Position numbers and translations under genes: made by a program
Shown: positions 1 to 64,000 of the stretch, one piece after another
How the letters are laid out: every line of letters begins with the position of its first letter
Position numbering within the stretch: position 1 is the stretch's first letter
Origin: Calvatia gigantea
Taxonomy: Eukaryota > Basidiomycota > Agaricomycetes > Agaricales > Lycoperdaceae
DNA: 64,000 bases
Reading direction: 5' to 3'
NCBI GenBank assembly: GCA_025093985.1
Contig: JACAAK010000014.1
Span: forward strand, 62,001-126,000
The notes under the pieces: generated by a model
What the model saw: only the letters and a program-made list of their open reading frames with translations
The model's database searches: none
What the model was told of the DNA's origin: nothing

Positions 1-467
1 TGTAATTTACAAGGGCATTGTTGAAAGTAAATGTGGCATTCACTTCAGAAAGAGAGGGATCAAAGGTGCTGGAGAATATGGCCTGTATTTTAAAAACGGA
101 GAAGGCGGGATGGTATATCGGAGAGGCAAAGAAACAAAGTCTGTCGGGAAGGGTAGGATAAGATATAATGAAGGCACAGACCGTCAAAGGAGTCAGTTTG
201 TTGCTCGTGGGTCAGACCAATTACACAAAACCTTGAAAAAGTCTCCGCTTGTTAACTCAAACGTTGCCTGGGCTCAAGGATAATCGACAATCAGTGTGCC
301 CATAGCTTGTCTAAAAAGACTATATTCCTTCACTTTATGCCCCCCGGATAATGTGCCGCCGATAGGAGGTGTCACATCAACTTGTTGGCGCAGCGTTATT
401 GCACAGGAAGCTGGATGTCTATTAAATATAGTTATTAAATCTAGTTATCTCCATCGCATAAGTACGT
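1..467. other. Intergenic, no gene recognised
   Basis: No open frame with recognisable protein character is seen on either strand. It lies downstream of the minus-strand membrane-protein gene that ends at 468 and may hold its 3' untranslated region. Confidence 0.4.
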
Positions 468-2261
468 CTATGGCTGTCTATAAAATCCAATATCACTGTG
501 ATATCGAATAGGGGCCTTCTTCAGTTCACCCGCCAACGCCAAACCACGGATATGGTCCGTCTGTGCAGCATTAACGACCTCGCTCAGGTCCAACTCCTTG
601 AGTACATTGTCCCCTTGACTGAGAAGACACGTATGTGCCAACCCCACCAAGTACACCACCAGGGTCGCCGCTGGAATAGCCGCATTCACCCACCACCGCC
701 TCCTGTTCATCCCTTCCACCACGGCATGGAGATTCTGTACCTCCTCACCACTTGTTGGAGCGGTTTGCATGATGCCGTCCAACATGCTGACTGCAGTCTC
801 TTTCCACAATTCTTGTGTAATTGGACAATACATCTGCGCATCGGTGATTGATGGAATGGGTCCAAGTACACCCCCCCTACATCTTATATGCATGAACGCT
901 GTTCCAGGTCCACCCCACCAATTAACAATGGCCTTGCTCACCGCGTCAGCAATGCACGTGTTTAGATCGCCGCTGTCGCATCCTTTCGTTAGAGGTCGAC
1001 TAGGCGTCAGATACTCCACTCCCTCCTTCCTTGGTTCCTCCGGCTCCATCGCCACCCAGTGTGTACACAACGCCATATTCAGCTTCCCATCCGAGGTTGT
1101 GGTTGCATTGGGAATCAGTCCTGTCGTGTTGCTGATCCATAAAAATTGTGTGAAAGCTGTACCAATTTTTGTCGGCGCAATGTACAACGACAGGGCTGGA
1201 GCGATGTATTGTGTCTCATTAACCCATATTTGATAGAACTGGCCATCGTGGGTGTAATTTCCCCAGCCCGCGCAATCGAACCATCCCGTGACTGTCGGTC
1301 CTGCAGGAATAGCATTGCTCGCCACCGCGCTCCTAGAATCTGGTACAACCAACGAGCCTCGAAGCGCTCCATCGTGGTCCTTGTTTTCATGCAATGACCA
1401 TGCCATCACTTTCGCTGTTGCCTCTAACTGCCCATCGTTGTACATATGCCCTCTGGCAGCAAGTGAATCCGGCAACTCTGACGTAACGTTAAACGAAAAC
1501 ACTAGCACAAGCGTCGTGGGCTCCTTCTCAATCGACAATCCCGTTATCAACGAGATCGCCGCCCCGATTCCAAGAAGCGCGAAAACTAAAACGCAAAGCA
1601 GGCGGTTATTTTTCTTAAATAGAAGGAAACACGCGTCATTCAGGCTACCTCGAATTGCTCCGAGAGTTAGGTCGAGGTTTTTGAATGTATTCCCCTGGTG
1701 CATGAGAATGAACCACGCCTGGTACGAACTGAGCTTGAGAATTCCGATTGAGGAAATCATGACGCCCGCTTTGAGCCAATACGACATGAAGGCCTGGAGC
1801 AACTGGAGAGCGTTGCTGGTATTTGGGTCGTAGGACCTTGGACAGGCAGCTGAAGGAGGACAGGTGTGGATCCTAGGAAGGACAACTGCGTTGATTAACA
1901 CGATGCCAAGAAGCATGACCAGGATGCCCGCAAGGACCCAGGCAGCTGTTTTTCTGACGAGGTAGCGCAGGACCTCCCACCTCAACCCACTCGGGGGGGC
2001 GAGTTGTCCGTCATGGAGGTTCTCAGACGTTTGGGTGGGAGAAGTTGTGAACGGGATTTCACGATCGAAGAGTGGGATAATACGAGTCTCATGCGAGCCA
2101 GCTAGCAAAAGGGGATGTGTCGAGTTTCCGGTTTTTGGCTCCGCTGCACCTGGGGTTCCAACCGTCTGAGTAGAAGAATCGAGCGCCGATGGTGTCGTCG
2201 GTCCCCAGGTCCGAGCGCTTAACGTCGGTCTTGTAGTATCTTTGGCTGACTGTCCGCTCAT
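468..2261 (-). CDS. Four-helix membrane protein with large glycosylated loop, function unknown
   Basis: Single-exon reading frame of 597 codons with a true ATG at 2261. I do not recognise a named domain. The first 100 residues are polar and Ser/Thr/Pro-rich. Hydrophobic helices lie at about residues 106-128, 162-186, 220-243 and 524-548. Between helices three and four is a loop of about 280 residues with several N-glycosylation sequons (NVT, NYT, NET, NTT, NAT) and several cysteines. A cytosolic N-terminus would place this loop outside the cell or in the lumen and return the C-terminus to the cytosol. Proteins with this layout are common, uncharacterised members of Agaricomycete proteomes. 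The uninterrupted frame makes it one of the safest coding calls here, although its role is unknown. Confidence 0.8.
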   Translation of the reverse strand: MSGQSAKDTTRPTLSARTWGPTTPSALDSSTQTVGTPGAAEPKTGNSTHPLLLAGSHETRIIPLFDREIPFTTSPTQTSENLHDGQLAPPSGLRWEVLRYLVRKTAAWVLAGILVMLLGIVLINAVVLPRIHTCPPSAACPRSYDPNTSNALQLLQAFMSYWLKAGVMISSIGILKLSSYQAWFILMHQGNTFKNLDLTLGAIRGSLNDACFLLFKKNNRLLCVLVFALLGIGAAISLITGLSIEKEPTTLVLVFSFNVTSELPDSLAARGHMYNDGQLEATAKVMAWSLHENKDHDGALRGSLVVPDSRSAVASNAIPAGPTVTGWFDCAGWGNYTHDGQFYQIWVNETQYIAPALSLYIAPTKIGTAFTQFLWISNTTGLIPNATTTSDGKLNMALCTHWVAMEPEEPRKEGVEYLTPSRPLTKGCDSGDLNTCIADAVSKAIVNWWGGPGTAFMHIRCRGGVLGPIPSITDAQMYCPITQELWKETAVSMLDGIMQTAPTSGEEVQNLHAVVEGMNRRRWWVNAAIPAATLVVYLVGLAHTCLLSQGDNVLKELDLSEVVNAAQTDHIRGLALAGELKKAPIRYHSDIGFYRQP

Positions 2262-3665
2262 TGCGCGGGATCTGAATAACTGAGAAAGTCGTTATGGTGT
2301 GCGGCAGTACTCATGGCGGACAAGGCTCACCAGCAATGCCCTGGTAGGCCAGAAGGGATTGACCGATGCAAGATGAATGTGGGAGGAATGGAGAGGATAA
2401 CAAACTTACGAATCTGCGAATCCCCAGATATGTAGTGGCCTATAAATCCCTCATTGGCCCATAACGATATGGTTAGCAAGAAATTGGATCAATGCGGGAG
2501 GCCCAACTCCTCGGCCTCGCCTTCCAACTGTCAATAAATGGTGACCATCAAAACCTTTAGCATTGAGCCCAGAGAACAGAACCGCCAAGGCAAACCCCCT
2601 ATCGCAACGGGACCACTGATGTTTAACATCGACCACCAGTTCTCTTAAGAACTCCACCCGAAGCCACTCTGACAGTACCCAAAGGCAGAACGAGCACATA
2701 TCTTGGCTTTTTCCATTCATGGCACCCAATCCTCCACTTCGACGGAGGCTTCCTCGATTAACTCCGTGCAAATCCCATCCCTGATACCGCCGCTGGCCTC
2801 AGTGCGGTCACTGACGAACCATTTTTAGTATATGCGCGAGGATTTGTTCAACACATTGCGCTATCACATCAGCAGTCATGAAACATTTAGCGTTTTGGCT
2901 CAGTGGGAATTCTCTATGCATCACTTGATCTTTATCCTGTCCGCCTAGGCTCCACGGGAGATATTGACGGTTTGATAATAATCACATACTACATGTTAAG
3001 CACTGGATAGTAAAATCCATCATCGTGCCTTGTCATATTTGAGGATACCGCAAGATCAGGTGTAAGGACCGCAGACGCTGTTTGGACTCAACAGGACAAT
3101 TAAAGAAAGCCCGGTTCGACACCGAAGTGACACCTGGATCACAAAGTATTACATACGGACAAAGTACCTATTCGGTGTGGGTGGAGACATCCTGCTTCCG
3201 TAACCTGACATTATTCCGAAGTCGTTTCATTGGCTGCCAGACAGTGAAAGATTAAGGGGTGTGATTGGGTATTCGCCTCATGTGGATAATCATGAGCGGT
3301 CCTTAACGCCCAAAATTGGCCATTCACCATCCCCTAGGAACTGTAAGCAGGCGGTGCCGAGCCTGTTCAAACAAGCATGCCGGTGGGCCTCCTGCCAAAA
3401 TGGCCTTTAGCCAAAGGTTCTCCGAAACCTGCGGATGGTCAACCGATGGCCGGCCATTGGAATCTGCGCGGGGGTAATTGATTTTACAAGTATTTATAGC
3501 CTGACAAATACCAAAGAATCCTATGCGTAATCGCCCAAACAGAAAAAAAAAACCAATAACAGCAAAGACAACAGAGTAGCATCCACGCAGTATTAAATCC
3601 AACCCAAATACCTCCGAACACAAATCTCCCCCTAAAAAACTAAATTACCAAACGCGACAACTCAC
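2262..3665. other. Intergenic, no gene recognised
   Basis: About 1.4 kb between two minus-strand genes. The short frames (for example about 2450-2770 and 3320-3620 on the minus strand) have no recognisable content. The part next to 2261 should hold the promoter of the membrane-protein gene, but no clear TATA element is evident. Confidence 0.4.
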
Positions 3666-5399
3666 TCACAACCAATCCACTAAACTCGATTGTCCAAATA
3701 CCTCCAACTTCAACCCACTATCCTTCAACACCTTCGCAACCTCCTTCTCCCTCTCGCCAAACTCAAAACCAAACGGCCAGCACTTGATAATAGCCTCCTC
3801 AAGTCTCGTGTGTGTATCCCAGTATGTGGTATCAGGGTACGGGTTTATCAGCCAGTCATTCGGCTGCGTATCTGCTATTATTACAGTTGAGGCGAGAGAG
3901 GAGTCTGAAGTGGAGTCCAACATGGATGCAGTAGAGTCAGATGCAGTCGTCGTAATTGCGGAGGCCATCGTAGCACCCCATGGATGAACCGGGGGTGGTG
4001 GCGGAGGTGGTAGTGGCGGAGGTGGGACAGGGAGCATTGGTCGCAACCGCCTCGAGCAGAGTATATCCAAAACCTGCTTCGATCTATCCGGGTGTAAATC
4101 CAACGTGACACTCAACACTTTCAAATTCAGTAAATAATTCCTTGGTGCTTCCAACCCCACTGAATGATCATCGGCCAGCGCTGTGAGTTGAAGCGCTCGT
4201 AACAGCCGCAACGTCTCATCTGCATCCCTAAACGCGGTAAAACGAAGCGTGTGTATCATAGAAAATATATCAAAGATATCAAGCCACTCCTGCGCAGAAT
4301 GGAAAACGGTACATTCCAGCGTTGTCAGGTTTTTCACGTGTCGGAGGAAAGATTTCCAGAGTTCAGGGTCGGTAGTTTGAGGTTCAGCATCCACAACGGG
4401 ACTAGGATCATCCGACAGCGGTCTCGAGAGCGGGTGTGAGTTGCCCAATGTCAGATGTCGTAGATTGGGCAAGCGAACATGTGTATAGAGGAACACGTCC
4501 CACTCCGCCAAAGCGCCAACCCACTCAAACTTCTCAAGCCGCTCAAGGGTGACAACGGAATGTGTATGCATGGCGAGCTCCACCGACTTGTTCGACTGCC
4601 GTGGGGTCGAACATCGGAAATCAACCAGGTTGGAACAACGTACGAGCGTCTCCAAACATTGGCTGACGGGTAGGGAACTCAAATCCAGCACAGTAATCTG
4701 TTCCCAAAAGGCCTCGTGCGTGAGATGATAACCCGCAAAGGTCACGCGAGACAATTTTGGCGCGTTCGCAAACATCGCAGTGTCATAACGAGAGAGTGGG
4801 GCACCGCGCAGGTTAATTTCGAGTCGTTCGAGGTTTTCAAATTGTGCTTGTGCAAGCTTGGGAACGAGCATGGCCCAGCGCTGGCGGAGGGATGATTTAG
4901 ATGTGCACATCAACACACGGATGTTGCGTGAATTCTCTGTGAAGACTGCTCTAAGGATTTCTTCAGAGGCGGTGGAAGGCGAAGAGGATAGTCTGTCGAG
5001 TTTGATCTGGATGGATACGGGGAGTGCACGAGCATTGTTAAAGTAGAGTCTGAGGAGTGCGGCATCGGAGTGCTGGGCGTTCCTGCGGATGGGAACTGGA
5101 TCGACGTATGTCCACAACACCGGCGTCGTCCATGCGACCCGTCTCCAGTGAGAGCACACTGAACCAAGGAGGATCGGCGAGGCACGCGGGGGTTTCTTGT
5201 TTGGGAATAGTTCTACTGTGAGGGGAACATGTTCAGAGGCATAGTGGAAGATGAGGGCAAGGGTTTCCGGGGGGAGGATACGAGTGGTGGGTCTGATCTG
5301 GTTGAGTCTGCGGAGGAGGGTAGCGCGGTGGTCGTTGAGTCGCTGGATCTCAGTCTCGAGCCGGCGGACAGTCGAAGTAAGGAACGCTACTTCGTCCAT
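3666..5399 (-). CDS. F-box-like domain protein
   Basis: 577-codon single-exon gene. The start is set at the ATG at 5399, because the frame extends six codons upstream only to a GTG. Residues 1-32 form a predicted coiled coil (LETEIQRLNDHRATLLRRL), followed directly by an F-box-like segment (ILPPETLALIFHYAS, about residues 41-55), the standard N-terminal layout of the large Agaricomycete F-box-like family. The rest is leucine-rich, probably a divergent LRR substrate-binding region. A proline-rich stretch lies near residues 460-480. Such proteins are expected to recruit substrates to SCF ubiquitin ligases through Skp1; the substrate is unknown. The gene is divergent from the TatD-like gene, with 60 bp between the two ATGs. 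Its 5' quarter is repeated at 8799-9249 as a truncated, frameshifted fragment. Confidence 0.85.
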   Translation of the reverse strand: MDEVAFLTSTVRRLETEIQRLNDHRATLLRRLNQIRPTTRILPPETLALIFHYASEHVPLTVELFPNKKPPRASPILLGSVCSHWRRVAWTTPVLWTYVDPVPIRRNAQHSDAALLRLYFNNARALPVSIQIKLDRLSSSPSTASEEILRAVFTENSRNIRVLMCTSKSSLRQRWAMLVPKLAQAQFENLERLEINLRGAPLSRYDTAMFANAPKLSRVTFAGYHLTHEAFWEQITVLDLSSLPVSQCLETLVRCSNLVDFRCSTPRQSNKSVELAMHTHSVVTLERLEKFEWVGALAEWDVFLYTHVRLPNLRHLTLGNSHPLSRPLSDDPSPVVDAEPQTTDPELWKSFLRHVKNLTTLECTVFHSAQEWLDIFDIFSMIHTLRFTAFRDADETLRLLRALQLTALADDHSVGLEAPRNYLLNLKVLSVTLDLHPDRSKQVLDILCSRRLRPMLPVPPPPLPPPPPPPVHPWGATMASAITTTASDSTASMLDSTSDSSLASTVIIADTQPNDWLINPYPDTTYWDTHTRLEEAIIKCWPFGFEFGEREKEVAKVLKDSGLKLEVFGQSSLVDWL

Positions 5400-5459
5400 G
5401 AAGTAGTTCCCACGCACATATCCATTTCTTCAACATATACTTTTCCCACGCCTCTCATA
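5400..5459. promoter_or_regulatory. 60 bp bidirectional start region, F-box / TatD
   Basis: Only 60 bp separate the ATG of the minus-strand F-box gene (5399) from the ATG of the plus-strand TatD gene (5460). Transcripts therefore probably overlap at their 5' ends and share control sequence. The same arrangement recurs at 9250-9309 in the second repeat unit. No TATA box is obvious. Confidence 0.45.
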
Positions 5460-6734
5460 ATGACGCGCTCTCAGATCGCCCGTCTCTTCTCACAAATGGC
5501 CAAGAAGAAGTCAAATACACTTCCGGAGCACCATCTCCTCCTTCCAACCCCTCCGGCAACCGCACCCATCGTTGACACCCACACCCACTTGGTATCCACG
5601 TTCGAGTCATACCGCCAGCGGTACAAGGAGGGAAAGCATGAGACTGTCTTTGATCTCATACGCACACTCTACGCGAACAGAAATGTAGAGTCTATCGTGG
5701 ATGTCTGGTGCGAGGCTCCTGTTCGCAAAATATGGAAGGAAATCGCAGACTCGGCCATCAAACCCGAGGATCGTCAGGACAAATGGGCGGGCCTAGATTA
5801 TTGGTTCGTTATGGGTAGGTGCCACGAACTTCATTCTAGTTGAAATCTAACAATACCTATAGGTGTACACCCGTGAGTCCCAGTCATGCATATAACAAGA
5901 CTTTCTTCTCAGTGCCACCACCAGTCATGAGGCGCGCCATTACACCGATGAAGTCGAGAATGAAATGTACGTCCGTATGCCATGCCCTACTATCAACACT
6001 CGCACACTCACGTCTTGCTAGTATAGAAGCCATGTCCCATCCACGCTGTGTCGGCTGGGGAGAAATGGGACTAGATTTCCATTATGACAACTCACCACGC
6101 GATACCCAACGAGCTGTCTTCCGAAGACAACTCAAACACGCCGTCCGGCTAGGTAAACCTCTCACAATACACACCCGCGAAGCAGATGAGGACACAGAAG
6201 CAATTTTAAAAGAAGAAGTTCCCAAGGACCATAAGGTGGGCGCTGGTCTCAGTCTCCCTCAACAAATCAATTGAGGAATTGATGTTCTTAGATCCATATA
6301 CATTGCTTCACTGATGCCCCCGAATTCGCACAACGCCTTCTGGATCATTTCCCCAATCTCTACATCGGAATCACAGGTTCGTACCTCTCCTCTCATCAAT
6401 CACCATCACCGAATTCAAAACATGACAACCCACTTGCACAGGCGTGATTACCTACTCGACCAACTCCAATACGGCTGCTGTCATCAAATCTCTTGCAATA
6501 ACTACACCGGAACAACCTCTCCGCATCCTCTTAGAAACTGATGCTCCATATATGGTCCCCGCGAACCTTTATAATTCACTCCCAGAGCTCAAAGGAAAGA
6601 AATTACCTTTATGCCATACAGCGATGATACCCTGGACCGCAGAATTTGTTGCTCAGGCTGCTGGTGAAGGATGGGATGCGGAGAAGGTGATGAAAGATGC
6701 AAGGGAGAACGCGAGGAAGGTATACGGCGTTTGA
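5460..6734 (+). CDS. TatD-family metal-dependent hydrolase, copy 1
   Basis: Six-exon gene: 5460-5814, 5863-5872, 5913-5966, 6022-6235, 6292-6376, 6442-6734. Every junction is GT-AG and all phases match. Exon 2 is only 10 nt and encodes the GVHP motif. Visible TatD landmarks are the metal-binding DTHTHL near the N-terminus, GWGEMGLDFHYDNSP, IHTREADEDT, IHCFTDAPEFAQ, and LLETDAPYMVP near the C-terminus. The family comprises Mg-dependent DNases (yeast Tat-D, human TATDN1/3) linked to DNA degradation and repair. Exact substrate preference cannot be read from sequence. The start is the first ATG of the frame that does not run into the antisense F-box gene. A second copy, identical in protein sequence, lies at 9310-10584. 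Confidence 0.88.
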
Positions 6735-7352
6735 CTTCGAAATGGTGTTAGATGTGGTCTGGTAGGATCAGATACTGGTTAGAATATCACGATCTCGAAA
6801 ATCATCTCCATCCTATCCGTGTCTCACGGCTATCCGGGACTGAGCGTGAGGGGCAGTATCATGAGCCCTCGAAAGCGAAACATGATCACCCCAACTCTTG
6901 TTACGATGGTAAACCTTCCGCCATACCTCCCGATGTCACCGAACCCCGTATAGCTAATCGAATGCCCATGAATAGCACTGCTGATAAAATATCATACTAC
7001 GGACAGTTTCAGGGAATTTTCCAGATCAGAATCCAAACCAACCCCACCCCACCCCCATCATATCTATCAACCTCGTCAATCCTCCGTCAGATTCTTCTCA
7101 AACACGACGACCGTTCCCAGGAATCCTGCTTCCTCAAACATTTCTAATAGTCACATATCCCCACAGAACATATCAGATGTGTGGTGGAAAACTCAATCCA
7201 TTGCTCAACAACACCTAAGGAATGTATACAGAACTAAGGATACATGATATCCAATCCAACCAATCTAATCCTATCCTATCCGATCCAAAAGAACGACATT
7301 ATCACAAATACACTCTCAATGCGGTCTCACATAGATATCTCCATTCGCATTA
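6735..7352. other. Intergenic between convergent TatD and CBM19 genes
   Basis: Convergent 3' ends face each other here, so this region should hold both 3' untranslated regions. The frame at 6752-7147 has no recognisable content and is broken in the duplicate by small deletions, so I do not call it a gene. Confidence 0.45.
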
Positions 7353-8653
7353 TTAAGCTCCACTCGCAGCAATCCGAGCGTCACGATCCGCCGCCGTCGT
7401 GCAAGTGATAGACTAAAAAAACCATCAACCACCATCAGCAATCAAGAAATTTTCACACCATCAATGAAACACAAGAAAGAAAGACTCACAGTTCCTGGTT
7501 TATTGACCAAAGGAAGCGCAGCACAGGTCAACCCACCCGCACAGTCCGTGAGGGCAAACTTCCCATTGACACATTGTGCGAACGCATCGCCGACACAAGC
7601 GGCCTCTCCCGAGTTACACGGGGAGTTTGCTGACAACGAAGCGAATTTCGCGTTGAGGGTCTGAGCGTCGATGCCATTTTCTATCGATATCAAATCAGCT
7701 ATTTGTTATTAATGACGAGTGGAAGGCAAAGAATACGTACGGCGGACGAATGGCTTTGCTCCAGCAGGTGCGGGTTGTTGTGTCGCAGTGGAGGGTGAAG
7801 ACGCGCCAGGTGCTGTCGGTTTCGTGGTAACAGGCGGAGCTTCAGGTGCGCCATTGCCAGCCGCACCTCCTTTCCCATTATTATTACCAGCCGCACCCGT
7901 TCCAGTACCAGCACTACCACCAGCACCAGCACCAGCACCGGCACCGGCACCACCAGCACCAGCACCGCCAACACCAGGATCCTGAGCGATCGTGTTCAAC
8001 TGAACGCCATCTGGAACAGGTCCATCGGTTTTCGCAGGGCACGACCCAGGTGGGTTGACAGCGTCCAAGCCAAGAGGTACAGTTCCGCCATTACCGCTAA
8101 AGTTGGGGAACTTGGAGCCGGCGAATTGACAATGGAACAATCCATCAAGCTCAGCATTCTTAGGAGCTTGCTGGCAATACGGCACTTGGAGGCTATCAGG
8201 CTAAAAAAAAAAACAAACAATTGGAGATAAGATGGCTGCCCAAAATCCTTGAGGAGTAGTGAACGACGCACAGCATTCCTTGGCTGCTGGAACAAAGATC
8301 TGCGCAAGCCTGATCATCTCGGGGTCGTTCCCGAGTTGTTTAGCAAGGTCGACCATTTGGTCCGCAGAGTTTTGTTGGTCGCAGTCGCCTGCACCACGGA
8401 GGAGAGTTCCAGCAGCCGGAACGGCGATGTTGCTGCACTGAGCTGCTCCACCCTGCTTTTGTCTGTATTAAATTACGGAAGCCCATTAACGAAAAATCAC
8501 ACAGTTAGGCAGAAGTGAATGACGTACACAAGCGTCTTGCCAAGGCTTCACGGAATCGATGGTAGTTTGAGCGATGCGCTTGTCCAGGACAGGCGCGGCC
8601 GAGGCGAAGCAAGCAAGAGCAGACAAGACGAAGAGAGCGGTGATTTTGGCCAT
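7353..8653 (-). pseudogene. CBM19-type secreted protein, copy 1, frame broken by two insertions
   Basis: Same gene as 11201-12506. It starts at ATG 8653 with a signal peptide (MAKITALFVLSALACFASA) and ends at the TAA at 7353-7355, after the C-terminal RIAASGA. Exon 2 carries two single-base insertions relative to copy 2: one at about 8454 near its start (partly avoidable with an alternative acceptor) and one at 8289-8290 inside the segment that reads IFVQQPRNA in copy 2. The latter shifts the frame before the donor. Downstream exons, including the cysteine-rich CBM19-like domain at 7490-7690, are intact. The TATA-bearing upstream region of copy 2 is not part of the duplicated unit, so this copy also lacks that promoter. 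It could be a real pseudogene or an allele with sequencing errors. Confidence 0.7.
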
Positions 8654-8798
8654 GATGAAAGTACTGAGATTGAAGTGAGAAATAAAAATGCGAGTCGTCA
8701 ATCGGATTGGAACCAAGCCAAAGATTGTACAAGAGGATAAGGATAAGGATTGTGGAGCACCCGGCTCAAAGAGAGTGGCTGAAAACTCTGTTGAACAT

Positions 8799-9249
8799 GC
8801 TCTAAGGATTTCTTCAGAGGCGGTGGAAGGCGAAGGGATAGTCTGTCGAGTTTGATCTGGATGGATACGGGGAGTGCACGAGCATTGTTAAAGTAGAGTC
8901 TGAGGAGTGCGGCATCGGAGTGCTGGGCGTTCCTGCGGATAGGAACTGGATCGACGTATGTCCACAACACCGGCGTCGTCCATGCGACCCGTCTCCAGTG
9001 AGAGCACACTGAACCAAGGAGGATCGGGGAGGCACGCGGGGGTTTCTTGTTTGGGAATAGTTCTACTGTGAGGGGAACATGTGCAGAGGCATAGTGGAAG
9101 ATGAGGGCAAGGGTTTCCGGGGGGAGGATACGAGTGGTGGGTCTGATCTGGTTGAGTCTGCGGAGGAGGGTAGCGCGGTGGTCGTTGAGTCGCTGGATCT
9201 CAGTCTCGAGCCGGCGGACAGTCGAAGTAAGGAACGCTACTTCGTCCAT
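8799..9249 (-). pseudogene. Truncated F-box-like fragment at duplication junction
   Basis: Reads from ATG 9249 with the same N-terminus as the F-box gene at 3666-5399 (coiled coil, then ILPPETLALIFHYAS) for about 145 codons. It then meets a one-base deletion (gcgaagaggatag in the full gene, gcgaagggatag here) and stops matching at the repeat edge near 8798. The leucine-rich body is absent, so no functional protein is expected. Confidence 0.85.
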
Positions 9250-9309
9250 GAAGTAGTTCCCACGCACATATCCATTTCTTCAACATATACTTTTCCCACG
9301 CCTCTCATA

Positions 9310-10584
9310 ATGACGCGCTCTCAGATCGCCCGTCTCTTCTCACAAATGGCCAAGAAGAAGTCAAATACACTTCCGGAGCACCATCTCCTCCTTCCAACCC
9401 CTCCGGCAACCGCACCCATCGTTGACACCCACACCCACTTGGTATCCACGTTCGAGTCATACCGCCAGCGGTACAAGGAGGGAAAGCATGAGACTGTCTT
9501 TGATCTCATACGCACACTCTACGCGAACAGAAATGTAGAGTCTATCGTGGATGTCTGGTGCGAGGCTCCTGTTCGCAAAATATGGAAGGAAATCGCAGAC
9601 TCGGCCATCAAACCCGAGGATCGTCAGGACAAATGGGCGGGCCTAGATTATTGGTTCGTTATGGGTAGGTGCCACGAACTTCATTCTAGTTGAAATCTAA
9701 CAATACCTATAGGTGTACACCCGTGAGTCCCAGTCATGCATATAACAAGACTTTCTTCTCAGTGCCACCACCAGTCATGAGGCGCGCCATTACACCGATG
9801 AAGTCGAGAATGAAATGTACGTCCGTATGCCATGCCCTACTATCAACACTCGCACACTCACGTCTTGCTAGTATAGAAGCCATGTCCCATCCACGCTGTG
9901 TCGGCTGGGGAGAAATGGGACTAGATTTCCATTATGACAACTCACCACGCGATACCCAACGAGCTGTCTTCCGAAGACAACTCAAACACGCCGTCCGGCT
10001 AGGTAAACCTCTCACAATACACACCCGCGAAGCAGATGAGGACACAGAAGCAATTTTGAAAGAAGAAGTTCCCAAGGACCATAAGGTGGGCGCTGGTCTC
10101 AGTCTCCCTCAACAAATCAATTGAGGAATTGATGCTCTTAGATCCATATACATTGCTTCACTGATGCCCCCGAATTCGCACAACGCCTTCTGGACCATTT
10201 CCCCAATCTCTACATCGGAATCACAGGTTCGTACCTCTCCTCTCATCAAACACCATCACCGAATTCAAAACATGACAACCCACTTGCACAGGCGTGATTA
10301 CCTACTCGACCAACTCCAATACGGCTGCCGTCATCAAATCTCTTGCAATAACTACACCGGAACAACCTCTCCGCATCCTCTTAGAAACTGATGCTCCATA
10401 CATGGTCCCCGCGAACCTTTATAATTCACTCCCAGAGCTCAAAGGAAAGAAATTACCTTTATGCCATACAGCGATGATACCCTGGACTGCAGAATTTGTT
10501 GCTCAGGCTGCTGGTGAAGGATGGGACGCAGAGAAGGTGATGAAAGATGCAAGGGAGAACGCGAGGAAGGTATACGGCGTTTGA
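9310..10584 (+). CDS. TatD-family metal-dependent hydrolase, copy 2
   Basis: Exons at 9310-9664, 9713-9722, 9763-9816, 9872-10085, 10142-10226 and 10292-10584, offset exactly 3850 bp from copy 1, with all splice sites kept. The nucleotide differences I could find inside the exons (TTA/TTG, GAT/GAC, GCT/GCC, TAT/TAC, ACC/ACT, GAT/GAC, GCG/GCA) are all synonymous, so the two proteins are identical. That pattern shows coding constraint on both sequences and is typical of two alleles or two functional paralogues. Function is as for copy 1. The 5' flank is the truncated F-box fragment, so the 60 bp shared start region is preserved. Confidence 0.86.
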
Positions 10585-11200
10585 CTTCGAAATGGTGTTA
10601 GATGTGGTCTGGTAGGATCAGATACTGGTTAGAATATCACGATCTCGAAAATCATCTCCATCCTATCCGTGTTTCACGGCTATCCGGGACTGAGTGTGAG
10701 GGCAGTATCATGAGCCCTCAAAGCGAAACATGATCACCCCAACTCTTGTTACGATGGTAAACCTTCCGCCATACCTCCCGATGTCACCGAACCCCGTATA
10801 GCTAATCGAATGCCCATGAATAGCACTGCTGATAAAATATCATACTACGGACAGTTTCAGGGAATTTTCCAGATCAGAATCCAAACCAACCCCACCCCAC
10901 CCCCATCATATCTATCAACCTCGTCAATCCTCCGTCAGATTCTTCTCAAACACGACGACCGTTCCTAGGAATCCTGCTTCCTCAAACATTTCTGATAGTC
11001 ACACATCCCCACAGAACATATCAGATGTGTGGTGGAAAACTCAATCCATTGCTCAACAACACCTAAGGAATGTATACAGAACTAAGGATACATGATATCC
11101 AATCCAACCAATCTAATCCTATCCTATCCGATCCAAAAGAACGATATTATCACAAATACACTCTCAATGCGGTCTCACATAGATATCTCCATTCGCATTA
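10585..11200. other. Intergenic, duplicate of 6735-7352
   Basis: Convergent 3' flanks of TatD copy 2 and CBM19 copy 2. Two single-base losses relative to unit 1 destroy the long frame seen there, which supports a non-coding nature. Confidence 0.45.
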
Positions 11201-12506
11201 TTAAGCTCCACTCGCAGCAATCCGAGCGTCACGATCCGCCGCCGTCGTGCAAGTGATAGACTAAAAAAATCCCATCAGCAATCAAGAAAATTTCACACCA
11301 TCAATGAAACACAAGAAAGAAAGACTCACAGTTCCTGGTTTATTGACCAAAGGAAGCGCAGCACAGGTCAACCCACCCGCACAGTCCGTGAGGGCAAACT
11401 TCCCATTGACACACTGTGCGAACGCATCGCCGACACAAGCGGCCTCTCCCGAGTTACACGGGGAGTTTGCTGACAACGAAGCGAATTTCGCGTTGAGGGT
11501 CTGAGCGTCGATGCCATTTTCTATCGATATCAAATCAGCTATTTGTTATTAATGACGAGTGGAAGGCAAAGAATACGTACGGCGGACGAATGGCTTTGCT
11601 CCAGCAGGTGCGGGTTGTTGTGTCGCAGTGGAGGGTGAAGACGCGCCAGGTGCTGTCGGTTTCGTGGTAACAGGCGGAGCTTCAGGTGCGTCATTGCCAG
11701 CCGCACCTCCTTTCCCATTATTATTACCAGCCGCACCCGTTCCAGTACCAGCACTACCACCAGCACCAGCACCAGCACCGGCACCGGCACCGGCACCACC
11801 AGCACCACCGGCACCGGCACCGCCAACACCAGGATCCTGAGCGATCGTGTTCAACTGAACGCCATCTGGAACAGGTCCATCGGTTTTCGCAGGGCACGAC
11901 CCAGGTGGGTTGACAGCGTCCAAGCCAAGGGGTACAGTTCCGCCATTACCGCTAAAGTTGGGGAACTTGGAGCCGGCGAATTGACAATGGAACAATCCAT
12001 CAAGCTCAGCATTCTTAGGAGCTTGCTGGCAATACGGCACTTGGAGGCTATCAGGCTAAAAAAAAAAACAAACAATTGGAGATAAGATGGCTGCCCAAAA
12101 TCCTTGAGGAGTAGTGAACGACGCACAGCATTCCTTGGCTGCTGAACAAAGATCTGCGCAAGCCTGATCATCTCGGGGTCGTTCCCGAGTTGTTTAGCAA
12201 GGTCGACCATTTGGTCCGCAGAGTTTTGTTGGTCGCAGTCGCCTGCACCACGGAGGAGAGTTCCAGCAGCCGGAACGGCGATGTTGCTGCACTGAGCTGC
12301 TCCACCCGCTTTTGTCTGTATTAAATTACGGAAGCCCATTAACGAAAAATCACACAGTTAGGCAGAAGTGAATGACGTACACAAGCGTCTTGCCAAGGCT
12401 TCACGGAATCGATGGTAGTTTGAGCGATGCGCTTGTCCAGGACAGGCGCGGCCGAGGCGAAGCAAGCAAGAGCAGACAAGACGAAGAGAGCAGTGATTTT
12501 GGCCAT
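11201..12506 (-). CDS. Secreted protein with CBM19-like chitin-binding C-terminus, intact copy
   Basis: Starts at ATG 12506 and ends at the TAA at 11201-11203; I traced five exons with matching phases. A signal peptide (MAKITALFVLSALACFASA) is followed by VLDKR, a possible Kex2 site. A cysteine-containing region ends in PYCQQAPKNAELDGLFHC, then comes a Gly/Ala-rich low-complexity linker, then a domain with the spacing C-x5-C-x6-C-x8-C-x5-C (SPCNSGEAACVGDAFAQC, TDCAGGLTC). This resembles carbohydrate-binding module 19, known from yeast chitinase Cts1. The protein is probably extracellular and binds chitin or cell wall without a catalytic domain. The linker is 15 bp longer than in copy 1. The last exon begins after a run of seven T and encodes SITCTTAADRDARIAASGA. 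Confidence 0.82.
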
Positions 12507-12713
12507 GATGAAAGTACTGAGATTGAAGTGAGAAATAAAAATGCGAGTCGTCAATCGGATTGGAACCAAGCCAAAGATTGTACAAGAGGATAAGGATAAG
12601 GATTGTGGAGCACCCGGCTCAAAGAGAGTGGCTGAAAAGTGTTGAAGAAAGAGGAAAAAGCAACGGAAAGAGAAAGGGAAGGAAGCTGCTTCAGAATGGT
12701 ATGCAGGGGTCGT

Positions 12714-12721
12714 CTTTTATA
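12714..12721 (-). promoter_or_regulatory. TATA box of CBM19 gene copy 2
   Basis: On the minus strand the sequence reads TATAAAAG, about 208 bp upstream of the ATG at 12506. It lies outside the duplicated unit, so copy 1 at 7353-8653 has no equivalent. A strong TATA element fits a regulated, highly expressed secreted-protein gene. Confidence 0.45.
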
Positions 12722-13748
12722 CCGGCTTGAGCTTTGCCCACATGGCTGATTAGGCTTCGCTTTGTTCTAGGTGTGAACCTGTCACAACGTGAGCCGCATG
12801 ATCATCACCGGCAAGGGAAACAACAGATACCACATCTCTCTCGGTAAGTGATGTTGTTGCCACCAATTGAAGTTGATGCAGGATACCAGCTATTCCTGGA
12901 ACATAATCATATGCCTCGTTTTGGTGAATTGAAGGCCTCGGAGGCACCGTAAAAACAAAGTAGCGAGGATTGAACACGGTCGTGGTTTTCACATTGCAGG
13001 CCCGACCAGTCAGCGATGGAGGCTGGGAGACAGTGTCAACTGAGAGTCTTTCCTCGCTTTGTTATGAAGGGGAATGAGCATTGTCAAAGATTTTTCTGGA
13101 CCACATTGTGGTAAGTAGGTGGCGTGGTGTTGTTGTCAAAGCAACAAAATTGGGGCAATGGACAAGAGAACCGAACAGGAAGTGATGTAAGCCAATGGCA
13201 GGACCTGCCGGTTGAAAATTGACCAAAACTGACTCAGGGGCTCAAACGCAGGCCGCATTAAGCCGGGAGCGGAGGAGCGGGATGGAGCAACCAATCAGCA
13301 GGTGGCTTGCTTCTTGGCAAATTCAAGTCATTATCAAGGGAACGGATGGACAGAAAATATCAATTGATGTCATGGCGGCCGCAGTTCCTACTGGTGCGAT
13401 TTTCATGAATTTGATCATTGATGAGTGAAGTGGGTGTTAAAACCGGGGATAAGTTCTGATTCTCCGTACCCCCCGATCCTGTTGCCTTTGTTTTGCTACC
13501 AACTTATCAAAAAAGTCGACAACATCCCTTCCACGAACGGATTTACTCATCGTCCTGGTGATAAAGCCTCATGGGTTTGAGGTGGGGCGAAGCCGTTCAA
13601 GGATTCCCGAGTTCAACTTCGTGGTATCAGTCGGAGGTTGGTCTGGTTAACATTGAAACAATACTGGGTAACTAAGGTGTCATGGATCATTGTGTGGCGT
13701 GATTGTCATAGTACAGGATGAAGTGGGTGTGCGGCCCCTAGGTCAACG
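12722..13748. other. Intergenic, no gene recognised
   Basis: Upstream flank of the CBM19 gene and 3' flank of the sugar transporter. The frame at 12750-12992 (minus) has no recognisable family. Nothing else stands out. Confidence 0.4.
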
Positions 13749-16256
13749 CTAAACTTTTCTGTCGACGGAGTTCGAGTGCTCGGAGTTAGATCCCTCGTCC
13801 CCACCACGTTGAAATGCTGAAAAATATTGTTTGGTCATAGCTCCTCAAGTAAACGGGACTAGGAACTCACCTTTCTCTTGCTTGTTGATATTTTCTTGTC
13901 GTTCTGCCGCAGAAACAGATCCGAATATGATATCCATCTCTTCCAAACTGCGCCCTTTGGTTTCGGGGATCAACCTGTAATGCCCATTAACATCAGGACC
14001 CAACGGCTAAAAAAAAAAAAGATCTTACAAGGAGAAAAGTCCCATCGCACCGACATTGACGGTAGCGAACATAATGAAGAGCTTATACCCAAGGTTAGTC
14101 TTCATCTGAGGCGTGACCTTAGATACGACGAAGTCTGGGGTGCAAGAAAAGTTAATCGGATGTTAACATGACAATAGATACATAGCCTTACTCCATAGCC
14201 ATTGTGATGCGCTTGCAACAGAGAGACCGTAGTGCCTTGTGCGAGTAGGGAAAATATCAGACACGTAGACCCAAGGGAGTGGTCCTGGGAACAATTGACG
14301 ATCAGTCCTGGTCACCATCTTGGTGGGAAAGAAGAAAGCTTACCCCATCCCATTGAGTAGAAACAGACATAAATGTAGAGCATAGCGGCCATGGCCTTTG
14401 AAGCCGGCGGTGGGGTCGGAGGTGGCAGGCCAGCGACAACTGCCGGGGGCGGGTGTGTTTTGAGGATGGCACCGATGATGTAGAAGAGGGTTCCCATTCC
14501 CATTGCAGAAATGAAGAGCGACAGCTTCCTGCCCAAAGTCTCGACACCGAAGAAGATGAAGATGGAAGTCGCTACAACTTTCATAACGCCTGAAGGGAAC
14601 AATGTATCCATGACTTAGTCCTAACCAAGTTTAATTATGACTCACCGTATACGCCACTAGCGAGGAGGGAGTTCTTTGTTCCCGTATATCCGATCTAAAA
14701 GTTTGAGTTAGCATGCTTCAAGTTGGATCCACCTGACCAGGCACGTACGGCTTCGAAGATTTGCGGAGCGTAATAGCTAAATCATCGCCATCAGAGAATG
14801 TCCAACTTTGATGATAATGGAAATGACGCGACTCACTTGACGGAGTTCTGACCGGCCCATTGTTGCAATAGGAAGATGAAAAATGCGATGAAGAATCGGA
14901 TAAAGTTGCCTTTTCCGAAGAAGGCCTCTTTGAGTCCAAGGCCCTCACGCGCTTCGTGCTCTTCGAGGATAGCGGCTTCGATTTCAGCCATTTCGTGTAC
15001 GACTGCTGGCGAGTGGACGGACTCCTTTCGGAGATAGGCTAGATTTTCAATTGCTTCCTGGTTCCGACCGACGGAAGCAAGCCACCTGGGAGATTCCTAT
15101 TCTTCAAGTTGGTAAACGACAACGATCAGAAGGGGAGGCACCGTACCTTGATAGTAAGGATACCAAGAGCCATGATACCAGCAGGAACAAGCTGCAACCC
15201 GAACGGAATTCTCCAGATCTCCACGCCAGTGGGGATATGAATGCCAACACCGACTGCCAGTCCAATCAAAACACATTATTATCGGGGGGACCAAAAGAAC
15301 TCACAGTTCACGAAATACGATATCATAACACCAATAGCAACCTGGACTAGGGATTGAACTGATGTACTGAGACTGATAATAGGCACACGCACCATAATTT
15401 GGAAGAGTCCTGTTATACGTCCTCGAACTTCTTTTGGAGAACACTCTGATACGAAAGCGGGAGCTACTGCGGAGATACCACCAATGCCAAGACCAGCAAT
15501 GACCCGACCTCCATAAATGAGACCGAGGCCGTGAGGGGGGCCTTCCGCAACCGTTTGAAGAACCTTGTTGAATGTTAGCGGCCCGCATCGTGCATTAAAA
15601 AAATACGCACAGCTCCAACTGTGAATATTGCGGTGAAGGTTTCTAGGGTCCACTTTCTGCCAATTTTCGCTGTTCGAAGGTTTTTATGAGTGAGTGCTGC
15701 GACAAGCCAAGATGATACTCACAGGAGATGGGTGCACTCCCAAGGGCCCCGAAGAACGCACCAGCTTGGAGAACGGAGACAACATTCGCCGAGACTTCGT
15801 CAATCTTCTTCTGATTTCCAGCGGTACCGAAATGGGCTTGGAAGTACTTGTTACCGACGACACCCCCTCTGCAAGAACGTTTGTTGTCAGATGGTTGACA
15901 GATGGACTGCAAAGAAGGGCTGACCCAATACCACTTTAAACACAACGTTATCAGCGTCGAACCCCTAATTCTGAGATGGGAATCTAACGTACGTGTCATA
16001 ACCAAACAGAACAATTCCCCAATACACCACAAAAGCCAGCCCTAAGAAAAACTCGTAAGCTGAGTGGCAACGTGGCGGTTACAAAAATTGAGCTTACAAT
16101 ATACCCGAATATTCTTGAATAGGAGGGACGACATGTGCGTAGCGCTTGTCCTGAGGAGCCTCGAGGCGAAGGAAAGCTTCTGTGGTCTGGAAAAGACCTA
16201 GACGAGAAGAGGGTTAGTCTGACTGAGGCAAGGGGTTTAAGTATAAAACCCGGCAT
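13749..16256 (-). CDS. MFS sugar/quinate transporter, complete copy
   Basis: Multi-exon member of the major facilitator superfamily sugar-porter family, closest in character to fungal quinate permeases. The start is ATG 16256 in a 7 nt first exon (16250-16256), giving MPGLFQTTEAF. Exon 4 is a 9 nt micro-exon (15925-15933). Landmarks in order: DKRYAHVVPPIQEYSG, VLFGYDTGIGGGV, IGRKWTLETF, GRVIAGLGIGGIS, SPKEVRGRI, a central loop from ESPRWLASVGRNQEA, FLLQQWAGQNSVNYYAPQI, GVETLGRKLSL and the C-terminal PETKGRSLEEMD. These cover both six-helix halves plus signature motifs. It should import a sugar or aromatic acid across the plasma membrane by proton symport. The last exon ends at the TAG at 13749-13751. 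The duplicated unit begins at 14038, so only this copy has the PETKG exon. The donor of exon 2 is uncertain (16097 or a few bases upstream). Confidence 0.88.
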
Positions 16257-16346
16257 TTCTCTTCCGAGGAAGACCCTTCTTCCAGATACGCGGTTCATGC
16301 GGGGTCCTCAGAAGCAACACCTGGAGGGATGGAGCAAGCGGTGATG
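14038..16346. repeat. Tandem duplication II, unit 1 (2.31 kb)
   Basis: Direct repeat of 16347-18658, abutting it with no spacer. Unit 1 begins at agtcccatcgcaccgac and ends at gcaagcggtgatg. Coding differences I noted between units are mostly synonymous (for example the codons for VGRN and IPTG), with one H/R change in the central loop; introns differ more. Confidence 0.93.
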
Positions 16347-18568
16347 AGTCCCATCGCACCGACTATTGACGGTAGCGAACATAATGAAGAGCTTATACCC
16401 AAGGTTAGTCTTCATCTGAGGCGTGACCTTAGATACGACGAAGTCTGGGGTGCAAGAAAAGTTAATCGGATGTTAACATGACAATAGATACATAGCCTTA
16501 CTCCATAGCCATTGTGATGCGCTTGCAACAGAGAGACCGTAGTGCCTTGTGCGAGTAGGGAAAATATCAGACACGTAGACCCAAGGGAGTGGTCCTGGGA
16601 ACAATTGACGATCAGTCCTGGTCACCATCTTGGTGGGAAAGAAGAAAGCTTACCCCATCCCATTGAGTAGAAACAGACATAAATGTAGAGCATAGCGGCC
16701 ATGGCCTTTGAAGCCGGCGGTGGGGTCGGAGGTGGCAGGCCAGCGACAACTGCCGGGGGCGGGTGTGTTTTGAGGATGGCACCGATGATGTAGAAGAGGG
16801 TTCCCATTCCCATTGCAGAAATGAAGAGCGACAGCTTCCTGCCCAAAGTCTCGACACCGAAGAAGATGAAGATGGAAGTCGCTACAACTTTCATAACGCC
16901 TGAAGGGAACAATGTATCCATAAGACTTATTCCTAACCGAGTTTGATTATGACTCACCGTATACGCCACTAGCGAGGAGGGAGTTCTTTGTTCCCGTATA
17001 TCCGATCTAAAAGTTTAAGTTAGCATGCTTCAAGTTGTGTCCACCTGACCAGGTACGTACGGCTTCGAAGATTTGCGGAGCGTAATAGCTAAATCATCGC
17101 CATCAGAGAATGTCCAACTTTGATGATAATGGAAATGACGCGACTCACTTGACGGAGTTCTGACCGGCCCATTGTTGCAATAGGAAGATGAAAAATGCGA
17201 TGAAGAATCGGATAAAGTTGCCTTTTCCGAAGAAGGCCTCTTTGAGTCCAAGGCCCTCACGCGCTTCGCGCTCTTCGAGGATAGCGGCTTCGATTTCAGC
17301 CATTTCGTGTACGACTGCTGGCGAGTGGACGGACTCCTTTCGGAGATAGGCTAGATTTTCAATTGCTTCCTGGTTCCGGCCAACGGAAGCAAGCCACCTG
17401 GGAGATTCCTATTCTTCAAGTTGGTAAACGACAACGATCCGAAGGAGAGGCACCGTACCTTGATAGTAAGGATACCAAGAGCCATGATACCAGCAGGAAC
17501 AAGCTGCAACCCGAACGGAATTCTCCAGATCTCCACGCCAGTTGGGATATGAATGCCAACACCGACTGCCAGTCCAATCAAAACACATTATTATCGGGGG
17601 GACCAAAAGAACTCACAGTTCACGAAATACGATATCATAACACCAATAGCAACCTGGACTAGGGATTGAACTGATGTACTGAGACTGATAATAGGCACAC
17701 GCACCATAATTTGGAAGAGTCCTGTTATACGTCCTCGAACTTCTTTTGGAGAACACTCTGATACGAAAGCGGGAGCTACTGCGGAGATACCACCAATGCC
17801 AAGACCAGCAATGACCCGACCTCCATAAATGAGACCGAGGCCGTGAGGGGGGCCTTCCGCAACCGTTTGAAGAACCTTGTTGAATGTTAGCGGCCCGCAT
17901 CGTGCATTAAAAAAATACGCACAGCTCCAACTGTGAATATTGCGGTGAAGGTTTCTAGGGTCCACTTTCTGCCAATTTTCGCTGTTCGAAGGTTTTTATG
18001 AGTGAGTGCTGCGACAAGCCAAGATGATACTCACAGGAGATGGGTGCACTCCCAAGGGCCCCGAAGAACGCACCAGCTTGGAGAACGGAGACAACATTCG
18101 CCGAGACTTCGTCAATCTTCTTCTGATTTCCAGCGGTACCGAAATGGGCTTGGAAGTACTTGTTACCGACGACACCCCCTCTGCAAGAACGTTTGTTGTC
18201 AGATGGTTGACAGATGGACTGCAAAGAAGGGCTGACCCAATACCACTTTAAACACAACGTTATCAGCGTCGAACCCCTAATCCTGAGATGGGAATCTAAC
18301 GTACGTGTCATAACCAAACAGAACAATTCCCCAATACACCACAAAAGCCAGCCCTAAGAAAAACTCGTAAGCTGAGTGGCAACGTGGCGGTTACAAAAAT
18401 TGAGCTTACAATATACCCGAATATTCTTGAATAGGAGGGACGACATGTGCGTAGCGCTTGTCCTGAGGAGCCTCGAGGCGAAGGAAAGCTTCTGTGGTCT
18501 GGAAAAGACCTAGACGAGAAGAGGGTTAGTCTGACTGAGGCAAGGGGTTTAAGTATAAAACCCGGCAT
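16347..18568 (-). pseudogene. MFS sugar transporter, 3'-truncated copy
   Basis: Second copy of the transporter, starting at ATG 18568 with the same exon structure, including the 9 nt micro-exon. It stops at the duplication junction at 16347. The reading frame has an extra T near 16365, in the exon that should read TVNVGAMG, and the following exons with PETKGRSLEEMD and the C-terminal tail are absent. The final transmembrane helix and cytosolic tail are therefore missing, so no normal transporter is expected. If the duplication is an assembly artefact, this is the second allele and its 3' end lies in 13749-14037. Confidence 0.82.
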
Positions 18569-18658
18569 TTCTCTTCCGAGGAAGACCCTTCTTCCAGATA
18601 CGCGGTTCATGCGGGGTCCTCAGAAGCAACACCTGGAGGGATGGAGCAAGCGGTGATG
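16347..18658. repeat. Tandem duplication II, unit 2 (2.31 kb)
   Basis: Same content and orientation as 14038-16346. The right edge at 18658 is where unit 1 instead joins the start of unit 2; the bases beyond 18658 are unique. Confidence 0.93.
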
Positions 18659-18742
18659 CGCGATGGGGGCCGAGGTCACAAGCCTCCACGCTGCAGGCGG
18701 CCCGTGCTTCCCGGCTCCCGGGACCAATGAGGCAAAACTCAC

Positions 18743-18876
18743 CAATTTGCAGGAGCAATGGGCGTTATGAATGTCAAACGAGCGCGCTTTGGCACACTTT
18801 TTAGGGCCTGTGTGGCCGCGGACCTAAAACACCTACGAGAGCTGGCATTGGACGACAAGGCAATGTTTGTGAGCAT
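18743..18876 (-). other. Orphan exon-like ORF with mitochondrial presequence character
   Basis: From ATG 18876 on the minus strand a 45-codon frame runs to a consensus donor (TTG followed by gtgagt at 18742) and would otherwise stop three bases later. The peptide starts MLTNIALSSNASSRCFRS, contains no acidic residue and is rich in Arg, Lys, Ser and Ala, as mitochondrial targeting peptides are. A TATA-like element (18893-18900) lies just upstream. No continuation of such a gene is visible before duplication unit 2 begins at 18658. It may be the first exon of a broken gene or a chance frame. Confidence 0.25.
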
Positions 18877-21800
18877 GGGCGATGGGGATGGCTATAAATA
18901 TGGGGCGTATCAATTCATATGATTGACCTTATTGAACTGTTCAAGACGTGGATGGCAGGCCCAACCCCAAAACGCTACCCACCCCACGCCTGTCAGATGC
19001 GATCTTCGATCCCGCACGAGACGTTTGTCCTTCTCTGACTCAACATTTCATTTGTTCATCCAGTTGAACAATGCGACTCGGAGCACGGTGAAATGACGCC
19101 CACAACCTCGCCCGGGTACGACTCGTGTTCGTCCTTCTTCCCAGCCGGTACCAATGAGAGTGTTACAAAACTACAGTGCATCTGCTATTTAAGCGCCGTG
19201 GCATGAGAATACCAGTACACGGGCATGAAAGAATTTTTATAGCCTTGCCGAACGGAGAGGATACCTCAACGCCGTGTTTAAATACTGTCGGCAGGCAAGT
19301 CTTATTCCCAAGCAGCGAAGCCATCACCACGCATGCTCCATTCGTCATTGCACAAACGGGTTTTCATCGGGCTCCCAGGATATACCAACGAGGCTCACCA
19401 ATTTCATTCGATAATTCAGCCCGTGTCCCAACCCCACTCCATAATGGCGAAGAGGTCTAAGTTTGACGACAATGGTGCTCCCACAATCTTGACTAGCAGC
19501 AGAACGTATAATGGTAGAACCTCTCACAACCATCGAACCAACTGCCGCTAAAGAGTGACTTGGAACTTTAGATGAGATCCTATCAGCAATGGGGTCGAGA
19601 TGTGGCTTGAACCGGACACAATTGTGAAGGGGGTAGGTCGGCAAAGATCTCAAAAACCTTCCAAGACAAACTGGCACACTTCAGGACTGCTCAAACGTGA
19701 TGGAGGTAATCAAACATTAACCTTCTAATACCGTATTCGCCTTGGACAGTTTTGTTATCCCATACCTCCTTCCCCCACATCCGCTACTAGTGGGTGTCAA
19801 ATGTGGGGGGTCCCTTTTCTCTCGGCAGGAACTGAACTCCTGAATTCCTAAAAATAGCAGTGTTTAATTGCTTAAGCGTTGCTGACTGTTTGCCTTGCTG
19901 TAAGACTGTGCTTCAGTTCACTGTCAGTTTCAAATGAATGATTCCTTTGGAAGGGATATCCGGGTGTGAGTCAACCGTAGCGGCCCGGAGACGGTCCGCT
20001 ACAATGCCGAGGTGCCAAGGTTCCTCCAGCACGACATATGTAAGCTCTGAGCTCCTTGATGCTCCTTGGTGTTGGCTAACTTGATACCAGGCACTTTGTC
20101 CACGCTTTACGTATAAAATGTACTTTCATGCTATCCGGAGATGCCCACAAACTACAGAGCATTCGTTCCGCCGCCCTCACAACAAACTTGTTAAGTACCT
20201 GGATTGATCACCAGAGTCGACTGCTGTGCTTTGCGATTGGGAAAATTAGTTACTCGCTCACCCATCAGAATCTGACGTGCCTGAGGTTATTAATGGCGGG
20301 CGGGTAGGGGCATGACGAGTGTCCTCTCCTGACGGACTCAGCTCTTCCGAGTTATAGGAGCCAAATATAACACAGGAACCCTCGTTACCGAAGCGAGTCC
20401 ACGAGTGGCGAGATTATTTTCAGGATTCCTTTTGGCGACGAGAATTCAATAACGTCAAGGACATCACTCAAAATTTTGACATTAGTCGTGCACTTCACAA
20501 CCTCTTCGCCTGGTTTTCAACGAGCTAATTCCTTCTTCACCCTCCAATATTGACGTCTTATCAGTGCCTCATTCTTCTTCTGAACCGTGCGGGTATAGCC
20601 TGTGCATCATTCACCTTTATTTGCGGGTGCTGCATTACAAACGTCACAATGGGTGAACAAGGGGGAAGTTGGCGAAGAGCGGCAGAGCAACATCTGCACA
20701 CAAAAAACTAGGAATCAGGTGTGGGCCAGCTCGCGCGGGCCGAGGTGGACCGAGAGTTAGGCAAAAGGGGATATCAGTTGCCAGTCCTCATTACAATCCG
20801 ATATGTTAGTGCCACCCGATCCGACGATGTGATGTGTTTGAACGCCTGGTGTCTTTCATTTCGCTAAACATTGGTGTGACGTTCCCGTAAGAGCTCTCAT
20901 GGGCTAAAGCCTAAAGGATTCCCTGCGATAGGGCGGGGTCACAACGCCGATTTGGCATATACGCTGTGCAAAGCTCAACACACCAAAGGAACATCATTTT
21001 GATCTATCTCCTCCGTTCTAACAAGAAATGATCATAAGGAATGAAGTAGTGCCACAAAGGTAACTCATTTCAACTCATCCCGTAAGAACTGAGACCGAGT
21101 TCGCAAAGGTGGTAATAAGATAATCCCATGAAGACCACTTCTCCCGATAGCAGTCAATCCGGTTGATTAGGTGTCTCTCCACTTCCTTCCCGGAAACACT
21201 CCCCCAGTTCCCAACTCCCCCGGACCACTCCCTTTAGGATGCCGGGCGCAACATTCCATCAAATGATGCGACTCTGAGAACTCCTGGCACCCGCCTTTGT
21301 CGTACACCCGCCCTTGTCGGGGAGCGTTGAATCATTGAAAAAGTATACTATCTTATAAGCGTCCCGGACTTTGCAAAATGGAGTCACACTCAGCACTCAG
21401 CACTCAGTGGTATGAATCAGGTTTTCCCGTCACGTTGCAGATTTGCGACCAAGGACATCCAAGAACTCGCACGGTGCTCATGCAATGCTCATTGCTCACT
21501 CCACTCATATCCTAGGCGTTCAACACCGCAATGCCCAATAGATCGAAGAGGCCAGGCCGTGATTGACCACTATCGATGATGCGTAGCTGTACCGTTATCA
21601 AGATCCATTGTTCACTGATCATCAAGTGTTCAACAACTAACTTATTCACTCATCTATCTTCATTGAGTCGCTTTAGTACTTGATCCAACGTCTCGAAGGT
21701 TCTTCCCTGATTTCAAAACCCGAACGGGTTTACTGGTATTCCCAGTCAGTTGGGGTATCAACATCCAGCAGACGGGTTCTCAATGTATTGAGTAGCATGT

Positions 21801-22450
21801 ACGCCCTTACCAGGCTCGCGGGGTCAGTGTCTTGATGCCGCTTCTTGGTATACTCATACCGAACTTCATCCGCAGCCTAAACAAAGTCCGGGAATGAGAA
21901 GCTTTGGCTCTGAGGAGGTGACATAAGAGAGCTTCTAGAAGGCTCAGAATTTCGTGTTGCGGAATTCAAACTTCTATGACATCTCGTATTGCTCGGCGGA
22001 TTGTAGGTGACTTCCTCATACCGTTACCCAGAGTGCCTCACCTACAAGTCGTGGGGGATTTCGCAGATAGGACTCTTCCGAACTCGAGCCTCCTTTGCGA
22101 TGTTACCTGGGGCTCGACTGGCCACCGTAGAATTAGTCGTGTGCTTTCGTCGGTCATAGAGTGCTCTGGTTGGTCTACCCAGCTGGTGACGGTGGATCGG
22201 CCACTACGAAAACCCTACTCAAAACCTCTTCTACTTTATCCTTGGTGCATTGCTCTTCTTCTCAGCCAGTAGACGTGACAAGGGATCCAGAGGCCTCGTG
22301 ACATCAGCCTATTAAATCGTCGCTCAACCCCTGTGCTATCACGTAGGGAGCGAGACGACCAACGACCCAATGTTGCTGGATAAGGCGACTATTCCGCAGT
22401 TCAACAAATTCTTTTGAGCCTTTCATTACATACGGGATATGTCCCGAGAG
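18877..22450. other. Long intergenic region, mostly unassigned
   Basis: About 3.6 kb without a convincing gene. The frames at 19163-19677 and 21976-22272 have no recognisable protein features. A TATAAATA element at 18893-18900 and one possible exon (21730-21876, listed separately) are the only items of note. The right end grades into a NACHT remnant. Confidence 0.4.
21730..21876 (-). other. Possible C-terminal exon, weakly LYR-like
   Basis: After an acceptor (tttgtttag, AG at 21877-21878) a frame of 48 codons begins AADEVRYEYTKKRHQD, continues through TDPASLVRAYMLL and ends at the TAA at 21730-21732. The charged helix followed by a TDP turn and a second helix is reminiscent of the C-terminal half of LYR-motif mitochondrial assembly factors. 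No convincing upstream exon with an LYR motif was found, so this is a weak suggestion. Confidence 0.2.
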
Positions 22451-22540
22451 CCATAAATGCTGTGATTCTCGTCGACGGACTGGACGAGTGCGGCGAGTCG
22501 CCCAAAACCCGATACCGCCCCCTTCAAATCTCGCTTTGAC
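22451..22540 (+). pseudogene. NACHT NTPase (NLR-like) remnant, Walker B segment
   Basis: A plus-strand frame reads VILVDGLDECGESP, the typical Walker B and following acidic residues of fungal NACHT-domain NLR proteins. The sequence on both sides is full of stops in this frame and no P-loop or WD40/ankyrin tail is visible nearby, so it is a fossil. The repeat edge of duplication III (22473) falls inside it. The second copy at 27555 has lost a base, giving DGLD followed by a frameshift. Confidence 0.55.
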
Positions 22541-22973
22541 GTCCTTTCAAGTGAGAGAAGAAATGTTGGTGGTAAAGAATCTCATGCAAGACATCATTAG
22601 GGTATTGTCTCCAAGGGTCAATGCAGAGGTGGGGGTTGGCTACGGCCGTTCAGCCAAATCATTTAGCGGTAATAATTCAACTTAAAGACGGATGTCTCCC
22701 TTCCTGCCCTGAGTAAACAAATACTGTGGTCTGTGTTGATAAGGAAAACGAGTGCGAGTTTAAAAGATGTTAACAAGGACAAAGAACCAAGCACAAGAGA
22801 AACCTAGTAAGGGACAACGTTTATGAGAGGGAGCGGTGGTCCTTCTCGGCACAATCAGAGAGGGACAAGATTCCCACGGGGAGTGGTGGTTCCAAGTGAA
22901 GAAGCATCGCAACAGCCCAACTTTAAAATTTGAACGCTCTCTCTTTAATTTGCATTCATTACAACCTCTCTGG

Positions 22974-23817
22974 ATGGCTCTCTGATTTTTGTGCGTTTTG
23001 CGCGAACTGAAAACGTGAACGGCTCAGTCGTATATGTCGAGATCGATGAAGACAAGAAGCTCCAAGAGGCGATCATTTCGAAACGTCCCTGGCTAGGGAC
23101 ACGACCCTACAACACCCAGCTTTGGAAGGTATCCTTTGCTTTGTCTATTGGGAGGTATCCAATGCCAACTGACTGTCTCGTACCAAGCTCCATGAACTCA
23201 TAACTGCGGATGAACTCGGCAGTGGGGTTGTAAATGTACACGATCCTTCGAAGGTTGCCATTTTGATGCAGCCGACTCATCAGCTGCTCGAGTATGGCGT
23301 TTGGGAAAACAAAAAGACTGAAGTTATCATCATACCTTCCAAAGAAGGTTTGTCATTTCTCCGTCTCCTATCTAAGTTTGCCTTTTTATCATCACAGCCA
23401 CCATGTTGTACGCACAGAAACCAGAAGCATCAAACACACAGAAACCAGAAGCACCAGACGCACGGAAACCAAGAGCGGGAAAGATTCTTCTGGGGAACAT
23501 TGGGCCACTCCAGGCTTATATGCGCGGCAAACGTGAGGCAGGTAAGCCCTCACGCGTCCATTTTCCATTGAGCATGGATGCTACGTCTGTTCGGTGCCGG
23601 GAAAGGCCCAGCTTGGAATGCCAAGCACCACGATGATGGGATTGGAGATATCACGTGGTTTCGCACAGGCCCAGATGGGAAGCAACAGATGATGGGTGGT
23701 GTTGATGCTGTGCTACCGAACGAAATCTCAATCTACAACTGGCCAAAGTTCGATAGAGCGGAGGAGGGCAACAAAAAGTCGAAGAAGCGAGATATTCCGA
23801 AGTCCGACATGAACTAA
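22974..23817 (+). pseudogene. Crinkler-like gene, copy with broken N-terminus
   Basis: Same gene as 28056-28806. The start region has an in-frame stop (ATG GCT CTC TGA), one missing G a few bases later and a 9 bp deletion near 23055, so the Crinkler-type N-terminal domain cannot be made from this ATG. The later part is better preserved here than in the other copy: an open frame at 23578-23817 encodes a segment with GIGDITWF, QQMMGGVDAVLPNE and a lysine-rich end, closed by a TAA. The two copies have decayed in complementary parts. Confidence 0.65.
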
Positions 23818-23861
23818 CTGCCGTGGCATGGATGACAAAGTGAACATTTGTCTTGCAATTA

Positions 23862-25049
23862 CAGTAAGGGACAAAACCCTTCCAATGATTTTGACTTTTT
23901 CATGAAATCTCAAATAACTCAGCAACCAGTAAAGGTATCCACTTCAGAATTTAAATGTAGGTAGTCTTGTATCTTATCTACAAATAGGTATAAACAGCAT
24001 TATGTAATATTAAGTTCCTGTGGTGATATGAATTAATCAACATTATGAGTCCATTGGAAGGGTTTTGTCCCTCTGTCTGAAACTACACAAAATCAGTTCT
24101 CTAGTACTTTGTATAGCCCCCTTTGGCCTGTAAAACAGCCTGAACCCTCCTAGGCATACTCTCTATCAAATTCTGACACACTGATGCAGGAATTTTGCCC
24201 CATTCTATATCTACCCTTTCTCTGAGTTCAGTTATGCTGGAAGGGTAGTTTTCATACTCTTCTAGCCTGTTTTTGACATAAGTCCAGAGCTGTTCAATGG
24301 GATTAAGGTCTGGGGACTGTGGTGGCCACTCCATAACCTTTAAACCACTGTTTTCAAGCCACATTTTTGCTTTTTTGCTTGTGTGTTTAGGGTTATTGTT
24401 CTGTTGGAAAAGGACTTGCCACTTCTTCTTCCTGTATTTCTTGAGACTTTGGTAAAGTTTGTCATCCAAAATGCAAACATAAAGGTCACCATCCATGGTA
24501 CCTTCAATGTGGTGTATATGGCCAGGCCCCTGCCATAGCATGCACCCCCATATCATGCAAGAACCTCCTCCAAACTTGACAGTTCCATTCACCAGCCTGT
24601 CACTAAGCCCCTCTCCTGCTGTTTTCTACACCCAATGCCTTCCATCTGACCCCATCCAATTGATTTTAGCCTCATCTGTCCAAACTACCTGCTTCCAGTC
24701 CTCCACAGTCCAGTTTGCATATGTTTTTGCAAACACCAGCCTCTTCTGCTTGTGAACCCTAGTGAGTAAAGGCCGTTTTCTCTTCACTACAGCCTTCATC
24801 CCTGTCCTTTTGAGTGTCCTTCAAATTGTTTTGGATGAAACAGGTTGGTTGGTAACATTTTGGAGGGCCTTTGTGACCTGAGAGGCATTATCGGCCTTGC
24901 AAGAGGTGAGAAGTTGAATGGCATATTTGGTATCAGAGGGGGAAAGCTTGCTTGGATGGCCACCAGTGGATTTGGAAATTGTTGGCCTATGTTTAGAGCG
25001 AACTCTAGAGATAGTACTGAGGGAATAACCAGTAGTGGAAGCAATTTGG
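23862..25049 (-). mobile_element. Decayed Tc1/mariner element with DDE transposase
   Basis: The minus strand encodes a transposase: a helix-turn-helix region (YSLSTISRVRSKHRP, GGHPSKLSP) at about 24820-25049, then a DDE core with VVWTDEAKINWMGSDG, WGCMLWQGPGH, FQQNNNPKHTS and WPPQSPDLNPIEQLW, ending at a stop near 24101. It is dead in three ways: TGA after VSSKTI, TAG after GRHWV (usually W), and Asn where the second catalytic Asp is expected (QNNNPKHTS for the usual QDNDPKHTS). The left terminus starts CAGTAAGGGACAAAACCC next to a TA. The right terminus is missing, replaced at 25050 by a second copy of the flanking segment. All three lesions can be explained by C:G to T:A transitions. Confidence 0.85.
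23867..24072. repeat. Subterminal inverted repeat of the Tc1/mariner element
   Basis: The 21 bp at 23867-23887 (starting agggacaaaaccctt) are the exact reverse complement of 24052-24072. Such paired inverted repeats inside one terminus are known in some Tc1/mariner families, where they bind transposase. Confidence 0.7.
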
Positions 25050-25280
25050 GTATCACGTGGTTTTGCACAGGCACAGGCCCAGATGGGAAGCAGCAGAATC
25101 GATGATGGGCGGTGTTGACACTGTGATACCGAACGGAGTCTCAATCTACAACTGGCCAAAGTTCGATAGAGCGGAGGAGAGCAATAAAAAGTCGAAGAAG
25201 CGAGATACTTCGAGGTCTGACTTGAATTAACTGCTGTTGCATGGATGACCAAGTGAACGTTTGTCTTGCAATTATGATGG
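25050..25280. repeat. Duplicated Crinkler 3' segment flanking the transposon remnant
   Basis: This stretch, starting tcacgtggttttgcacagg, is a diverged copy (by eye about 90 percent) of 23650-23861 and is nearly identical to 28746-28976. It preserves the empty site gcaattatgatgg where the other copy carries the transposon after gcaatta. Confidence 0.75.
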
Positions 25281-25479
25281 TCAATATGATACACAGGTGG
25301 GCTATCAGGAGGTGACTGTAACTAGGAGGTTTTTTGGAATGTGGTGCAGGTGGTCTCTGGAGCAAGGACTTGTGGTCATTCTTTCTTGTAATTTGTCAAA
25401 AGATTCCGGGGGGGGGTTGCCTACGAATGTGTATATACATAGGAAATCGGACATAATTCGCAATTTAAGGAAATCCCAG

Positions 25480-26989
25480 CATGCGGATTCACATCCGTCC
25501 CAAGCACCCTTCATACTGTCCAGCCACAACCCTCACCTTCCCGTGTCCATGTACTTGTATACGCACTTCGTATTCCCAGTATCTGTCGGGCTGACAACAC
25601 CCGTATTCGACAAGGCGCAGGGAAGGAGGAAGACGCACTCGCAATGCGGAGGTGATTGATCGGGACACCAGTGACAGATTTCTGGTGTTCAGGATAGGCG
25701 CGAGACGTGCCATCAGGTGACATGACGGCTGCTGGCGCGGGCACCAATACGGGGAGGGGCGACTTCACGTTTGAAGGTAGGGATGCCAACGAGGTCGATG
25801 CCTCTCATTGGGGGATAAGAGGGAGGGGAATGAGGGCGGAAGAATTCCTCGCCTTAACCTGCACAGGTCACTGAGAAAAGCCCAATTGACTCCTTTGGGG
25901 AAGCGAGTTGAGGGGGATACGTACTGTGGAGGCGAAGAGAAGTGAATAACCTTCCACTTCTCTCCTTTTGTGCGAGGGAAGCATTTAACGTATTAAATGT
26001 GCGACAACATATGTGGATGTACTCAGCAGTGAGCGTGGGTGGACGTGAGTTTGTCCCCGGCCGAGAGCGCCCCGTTCAATTCTAGGAGCATCATTACCAG
26101 AATTCTATCACCGGGGTTCAAACCAGAGGAGGTGAAGAAAAAACAAGAGGAGCACGGCCCTCGCGGAAGGACGACATCCGATCGGATGGCCTGGTATCAG
26201 CCGCAAACGAGACCTGTAACCGCCTCACATTACCAACAGATGACACCCTCGAAATAGGTACGCCACTGCTCACAAGCTCAGCTGGGTTGCGCAGTCCCAT
26301 GCCAACACATATTTGTGTCAGTTGCCAGTGCCCACGCCGAAGAACAACTGTTCCGGCATCATCCGCCGTGAATAAGGCAGAGCGAGTACCACCAAAGCAA
26401 TGAAATCATGAGCGGTTCCAGGAGGTGGAGGATTACGGATATAATCAGCAACCAGGACAATGGGAGGCTTCCAATAAGTCAGGACAGTAAAATGAGGTAT
26501 ATAGACGACAACGTTCGTGAGTTTGCTCCCTCACCCGCCCTCTTGTGTCGTCCACCTGACGCACAGCACTCCTGATACGTACGATAGCAAGAAGAGGATG
26601 GAGGATGTCGGCCGCGTTTCTTAGGCTGGAGGATATGTCATAACTGGTTCGAGCGGCACCTTACCGCCGTACCATGTTGGTAGCCTGGCAGGACTCTACA
26701 GAGGTATCAGAAGCGGCATGGGCAGGACCAGAATTGGGTTTGATACAGGTAGCGGTGAGACGGGACCGGCGGGAGTTCAGGAGGAAACAATGGCTTGAGG
26801 ATTATATCAAGGGGTTTCAAAGAGTCAATGGTCTACTTTATGCCGGAGCTTTGTAAAAGCTGCCAGTCAAACGATCTCCATTCATTGGCTATCCAATAGA
26901 CCCGAACGGAAAGGGTTCACTGATATTGTGGTTACAGGATGTGAAATGCGGGCGTCCGAGTGGCTGACGGAGTAGTTGGTAAAACTCAT
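25480..26989 (-). pseudogene. Decayed paralogue of the 36.6-38.4 kb membrane protein, copy A
   Basis: Translated pieces on the minus strand align with the gene at 36599-38427: PAAVMSPDGTSRAYPEHQKSV against PAAVMSPDDMLRAYAERKKSV, GLRNPAELVSSG against GLRNPAGLLGTG, and QVSFAADTRPSDR against RVSFATDTRPSME. The pieces are in different frames, separated by stops, and the transmembrane region is eroded. The ATG-equivalent is at 26989. It is clearly a pseudogene in the same orientation as its intact relative. Confidence 0.8.
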
Positions 26990-28055
26990 GTTGAAAACAG
27001 AACGAGCGAAAGGGTTATAGAAAGGGAACGGCACTAGTGGTCTGAGGCTTCAAGAGGCCTTGAGGGTTCAAACAACAAGCTGGGAGGAAGGTCACAACAA
27101 TGTCATCCGTAACATGTACCATATGTAATGATGTTGACCACGGACAACGTAATTCATCTTTACGGAACAGATGCCCGGGTAGACTCCGCCCATCACAAAG
27201 CAAATTTCCGTTCTCCTCACCACCTTCCCAAGACCGCAGCAACCGTGGCTGCGCCTGCCGTCCTTCACTAATCTAACCTATCATTTCTCTCTCAGAACCC
27301 AAAGTTGTCCTTGAAGTATTCAATATACGTCTGGCCCGCTCTCTCATCCCGAGCCGTTCTAACGATTCGCTGGCTCCAAGATTTGCTCATGGTTTGTCGT
27401 GTTAACGCAAATTCTTCAGCCTGGTGAACTTGGTCCGGGGGCAGTTTTTCCACCCTTCATACGTAGTGTGGGTGATTGGTGATGTCCATAGTCTACTCCG
27501 CAAGACAGACGTCTGTTTCTCTTAAGCTTAAGCCTTACATCACTCAGTAGTTGGCGACGGACTGGACAGTGCGGCGAGTCGCCCCAAAACCCGATACCGC
27601 CCCCTTCAAATCTCGCTTTGACGTCCTTTCAAGTGAGAGAAGAACTGTTGGTGGTAACGAATCTCATGCAAGACATCATTAGGTATTGTCTCCAAGGGTC
27701 AATGCAGAGGTGGGGGTTGGCTACGGCCGTTTCAGCCAAATCATTTGGCGGTAATAATTCAACTTAAAGACGGATGTCTCCCTTCCTGCCCTGAGTAAAC
27801 AAATACTGTGGTCTGTGTTGATAAGGAAAACGAGTGCGAGTTTAAAAGCTGTTAACAAGGACAAAGAACCAAGCACAAGAGAAACCTAGTAAGGGACAAC
27901 GTTTATGAGAGGGCGCGGGGCTCCTTCTCAGCACAACCAGAGAGGGACAAGATTCCCACGGGGAGTGGTGGTTACAAGTGAAGAAGCATCGCAACAGCCC
28001 AGCTTTAATATTTGAACGCTCTCTCTTTAATTTGCATTCATTACAACCTCTCTGG

Positions 28056-28806
28056 ATGGCTCTCGGATTTTTGTGCGTTTTGGCGCGAACTGAAAACGTG
28101 AACGGCTCAGTCGTATATGTCGAGATCGATGAAGACAAGATAGTGGCAGAGCTCCAAGAGGCGATCATTTCGAAACGTCCCTGGCTGGGAACACAACCCT
28201 ACAACATCCAGCTTTGGAAGGTATCCTTTGCTTTGTTTATTGGGAGGTATCCAATGCCAACTGACTGTCTCGTACCAAGCTCCATGAACTCATAACTGCG
28301 GATGAACTCGGCAGTGGGGTTGTAAATGTACACGATCCTTCGAAGGTTGCCATTTTGATGCAGCCGACTCATCAGCTGCTCGAGTATGGCGTTTGGGAAA
28401 ACAAAAAGACTGAAGTTATCATCATACCTTCCAAAGAAGGTTTGTCATTTCTCCGTCTCCTATCTTAGTTTGCCTTTTTATCATCGCAGCCACCATGTTG
28501 TACGCACAGAAACCAGAAGCATCAAACACACAGAAATCAGAAGCACCAGACGCACGGAAACCAAGAGCGGGAAAGATTCTTCTGGGGGGCATTGGGCCAC
28601 TCCAGGCTTATATGCGCGGCAAACGTGAGGCAGGTAAGCCCTCACGCGTCCATTTTCCATTGAGCATGGATGCTCGCGTCTGTTCGGTGCCGGGAAAGGT
28701 CCACCTTGTAATGCCAGGCACCACGATAATGGGATTGGAGACATCACGTGGTTTTGCACAGGCACAGGCCCAGATGGGAAGCAGCAGAATCGATGATGGG
28801 CGGTGT
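28056..28806 (+). CDS. Crinkler-like (CRN-type N-terminal domain) protein, N-terminus intact
   Basis: Exons 28056-28220, 28280-28439 and 28490-28633 join in phase. The N-terminus MALGFLCVLARTENVNGS, then VYVEIDEDKIVAELQEAI, IQLWKV, LHELITADELG and a final TEVIIIPSKE strand has the shape of the ubiquitin-like Crinkler N-terminal domain found in oomycete and fungal CRN proteins (header strand, DxD-K helix, LWKV, closing I-I-V strand). A Lys/Glu/Ala-rich linker follows (QKPEASNTQKSEAPDAR). The downstream part is uncertain: the frame can run to a stop at 28806, but the segment conserved in the other copy (GIGDITWF) is frameshifted here. CRN proteins occur in several fungi as putative effectors or conflict proteins; function here is unknown. 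Confidence 0.55.
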
Positions 28807-29179
28807 TGACACTGTGATACCGAACGGAGTCTCAATCTACAACTGGCCAAAGTTCGATAGAGCGGAGGAGAGCAATAAAAAGTCGAAGAAGCGAGATACT
28901 TCGAGGTCTGACTTGAATTAACTGCTGTTGCATGGATGACCAAGTGAACGTTTGTCTTGCAATTATGATGGTCAATATGATACACAGGTGGGCTATCAGG
29001 AGGTGACTGTAACTAGGAGGTTTTTTGGAATGTGATGCGGGTGGTCTCCAGAGCAAGGACGTGGTCATTCTTTTTTGTAGTTTGTCAAAAAATCGCGGGG
29101 GGGTTGCCTACGAATGTGTATACACATAGGAAATAGGACATAACTTTTTGCAATTTAAGGAAATCCCAGCATGCGGATT

Positions 29180-30683
29180 CACATCCGTCTCAACCAACCC
29201 TTCATGCTGTCCAACCACAACCCTCATCTTCCCGTGTCCATGTACTTGTATACGCACTTCATATTCCCAGTATCTGTCGGGTTGACAACACCCGTATTCG
29301 ACAAGGCGCAGGGAAGGAGGAAGACGCACTTGCAATGTGAAGAAGGTGATTGATCGGGATACTAGTGACGGATTTCTCGTGTTCAGGATAGGCGCGAGAT
29401 GTGCCATAAGGTTACATGACAGCTGCTGGCGCGGGCACCAATACGGGGAGGGGCGACCTCACGTTTGAAGGTAGGGATGCCAACGAGGTCGATGCCTCTC
29501 ATTGGGGGATAAGAGGGAGGAGAATGAGGGCGGAAGAATTCCTCGCCTTAACCTGCACAGGTCACTGAGAAAAGCCCAATTGACTCCTTTGGGGAAGCGA
29601 GTTGAGGGGGATACATACTGTGGAGGCGAAGAGAAGTGAATAACCTTCCATTTCTCTCCTTTTGTGCGAGGGAAGCATTTAACGTATTAAATGTGCGACA
29701 ACATATGTGGATGTACTCAGCAGTGAGCGTGGGTGGACGTGAGTTTGTCCCCGGCAGAGAGCGCCCCGTTCAATTCTAGGAGCATCATTACCAGAATTCT
29801 ATCACCGGGGTTCAAACCAGAGGAGGCGAAGAAAAAACAAGAGGAGCACGGCCCTCGCGGAAGGACGACATCCGATCGGATGGCCTGGTATCAGCCGCAA
29901 ACGAGACCTGTAACCGCCTCACATTACCAACAGATGACACCCTCGAAATAGGTACGCCACTGCTCACAAGCTCAGCTGGGTTGCGCAGTCCCATGCCAAC
30001 ACATATTTGTGTCAGTTGCCAGTGCCCACGCCGAAGAACAACTGTTCCGGCATCATCCGCCGTGAATAAGGCAGAGCGAGTACCACCAAAGCAATGCAAT
30101 CATGAGCGGTTCCAGGAGGTGGAGGATTACGGATATAATCAGCAACCAGGACAATGGGAGGCTTCCAATAAGTCAGGACAGTAAAATGAGGTATATAGAC
30201 GACAACGTTCGTGAGTTTGCTCCCTCACCCGCCCTCTTGTGTCGTCCACCTGACGCACAGCACTCCTGATACGTACGATAGCAAGAAGAGGATGGAGGAT
30301 GTCGGCCGCGTTTCTTGGGCTGGAGGATATGTCATAACTGGTTCGAGCGGCACCTTACCGCCGTACCATGTTGGTAGCCTGGCAGGACTCTACAGAGGTA
30401 TCAGAAGCGGCATGGGCAGGACCAGAATTGGGTTTGATACAGGTAGCGGTGAGACGGGACCGGCGGGAGTTCAGGAGGAAACAATGGCTTGAGGATTATA
30501 TCAAGGGGTTTCAAAGAGTCAATGGTCTACTTTATGCCGGAGCTTTGTAAAAGCTGCCAGTCAAACGATCTCCATTCATTGGCTATCCAATAGACCCGAA
30601 CGGAAAGGGTTCACTGATATTGTGGTTACAGGATGTGAAATGCGGGCGTCCGAGTGGCTGACGGAGTAGTTGGTAAAACTCAT
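29180..30683 (-). pseudogene. Decayed paralogue of the 36.6-38.4 kb membrane protein, copy B
   Basis: Nearly identical to 25480-26989 and decayed in the same places, so the decay precedes the duplication. The N-terminal ATG-equivalent is at 30683. The region 29812-30099 encodes GLRNPAELVSSG and QVSFAADTRPSDR, as in copy A. Confidence 0.8.
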
Positions 30684-31247
30684 GTTGAAAACAGAACGAG
30701 CGAAAGGGTTATAGAAAGGGAACGGCACTAGTGGCCTGAGGCTTCAAGAGGCCTTGAGGGTTCAAACAACAAGCTGGGAGGAAGGTCACAACAATGTCAT
30801 CCGTAACATGTACCATATGTAATGATGTTGACCACGGACAACGTAATTCATCTTTACGGAACAGATGCCCGGGTAGACTCCGCCCATCACAAAGCAAGTT
30901 TCCGTTCTCCTCACCACCTTCCCAAGACCGCAGCAACCGTGGCTGCGCCTGCCGTCCTTCACTAATCTAACCTATCATTTCTCTCTCAGAACCCAAAGTT
31001 GTCCTTGAAGTATTCAATATACGTCTGGCCCGCTCTCTCATCCCGAGCCGTTCTAACGATTCGCTGGCTCCAAGATTTGCTCATGGTTTGTCGTGTTAAC
31101 GCAAATTCTTCAGCCTGGTGAACTTGGTCCGGGGGCAGTTTTTCCACCCTTCATACGTAGTGTGGGTGATTGGTGATGTCCATAGTCTACTCCGCAAGAC
31201 AGACGTCTGTTTCTCTTAAGCTTAAGCCTTACATCACTCAGTAGTTG

Positions 31248-32173
31248 TCAGTTTTGGCAACGAAACCAGATACTGGACTGTCGATACATTCATCCCGAGC
31301 TACATTGTCCAAGTCCAGAATTTGTCGCTCGTATCATTCTCTCTCTCCTCCTTTAATCCACTGCCGGCGGTGTTTCACCACTTCCTATGTTAAAGGAATG
31401 CTCAACTCTCCCTCAGCGTCCACTTTGGCTTGTTCTCGCCTTCCAAGTCTGAGGCAGCTATCTCAATGAGGGTGCTCAATTGGGACCCAGGACCATCCCC
31501 CAGTCCAGACTACTGACCACTCCACTGCCAATCAGTACCTCTGCCCTCAAAACAATCTCGTTAATCCCTCTCCGGCCTCCCTTCTTGTCATCTCGTTCTT
31601 GCGGCAAATCAACGAGCCTCCCACTTCTTTCCCCACTACGTCAAGCTTTATTCACTACTGCTTGGGAACAAGCCTCGAACCCCCACAACTTAAACCTAAC
31701 TTTGACCCATGAACTTCACGACGAATTTCCATCTCTGAGGAGTCCAAGAACCTGTTCATAACGATCTCTTTGTCGGTGAGTAAGAACCTTCAGGAGCTGC
31801 TCCAATCGAATTTCCGCCCGCCCCGGATCAACCACTGCGACTAGTGTAAAGCACAATTTGTCAGATAGTTGACTTCCCTTAACCATCCCCGCTAACGCCG
31901 ATACCTTCAAACGTTAAAGCCCAAATTATAGCCTCTCTTCCGCTCTTGAATATGCGGCATTCTATCTTCGAGCCTGAAACTCACGTTTTCGTAAGAACAT
32001 ACGATCTCCACTAGTGGATACCAAGCTTCCGTTATCAGTTTGAACACATTTCTGGTATTCGTGTATTTCCTCGAGTGCTTGAGTTTAGATCACCCATGAA
32101 TGATGGCAAGGACAGATCAACAATTCAGTCTCAAGTACAGTACACTAATTCTTGCTACAGCTCTTTATTCCCA
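31248..32173. other. Intergenic, no gene recognised
   Basis: Between the end of duplication III and the 3' end of the glutathione S-transferase gene. Several open frames of 60-90 codons exist but none has recognisable content. Confidence 0.4.
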
Positions 32174-32995
32174 CTAAGCATTGTCAAATCCATTCTTCAC
32201 TTTTTGCCAGGATGGACGACTGGACAGTTCGTTGAGCCACTTCGCTACGTTAGGCCTCTCTTGAAAAAGATTCACTCCACACAGAGGAAGAGTACTTCCG
32301 CTAGGAATGTGATAGAAAATCCGCAAGAGTGAGTTCCTAGTCCAAGAAATGGTCAATGATCGTGCTGACAGAGGGTCCATTCAACGACAGGGTAATGAGC
32401 ACATCACCAGCAATGTATTTCTGTTTTGACAGAATCTCTTCGTAGACGTCGAGCTTTGCAGCGATCTTGTCTGCCGACTGTTTCACCTTCTCAGGATCAG
32501 GGTCTCTTCCAGTAATAGATCTGGAAGCCGGTGTGGTCAGGGAATATTGTTAAAACGCATATCTACCACTCACTTTTTGACTAAAGTTTCGAAGATGATG
32601 GTTAAAGCGGGAGGATCAATGCCGCAGGTTTCAGTGAAAATGGCTCGATCGAGGAGGGCACGTTTCTTTGGATCAGAGGGGATGAGCTTGGTTCCCTGGT
32701 TGGGGTACGTTTCCTCAAGGTAGCGACAGATAGCGCGAGATTCATACAAAATGAAACCATCGTCATCCTTAAAATAAACCAGCATATCTCAGGAAAGAGA
32801 TCAAGAGGTGAATTTCAAGCTTACGATGCAGGGAACCTGCCCAAATGGATTCTTGGCTAGATATTCAGGCTTCCTATGTTCGCGGGTAAAGAGATCAACG
32901 CTGATGAATTCGAAAGGGATCTGTTTCTCATGGAGGATGGTGGCTACGAGTTTGGAAGGGGGCGAAATACTATGACCGTATAACTTGAGAACCAT
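32174..32995 (-). CDS. Glutathione S-transferase, one apparent frameshift
   Basis: Exons 32825-32995, 32574-32767, 32403-32520 and 32174-32336, all GT-AG with matching phases. MVLKLYGHSISPPSKLVAT with NPFGQVPCI, then LYESRAICRYLEETYP, is the thioredoxin-fold GSH site (the ESRAI motif binds the gamma-glutamyl group). SITGRDPDPEKVKQSADKIAAKLD and ELTLADF, YHIPSGS, RPNVAKWLNELSSRPSW make up the alpha-helical C-terminal domain. The length of about 210 residues suits a phi/GTT-like fungal GST, a cytosolic detoxification enzyme. In the last exon GAT TTT C TAT has one T too many (four-base run at 32316-32319), breaking the frame inside the conserved ADFYHIP block. This could be sequence error or a recent null mutation. 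Confidence 0.8.
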
Positions 32996-33174
32996 GGAGC
33001 TGACAGGGATTGGGAGGGGCTTTGTATGAAGATGAAACAGGATGGGTGGGTATTTGGGACCGCAGCTCACCATTTGGCATTGTTGTAGTTTGATGCCTTT
33101 GCAGGGTCGGTTGGGCACGTTGCCGAGCAAAAGAAATTAAGTTCTTGTGCTGCTTTATGACGGTAGAGGCTAGT

Positions 33175-33693
33175 CACCTGAAACCAATCAGGATTGTTAC
33201 CCATCACAGAAGGTACCCAAAATCCTATTCAAAATATAAAATCGTGGGATATCTCGGAACGCCCCACAAGTTTTATTACAGATATAGATTAGACTTAATA
33301 AATTATTGCAAACTACCGATCCAGGAACCCGATTGAAAAACAATAAGCAGCCATTATTGTGAAAATCTTTTTTTTGTCTCTGCACTGGACACTGATCCTT
33401 GCTCCGTTTTTGAATCTGCTCGGAAATCAGTACCTTGCACCGAGTCTTCCACCAATTCAAAGTTGGGACGGGTATAAGGTTGAGTGGCCCATGAGTGGGC
33501 ACGGGAGTAGGGCACTCAGGTTGGTGGCAAAAACTTCATACTCACCCATATCTGGTATTTTGTTTTTTTTGGCATCTTAGCTTGGGGTACATAATTACTC
33601 ATAATTGCTGCATGAAATTTGTTTCTACTACAGAAGTTTTCCCACCAACCTGGGATGGCATTGATGGGTAACAATCCTGATTGGTTTCAGGTG
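33175..33693. mobile_element. 519 bp element with 32 bp perfect terminal inverted repeats (MITE-like)
   Basis: Positions 33175-33206 (starting cacctgaaaccaatcagg) are the exact reverse complement of 33662-33693. AGT precedes the left end and AGT follows the right end, a possible 3 bp target duplication. The interior has no transposase-like frame. It looks like a non-autonomous DNA transposon; the superfamily cannot be named from this. Confidence 0.7.
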
Positions 33694-36598
33694 AGTGTAA
33701 TTAGTAATGGACGTTGCGCATGGTTTTGGGGGATGGCCGATCGGGAGCCGGAAAAGGTCCCCGATGGCCCATGGTTGTGAGCCGAGGGGGAACGCAGACG
33801 GGTCGCCCCAACGTGCCCCCTTCGGAACACTGCGCTTCGGCCATGTATGATCAGAATTTTTTATTTTACTTATCAAAATCGCGTATCCAGAAGTGAGAGT
33901 GTGATTTAACTTCGGTTTGGTGACCCGCGATTTCCGAGGGTGTGGAAGACCCGGCCGAACCTTGGATGTGCCAACCTCTCAACAAGTTCGGTGGTCACGT
34001 GGTTTGGGTTGCTGAGGTCTTCGAAGCAGTTTAGCCACGAGCGGTTATCTGTAGGCCAACCCGGGGGTCCAAAGCGGGTGCCAAGCAGTAGTCCCCGAGG
34101 TGTATCAAACGTCAGAGGCTGGGTGTGCTACAGAGGGTAAGTACTTATGGGTGTTCGTTGCCAGTAAGGTAGCGTGAGAAATCCGGCAAAGTTAGTAACA
34201 GGGTTATTCCTTGATAGCCTGCTGTGAGTTTTTACAGTGTGTTAATTGCGTGCGAGCAGGTCGGTGTCATGACCCGGTGATAAAACGATTTTTGTTGGTA
34301 TCAATGTTCTCCAGGTGGCCGATGAGGGTCGCGGTATCTCTGAGCAAGTTCCGTTGAGTCGCCATTTTGCTCATTGATGCCTCGTAGAGAAGCCGGGATC
34401 TCGGATCAACGGACCAAAAAGCGTCACATTATTGATGTGTTGACGGAAACTATTCTGAATCTAAGTACCCGTAATATGTTTTGAAGTCTCCACCTTTCCT
34501 GACATAATTGGCAGCTAGGTTCGTTCGTACACCTCCGCTCTCGCAATTTTAGACAGAGATGAGGCCCCGGGGCCTTCTTGTGGTCTATTTCATTATATCT
34601 AGACTCATGTGCTCGTAGTGTTATTCTAGTCGCGGGTGTAGTTTCAGCACGAGTTACTAGCCCATTACTAACATATTATAATTAACCTATGCATAATAGC
34701 TACTTGCGAAAATCGGCACTTGCTCACGACATCAAATTTGATGGCAACCCCGGAGGAAGGGGTCAGTTGTACATGTATAGTTTGGAAGGTTATCTTGGGA
34801 GTGTGTCATACTCTTACTCTCCAATGTGGGATTAATTGTACATCCCTAACTAATCAAAGGGCTTTGACTCCTGAGCGGAGTCAGCTCTTTGTCAAATATG
34901 TACGGTATTCAATGTGCAGGAGAACTCAGAGCGGCAACAGGGGGAGATAAGGGTGGCGGAGAAAGGGCCCTGCACAACCCACATCAAGTAAGGGGGTGTT
35001 GACTGCTAAAGCTAAGCACATCACGACCGGTGCGCACCAGCAAGACCATTCGTCGAGTGTTGAAGCTTTGAAGGCTTGATCTTGTTCCAGCTTGTCCCTC
35101 AATATATGCCTTTCGCTCCATCAGGTGACTTTAATGATATTCCATAGCCCCTAATAGCCAGAGACGTGACCCCCTCAGGCTCATCCTAGACAAGCTAAGG
35201 TGTGTAGCACAAGACATAAGCCCATGGGTAATGTCAGGTAATGCCAGAGAGGCTCGTGCAAGTTGTGCATTTCTTTGAGTGGTATCTCGGTTACTACGGA
35301 CGGATATCACAAACCAGACCCCCTTCACGCCCTAAGACTCGTCGACATTCGGGCGTTGCGCTATTCGGAAGGGATTGGCACCTTCCGTGTGGAGGCACCT
35401 TGGATTCTTTTCGTGAGCCATTTACTAGTTACCGTAATCCAGCTGATACCCTTATTGAGGCCGACACTCAGGGCAAGCGCTGTCCCAAACTCAAGGAGAT
35501 CCATGTTGTGCAGGAGATGCCAAGTGGGATGCTCGATATGGACAAGATCAGCCCGGACATAGGTTAAAGTGTCTTCTATTTTACTGAGCTCCCTACGAAC
35601 CCTATGCCGCCCTTTGAAAACTAGTGCACAGCGGTAAGTTATGCAGATTCTCAATATCACTTTCGTGGATGAACCTGTTCCTACTAGCACGGTAGCAGAC
35701 TCGGGGGTGCACCTGAATGAGCGAGAAGGATCCTGGGACGGGTTTTGTCGTTCACCACCCCAAGGAGAGTAAACGTACATCTACATTAAATATATTCGGC
35801 GGGATCCGGAGCGTGAAAAGAAGCATTCGCCGAACAACCTCCTTGCGACCTTCGTGGATGCCACAGGTTGTTTTGGTTGGGTGCGTTACAATTGTTCCTG
35901 ATCTGGAGGATGAATCATCCTCATAGACGTATGTTGTTCCATATCTGTTTTGATCAGTCAGACGGTGTTTGCGAGAGTGATATTCTTTTTATCTTCCAAG
36001 GAATCATATCAATCATACTACTCACGTTGAACGGAGCATAAACCTCAACCAGCGAAGGAGAACGATATCTATACGCCTGGTATAACTAACTAGAACGCAC
36101 AACCAACAAAGGTGCCATATTAACACAAATTCGGTCTCTCCAGAAACCGGGGAGTACCATATGAACCAACAACCGGAAGTAAAAACGACACCCCCAAACA
36201 ACATTATAAGTCTTCATCAAAAGACGTCAGGTATCCAAAGATCAACACAGGCAATGAATGCTTGTGAATCGAGAGGAGAATACGGAAGAGAAAGGTATAG
36301 CTAGCTATGAATATATATGCATATATAAGTATAAAGCTTTTCAGCGTCGTCGCCAAGTCGGATAATGATATCACACAAGGGAAGAGAAAGAGAAAATATA
36401 CAGAGGCAAGGAGATAGAACAGAGTCGAAGCGCGCAAACCGAGAAAGTAACGAGCGTCAAATGAGCGGAAGCCAGAGTCGCAGTCTGGCGAGCAGTCGCA
36501 CAGAGTGCAACTATAAATCGAGCAGATGGGAAGGGGAAGACACAGGGTAATGAGAACAACTCAAGACCGCACTTCACAAATCACGGCCCTACATCCAT
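33694..36598. other. Intergenic, no gene recognised
   Basis: Nearly 2.9 kb. The longest frames (35241-35567 plus, 35361-35780 minus) overlap on opposite strands and neither resembles a known family. The stretch next to 36598 is probably the 3' untranslated region of the membrane-protein gene. Confidence 0.4.
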
Positions 36599-38427
36599 TC
36601 AAGTAGTCCCCCCATACGGATCCTCATCCTCCCCAATCGCATACCTCGCACCCCCATACTGCCCAACCGCAACACTAGCCTTCTTCCCATGACCGTAAGC
36701 CCCATTTCCGGTATGCGTAGGACTAACAACGCCCGTCGGTCCAAACAACGGCCTCATGTTGCCAGTGTTCGTGGGAGACATGGGAGGGGAGACGGGGGAA
36801 GAGGCATTTGCAACGGGGAGGGGGTAGCTGATCGGCATACCACCACTGGTAACGGACTTCTTGCGTTCAGCATAGGCGCGGAGCATATCATCAGGCGACA
36901 TGACGGCGGCTGGCATAGGCATTGATCCCATGATGGGTGACATCATAGGTGGGGGTGGGGACGCGGGTGAGGGCGAGGGAGGCATATGTGTATGTGATTG
37001 GTAGGTGTGCGCGGGGGGAGGTGTGGGCAGAAGGAATTCTTCACTCTGGTCCGTGCGCATCACTAGAAGATAAGAAAAAATGGAATGGAAAGATTAATGA
37101 GCTTCTGTGTGAGGGGGGTGAATTGAAAGGAGATATATTACGTACTGCTGAGAGCAGGAAGAACATCTTCCATTTCTTCCTTCTTGTGTCCAGATGATGC
37201 ATTTGATACGCTGTGAGCACGCGAGCCAGCAGCAATACGTGCAGCGGATATCCTCAGGAGTGAGCGTGAGTGGACCTTGAGTTTGTCTTGGGCTCAGAGC
37301 CCCATCGTCAGAAGGATGTATCATCACCAGAATTCGAAGCAAAGGCGGCCTTCAGGGGAAGAGAAGGAACAGGGAGGAACATGACCATCATGGAACGCCC
37401 TCGTACGGCGTGACTCCATAGAGGGCCTCGTATCAGTCGCGAATGACACCCGTGATTGTCTCACGGTATCAGCAAACGATACCCTTGAAACACGTTCACC
37501 AGTGCCCAGAAGCCCAGCAGGGTTGCGCAGTCCCACGCCCGTCTTCATCTGTGACATCTGTCTAGCGCCTACACCAGCCTGGTTACCACCCTCGTCTGGC
37601 AAGATGGTCGAGGCAGGGCGGATCCCACCAAAGGAAAATGACGAGGAGCGGTTCCCAACAGCGATGGAATTACGAATAGCAGCATTTGCACCAGCAGCAG
37701 TGACAGATTTCCAGTCGGTAGAGATGGTAGACATGCGTTTATCGACGGCGACACTGAAGCGTTTAGTCCTCTCGTCAGCCCTTTTGCGCTGCCATCTGAT
37801 GTAAAATACAGCGCATCCAATTATGAAAAGAAGAGGAAAAAGGACTGCAGCCGCTTTTTTGCCGGGTGTCATGCCGTGGCTAGTTTGAGCAGCACCGAGC
37901 TGCTGTTCCATGTTAATAACTGGGCTCATCTGAATAGAGGTATCGGCAGCAGGAGGGATAGGACCAGACTCAGGTTTGGTATAGGTGGCAGTGATGACAG
38001 GACCAGCAGGGAGTTCGGAGAGGAAAGGGGCCTGGCCAGCTGCGATGATACCGATTTGAAGGTTCATCGAAGAGGTGGAAGTTCCACCACCGAGGCATAA
38101 GGTCAACAGTGACGGATCCAGAGACAAAGTCAACGTTCTCCCAAACAGCGACACGAGAACGGTCTGCGAGGGGGGCGTAAAGATAGATGTCAGCCTTGTT
38201 GGTGTCGAGGCAGGTGTTGTCCCATTGGATTTGGAGGGGTTTCAGAGCGTCAACAGTTTGTTTCTGCGCTGGGGCCTTGTAAAAGCCCCCAGTTTTGCAA
38301 GCTACGTTCTCGTTAGCAACGTGATAAGGATAGAGAAGAAAAAAGAAATACTTGGGTTAGGGGTTGCGCGGCGAGAGTGACGGTGAGCACCAGAGTGGTG
38401 GCCGACGCGGAAGGTAGCAAAACCCAT
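36599..38427 (-). CDS. Single-pass membrane protein of a basidiomycete-specific family, function unknown
   Basis: Probable start ATG 38427. The N-terminus would be a signal peptide (TTLVLTVTLAAQPLTQA), then an exterior region with LQIQWDNTCLDTNKADIYLYAP and FLSELPAGPVITATYT, a transmembrane helix (AAAVLFPLLFIIGCAVFYIRW) and a basic, Ser-rich cytosolic part with KRMSTISTDWKSVTAAGAN, VGNRSSSFSFGGIRP and SRRTRAFHDGHVPP. Late exons encode GPLTLTPEDIR, KEEMEDVLPALS, MMRTDQSEEFLLP and a proline-rich tail ending DPYGGTT. This architecture is widespread in Agaricomycetes but uncharacterised; it suggests a plasma-membrane sensor or wall-interacting protein. The frame needs several one-base corrections (near the start, near 38110, and near 37330-37370). 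Two decayed paralogues lie at 25.5 and 29.2 kb. Confidence 0.65.
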
Positions 38428-38644
38428 GCTTAAAAAGAGACGAAAGAGCGGGAGGGGGGCCAAAGGAAGGGAACGGCGTCGGTCGCCTGAAGGGGACTTG
38501 ATCAAAGGGAGCTGGAGGCGGGGGCGGGAGAAGAACAACAAAGCTAACTTGACAACCAAAAATTACGCAAAACAACCGTGAGATTGTATTTCACACGCTA
38601 GTTAGTCCCTATGATACATCATCTGATCACTCCCATCACTCCCA

Positions 38645-38956
38645 TCAAAGATACCCCAGAAAACCCCTGCTTCTGCTTCTACTCCGGTGCCTCCGATGCC
38701 GACCACTCGAGACAATCACCGTCGCCGGTCCTCCGTATCCCCCATATCCGTATCCCCCATATCCATAATAAGGTGATGCGTAGCCTGTTCCAGGCACAAC
38801 CATTGGTTGGTGATATCCCCCCATGGCGGGATAATAATGTTGGGTCGGTACTCGGAGAGGGGTATCATAATGATAAGACCGTGCCATCGGTATGCCAGCC
38901 GAAGGAAGAATGACGCTTCCCGAAGAGGATGGGTAGCTTGCAGCATAGAAGGACAT
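38645..38956 (-). CDS. Small Tyr/Gly-rich protein with Arg-Ser tail
   Basis: Single-exon frame of 103 codons from ATG 38956. The N-terminus MSFYAASYPSSSGS is followed by a region rich in Tyr, Pro and His, a glycine-tyrosine repeat (YGYGGYGYGGYGG), a short hydrophobic PATVIVSSG, and a basic tail RHRRHRSRSRSRGFLGYL. There is no signal peptide. Such proteins are frequent in Agaricomycetes and uncharacterised; composition suggests a low-complexity, possibly RNA- or wall-associated protein. It shares the N-terminal MS-aromatic-YA start, the basic tail ending RG-(F/L)-L and a 5' leader motif (ggtcgtaag) with 41074-41742, so the two are probably paralogues on either side of the F-box gene. Confidence 0.65.
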   Translation of the reverse strand: MSFYAASYPSSSGSVILPSAGIPMARSYHYDTPLRVPTQHYYPAMGGYHQPMVVPGTGYASPYYGYGGYGYGGYGGPATVIVSSGRHRRHRSRSRSRGFLGYL

Positions 38957-39675
38957 GGTTTAATTGATTAATTATAATGAGGTGTGGTGTTATTAAGATG
39001 CCGTCGTGAGGAGTCGTAGGAGGTCGTAAGAGGTCGTCAGTTGCTCGTTAAAAAAAAGTGGTGAGGACACTTGTCGCGGGTTGTGTGCTTTATCGAACAG
39101 GCCAGCTGTTAGGTTTTGGAGGAATTCCAATTCACCCTTCTTATATATAACACTTGTGCCACCCCATGTATCCAACGACACTGCAAAGTAAGCGCTTGTG
39201 TATCTATGCAAGGAGTTACTATGTGGACGGTTACCACTCTACGGTGGGTGGGTTTCCTAATACACCGCCGAGACGTTCTAGCTCCTAACTGTGGCTGGGG
39301 GAGAATATGGAGCTCGAAACGGATCACGGATGTGAGAACAGCCCATTGCCATGAATCCACCTCCATATACTGAACAGATGCAGTAAGTTACTTGTATGGT
39401 GGAAAAACATCCACACCTACCTTTGCGAAAGTGGCACTCAAAACCAAGCAGAACCGGATTTCGTGCTTGGGGGTAGAGGACACAGGGGTATCCGGCGGCG
39501 GCAGAAGGACGGTTCAAAAAATGTAATGGTCATATTATGCTCGCAACCACAATTTCGGTGGTGGGGCATGACTTCATTACCAACGTCGATGAGCCTTTAA
39601 TCACGTGATCGGTGGGCTATATTGGCCCAAGCACACTGCATAGATGGCTGTGAGGGTTATCTTCTAACATCCAAC
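38957..39675. other. Divergent intergenic region
   Basis: Upstream of the minus-strand Tyr/Gly-rich gene and the plus-strand F-box gene. It contains a run of related gtcgt repeats at 39001-39042 in the presumed leader of the minus-strand gene. No further gene seen. Confidence 0.4.
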
Positions 39676-40572
39676 ATGGCCGCCTCTCAGTGTCCTCTTG
39701 AAATCATTCATAAATTCATTACCCACCTCGATCTAGACTATGGCACACAATCATCCATCTGCCTAGTATCGCGGTCTTTGTGCAACTTCACTCAACCTCG
39801 CCTTTACCGTTCCTTCAGCTCACTCCTCGTGGCAAACTCGGACGCTCACGCCGCATACCTCGAGACGATCCTCAGAAGTCCTCAGCTTGCAAAGCTAGTT
39901 CATGACTACACCTTCATTACTGAGCGAGTTGCTCCGTGGCCTCGTGACTTGTACATTGCGTTACCGGCGATGTCCAATCTCAAGGAATTGACCTTGATCA
40001 ACCGTTTTCAAGATGATCACCCCAACCATCTCGACCTCTGGCGATACTTCTTCCAATCTGACAGGGTACCATTCCAACTCACCTCTCTGCGATTGTTCTG
40101 GGTTGGACCAGAAAAGGGGCGCATCTTTGAATCTATGATGCTGTGCTCGTTTTTGAGGGGCCAAAAATCACTCCAAAGCCTCATCATCTACTACCATACC
40201 GCGCTTATCAGTGAACGTGACTTGCCCAACCTCCATGACCTCACTGTAGATTGGGGCAACTTCAATTATGTCGTACCCGGTCGGGCTATCAAATCACTGC
40301 AGCTCGATGGAAACATGGCTAGCGCGTTGGAGCATTTTAAACCCATTGCGGCAGGATCGCCCATGGATACCACGTTGCGAAATGTGAAGGTTTTACGCGT
40401 TGAAGCTCCAATTATGATCATGCTTGTCCAGCACCTACCCTCCCTCGAGGTCCTCGTCACCACAAGTTATAGGGTTCGTCCTCTCGTTAGCACATTGCTT
40501 GCTTTGGCTTCCACTGACTCCACATCGACAGGACGAGTATCGCGAGATGATATCTTCACTAGCGCGGTTTGA
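39676..40572 (+). CDS. F-box-like protein
   Basis: 298-codon single-exon frame from ATG 39676; the open frame extends upstream only to a TTG. The N-terminus MAASQCPLEIIHKFITHLD is a short F-box-like helix (residues 6-20), followed by ICLVSRSLCNFTQPRLYRSFS, the usual second and third F-box helices. The rest is leucine-rich (LKELTLINRF, LTSLRLFWVG, LQSLIIYYH, LHDLTVDWG, IKSLQLDG), a divergent LRR array for substrate binding. It probably acts in an SCF ubiquitin ligase; the target is unknown. It differs in sequence and size from the F-box gene at 3666-5399 and lacks that protein's coiled-coil start. Confidence 0.78.
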   Translation: MAASQCPLEIIHKFITHLDLDYGTQSSICLVSRSLCNFTQPRLYRSFSSLLVANSDAHAAYLETILRSPQLAKLVHDYTFITERVAPWPRDLYIALPAMSNLKELTLINRFQDDHPNHLDLWRYFFQSDRVPFQLTSLRLFWVGPEKGRIFESMMLCSFLRGQKSLQSLIIYYHTALISERDLPNLHDLTVDWGNFNYVVPGRAIKSLQLDGNMASALEHFKPIAAGSPMDTTLRNVKVLRVEAPIMIMLVQHLPSLEVLVTTSYRVRPLVSTLLALASTDSTSTGRVSRDDIFTSAV

Positions 40573-41073
40573 AAACCATATGCATCTTGGACTCTGAAAA
40601 GCAAGAAAGAGAACGAAAATCCTCAGCTGATTGGTTCTTCTCCCACCTGCGGCGCCTCACGGATGTCGTCTACAGTGCCCCAGTTGGCGCAGACAGGAGA
40701 CATAAAGACTGTTGTGAACGATATAGGCGGCGCCCCCTAAAATTAGAAATCATTCCTGGTATTCGCGCATACCGGGATCTAGCTCGTGTAACTTGAAGTA
40801 CTGCGCTCGAGGGTAGATGGTCTCAACTCCTCACCAGCACCTCAGACTGAAATGTCTTCTCAGTTCGACGGATTGTCCTCTTAGTTCGACACACCCAGCG
40901 CATGCTCCATGCCCAGTTCCGAGGCATGATTTAAATAGAATGTCATTTGTACTTCCTTGTCGAGTGACGCGTCTGATACATTCCCGTGTTCTATAAATTC
41001 TTGCCCCTTGCAGCGAATCCGATGATTACTATCTCTGGACCCGAACTCCACCATGTTACTTAAAACTAATGAT
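40573..41073. other. Intergenic between convergent genes
   Basis: Holds the 3' ends of the F-box gene and of the His/Ser/Tyr-rich gene. No further coding signal recognised. Confidence 0.4.
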
Positions 41074-41742
41074 TTACAATGTTGGCAAAAGTGTCAAGAG
41101 TCCCCTACTATGCCGACTACTCTTATGCCCATGTGAACTAGGAACGACCGGTGAGCTCGATCTGGAACTCGACCGAGAGCTTGAGCTGTGACCGGAGTGT
41201 CTAGAATGGTGGTGATGTCGACTCCGGCTGCTATGGTGTCTGCCACTGCTCGAGCTTCTACTTGAGGAAACCATTCCACTACTTCCATAATATCCGTGGC
41301 CGCCCGTTGAGCTCATATAGACGGGCGTATTATAATGGCCAGTACTCATCCCTGCCATCGTTGGAAGAACCGCAGGAGATCCTGCGTATGAAATCCCCCC
41401 GGAAGTTGACATGGATGGAGATACGTCGGAATGATGATAGTATTGTTGAGGCGGTGGCACATATCCATGAGGCATATGTCCATGATGGCACTGGTGGATA
41501 CAGGGCGACATCATTGACGGCTGTCCGTAATAAGCGTGACTTCCATAGGCGCTTGGATGTTGAAAGGGGAAGGGACCGGGCGTCAGGGGAGTGGACGGTG
41601 CAGGGTAGGTGGCATGCTGGCCCCCACTAAAAGGTGTTAGATAATTTCCGCTTGGCCCCATATGAGCGTAGGACGGCGTTGGAAAATGACCGGAAAAGCC
41701 ATCGACAGAAGAAGTAGTGTAGCCTGGTGCGTAGTAGGACAT
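41074..41742 (-). CDS. His/Ser/Tyr-rich low-complexity protein with basic tail
   Basis: The frame is open from ATG 41817, but ATG 41742 is preferred because it gives MSYYAPGYTTSS, matching the start of the paralogue at 38645-38956. That makes 222 residues. Pro/Tyr/Gly/His-rich segments dominate (MSPCIHQCHHGHMPHGY, PPPQQYYHH), followed by a long Ser/Arg/His stretch (SRSSSSGRHHSSRSRHHHH) and the ending SRHSRGLLTLLPTL. There is no signal peptide or transmembrane helix. Likely an intrinsically disordered protein; its function is unknown. Confidence 0.6.
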   Translation of the reverse strand: MSYYAPGYTTSSVDGFSGHFPTPSYAHMGPSGNYLTPFSGGQHATYPAPSTPLTPGPFPFQHPSAYGSHAYYGQPSMMSPCIHQCHHGHMPHGYVPPPQQYYHHSDVSPSMSTSGGISYAGSPAVLPTMAGMSTGHYNTPVYMSSTGGHGYYGSSGMVSSSRSSSSGRHHSSRSRHHHHSRHSGHSSSSRSSSRSSSPVVPSSHGHKSSRHSRGLLTLLPTL

Positions 41743-42214
41743 TGGTGTTGTGGTCGTAAGGTCGTGAATATGTCGTGACGATGTTGGGGCGGAACAGACC
41801 TGCTGTTCACCTACCATCCACCCGTTGCGAGAGGCTTATAAGTAAGAGCTCGTATGCACAGCAACGCATTCCCTTGCCACCCTCGATGTTGGCTGATTAA
41901 TGCCCTTGCCAACAGTTACCGGGTGAGACGGTATTGTTTCATCCCGATTCAGGTGAAACGGTCCTACGGGAGGTCGTACATTATATTGAATACACATAAC
42001 CTAGGTTAATGGCGCCGCTATCAAATTTTACCAGTGTTACAAGCGTTCGTTACGTCGGAAGTCATTATTGTCTCATGAAGGTATGTGTAGGTGGAAAAGT
42101 CGCGAAATGGACTACGCACAGAACAAGAGTCTTATGAATCAATCCAACCTGATTTCATACTTCGGGATCTCCCTCTGTTTTTTCTTTGGGCTCTTAGGGG
42201 AGTGTGACACTTTG
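41743..42214. other. Intergenic, no gene recognised
   Basis: Upstream flank of the His/Ser/Tyr-rich gene, with gtcgt-rich leader sequence at 41750-41780, and 3' flank of the DUF6533-like gene. Confidence 0.4.
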
Positions 42215-43664
42215 TTAGAAGGGACATCGTTCAGGAGACTCGGCCCTGGTTGTTTCGTCGTTGCGGCAATTGGGAGTAGGGGTTCGGTTCGCTGGGATGA
42301 AATTGGGGGATTGGGCGCGCTTGTCGGCACCAAGGTGTTTGGAGCTGCGGGTGCGGGTGATCGCTGCTCTCGACTGCATTTCAGTATTCTTGCTCGGGCT
42401 CAATTCTTCTCCTTCTGGAGAAGCAAGAGAATGCGAGCTGCTACCAGCAGAGGTGGGGCGATTATGGCCTGGGGATGGAGGACGGAGGGATGAACCAACA
42501 AGCGGTACCTGGGCCTCGATTGCCTCGACATTTGCCGCCGTCGCAGTAGCCTTTGAAGAGGTGGGTGCGGGAAAAGTCATACCAGCTTGGTTGATAGATG
42601 ACGAAGCATGCGTCCAGCTCGGATAGGAGGCCGAACCGCTGCGTGACGGTGGCCTTCTTGCCGATTCAAACAAGGGGACTTGGACTTGCAGTTCTGCGGA
42701 TCCAAAGGTAAGATAAATCCGTGTGCCCGCGGTGGTGATCACGAAGATAAAGAAACCGACGGCGGCTTGTTTGTTGAGTTGTTGCTCAGGACCCAAAGCC
42801 GTGATGACAAGAAGTGCAGCAGACACTGCAGCGCAGAGAATAAGGAATGTTAAGAGTTTGAACTCTCGTCCCACGTCCCGATCGGCACCCTGCGGTTTAG
42901 CAAAGAATTTCGCAGCTGCCAGGGAGAGTGCTGCCAGGTTGAAGACCAGGGAAGCGGCATATGTCGCTAAAAACCAGGAAGGGAAGGGGTGTAGACCACA
43001 TTTGGAAAGTCCAGGGGGCACATCGGGTAGGAGAAAAGGCTTAATTCGTGTGGCAGTCGCGACCTGAAGTATGATTGTGAGTTTGAGAATGTCGATTTGA
43101 GCAAATATCCTCCTACCCAGAGCCCAACAACGCCCAGAGTCAAGAAGCCCATCCCGCTCACTACATCGGGGTGGTATTCCCAAACAGCCGATACTCGCAA
43201 CGTAACCAACACGCAGAAGCTGACCATTAGTAGGACATAGAACGTATAAAAGAATCCCGCAGCGAGCTGACAATGTTGATGTTGTACTGAGGACATGACC
43301 ATGTTAGCAAGTAAGGCCGCAACCCCCGTGTATCTGAGGAGAAAGAACCTGAAGCGTTGCAATCAGTCAAACAATTTTGCAGATGTCTATGAAAGAAAGG
43401 CGTACGTCCATCGCCTGGGATCCCTCCAAGCTTTCTTCAACGCGAGATAGACTTGATATTCCACTGGAAGTAGTAAACAGCTAATACGACGTTGCTCAGG
43501 TGCCTTGATCGGTATTGCTTTTCAAGAGGACTCACTAGTCCCATGCAAGCATTGCAAATGAAACAGCGGCTAGGATGGCTGTTCTTTGTATCAGTAATCG
43601 GGCTCCATCAATACTTCGTGTTCCGCTCACACAAGGTCACTTTGTCTGCAAGAAACCGATCCAT
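42215..43664 (-). CDS. DUF6533-like multi-pass membrane protein
   Basis: Main body 42215-43362, with upstream exons that encode EYQVYLALKKAWRDPRRWT and further upstream ILAAVSFAMLAWD. This is the beginning typical of Agaricomycete DUF6533 proteins. Then FFLLRYTGVAALLANMVM, AAGFFYTFYVLLMVSFCVLV, GFLTLGVVGLWVGGYLL, FLATYAASLVFNLAALSL, LLTFLILCAAVSAALLVITAL and AVGFFIFVITTAGTRIYL give six to seven transmembrane helices. The last 150 residues are a Ser/Pro-rich cytosolic tail. The topology resembles a receptor, but the family has no assigned function. The start at ATG 43664 (MDRFLADK) is a guess; the junction before EYQVYLAL is one base out of phase with the exon before it. Confidence 0.65.
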
Positions 43665-44240
43665 GTTGAGAGACGAAAAGAAGGTAGAACGGGCAAGGAG
43701 GAAGAAAATATGCCGAGAAAGAGGTACTGCCGCAGAACGAAAGCTGGGGCAAGGAACCAAACCTCAATAAGAAGGGAAGGATTAATGAAATGACATTCGG
43801 GAGTTACCCCGCATGGCATTCCTAAAATCGGAGATTTTGGCTGTGTGTCAACTGATCAAACCGCTTGATGGCTGTGATAGTATTGATGCATCGTGGGACA
43901 AGTCGAACGAACTAAGGGGAAATGGTTACCGAGAACATTGGTGTGTGATCATCCCCAATCAACTCGAAGTTGCGAACACCACTGAGTGATGACTAAACGT
44001 GTGTATTTCAACGTGTGAACGTAAGAGGAATGCATCAATGCCTATCTTCTCAAGAATTTGACACAAGCACAGGTCAACTGTCATTCAAAAAATGCGATCT
44101 CATTGATGAAATGATGATAAGGTTGCACCTCATTTCACTGCGCTCAGGCCACCGAGAATTTGTATCCATTTCAGGAATGATGGTGATGGTTTATGAAATA
44201 ACGTATAAGACACGATACCCACCTCATGAGAAACGCGCCT
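43665..44240. other. Intergenic, no gene recognised
   Basis: Promoter side of the DUF6533-like gene and 3' side of the ankyrin gene. No convincing coding signal. Confidence 0.4.
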
Positions 44241-44835
44241 TCAACTGGGAACCATGCTCGGGGGCTTCGGGGCCTCGGCCTTCCTATCCTCCTCAGTTGC
44301 ACCCAAAACATCCAGAATGTCCGACCGCCCAAACATCAAAGCTGTCTGGATTGCTGTAGGGGTCCCTGCCCGGGGGTCAGCATCTTTTTCCATGAGTGCC
44401 GTAACGATATCATCGTGTGCCTTGAATACGGCTCCAGCCACGATCGATTGCCCCAAGTCATTCAGGCTGTTCGGATCTGCTCCTCGCTTTAGTAAGCTCC
44501 TTTGCTAACCCCGTATGCCCAGCATAGGCGGCAAGCATTAACAACGTGTTTCCTGCGGGATGGTTCCCAGTCCGGACGTTTAGGCAGCGTACAGGAGGGC
44601 CTACCTTTGGGATTTGTTAGGTTAGCTGGCAAGCCTGCGTCCAACGCGGGAAGTAGGAGCTCTGAATTCCCCGAACGAGCAGCCTCAAACATGCGTTCTG
44701 CAAACGCGAGTGTTTCTGGTGGAAGGCTATTCACATCTGGTTTATGGGGGCTACTGCTGTCTTGAGCGTTATCGGCCTATCCGATATTGAGGTTGCATGT
44801 CAGTGAGCTTGTGTACGAGTTACAGGACGAACCAT
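44241..44835 (-). CDS. Small ankyrin-repeat protein, one apparent frameshift
   Basis: Proposed exons 44824-44835 (12 nt, MVRP), 44615-44776 and 44241-44552, GT-AG with matching phases. The sequence reads LPPETLAFAERMFEAARSGNSELLLPALDAGLPANL, then NTLLMLAAYAGHTGLAKEL, RGADPNSLNDLGQSIVAGAVFKAHDDIVTALMEKDADP and TPTAIQTALMFGRSDILDVLG: about three and a half ankyrin repeats, close to the small fungal ankyrin proteins of about 160 residues. An extra A near 44491 (GAGCTTACTAAAG for expected GAGCTTCTAAAG) breaks the frame inside the conserved repeat consensus LLKRGADPN. Protein-protein interaction is the only function that can be inferred. Confidence 0.7.
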
Positions 44836-45011
44836 AATGTAGGGTCACAAGAAGTATGAGTACAGATTGTATCAAACAAGAACTAATCTTTTAGGAGGAT
44901 ATCCTTTCTGCCGGAGGCATGAGAAATGTCCGTGCCGACCACGGTTCCCGGTCCGGGGGTTGCGCAGCAAGACCGGAGAGCGGGGGCAATTTCTCAGCGG
45001 TCCCTTTATTT

Positions 45012-48000
45012 CTAACAATACAACAGCTTCTGTAAACCATCTGGAACCTGATGGCAAGATCAGTGAACGTCCTGATAGTTATCGTTGTACCTACCCTCCA
45101 ATGATGGGTATTTGCCTGCGCGGATATAACCTTCTAACGCCTCTCTCATTTGATATGGTCTGCGAGGCTGTCAGTACCCCTCTAGCGAATGAGATCGAGG
45201 TAATACTCACGTGTTCCAACGAGAAGAATCAAGGCGTGCCGGGCGGGGATCGGGGTTGGAGATTGCGAGTTTAATCTGCATCAAGATAGCTGGAATGCTA
45301 TAACTGGGCGACCACCCTTTTGAGGTCAAGTTATCAGGGCAATGATTCAAAAAGATACGTTGAGAGCCCTACCATCAGCGGTCAAGAGATCCATGCAAAT
45401 GGAGCCCCCTATCAACCACGATGAATTAGCCTGTTGAAGTGTGGGCCTGTAAAGTTCACTACTCACCTCCAGTTACGTGTCCGCCACCGCCTTGTATAAA
45501 TGGCAAAAATCTTGGCTTCAAAATTCTAAAGAATGGGGGGGAATGTGGGAATGTTGACGGAAATCTGATCTCGAAGATCACGGAGTTCAACTTTTTCGCT
45601 GCCAAATCTTTTGCGATTGGGATGTCCGGATCAAATGAGTGTATCTCTACAATCCACTGGAACAGATTGTCTTCATTGAAGTCGGGAGGCATATACCACC
45701 CCAACTCTTTAAAGCTGGGCGCCATCTCTTGTTCTTTGATCATCGAACGCAATTCCCGCTGCAACGCCATGGTCGCGGTAGTACTGGAATCTTGTGGGGG
45801 AGGTAACAAGTGCTCCACTGCCCCGCGAACATAGTCGGGGTCGTGTTTCCAATCGTTCTCGAGTGGGATTTTCCTCCTTGACACGGTGGTTGAAGAGTGG
45901 GCGGGATCCGTTTGACCTTGGATTCGATATTGGTGGTTCTGACTTTGCGCAGAAGATTCGGGAACATGGCTGAACACGAGCCGGTCATCCTCGTCGAAAT
46001 CTTCCTCTAGATACTCGGATCTGCGTGCATCAAGGAGCGTCTGGATTTTATATGATGGCTCGGGAATTTGGATAGGAGCGTTTCCCATTGTAGTTGGGTG
46101 TCGATTATCTAATTTGACAAATGGAACCTTTTTTTCCTTTGATCCTTGGTATTCGAGTTCTGTTCCTCTAACCAGAAGGTATCGGCTGAAACCGCGGTTA
46201 GGGTCGGACCTAGTGAAGGAGGAAGTCTTACCATAGAAGCCAATGGGTTTGGTTAACCACGAAGTATGGGTTTTGACTGACAAATTTATGTGGTAGGTTG
46301 ACAACCTCAACAAGAGCCACGCAGTTTTGTGCGGCTATCATACTCTTGGACCATGTCTGGCCGGCGGCAGCATAGCTGCTGGTAGAAATTCGTCCATCCT
46401 TGGCCAAATACACCCCTATATCACCATTGATCAGCCAAGAATGCTTCATATAGCGTCCGGCATGTAGCTCTCACCGTGACCAAAAGCACGTCCATTTGCA
46501 ATCGTCTTGAACCATAATCCATATCTAATGATCTTGGGGCACAGTGAGAATCGAACAACTGACCCAACCAATGTAATGAGATTGTACCGAATGCCAGTTC
46601 CTGAGAGGCGAGCCATGGAATGCCTATCAAACGTCAGTTACTGCCTATTCTTTCAAATTCCCAGATAGATCCGCTTACATAAAGAACAGGAAACTCCTGC
46701 GCCCTCTTGTCCTCCTGCTGAGCTTCTTCAACTGCGTGTTGGAACTTGGCCTCGGCATCAGGAGCGCCAACGTTGAACCTGAACTGACGCCACGATGTGT
46801 CTGAGGTCCGGCTGACGTCAGCTCCAAGACGTGACGATAGAGGCGGAAAACATACCAAGACCACGCACCAACTCGTTCTTGTTGGTGATCTCCTCAAGAT
46901 ATGCTGTACATGACGCTACACACCTATGTATACTTGGGTTAAGAACGCCCTTGAAGATTAATACCATGGGTGTACCATCGGAGAATCAACCATGCAGCGG
47001 GGAGAATGCTTGGGTTGATATTTTGAAGTTTGGGCTTTTGTTTCTCTTCTGACACTTTCTTCGTGAGATGTGCCCTCATTTCATATATCTACAAGCTCAT
47101 CATGTATTAGAACAAACAACGCCCGATGACCCAAAGTGAAAACATACTGTAGGTAGTGAGTCCAGCTGAGTAACAATTACAAAACGCATCTAACCGGGGA
47201 ACCATAAGCCAAACTATAACATAATGGGTTGGGGCCCACCTCAGGAACTGGTAACTCGTCAAAATCGCATAACCCATCCTCGCCCACAACAATATTCGTA
47301 GTTGTCCCGGTATCCGCGGATACAGCGTTCGACCCTTGGTGTTTCGCGACGATTCCAGAACGTGGTAGTGGCACACGGAGAGCAATGCCAACTGGTGGTT
47401 CTTCAAGCACGCCTTCAACTGCTGCCGTATATGCCAGAGACACGAGGAGGTCAACAGAGTACGGGTTGTGTATAATTTCATACTAATTATGACATGTCAG
47501 TGGAATGTAGTGAAAGTAGAGGGACGTGAGGCAAACCTCAAGAGGAGCACCACGATTGAGGGCGTAGTATTGGTAGGCACATAATTTGGAGTCGCAGACA
47601 TATGGTTTGAGTGCCTCATATTTCAGTTCAAGTTTGTGGTGACAGACAAGGCAGTACTGCGGACATATCTAGATCGGCGTGTGAAAAGCCAAACTATGAT
47701 AATAAGGGACCGTGGCTCACTGAGAGTCGTCGCACAAGGTAAGAGAACGCGGTCAAGGGAAGATTGATGGAAGATCCTCGCTCCAAACCTTGAAGCGGAT
47801 CGAGAAGGGCAGTCCCTTTCATAATCACACTCTCTTTACTCTCCACTTGCATGATATCCTATTAACCACGAAATTAGATCCCGAAGTACTAGCAAGTGAT
47901 AAGAAACCACTCACATCGTGAAACTTACGCAGGATCTCCTTAGGCGGACTCTGGCTCTTCTCAACCTCCTCTAACAACTTCTCCGCGCCGCCCCAACCCA

Positions 48001-49504
48001 ACCCAAACGCCAACCGAAACTGCAGCAGCTTCAAGAACGACTGGTTCATCAATGACTCCACCGAACCACTCAAACTGAAAGTATCAAAGCGATCCGGATC
48101 AAAGTTCTCTTCCTCCTCCAATACAATCGGTTGTTCCGAAAGCATCAACTGCTCCAAGGGGTCCAACTGCGGTGCCTGAATAACACCCCCATCCAAGATT
48201 AATCCATGCTTTCGTACAGTCGTCCTAGCCTCTTCTTTGCCAGGTTTATAACGTTGCGTAAGACCGACTTTGAATTGGAGGTTGGTGCCAGCTTTAATTG
48301 CAGTGGACATGCATGCACCATCGGCACCGAGGACCGGATACACGCCACTGAAGCCTGATATGAGGAGACATAGGTGTTGGGTTTTGGAAAGGAGGGCTCG
48401 GTCCCATGCCATCAGTGCGCGTGGGGGGATGACGTCTACCAATCGCAAAACGGGGATCGATACCGTGACAGAAAAGTTCTCAAAAGAGTGTTTGATGAAC
48501 CCTGGACGGTATTCTGCCGCAACAACCTCGATAAAGTCACTGATTATGTGAGATTATTATGGTGAAAGGTAGCAGTCAAAAGGTGGTGAACTTGCCGTTG
48601 CAAGGTGGTAATGTCACATTGATTGGTGGGAACAACAGTAAATGAGCCCACGTTATAAACCGCTTCATCATCACTGAACATAGCGTAGTCCTCTTCGTCG
48701 TCGTCATCTTGTGCTTCTTCCGTTTCTTCTCCGCTGTCATGGGTGACATAAATCGGTTGCGACGTGCGCAAACCGATCGCTCTCGAAACACGAGAAAGGA
48801 GTTGTAGAAGCGTGTCTCTGACAGTACGGGAGGGCTCCATTGCAAATTCCTCTATTACGGTCTGTAACCTAGGAGATACTTCACCCTCTGAGGCATAGCA
48901 AAAAAGGGAATGTGAATTAGGATATTCTGTGGTGTCTGAGAAAAGGTTGAGCAAAGCCGCAGCGTGGGTATTTGGATCTAGCGCACCAGAGATAAGAAGG
49001 TTCAATGCAACGACGAGTTCGCGCTGCTTCATTCTCAAGTATGACCTTCAAGGGAGCCCTCCTCATCCCCGGATCGTAATTCTGGAGCCACCATGTCAGC
49101 CTCGGATCTAAACGACGATGCACCTAGATCACCCACCTTTGACGCGAAGCCCGCGCGAAGCAAAACATTCCTTGCATTCCTCTTCAAGATCACGAAAGTC
49201 CGCCATAAATCTTCTCCGGCCCTTCAAATGTGCATTCTTGGTCGTATCAATGGTCTTTGTTGCGCTATCCATTACAGGCTCTGAGTTTGAATCTCGAAAC
49301 AAGGGTCAGCACGCGTTTGCAAATGGCGATGAGTGCAGTGAGACAATGAGGATGGTCGGTTATGATTTCGAACGCCCCCATAGCCACCTCATCTGACCCA
49401 AGATTCGAGAACATACCAGCAGCAATTTTTTGTCGCTTCGCACTACTGCCACCTGGTGTGGCACTGCTGCTTGCAAAGCTGGACCAGTGCTTAGCTGGAA
49501 CCAT
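45012..49504 (-). CDS. PARP catalytic domain fused to UBE2Q-type ubiquitin-conjugating domain
   Basis: Large multi-exon gene from ATG 49504 (MVPAKHWSSFASSSATP) to the TAG at 45012-45014. The N-terminal part contains RRRFMADFRDLEEECKECF and ELVVALNLLISGALDPNTH. Next is a middle region with a probable zinc site (YCLVCHHKL, KPYVCDSKLCAYQYYALNRG). The PARP-type ADP-ribosyltransferase core has FPVLYAFHGSPLRNWHS (His of the triad), GRAFGHGVYLAKDG (Tyr) and RYLLVRGTELEY. A linker of about 150 residues leads to the E2 fold: FQWIVEIHSFDPDIP, VIFEIRFPSTFPHSPPF, GGGHVTGGGSICMDLLTADGW (putative active Cys) and SYSIPAILMQIKLAIS. Lack of the classic H-Y-E glutamate suggests mono-ADP-ribosylation. PARP-UBC fusions are known in fungi. 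Two one-base insertions near 49030-49050 seem to break an early exon. Confidence 0.85.
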
Positions 49505-49977
49505 GCTAAGCTAAATAGAAAACACGAGCAAGATGGAAGGACCTAGATGGTGCTGTTGAGACGTGCTGGTATATTTATAGCTTAAAGTGACACAAACACA
49601 TTGATCTCCTTTCGCACGCATAGTGAATCACGCTAAGAAATCCGGTCATAAGTTAAGTGCGCTACTGACAACCCCGTATCTCAAAGTCCTAAGAAACCGC
49701 CCAACCCAGATATAAATATCGCATTTTCATAACCCTCAACGTCCTCATACCTCTATTACAATATCTTCATCAGGCGATCAAAAAGGTGATGCGGTATGCT
49801 CATAAACTCACTTGAGTTAATCAAGGCCCCGCTTGCCTGGAGCCATCCATCCTGGGATATTCTGATACTCAACTTCCATCATCGCCACCCCTCCTTCGAG
49901 AACTTTCAGGATCTCCCGAACATCCACTCAAAGAGAGCGCTCCGATGTGAATTCTCTAAGCGTTCATTTATAACTCT

Positions 49978-50262
49978 TCAGAGCGCCCGGGATATTTGCA
50001 AAGAACCTACCTGATTGGGACTCCTACCACCGACGTCACCTGTATTAGGTGGCTTCGAATTGCTTGCTTGCACTAGAGCAAGCATCCGCTTCACGGTTTC
50101 TGGGTCGATCGCCTCATCCAGGTCCAAAGGCTCCTGCCCGTTCGGTGGTCGTGAGATTGAGTGAGGGAGGAGGTCATATAACGATAGCAAGGTCATCAAG
50201 CGTAATCTTGAGGCTTTTGAGGACGAAACGTCGGTTTCAACGTGCGATATCTCAATAGCCAT
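49978..50262 (-). CDS. Hypothetical small protein
   Basis: From ATG 50262 the frame gives MAIEISHVETDVSSSKASRL, a leucine-rich helix (LMTLLSLYDLLPHSIS) and an acidic segment (LDLDEAIDPETVKRMLALVQA). Composition looks protein-like, and a donor-like gtgacg or gtaggt near the end could join it to a further exon that I could not identify. No family recognised. Confidence 0.3.
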   Translation of the reverse strand: MAIEISHVETDVSSSKASRLRLMTLLSLYDLLPHSISRPPNGQEPLDLDEAIDPETVKRMLALVQASNSKPPNTGDVGGRSPNQVGSLQISRAL

Positions 50263-50339
50263 GATTCGTCGAAGAACGTAGGTGAAAGGAAAATATCGCC
50301 AGAGCGAAAGAAGAATGGACAATAACTCTGGTACTTATA

Positions 50340-50810
50340 ATGAAACCACAACCCCGGAGAATCAATCATTATGACACGGGCGTTTTGCCGAAGGATGGAA
50401 GGGCGACCGGACTTCTTTCTGGGAACTCCCTGGAACGTTGCATGACGGATTTGCCTATTGATGATGTTGTTCGCGTCTGGAGCCAGGCTCCGGAAGGACA
50501 AATGGCGTATCGGAAAGTTTCTAATTATAAAACTTGTGCATGGACTGTCTTAACTTACGAACCTCGGAGGTCTGGAGACGCATCTTTTATGCACCCGGAG
50601 CTGGTTGACAATGCTATGCCTCTTGCAACGGCGGCCGTGATGCACCGGGACCCCTTCGCAATTGGCACATGCTGTTCAGGCGAGAGACATACGTGGGCCT
50701 TTCGAACTATTCGGAGAGGAGGATGTTGCGTCAGGGAGTGGCTTGGCATGCGTACTTACATAATACCAGATGATCATAGCCATACATATACCTCCGCCAC
50801 AAGGCCGTAG
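50340..50810 (+). CDS. Hypothetical ORF, 156 codons, doubtful
   Basis: ATG-started frame on the opposite strand to the previous item, partly overlapping its presumed upstream region. It is rich in Arg, Cys and Trp, has no recognisable domain, and its composition is not clearly protein-like. Listed only because it is uninterrupted. Confidence 0.2.
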   Translation: MKPQPRRINHYDTGVLPKDGRATGLLSGNSLERCMTDLPIDDVVRVWSQAPEGQMAYRKVSNYKTCAWTVLTYEPRRSGDASFMHPELVDNAMPLATAAVMHRDPFAIGTCCSGERHTWAFRTIRRGGCCVREWLGMRTYIIPDDHSHTYTSATRP

Positions 50811-53216
50811 GCGTGCTTTGGGATAGTTAATTGACAAGGTCTCTATAGATCTCACAAGATCTCTTTAAGGGGAAAACAAATCTGCGTGAGTACCGGAAAC
50901 AGGCGAACCTGACGACACATCATATAAATTCAAGATCTCGCAGAGACAACTTGCACAAAGCTTATCTCAGGCTACAGGGCCAATTTACTCCCACGCGTTC
51001 ACACACCTGCGCAATAGGTGCGGAATAAATATAGTTAATGGACTTCCGGTCCTTACGGAGGAGTCTAATCTGCGTCGGGGTGGCAAGTGCATCAAACTTC
51101 TAGTATCTGGCTTTGGAGCACAAGGCGGAATAATTTAGTGGAGCAGATAAGAAAGAGGCCAATATACGGATCTTAGGTCACTAGTGTGAGGGAATAGAGT
51201 GGTGACCAACGTACTTTTGTCTAAGTCGCAACAGCCTTCAGCAATGCATTTACGTTGGCTCAAGCCATGCATACATACTGCGGTTACAGAATATCGGAAA
51301 AAATGGGCGTCCTATATCACTTTCGTTATGGCGCTCACACGAGTCGGAGTCCGTGAAAGTCAAGAAGGCCAAGGTTTCGGCTACTTGCGCATCGATACTC
51401 TTTTAGAAGACCTCATGTGATTGCCAAATTTTAGCACAGCACAAAACTGGTGCACAAGAACACGAATAAACCACCAAAGATCGAAATAGCTGTCGAGAAG
51501 TATCATGTAAGCTGAAGCATTCCGCGCGAACACATGCTTCTTCGAGGGGACTGCTTTGCTCCCCCCGCCGAGATTGACCAGATGATGGTCTTCGAGGGAC
51601 CATGACCAAATGGCGTACTTACTTTTTGGGGTATAGGGTCCTTCTGAGCATCCTCATAAGTCGCCCTGGACCTTGGAAGCGTCTTTGCTGGTGCACAAGT
51701 TTACTTCCGCAGAAGTGCCGAATCAGCGGTTCGTGTGCAACTTAACTCCAAACGCAGTGTAGACCCGCAGTGGCGTCCCCTTCTAAGCTTGCAACCAGGG
51801 TTTTGGTGTCACGGCAGAGGTACTATTAGGAGATCAGTAGTGCAGTCACTAGGACGCCACTGGCTTGTTACTCGCACCGAAGCCTGGTATCGCGAAGGTT
51901 TGGGGCCGAAGGACGGGAAATTTTGTTATGGGCATTCTGCCAACAGATGAATACACACGTTTGCATGACCATTGGGATGCTGTTAACTTGATTCCAAATC
52001 GAGGCCTGAGTTCGAGCATAACGGACCGCCAATGTGCGCCCGCACTCAGGTTGATATGAAAATCTCCACCACCTCTTGATTTAGTCCCCTATTCAATTTT
52101 CTATTCTTTACCTATCATCGAGTTTAGTCAACAAAATTTCTGGAACGACTGGAGGGTTATCATCAGGTCACAGAATGTACTGGGTGATAGACAAAGGGGG
52201 CATACTCTGATAGCAGTCAGTTAACCCCTGGGGTGTACAGTTGGGCGGGATCTTCACAGTTGAAGATCAAAACCCAATGGATTAAATTTTCAATTCCGAA
52301 GAAATCGTACCTCGGAGGGATACAAAATTCAACACCAGAGACACCATGTGGTCAGGTCTGAAGGTCCGAAGATGCGAGAATGTGAAATAACACCGTAAAT
52401 TAGAAGATGAACGGTTGACTGTAGTAGACGCGTGCGTGTTACTACAGTCAATAACTATCACAGAATACAGAAGATATTGAGTAAACACTTACAACCTAGC
52501 GGACGGGAGACAATTAAGAAACGAATTAATCGTAGCAAGTATATCACGTCCAAGAAATTGATCGCGTGACAGTGTTAGTGGACACAGCCCAAAAAAAATT
52601 TCCAAAGTGACCAAAATATATCCCTCTCCTTCAAGCCAAAGCGTGACGTCCGCAGATGCAAGGTAACCGGAGAAAGTTTGTCCCTAAGTGGCGACCAATC
52701 TAGCATTTGCACAACCGGGTGGGGGTACGCCCCATAGCAGACCTGCGATTTCGTGTTTGGTACGGGTTTAAAACCTCGGGACCTTTCATATTGGGGCGAT
52801 TGAGACAACGGGCTCGTCTTCAGTACTTTGCTAGCTTCAAATAGCCGCTACCGCCACATTACCACGCTCAAGTTTGTCTGGATGCCTCAAGTCGGACACA
52901 TGGTTTTAGGCGTGTATTAATTTACATGAATTAGCGCAGGCATAATCTATAGCCAACATCAAAAATGTCATCGGAGGAGAATAAAGAGTAGTCCACAAAG
53001 CGGTACCGACTGACACCTCTTTTCCTTCCTTCTCACCGCTACTCGCTTACCTGTTGCTCATCTGTATACCAGTTCCAAAATCTGCAGTCAACACGCCCAC
53101 GCCCGCTTTACTCGTCAAGCCGTAAGTGATATCTGTGGGCAAAGATTTACGGTGAGCCAGATATTGAACGCCTACCCCTCCATCGATTGCCTCCCCGCGC
53201 CTTCTTCCCTCCAGCG
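50811..53216. other. Intergenic, no gene recognised
   Basis: About 2.4 kb without recognisable coding content on either strand. It ends at the start of the first TMEM184-like gene. Confidence 0.4.
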
Positions 53217-55353
53217 ATGTCCTGCCCTCCGAGTAACCAGGTCGCAATTGATCAGTCGAAGTTTTGGGACTCCGGTGGAGTGCATTGGTCGAGCCACAGA
53301 ATTGGCTGGGCCATAGCCGCTGGTAGCACAGTTCTGGTCCGTACAAACCTCACAAACATGAGCAAGCGCAGATCTAACACCGGTGTGAAGACGGTCCTGA
53401 TATCGACCTTTTCCGTCTGGTCGCACTACAGGCTCGTTTTGCTAAGCTTACATGACCAAGTGATTCGATGTTGGGCTGATGAGTCGATCAGGAACTATAC
53501 GAATCCCCCGCAACAACGTCAGATGTATGTATTGCCCCTGGCTCCTCCTAATTACAACCCTTAGTTCTAAATTCTCCGAATCGTGCAGATTGCGTATCCT
53601 CTACATGCCACCCGTCTACTCAATCATTTCCTTCCTTTCGTATCGTTTCTTTCGATACTATCCCTATTTTTCAGTTCATTCTCACGAGTATGGTTACTTC
53701 CATTCCGCATCGACCACCTCTAATCCTAAGTCTACTATTTTCTTAGCATACGAGGTGGGTTGTCGTTGACCTCTCCTCAAATACTGATTTGACTCACTGT
53801 GCGCACCTGCAGGCAATCTGCATCAGTGCTTTCCTGTGTGTAACACTCGTGTCTGCTCACTCAAGCTCTTGGTTCATGTCTCTGCACAGACTGCTCTTGG
53901 TCGAATACGTAGCTTCTACTGCCCATGGGAATGCAGCCCAAAGCGCGATGGAGAGAAAGGACAAAAGGCGTTTCCCGATCCCTGTAAATGGATCAGTTTT
54001 CCTTCGGGCTTTGAGTTGGCTTTGACTAATCATTAATCATGATTGATGTACTTAGTTTTGTTGTTGGAGATACCGCCCGACTAAGGTGTGTGCCGTCTAT
54101 TATTATCGAAAGCGATGGTGTATTAACACCGAGATTAGGCCTATTTCCTGCCCACCATCAAGGTGTGACCGCCGTCTCACATCGACAACGTAGTCAGACT
54201 AAAGCCGCGTCCACAGTGGGCCGTCCTGCAATATGTCATTGTTCAGCCAGGTACTTGTTATCTATCAAAAGCCTGTTATATAACGAGCTGAATGATACGA
54301 TTCATTCTCGAGTTGCGGCTGTGGTAGGCATTATCTGCCATGCGTTTGACGTGCTGTGTCCACAACGGAAGTTACTGCCCGAGTATGCGAGTATGTACCT
54401 CATGATCATCACTCTGATTAGCAACAAGTATGTCTTTGTTTCCTTTTGGTTAACGAGACTGCGCCCTTCGACGTGACATTTCACAGGGTTGCGGGCTACG
54501 GACTAAAGATATTCGAAAAGTTAACTGCTGAAGAACTCAAAGGGCGTCGACCGAAGGCAAAGTTCTTGGCGATTGAGCTTGTCCTCATGTTCACATTTTA
54601 TCAATCCTTCGTGGTAAGCGGTTGTTTCTCTCGGACCAATGATCTTGAACGCTCAGTGTTCGTTTAAATCCTACTTCGCAGTTGGGCATATTGGAGGGGA
54701 GGGTTATCAAAGGTGCTATTTTATGCTACATTGTAAACCCCATCTGGTATCTGACATTTTGTGTCAGGGACTCAGTATTGGTCGGCAACGAACATTGCGA
54801 ACGGCCTTGGTTCGTTAATGGTGTGCATTGAGGTGCGTTTTCTCGTCCTCTGTCTTGATTTTGATGGAGTTATGTTATTTCCTGCTTTTCTTCACCTTAG
54901 ACAGTGTTCTTTGCGTCATACATGATTTGGGCATATCCACCTCGCGAGTTTAGACGGCAGCCGGGAAGCCCGCCCACGAAAATTTGGAGGCCACTCTGGG
55001 ATTCGTAAGTCCTACCCCCGTCACATCGTTTCCTGGCTTCAACGCACTCACTGTGCAATAGAATCAACTACTGTAAGTTCAACGTCCACGTAACATCGAT
55101 TACCACTCAACAGGACGGTTTAAATCAGCCGATTTTGCTATTGAAGGTAGCCCAATCGTTAAAGTTTTACTGGAGTACAGCAAAACACGAGAAACCGAGG
55201 CGAAGGCCCAATTTTGCCGAGGCTTTCGGCATCGAAACTCGGCCACGATCAACTTACGATACAATGTTCTCAAATAGTCCTGTTGCCCAACAAATGAATG
55301 GGGAGCTGTCGAAGGAGGAAGGGAGATACTCCAAGGTTGGCTTTGCTGTTTGA
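53217..55353 (+). CDS. TMEM184 / organic solute transporter alpha family, tandem copy 1
   Basis: Starts at ATG 53217: MSCPPSNQVAIDQSKFWDSG, then HRIGWAIAAGSTVL (exon 1, 53217-53336). Later exons give NYTNPPQQRQ, RILYMPPVYSIISFLSYRFF, SAFLLLLVEYVASTAHGNAA, FCCWRYRPTK, AYFLPTIK, WAVLQYVIVQP, GIICHAFDVLCPQ, FLAIELVLMFTFYQSFV, YWSATNIANGLGSLMVCIE, FFASYMIWAYPPREF and LKFYWSTAKHEKPRRRPNFAEAFG. These are the conserved helices and loops of the Solute_trans_a family (PF03619), seven-helix proteins of endomembranes and vacuole. Micro-exons are seen at 53747-53754 (8 nt) and 55062-55072 (11 nt). One extra G near 55145 (GAAGGTAGCC) shifts the frame before the last conserved block, and the intron after 53433 has a GC donor. 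A direct paralogue follows at 55825. Confidence 0.82.
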
Positions 55354-55824
55354 AGATTCTAGCCCAGGAAGCGGTGGAGGTGCTGAGCGTTACCAAGCCC
55401 CTTTTTTCTCCTTTGCTTTTTGCCTGGCTTCCCCGATAGTCATTATTTATGTTGATGGGACATGTCATGAAAAGGTGTATGCCTTTTTGTTAAAACCTGT
55501 GTGACAACTAGAAGCTCTTATCTTCGTATGATATTGAGAGCCACACGGACTAAAGATACCGCTTGTGGAGAACGTAAACACCGCCTCATGTTGACGACGA
55601 AGTTCTGGGTGATGTCGATGAGGGGAGGCGGAGGTGATGATGATTCACGTGACTCAGGGTCGCACAGTGATTCTTTTCGGTTTGGGTGCTGCTTTGGCCT
55701 GGATTGTCGTCTACACTAGCGCTCATTGTCTTGTTCTTTCCACCTTTCCTTCACTGCGGACCCTTGGCCATCCCTCCCTGATAATATACGCTGAACGAGG
55801 TACCATACGAGGCCAACTAAACGG

Positions 55825-58393
55825 ATGGCTTGTCCCCTTGAGAACAAATCCAACTTGGATCAGACCCAATTTTGGGATTCGGGCGGCCTTCATTGGACAA
55901 CTCACCGGATCGGCTGGGCCATCGCAGGGGGTTGCACAGTCCTGGTGAGTTGTAGCCTTGCGTGTGAGATCCGTTCGGTACGCTGAGAGGTCGTCTAGAC
56001 GGTCCTTATTTCGCTATTTTCAGTGATTTCCCATTGCAGGTCCGTTGGCTGTTAAATCCTTCGCATGAGATCGTTAGCATTTAATACTCAATACCTGGCT
56101 TTTCTCGTAGAAACTATACCAACCCTCCTCAGCAACGACAAATGTACGCACCCGTCATTATATCTGCTCACTTTGCCCCCATGCGTTTCGGTCCCCTGGG
56201 GGGGTTCCATGATCTATGCGGGGATGTGTCACACCTCACATACTCTTTCTCGGTCTGGGCGGGCACTGGTCACTAAGCTTGCACCTCTTTCATTGTTTCA
56301 TATCCTCCCCTTACCGTCGAGGACCTTGGCACCGCATACGCTTCCTTTTTCCCACTTTGCTCCACCTTTCAACTACAACCCTTAGCTGAACACGTACGAC
56401 AGATTACGCATCCTCTACATGCCCCCGGTATACGCTAATTATCTCCTTTACATCCTACCGTTACTTCCGAAACTACACCTACTACTCCTTTATCCAAATA
56501 GGTGCGTCTCTTTCCCCCTTCCTAACCCTCGTGTTCTAAGCCACGCACCTTCCAGCATACGAGGCGAGTGTGTTTTCTTTAGCGCTTATCTCTTTAGATC
56601 CGATACCGCCATATTGACACGATACTGTTTGTGAATCCAGGCTGTTGGTTTGAGCGCTTTTCTGTACGTCCCAACTGACAGTCGGATCGATTCTTTGATA
56701 TATTTATAGAACGAAAAACCTGTGTGTGTCTGTACAGCCTTCTTTTGATCGAGTATGTAGCGTCAACTGCCCTCGGTAACTCCGCGGAGCACGCTCTAGA
56801 GAGGAAGGATAAACGCCCGCTACCTATGCCAGTTGGGTTTACTATTTTCTGATGGAATAAGAACAGATTTTAACGAAAACTGGCATAGTTTTGTTGTTGG
56901 AGATACCGGCCGACCTAAGGTACGTCACCGCTTTTATCTACTGCCCTTTTTATTCGAGTTTACGTTGATTTTTAGGCGTATTTCATGTACACGGTCAAGG
57001 TTCGTTTGCATTCAACGTTCTCGTTACTGTCAAAGTCAACGTTATTCAGTGGTCCGTACTACAATATGTCATAATCCGGCCAGGTAATCATTCTTTCCAC
57101 GAATTACTGCAACCATTACTGACCCTATCCAAGCCGCATCAATAGCAGGCATCATCTGCGAGAAATTCGGTGTACTCTGCCACGAAGCGGGGTTCTCACC
57201 ACACTGGGCAAGCGTATACATAGAGTCCATTAACTTCGTCAGCATAAGGTAATTCTAATCATCCAGCCGTCGTCTCGTTTCCAACAGAATGCCCATAATT
57301 CCCCGCTCGTAATTTCAGTATAGCGCTCTATGGGCTTTTGTGTTTTATGGCCTTACATCGGAAGAGCTCAAGGGCCGCCGACCCATGGCAAAGTTTCTGG
57401 CAATCAAACTTATCGTGATGTTCACGTTCTATCAGTCGTTCGTGGTATGTTTGCCTAAATATCCGTTCTCTTCGCTGTGATCCCTTTGAATTGATTTCCT
57501 TTCGGTTTTATTTTTGTTAGTTCGGTGCTCTGGAGAACCGTGTTATCCATGGTAAAAAAAATATACTGTTTCCGGAATTGGGTGATAGTTTGTGATATTT
57601 TGGCTGTAGAAACCGAATACTGGACAACAACGAATATTGCGAATGGTCTGAATGCTCTAGCAATCTGCATTGAGGTATATTTTTCCAACATGACATTTTC
57701 CTATTCATTCGGATCTAATTATCTCCCTCAAAAAATCTCGTAATGGCGTCCCCCAGATGGTCTTTTTTGCGCTCTTCATGTCATGGGCATATACCGCCGG
57801 GGAATACAAGCGCAGTCCCGACAAACCCGCTACGAGTGTCTGGAAACCCCTCTGGGATTCGTAAGTGCCCGCCGATCTATTTTCTTTTATTATTTCACGC
57901 GCTCATCGCATTCTAGAATCAATTACTGTAAGCATCTGCGGATCCTTCACATCCAATCGCTCAACAATCATTCTTACATCCCCTTTCATCCTCACTCTTA
58001 TATATTTTTTTTTCCTTGCGCTCCTCGGACTTTCACATTCCTCTTCCATCCGATTTTTTTTCGCGCACATACCCCCAAACAGCCGACTTCGTCGCCGAAA
58101 TAGCTGGCTCTTTCAAATTCTACTGGAGCTCAGCAACATCCAAGAACAAAAACCAACGAAGACCCGATTTAGCCGAGGCATTTGGCGTCGAGGGCCGATC
58201 GTCAGGTGCTACCATGACAGGATTCCCATCGGATAGGATACCCGTTTTGCAAGCTGCTGCCCCTAGACCGTTTTCGTCGCCTTCACTACATTCGCAGCCG
58301 GATGATGCGAGTAATATTCCCCTCAGGGCGTTGGGTTCGAAAGGGTCGGGGAAGGAAATGGAGAGATATTCTAAGATTGGGCTTGCGCATTGA
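55825..58393 (+). CDS. TMEM184 / organic solute transporter alpha family, tandem copy 2
   Basis: Starts at ATG 55825: MACPLENKSNLDQTQFWDSG, then HRIGWAIAGGCTVL. Same exon plan as copy 1, including 8 nt (56556-56563, followed by a GC donor) and 11 nt (57917-57927) micro-exons at equivalent places. Landmarks are YTNPPQQRQ, RILYMPPVYA, SAFLLLLIEYVASTALGNSA, FCCWRYRP, GIICEKFGVLC, ELKGRRPMAKFLAIKLIVMF, YWTTTNIANGLNALAICIE, FFALFMSWAYTAGEY, FKFYWSSATSKNKNQRRP and an end MERYSKIGLAH parallel to RYSKVGFAV in copy 1. Extra bases near 56437 and 56914 break the frame in two conserved blocks. Protein divergence from copy 1 is substantial, so this is an old tandem duplication, unlike the near-identical repeats at 5-31 kb. 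Confidence 0.82.
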
Positions 58394-58616
58394 AGATTTT
58401 GAGGGTTGAGTAAATGTGTGAGGGTGGTCCGGGAGGGAGGAGAGGTGTTTGGGACATTATTTCCGATCAACGTTCTTTTTTTTTCCTCTTGATTCTTGTT
58501 TTGTTACCCTCTTTCTTTGGAATGCTATTTATTATTTATGGATACTCCTAACTGTATCGCTACGCGTAGAGATAATGGAGGTATTATATTAAGCGGAAAC
58601 AATACTCGAATTGTCT

Positions 58617-59286
58617 TTAGAGTACGGGAACAGTATAGAGGTCAATACGCTCGCAAGTAAGGCCCGCGGGTCCATCAGTGGGTGTAATCATATACCACAC
58701 CTAAGGCACAAAAAGAACCAAAGTTTTTCAATATCCATTGACGAAGCTTTTCGTAATGAAAGATCACTCACATCCTGACCACTCCCACAGGCGTAAAAAT
58801 CTCCCACAAAGTTAAATGTCAACTTCGCTCCCAACTGCGAATTCTCCTGGTTGGACTGGATAGCGAAGGTGTTATACCGCGCGCATTTATTCGAGCTTGA
58901 GCCTTCGGTAAACCCAAGAGAACCATATGTGCTGCATCCGGTCGAACCAAGGACGGAGCCTATGAGTGGGCGTTGAGTCGCAGTCGAGCCCGGACGCGGG
59001 GCGGCGGTGAGTGCGCCTTGTTTGAAGTAGAATTGCCCTATAGGACCAGAGCCCGTCAACGTCGCATAGCCACCTGCGCCGCCGTCAGTTCTAAGAGGCT
59101 AAGATGAGGAAGAAACATCAGGACAGTGAAAGAAATTAGGAGAGGGAGGATGCGTACCAAAAGGTTGGAGTCGCCGTTGCTTGAACTTGAGACGAGGTAG
59201 AAAGCTGGAGTGTCAGCGCCTGGAGGGACTACGGCATTCACGCTCGAGGCGATGGCGGTGAGGAGAGCAAAGAGGGTGAGTTTCAT
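58617..59286 (-). CDS. Small secreted protein, function unknown
   Basis: Starts at ATG 59286 with a signal peptide (MKLTLFALLTAIASSVNA). I traced three exons: the first ends SSSNGDSNLL, the second begins PLRTDGGAGGYATLTGSG and ends YACGSGQD, and the third gives VWYMITPTDGPAGLTCERIDLYTVPVL before the TAA at 58617-58619. All junctions are GT-AG, phase 0. The mature protein of about 150 residues is Ser/Thr/Gly-rich with a few cysteines and resembles beta-rich small secreted proteins common in wood- and litter-decay Agaricomycetes. No catalytic motif is visible. Confidence 0.72.
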
Positions 59287-59505
59287 GATGCTGGTCAAGA
59301 TGCACTTATTATGTTAGGTGCTTTTGAGCTCGTTTTATGTGAACAAGAAATGTTTGTATTTGGATATGATAACGGTTAAAATTCCCCGACTAAATAGATT
59401 AGCGCTGGTGGGATGCATACCTGACAGCGTTCATAGATGCTAATCAGTGAAGTAAGCATCTACCTACAACACGCAGAAATCCATAAATCAACCGATCATC
59501 CGCAC

Positions 59506-60104
59506 CTACCCCTCGTTTTCATCACCCTCAGCGGGGGAGTCTGCCCGTTGAACAGCAGCGGCAGGAGCGGCAGGAGCGGCAGGAAACCATCCATATTGTC
59601 TCAAGTCGACCCTGAACTCCCCAGTGCGACCTTCGGACACTTCAACACCCTCAGCGACGAGAGCATCGCGTTGCCTGTTCGCACCGTCAGTTCCTGGGCC
59701 CCTCGAGGATATTGTGCCAGAGGAACCAATGACGCGGTGCCACGGAACGGGTGGGTTTGTAGCGGGACTTAGGAATTTGAGGGCTGGAAGGGTCGTCATG
59801 AGAAGTGGATATACTGCAGGGTGGACGGCACGTTTCCAACCTTGGCCGACATGTCTAGAGTGTTTTGGCATCCCTATGAGTTTTGCGATGTGTCCTACCA
59901 GCGATTTCGGACTTGATTCAGTTACGGAGTTTTGTCAGAGTGAAACGGACACTGACCATAAGTGGTGACATGAGCATTTGGTATAGTTCTGACAGTTTCA
60001 TAGACCTGATGAATGATCAAGTCCACGTTGTGCTTTCGGGTGGATTGGCCCCTACCGCTACATGGAATTCTGCGCTGTCCATGACCGTAGTAGAGAACCT
60101 GCAT
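59506..60104 (-). CDS. atl1: Alkyltransferase-like protein, Atl1 type
   Basis: Two exons, 59957-60104 and 59506-59894 (GT-AG, phase match across TAT-G/GA). The core reads IIHQVYETVRTIPNAHVTTYG, HIAKLIGMPKHSRHVGQGW, then PVPWHRVIGSSGTIS. This is the MGMT DNA-binding domain with Trp in place of the alkyl-accepting Cys (PWHRV for PCHRV), the defining feature of Atl proteins. Fission yeast Atl1 binds O6-alkylguanine, flips it out and channels it into nucleotide excision repair without removing the alkyl group. The length of about 178 residues exceeds the usual 110-120 because of an Ala/Pro-rich C-terminal tail. The start at 60104 keeps the frame; the downstream ATG giving MDSAEFHVAVG would look more typical but is out of frame, so the N-terminus may hide a small indel. 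Confidence 0.85.
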
Positions 60105-60482
60105 AACAGGAAGAATTGAAAGAATTGAATGCCCGAGTCATGTTCGATCACATGTCCAAACCCACACGTCCCTCGTCAATCACCAGTCCCATTCCGCCAT
60201 CTAACCTGCTGTAATGTCAAACTGAGAGCCCGAGAGTGATATGATGATATGAATCACAATGTAAGTGACGATCACCACTAACGATATGCACAGTATGCTT
60301 TGAGACTAATTAAAACCGGTACAGAACTACATATTTCCACAAGGATATTTCATCGTCTGGATTAGCAAATGTACAACATACCCAACCGTGACGACCTGTG
60401 ATATCAACAAAGTCGTAGGGAGACCCTCCGGCGAGCGTGCTTAACCCACCTCATCTCCTTCAACCTATTTTCAACATGAAGC
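60105..60482. other. Intergenic
   Basis: Upstream flank of the Atl1-type gene and 3' flank of the methyltransferase-GT8 gene. Nothing recognised. Confidence 0.4.
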
Positions 60483-62126
60483 CTATGCTTGAAATCGGAC
60501 ACCCTCCGCCGCTGCCGCAGATACCCTGACTCGAAATTCCCTACTCGCGTCAGCAATTGCCTTCGCAACCGCAGTTCTTCTCCTCGAAGCTCGAAGCTCA
60601 GAGGAAGCGTAGCCAGCGTAAGGCGTCCTCTCAAGCGCATTCCACCATTCTGCTGCAAAGGGGTGTCCCGGAGAACTGATCATGCCCCATGGTTTCGCTG
60701 TCGGGGGCTGAACGAAGGGATTCAAAACCTCGGCAAGCGACGGATTGACTGGACCAGTAAAATGGACAACCGCAGGATGGTCCACCTCCTCAAGATTGAG
60801 CCGCTCTCGATCTGCAGAGGGGTAACGGGCGTATGTCCCAAGTCCTTGCGCGTTCCAGTACAAAGGGAGGGGTACCCAGTCATTGAAATGCGCGTTTAAT
60901 ACATCCTGATCCCGAAATTTCGAATCCCCCATCCTTCTACCCTCCTCCACCAACGCCTCACCAGACGCTCTTATTTTCGTCAAGTTCATGAGCATGACCC
61001 CTGCGTTAAAGTACGGCTGCTTCTCTACCGAATCGTGTCCCATGGGATGGCCTATATCTGGGACAGCACCGACCGCCCTATCCTGGATGTCGGTTTCCCA
61101 GAGAGGCGTTAGATCGCCCCGAACCAGGACATCGCCATCGAGATAGAGAGCCCGCTCGACCGGAAGAACGCGATGGAGTTCAAGTTTGGCCCATATAGGA
61201 CCTAACTCTGCCGCAAGACTATCTTTTGGCAAGGGGAGAAAGGAGATTGTCACGTCGCCGGTCCTTGGAAGGGCACCACGCAATTTGATCTTGTCCTCCT
61301 CTGCCAAACCACAGTCAACGACATATATGGAAATCCGACCTGGTGTATGTTCCACCGCACTACTAATTGCAACGGCGGCAGGCATAGCGTACGACGAATC
61401 AATGGTCAAGGCGAGATTGATCCCATAGCCCATCGCCTCCTTGATTGATATGTTCGTTTCCCTTCCCGAAACAAGAAACCCTATCCGCATCTCAACCGAC
61501 TTTCGCAGCACAACCTGGTAGTGCTCGGGGCCAGAGAGTCGTTCATATTCTCCCTTATGAAGCTGTAAAAAGGCGTCGACGCCTCTCTTCGGGTGATGCA
61601 TGCTATCCTCAGGCTGCGCCTCCCAATGGTAATCATCGAAGATGACGATAGCTCCCTTCTTCGCTAAGCGCCAACACAATTCCCCATCAAGGAATGTATC
61701 ATCTGCCTCATGCGATCCGTCGATGTATACCAAATCGAATCCCGGCACCTTTGCCTCCATTTCCTCCTCCAGCAATGTCATCAGGGCAGGGAAGCTGAAC
61801 TGTGGGAGGATGCGGTAGTTCTTCCCCGCGAGGCTGAGGTTATGCTGGATCTTATCATAACGTTCCTTTCCCGCTGCGGTGGTTAAGAGGTCAAAATGGT
61901 CGATGCAGACGATGGAACCGGTCGGGTTGCATAGCTCCTCCAAGAGAAAGACAGCGGAACGGCCCTCCCAGGACCCAATCTCCAACACACGGGGGGAGGA
62001 CGTTCGACCCTTAACGTCTTTGATTAGGGGCCTCCAACCTGGAATATTGTGTGAAAACCAGTCTTGCGTCTGAGTAAAGTGATAGTCTGGTTTTAATGCG
62101 AGAGCATTGATCGTGGGGGTGGTCAT
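60483..62126 (-). CDS. SAM methyltransferase - GT8 glycosyltransferase fusion
   Basis: 547-codon single exon from ATG 62126. Residues about 45-210 are a class I SAM-dependent methyltransferase of the Methyltransf_24 kind: VLEIGSWEGRSAVFLLEEL (SAM loop), IVCIDHFD, DLVYIDGSHEADDT and AIVIFDDYHW. Residues about 235-480 are a family 8 glycosyltransferase: LALTIDSSYAMPAAVAISS, RALYLDGDVLVRGDLTPLW (DGD metal site, residues 330-332), PYFNAGVMLMNL and DQDVLNAHF. There is no signal peptide or membrane helix, so a cytosolic enzyme is likely. The protein could transfer a sugar from a nucleotide sugar and O-methylate the sugar or acceptor; the acceptor is unknown. Its divergent neighbour is a GDP-mannose-3,5-epimerase-like gene that could supply an unusual nucleotide sugar. 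The frame is clean, unlike several neighbours. Confidence 0.85.
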   Translation of the reverse strand: MTTPTINALALKPDYHFTQTQDWFSHNIPGWRPLIKDVKGRTSSPRVLEIGSWEGRSAVFLLEELCNPTGSIVCIDHFDLLTTAAGKERYDKIQHNLSLAGKNYRILPQFSFPALMTLLEEEMEAKVPGFDLVYIDGSHEADDTFLDGELCWRLAKKGAIVIFDDYHWEAQPEDSMHHPKRGVDAFLQLHKGEYERLSGPEHYQVVLRKSVEMRIGFLVSGRETNISIKEAMGYGINLALTIDSSYAMPAAVAISSAVEHTPGRISIYVVDCGLAEEDKIKLRGALPRTGDVTISFLPLPKDSLAAELGPIWAKLELHRVLPVERALYLDGDVLVRGDLTPLWETDIQDRAVGAVPDIGHPMGHDSVEKQPYFNAGVMLMNLTKIRASGEALVEEGRRMGDSKFRDQDVLNAHFNDWVPLPLYWNAQGLGTYARYPSADRERLNLEEVDHPAVVHFTGPVNPSLAEVLNPFVQPPTAKPWGMISSPGHPFAAEWWNALERTPYAGYASSELRASRRRTAVAKAIADASREFRVRVSAAAAEGVRFQA

Positions 62127-63013
62127 GGTTGCGTAGTTGCTCTGGGTTGGGGGTCTGGTATGTCTTGACTGGTCTCACTTAATGGAAACTTTCTACTCTA
62201 GTAACGGAGTGTTCAGCATGAGGCAGCTTACTTCAACCCAAGCTTCCCTCAACCCAAGCTTCGTCTTCTCCGCAGCAGTATTGGACCAACATTACGTCAC
62301 ACCCAAGCTCCTTCTAAGCCGTATTTACGGCGATGAACCTATCGGAATCCCGCAGCGGAGGCCTCAAGGCACCACGCCCACAATCTAATAATGTCCCATT
62401 AACAAAATCCTGTGCACTTAGGCTGGCTGAACAAGACGGGGGATGATGGCGGGAAGGAATGGGAATTTGGGCTGACACATCGTGACGGGGTGGTACCCAG
62501 TAGCCAGTGGGTAGGGGGCTTTTTCGCCCAACTTTTGAGTGCAATTGGGGCTGATTTCCGTCCTGTGGGGGAGGGCCTACATCACTCTAATCAGAGGCGT
62601 ACTCAATATGGTGGTATCCTTCCAATAAGAAGGGTCATTTGGTATTCTTAGGTGATCAAACGGCAGTGAGGGGAAGTAGAGTGGCAGGAGAAGGATGATT
62701 AGTGTTTCACTTAGGGTGTAATTCCTCACGCCGGCAGTTGAGGGTGCCCTGTGGTAGGCTTCTTACTACAGCTATTAATGTCGCTGTGGCATCGGTTGTA
62801 ATCTTAATCCACACGGCGATCAGGAAGATGAGGGGGGGGGGGTACACGGAGAATCACACCTGCAGCCTGGGGTGGGGCCAACTTGCTATTCAGTGTTTTC
62901 GTTCCTGGTCACCTGATGTGTAACAAGATTTGGCTCCGTTCCACTGGTCCTCAGTCAGGCCTTCAGGTATTTATACCCACCCACTCACAAAGGATGGTAC
63001 CCCAAAGGTTGCG
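62127..63013. promoter_or_regulatory. Divergent promoter region, MTase-GT8 / epimerase
   Basis: An 887 bp region separates the divergent ATGs at 62126 and 63014, so it must hold both promoters. It contains a run of G near 62834-62842 and direct repeats of caacccaagctt at 62237-62262. No coding sequence recognised. Shared regulation of the two genes is possible but not shown. Confidence 0.4.
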
Positions 63014-64000
63014 ATGCTAACCGTCCTTGTAACTGGAGGGCATGGGTTTATCGTAGGTCCGCCGCGATTTCGTTGTCTCCTACCTGACACGGTGCGACAG
63101 GGAGCACATGTTGCAAAACGCCTGTATCATACCGGCGCGTACTTTGTTAAAGTTGTGGACATATCGCCCGTACCGCCTATCGAAGGTCCTATTTGTCACC
63201 AGTTTATTCAAGGAAACCTATGTGATATCGATACCTGTGTCGCTGCTCTTCGAGGTGTCGAATGGGTGCTACACTTCGCCGCCAACATGGGAGGCATGGG
63301 CACTATTCACAGCGGCAACGACAGCGCGATCTATGGACAAAACCATACAATGACCCAGAACCTCCTCAGAGTCATAACCCTTCCCGGCAATGTTGTGACA
63401 CGACTTTTTTACGCCTCATCTGCCTGTGTCTACCCCGAAGCTCTTCAAACCGACAAAGGTGTTTCTCTCCGCGAGACAGATGTCTTTGCTGGAGATATTC
63501 CTCGGCCTCAAGGGCTTTATGGTTTAGAGAAACTCAACTCCGAACTCCTCGTCGCACAATATAGCAAAAAGGTTGACGTTCGCATTGCGCGTTTTCATAA
63601 TATCTATGGGCCTGGGGGGGCTTGGAACAACGGCCGGGAGAAGGCGCCTGCTGCGTTTCTCCGCAAAGCGCTGGTGTGCCGGCATCTGGCAGAGAAGGAT
63701 GACGTCACGCCAGCTTTCGAAGTATGGGGGGATGGCACCCAGCGTCGTAGCTTCCTCTACATTGACGATGCGGTGGATGCCATCCTCAAACTACTTTTCT
63801 CGTCGTGCTCCAGTCCCGTCAACATCGGCTCTGATCATTCTGTTTCCATCCAGCAACTCGCTGAGCTGGCTTTGCGTTGCTCCGGGGCCCAGGCCATGTT
63901 TACTTATGATGGATCGAAGCCTGTAGGTGTAGGCGGCCGAAACTCGAATAACGAATTTTCAAGATCGGTACTCGACTGGACGCCATCGGTATCTTTGGAA
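63014..64000 (+). CDS. GDP-mannose 3,5-epimerase-like NAD-dependent sugar epimerase (partial)
   Basis: Exon 1 63014-63052 (MLTVLVTGGHGFI), intron 63053-63100, exon 2 from 63101 open to the window edge, so the 3' end is missing. Extended short-chain dehydrogenase features: GGHGFIG NAD site, HFAANMGGMG, FYASSACVYPE and YGLEK (Tyr-x3-Lys). RFHNIYGPGG, REKAPAAFLRKAL, WGDGTQRRSFLYIDDAV, PVNIGSDHSVSI and GVGGRNSNN match plant GDP-mannose 3,5-epimerase block by block. That includes the Cys of SSAC and the Lys of REKAPAAF, which act as the acid/base pair in the plant enzyme. The likely product is GDP-L-galactose or a related GDP sugar. It is divergent from the methyltransferase-GT8 gene. A different extended-SDR epimerase activity cannot be excluded. 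Confidence 0.85.
   Translation, partial: MLTVLVTGGHGFIVGPPRFRCLLPDTVRQGAHVAKRLYHTGAYFVKVVDISPVPPIEGPICHQFIQGNLCDIDTCVAALRGVEWVLHFAANMGGMGTIHSGNDSAIYGQNHTMTQNLLRVITLPGNVVTRLFYASSACVYPEALQTDKGVSLRETDVFAGDIPRPQGLYGLEKLNSELLVAQYSKKVDVRIARFHNIYGPGGAWNNGREKAPAAFLRKALVCRHLAEKDDVTPAFEVWGDGTQRRSFLYIDDAVDAILKLLFSSCSSPVNIGSDHSVSIQQLAELALRCSGAQAMFTYDGSKPVGVGGRNSNNEFSRSVLDWTPSVSLE

Follow-up and report, generated by a model that had tools for sequence, protein, structure and literature searches.

Conserved linkage of a GDP-mannose-3,5-epimerase–glycosyltransferase fusion with a methyltransferase–GT8 fusion in Agaricomycetes, a candidate module for an O-methylated glycan

At one end of a 64,000-nt stretch of the Calvatia gigantea genome (the window, positions 62001-126000 of contig C6 in an assembly of 45.95 Mb in 77 contigs), a gene for a fused methyltransferase and GT8 glycosyltransferase (MTase-GT8) lies next to a gene resembling GDP-mannose-3,5-epimerase (GME). 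The locus raises the question of whether the two genes act together in making, transferring and methylating an unusual sugar. On balance, we favor the reading that both genes are one conserved Agaricomycetes module in which a GDP-L-sugar is made and transferred and the product is O-methylated. This reading builds on the observed gene structure and domain architectures, on catalytic motifs that are intact, on the fold predicted for the GME domain, and on the linkage of the two genes in contigs and locus tags. The features of the locus are as follows.

60483..62126, minus strand: MTase-GT8 fusion, from its open reading frame (ORF) and domain profiles
62127..63013, no strand: divergent intergenic region, 887 bp between both start codons, from the coordinates
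63014..63052, plus strand: exon 1 of the GME-GT-GT2 fusion, MLTVLVTGGHGFI
63053..63100, plus strand: in-frame intron of 48 nt, bounded by GT...AG and containing a CTGAC branch-like site
63101..64000, plus strand: exon 2 of the GME-GT-GT2 fusion as far as the window reaches, covering the greater part of GME (SSAC, YGLEK, GREKAPAAF)
C6:126001-128190 (L005 2001-4190), plus strand: rest of the GME-GT-GT2 gene, on the same contig

The 547-residue MTase-GT8 fusion of the original prediction was confirmed as an intact single-exon ORF, in which both domains scored far above their cut-offs: Methyltransf_24 (PF13578) reached 61.7 bits at residues 48-166 against a cut-off of 26.3, and Glyco_transf_8 reached 96.6 bits at residues 237-461 against a cut-off of 24.3. 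No convincing transmembrane segment was found along the 547 aa. In an alignment of this protein with 53 relatives from the best 120 of 393, the GT8 DxD (D330, D332), the C-terminal KPW (K478-W480) and three MTase aspartates (136, 164 and 165) were each conserved in 54 of 54 sequences. D243 of the GT8 domain, aligned by eye with Asp8 of LgtC, which we take to be the uracil-binding residue, was Asp in 48 of the 54. The fold matches of the predicted GT8 model included entries with UDP-sugars. In this model the domain resembles the UDP-galactose-using LgtC and its donor is most likely a UDP-sugar, which agrees with the earlier caution that GT8 enzymes mostly use UDP-sugars and that the donor link was inferential. 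The match to LgtC and WbbM, presumably bacterial LPS enzymes, was limited to the GT8 part (model residues 233-514) and excluded the N-terminal Methyltransf_24 domain. Near the MTase-GT8 gene, an ORF at 59506-59871 on the minus strand carries a motif that, we assume, resembles an alkyltransferase-like DNA repair protein.

The head-to-head epimerase with its SSAC, YGLEK and REKAPAAF motifs was likewise found on the plus strand, and the intergenic region would, judging from its coordinates, be a promoter common to both genes. The epimerase gene starts at 63014 and stays open to C6:128190, 2,190 bases beyond the window. Splicing out 63053-63100 rejoins GGHGFI and GAHV into GGHGFIGAHV and yields a product of 1,042 residues. 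Four predicted relatives (P0023, P0024, P0030 and P0036) have insertions at the intron position that look, from their sequence, like the same intron left unspliced; since they sit at the same place, the intron appears to be old. Beyond the window, the gene encodes the end of the GME domain, a GT-A-like middle domain (about residues 358-613 of the spliced product), a GT2 domain from about residue 625, and a hydrophobic tail (residues ~896-941 and 1023-1042). The second gene had been taken for an epimerase only, but its epimerase part makes up just the N-terminal third of a GME-GT-GT2 fusion. About 98 kb away, at C6:226482-227139 (L009), we observed a broken remnant of the C-terminal part of the fusion (residues ~820-1041), in two frames and with 63-64% identity to the intact gene; neither GME nor MTase-GT8 pieces turned up beside it.

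The N-terminal third is an extended-SDR domain (PF01370, 104.9 bits), and its NAD-binding GGxGxxG reads GGHGFIG after splicing. Its best solved relative was a plant GME with an E value of 1.1e-62, compared with 2.7e-16 for the best non-GME entry, and it shared 44% identity with the Myrciaria enzyme (8sg0 piece). The residues aligned with Cys145, Tyr174, Lys178 and Lys217 of the Arabidopsis enzyme (2c59), which we take to be the catalytic Cys, Tyr-x3-Lys and Lys of plant GME, were all present, and each was invariant in the 45 near-full-length relatives chosen from the best 120 of 413. The predicted fold was also closest to GME, ahead of other SDR epimerases by about 11 Z units. Hence, the assignment as GME held under the catalytic-residue, fold and sequence tests, and the domain would convert GDP-D-mannose to GDP-L-galactose or GDP-L-gulose. 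Whereas the fungal protein opens with GME and continues into transferase domains, the plant GME chains with solved structures stand alone, at 379-409 residues.

The fungal GME also did not group with the plant enzymes. A tree of 101 rows was built, for which 93 loci gave 91 ORFs and 89 were used, two of 280 aa or less being left out. In this tree, which has an unsettled bootstrap, many unresolved forks and some viral branches of great length, the ten fungal rows formed one group (98/100) apart from the plant rows, and two plant GME rows grouped with four Bacteroidota rows (94/86). An origin of the fungal GME from plants was therefore not supported. GME is common in bacteria, with at least 571 prokaryotic relatives of the GME domain alone (the best 80 were used), so there is no need to assume a plant source, and the original view of GME as specially plant-like did not stand.

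The stem of the fungal group is long, at 2.16 changes per column, which means that the substrate or the sugar may have shifted. The module could then be the same with a different substrate or product (e.g., GDP-L-fucose-related or another NDP-hexose), giving a methylated glycan without L-galactose. A GMD-like (GDP-mannose dehydratase-like) gene on contig C4 of the same genome fits this alternative, since GDP-fucose precursors may exist; its presence also indicates that the GME fusion is not simply a GMD substitute. The invariance of all four catalytic residues and the clear lead of GME among the fold matches speak against a shifted sugar, which we regard as unlikely, though a serious contender.

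The GT2 domain (PF00535) scored 54.8 bits against a cut-off of 23.3, and its DDD (D714-D716) and GGEDI motifs, as well as a GDD in the middle domain, were invariant in the same 45 of 45 relatives. The middle domain itself had no Pfam match at E 1, one weak PHROG match (E 0.085), and no convincing solved relative, the best PDB profile match having an E value of 0.62; no characterized relative was found. One of its relatives, P0252, matched PF13712 at 0.0034 with 17.5 bits, below the cut-off of 27. Fold lists for the whole fusion were filled by GME and barely sampled the middle and GT2 domains, and the viral fold list showed epimerases and GT-A-type proteins. Among the short relatives of the middle domain, P0270, P0277, P0282 and P0283 were stand-alone proteins, and many other rows of the list were plain fragments of the fungal fusion. 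Three relatives (P0252, P0257 and P0263, of which only P0252 reaches PF00535) start near the middle domain and continue into a GT2-like stretch without GME. These are gene predictions on short contigs, in which a GME exon could have been lost to an intron or the contig end, and they suggest that GME may have joined an older middle-GT2 protein. A 144-aa piece of the middle domain (P0254) occurred in a 10.7-Mb record of the liverwort Calypogeia fissa, as a fungal transfer or a contaminant. A stand-alone 245-aa relative was present on a phage contig (L026:4983-5720), where the surrounding ORFs are presumably phage head genes.

Both architectures are widely kept. At E 1e-3, 413 relatives of the GME fusion were found among the 7,994 scored candidates with the most words in common, and 119 of the best 120 contained both PF01370 and PF00535, the exception being P0006 (872 aa), without PF00535. 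For MTase-GT8, 393 relatives were found among 7,996 scored candidates, and all of the best 120 had both domains. Relatives among the best 120 of each list were 48-83% identical, and the nearest named ones in these lists were Leucocoprinus, Leucoagaricus and Macrolepiota (60-72%), a pattern suggestive of Agaricaceae for this fungus. The named rows of both lists are, we assume, Agaricomycetes. With scores well beyond the cut-offs for the domains, and with architectures kept at 48-83% identity, the fusions are beyond chance.

To compare the two lists, the longest contigs of their best 120 entries were matched, and an equal size in bp was taken as the same contig, which for Mb-sized contigs means one contig and not adjacency. 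The lists had 38 longest-contig sizes in common. Among the species or strains named in both, 32 of 35 had an equal-sized contig, whereas about 0.52 same-contig pairs were expected with the second gene placed at random in 45 Mb; the mismatches in Lentinula raphanica, Agrocybe pediades and Trametes sanguinea may be due to multi-sequence clusters from different assemblies. When the comparison was limited to contigs of at most 250 kb, 12 of 14 agreed in size, against 0.05 expected. The remaining rows (58 versus 48) shared six sizes (7,160, 9,994, 10,433, 14,979, 31,530 and 49,175 bp), while sizes jittered by up to 10% gave a mean of 0.1 and a maximum of 2 common sizes in 2,000 trials. Names in one list alone (27 for the GME fusion, 37 labels for MTase-GT8 with one species twice) are uninformative, each list being a best 120. 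All seven legible pairs of locus tags were consecutive:

Leucocoprinus birnbaumii, g9726/g9727
L. leucothites, 009659/009658
Bondarzewia, g8857/g8856
Pleurotus ostreatoroseus, 010337/010338
Stygiomarasmius, 015707/015706
Paramarasmius, 003528/003527
Tulasnella, 010532/010531

Gene order in the other species was thus deduced from locus tags and equal-sized contigs, and the head-to-head arrangement was read in the C. gigantea DNA. With Tulasnella confirmed by look-up as Cantharellales, the linkage apparently spans Agaricales to Cantharellales, for example from Pleurotus to Tulasnella, and these same-contig and tag counts make it very unlikely that the pairing, which the original prediction had allowed might be accidental, is a coincidence.

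The range of the pair also bears on the idea that, instead of a glycan, a small natural product or a glycoside of the ascorbate type is made or tailored by the module. A methyltransferase with a glycosyltransferase is a common tailoring set, although natural-product clusters usually have a narrower range than one reaching Tulasnella. Passages of one study describe 6-deoxy-L-ascorbate and ascorbate glycosides made by fungi (PMC4396506). The epimerase, however, is fused to transferases and not to an enzyme releasing L-galactose, and we consider a small product improbable. That the genes are neighbors by old chance and serve separate pathways, for which the reading of the head-to-head orientation in one species leaves some room, is highly improbable given the linkage across these orders, the excess of same-contig pairs and the consecutive tags.

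In the favored module, the GME domain would convert GDP-D-mannose, which is made in the cytosol, to GDP-L-galactose or possibly GDP-L-gulose, and the sugar nucleotide would be handed to the GT2 or the GT-A-like domain of the same chain. A rare sugar nucleotide that is made and used on a single chain would be less prone to leak away. This enzyme would be held at a membrane through its C-terminal helices, its catalytic domains facing the cytosol, and would attach the L-sugar there to an acceptor on the cytosolic side. The soluble MTase-GT8 would then extend and cap the product, its GT8 domain adding a further sugar, most likely from a UDP-sugar donor, and its Methyltransf_24 domain performing the O-methylation, to give an O-methylated oligosaccharide, polysaccharide or glycolipid. 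The individual reactions and their order, the sugar, its acceptor and the placing on the cytosolic side are all inferred from gene anatomy and linkage. The original prediction had the locus make, transfer and methylate a GDP sugar. Since glycosyltransferase domains are carried on the GME polypeptide, the user of the GDP-sugar is likely there and need not be GT8. A more specific reading, that mushroom-forming fungi share the pair as an undescribed two-protein line in which four glycosyl- and methyl-transfer domains and an epimerase build a cytosolic-side O-methylated glycan with L-galactose or L-gulose, is offered tentatively, at somewhat below an even chance. Both the sugar, produced and consumed by a single polypeptide, and the class of glycan would then be additions to the present fungal map.

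Viral and prokaryotic origins of the fusion were also considered and rejected. The whole fusion had no relative in a scan of IMG/VR, and a scan of prokaryotic contigs with the fusion profile gave ten pattern matches and no relatives. In viruses, the GME domain occurred at 12 loci (21-40% identity), and the middle domain at none with a close profile and at one phage locus with a wide profile; the fusion was not seen when these 12 GME loci and one middle-domain locus were searched for all domains. The MTase-GT8 profile matched 115 viral loci, of which the best 80, at 24-39%, nearly all covered the MTase part only. Among the best 80 bacterial and the 13 viral loci together, other domains were limited to one GT8 (L100), two weak GT2 (L076 and L048) and one middle domain (L026).

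The closest bacterial likeness was the L100 locus of a Cohnella strain, an apparent polysaccharide locus in which 30 bp separate a GME gene from the GT8 gene that comes after it (L100:5974-7896). Its neighbors are presumably GMPP, GalE and further transferases. In contrast to the fungal pair, the genes at bacterial GME loci are separate and unfused, a GT8 match beside GME occurred in one of the best 80 of at least 571, which tells against the favored module, and no methyltransferase-domain match was found in these best 80. Like the fungal pair, the methyl-capping systems of bacteria and the methylated polysaccharide systems of mycobacteria combine a glycosyltransferase and an O-methyltransferase. 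To our knowledge they contain no GME and the families are unrelated, so the likeness is one of logic only. In a mushroom polysaccharide, O-methylated galactose has reportedly been described from Phellinus igniarius.

The module combines known domain families and one unnamed domain in a combination that we did not find described. Searches covering mostly non-subscription literature returned no paper on GDP-L-galactose in Basidiomycota and none with the two Pfam names of the pair together. The fusion or gene pair was found nowhere in the available portions of the literature on GME or L-galactose in fungi and on methylated glycans, nor was L-galactose reported in a basidiomycete glycan in the available portions of the literature joining L-galactose, basidiomycete and polysaccharide. 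A survey of nucleotide-sugar enzymes in 491 fungal taxa included GMD and GDP-fucose synthase; the available main text left GME and L-galactose unmentioned, and its three '5-epimerase' passages concerned the rhamnose enzyme (PMC8092308). If the favored reading is true, a large fungal class makes L-galactose or an epimer absent from the available text of that survey (PMC8092308), and the fused enzymes indicate where the L-sugar is used. Passages of other papers mention L-galactose as a purchased standard (PMC7317320) and as a sugar that inhibits the adherence of red cells to hyphae of Rhizoctonia (PMC5535827). A Coprinopsis enzyme oxidizes L-galactose about as fast as L-fucose, and the available account of the enzyme names no fungal source of L-galactose (PMC4332668). 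Tectonin-family lectins are described, in the part of the text available, as binding O-alkylated sugars only (PMC5238581). For O-methylated sugars, the gene pair provides candidate genes.

Elsewhere in the assembly, contig C28 (L188, 42,142 bp) carries intronless ORFs in a row and is probably a bacterial contaminant; we take these ORFs to be phosphoglucomutase-, galE- and glucose-6-phosphate isomerase-like.
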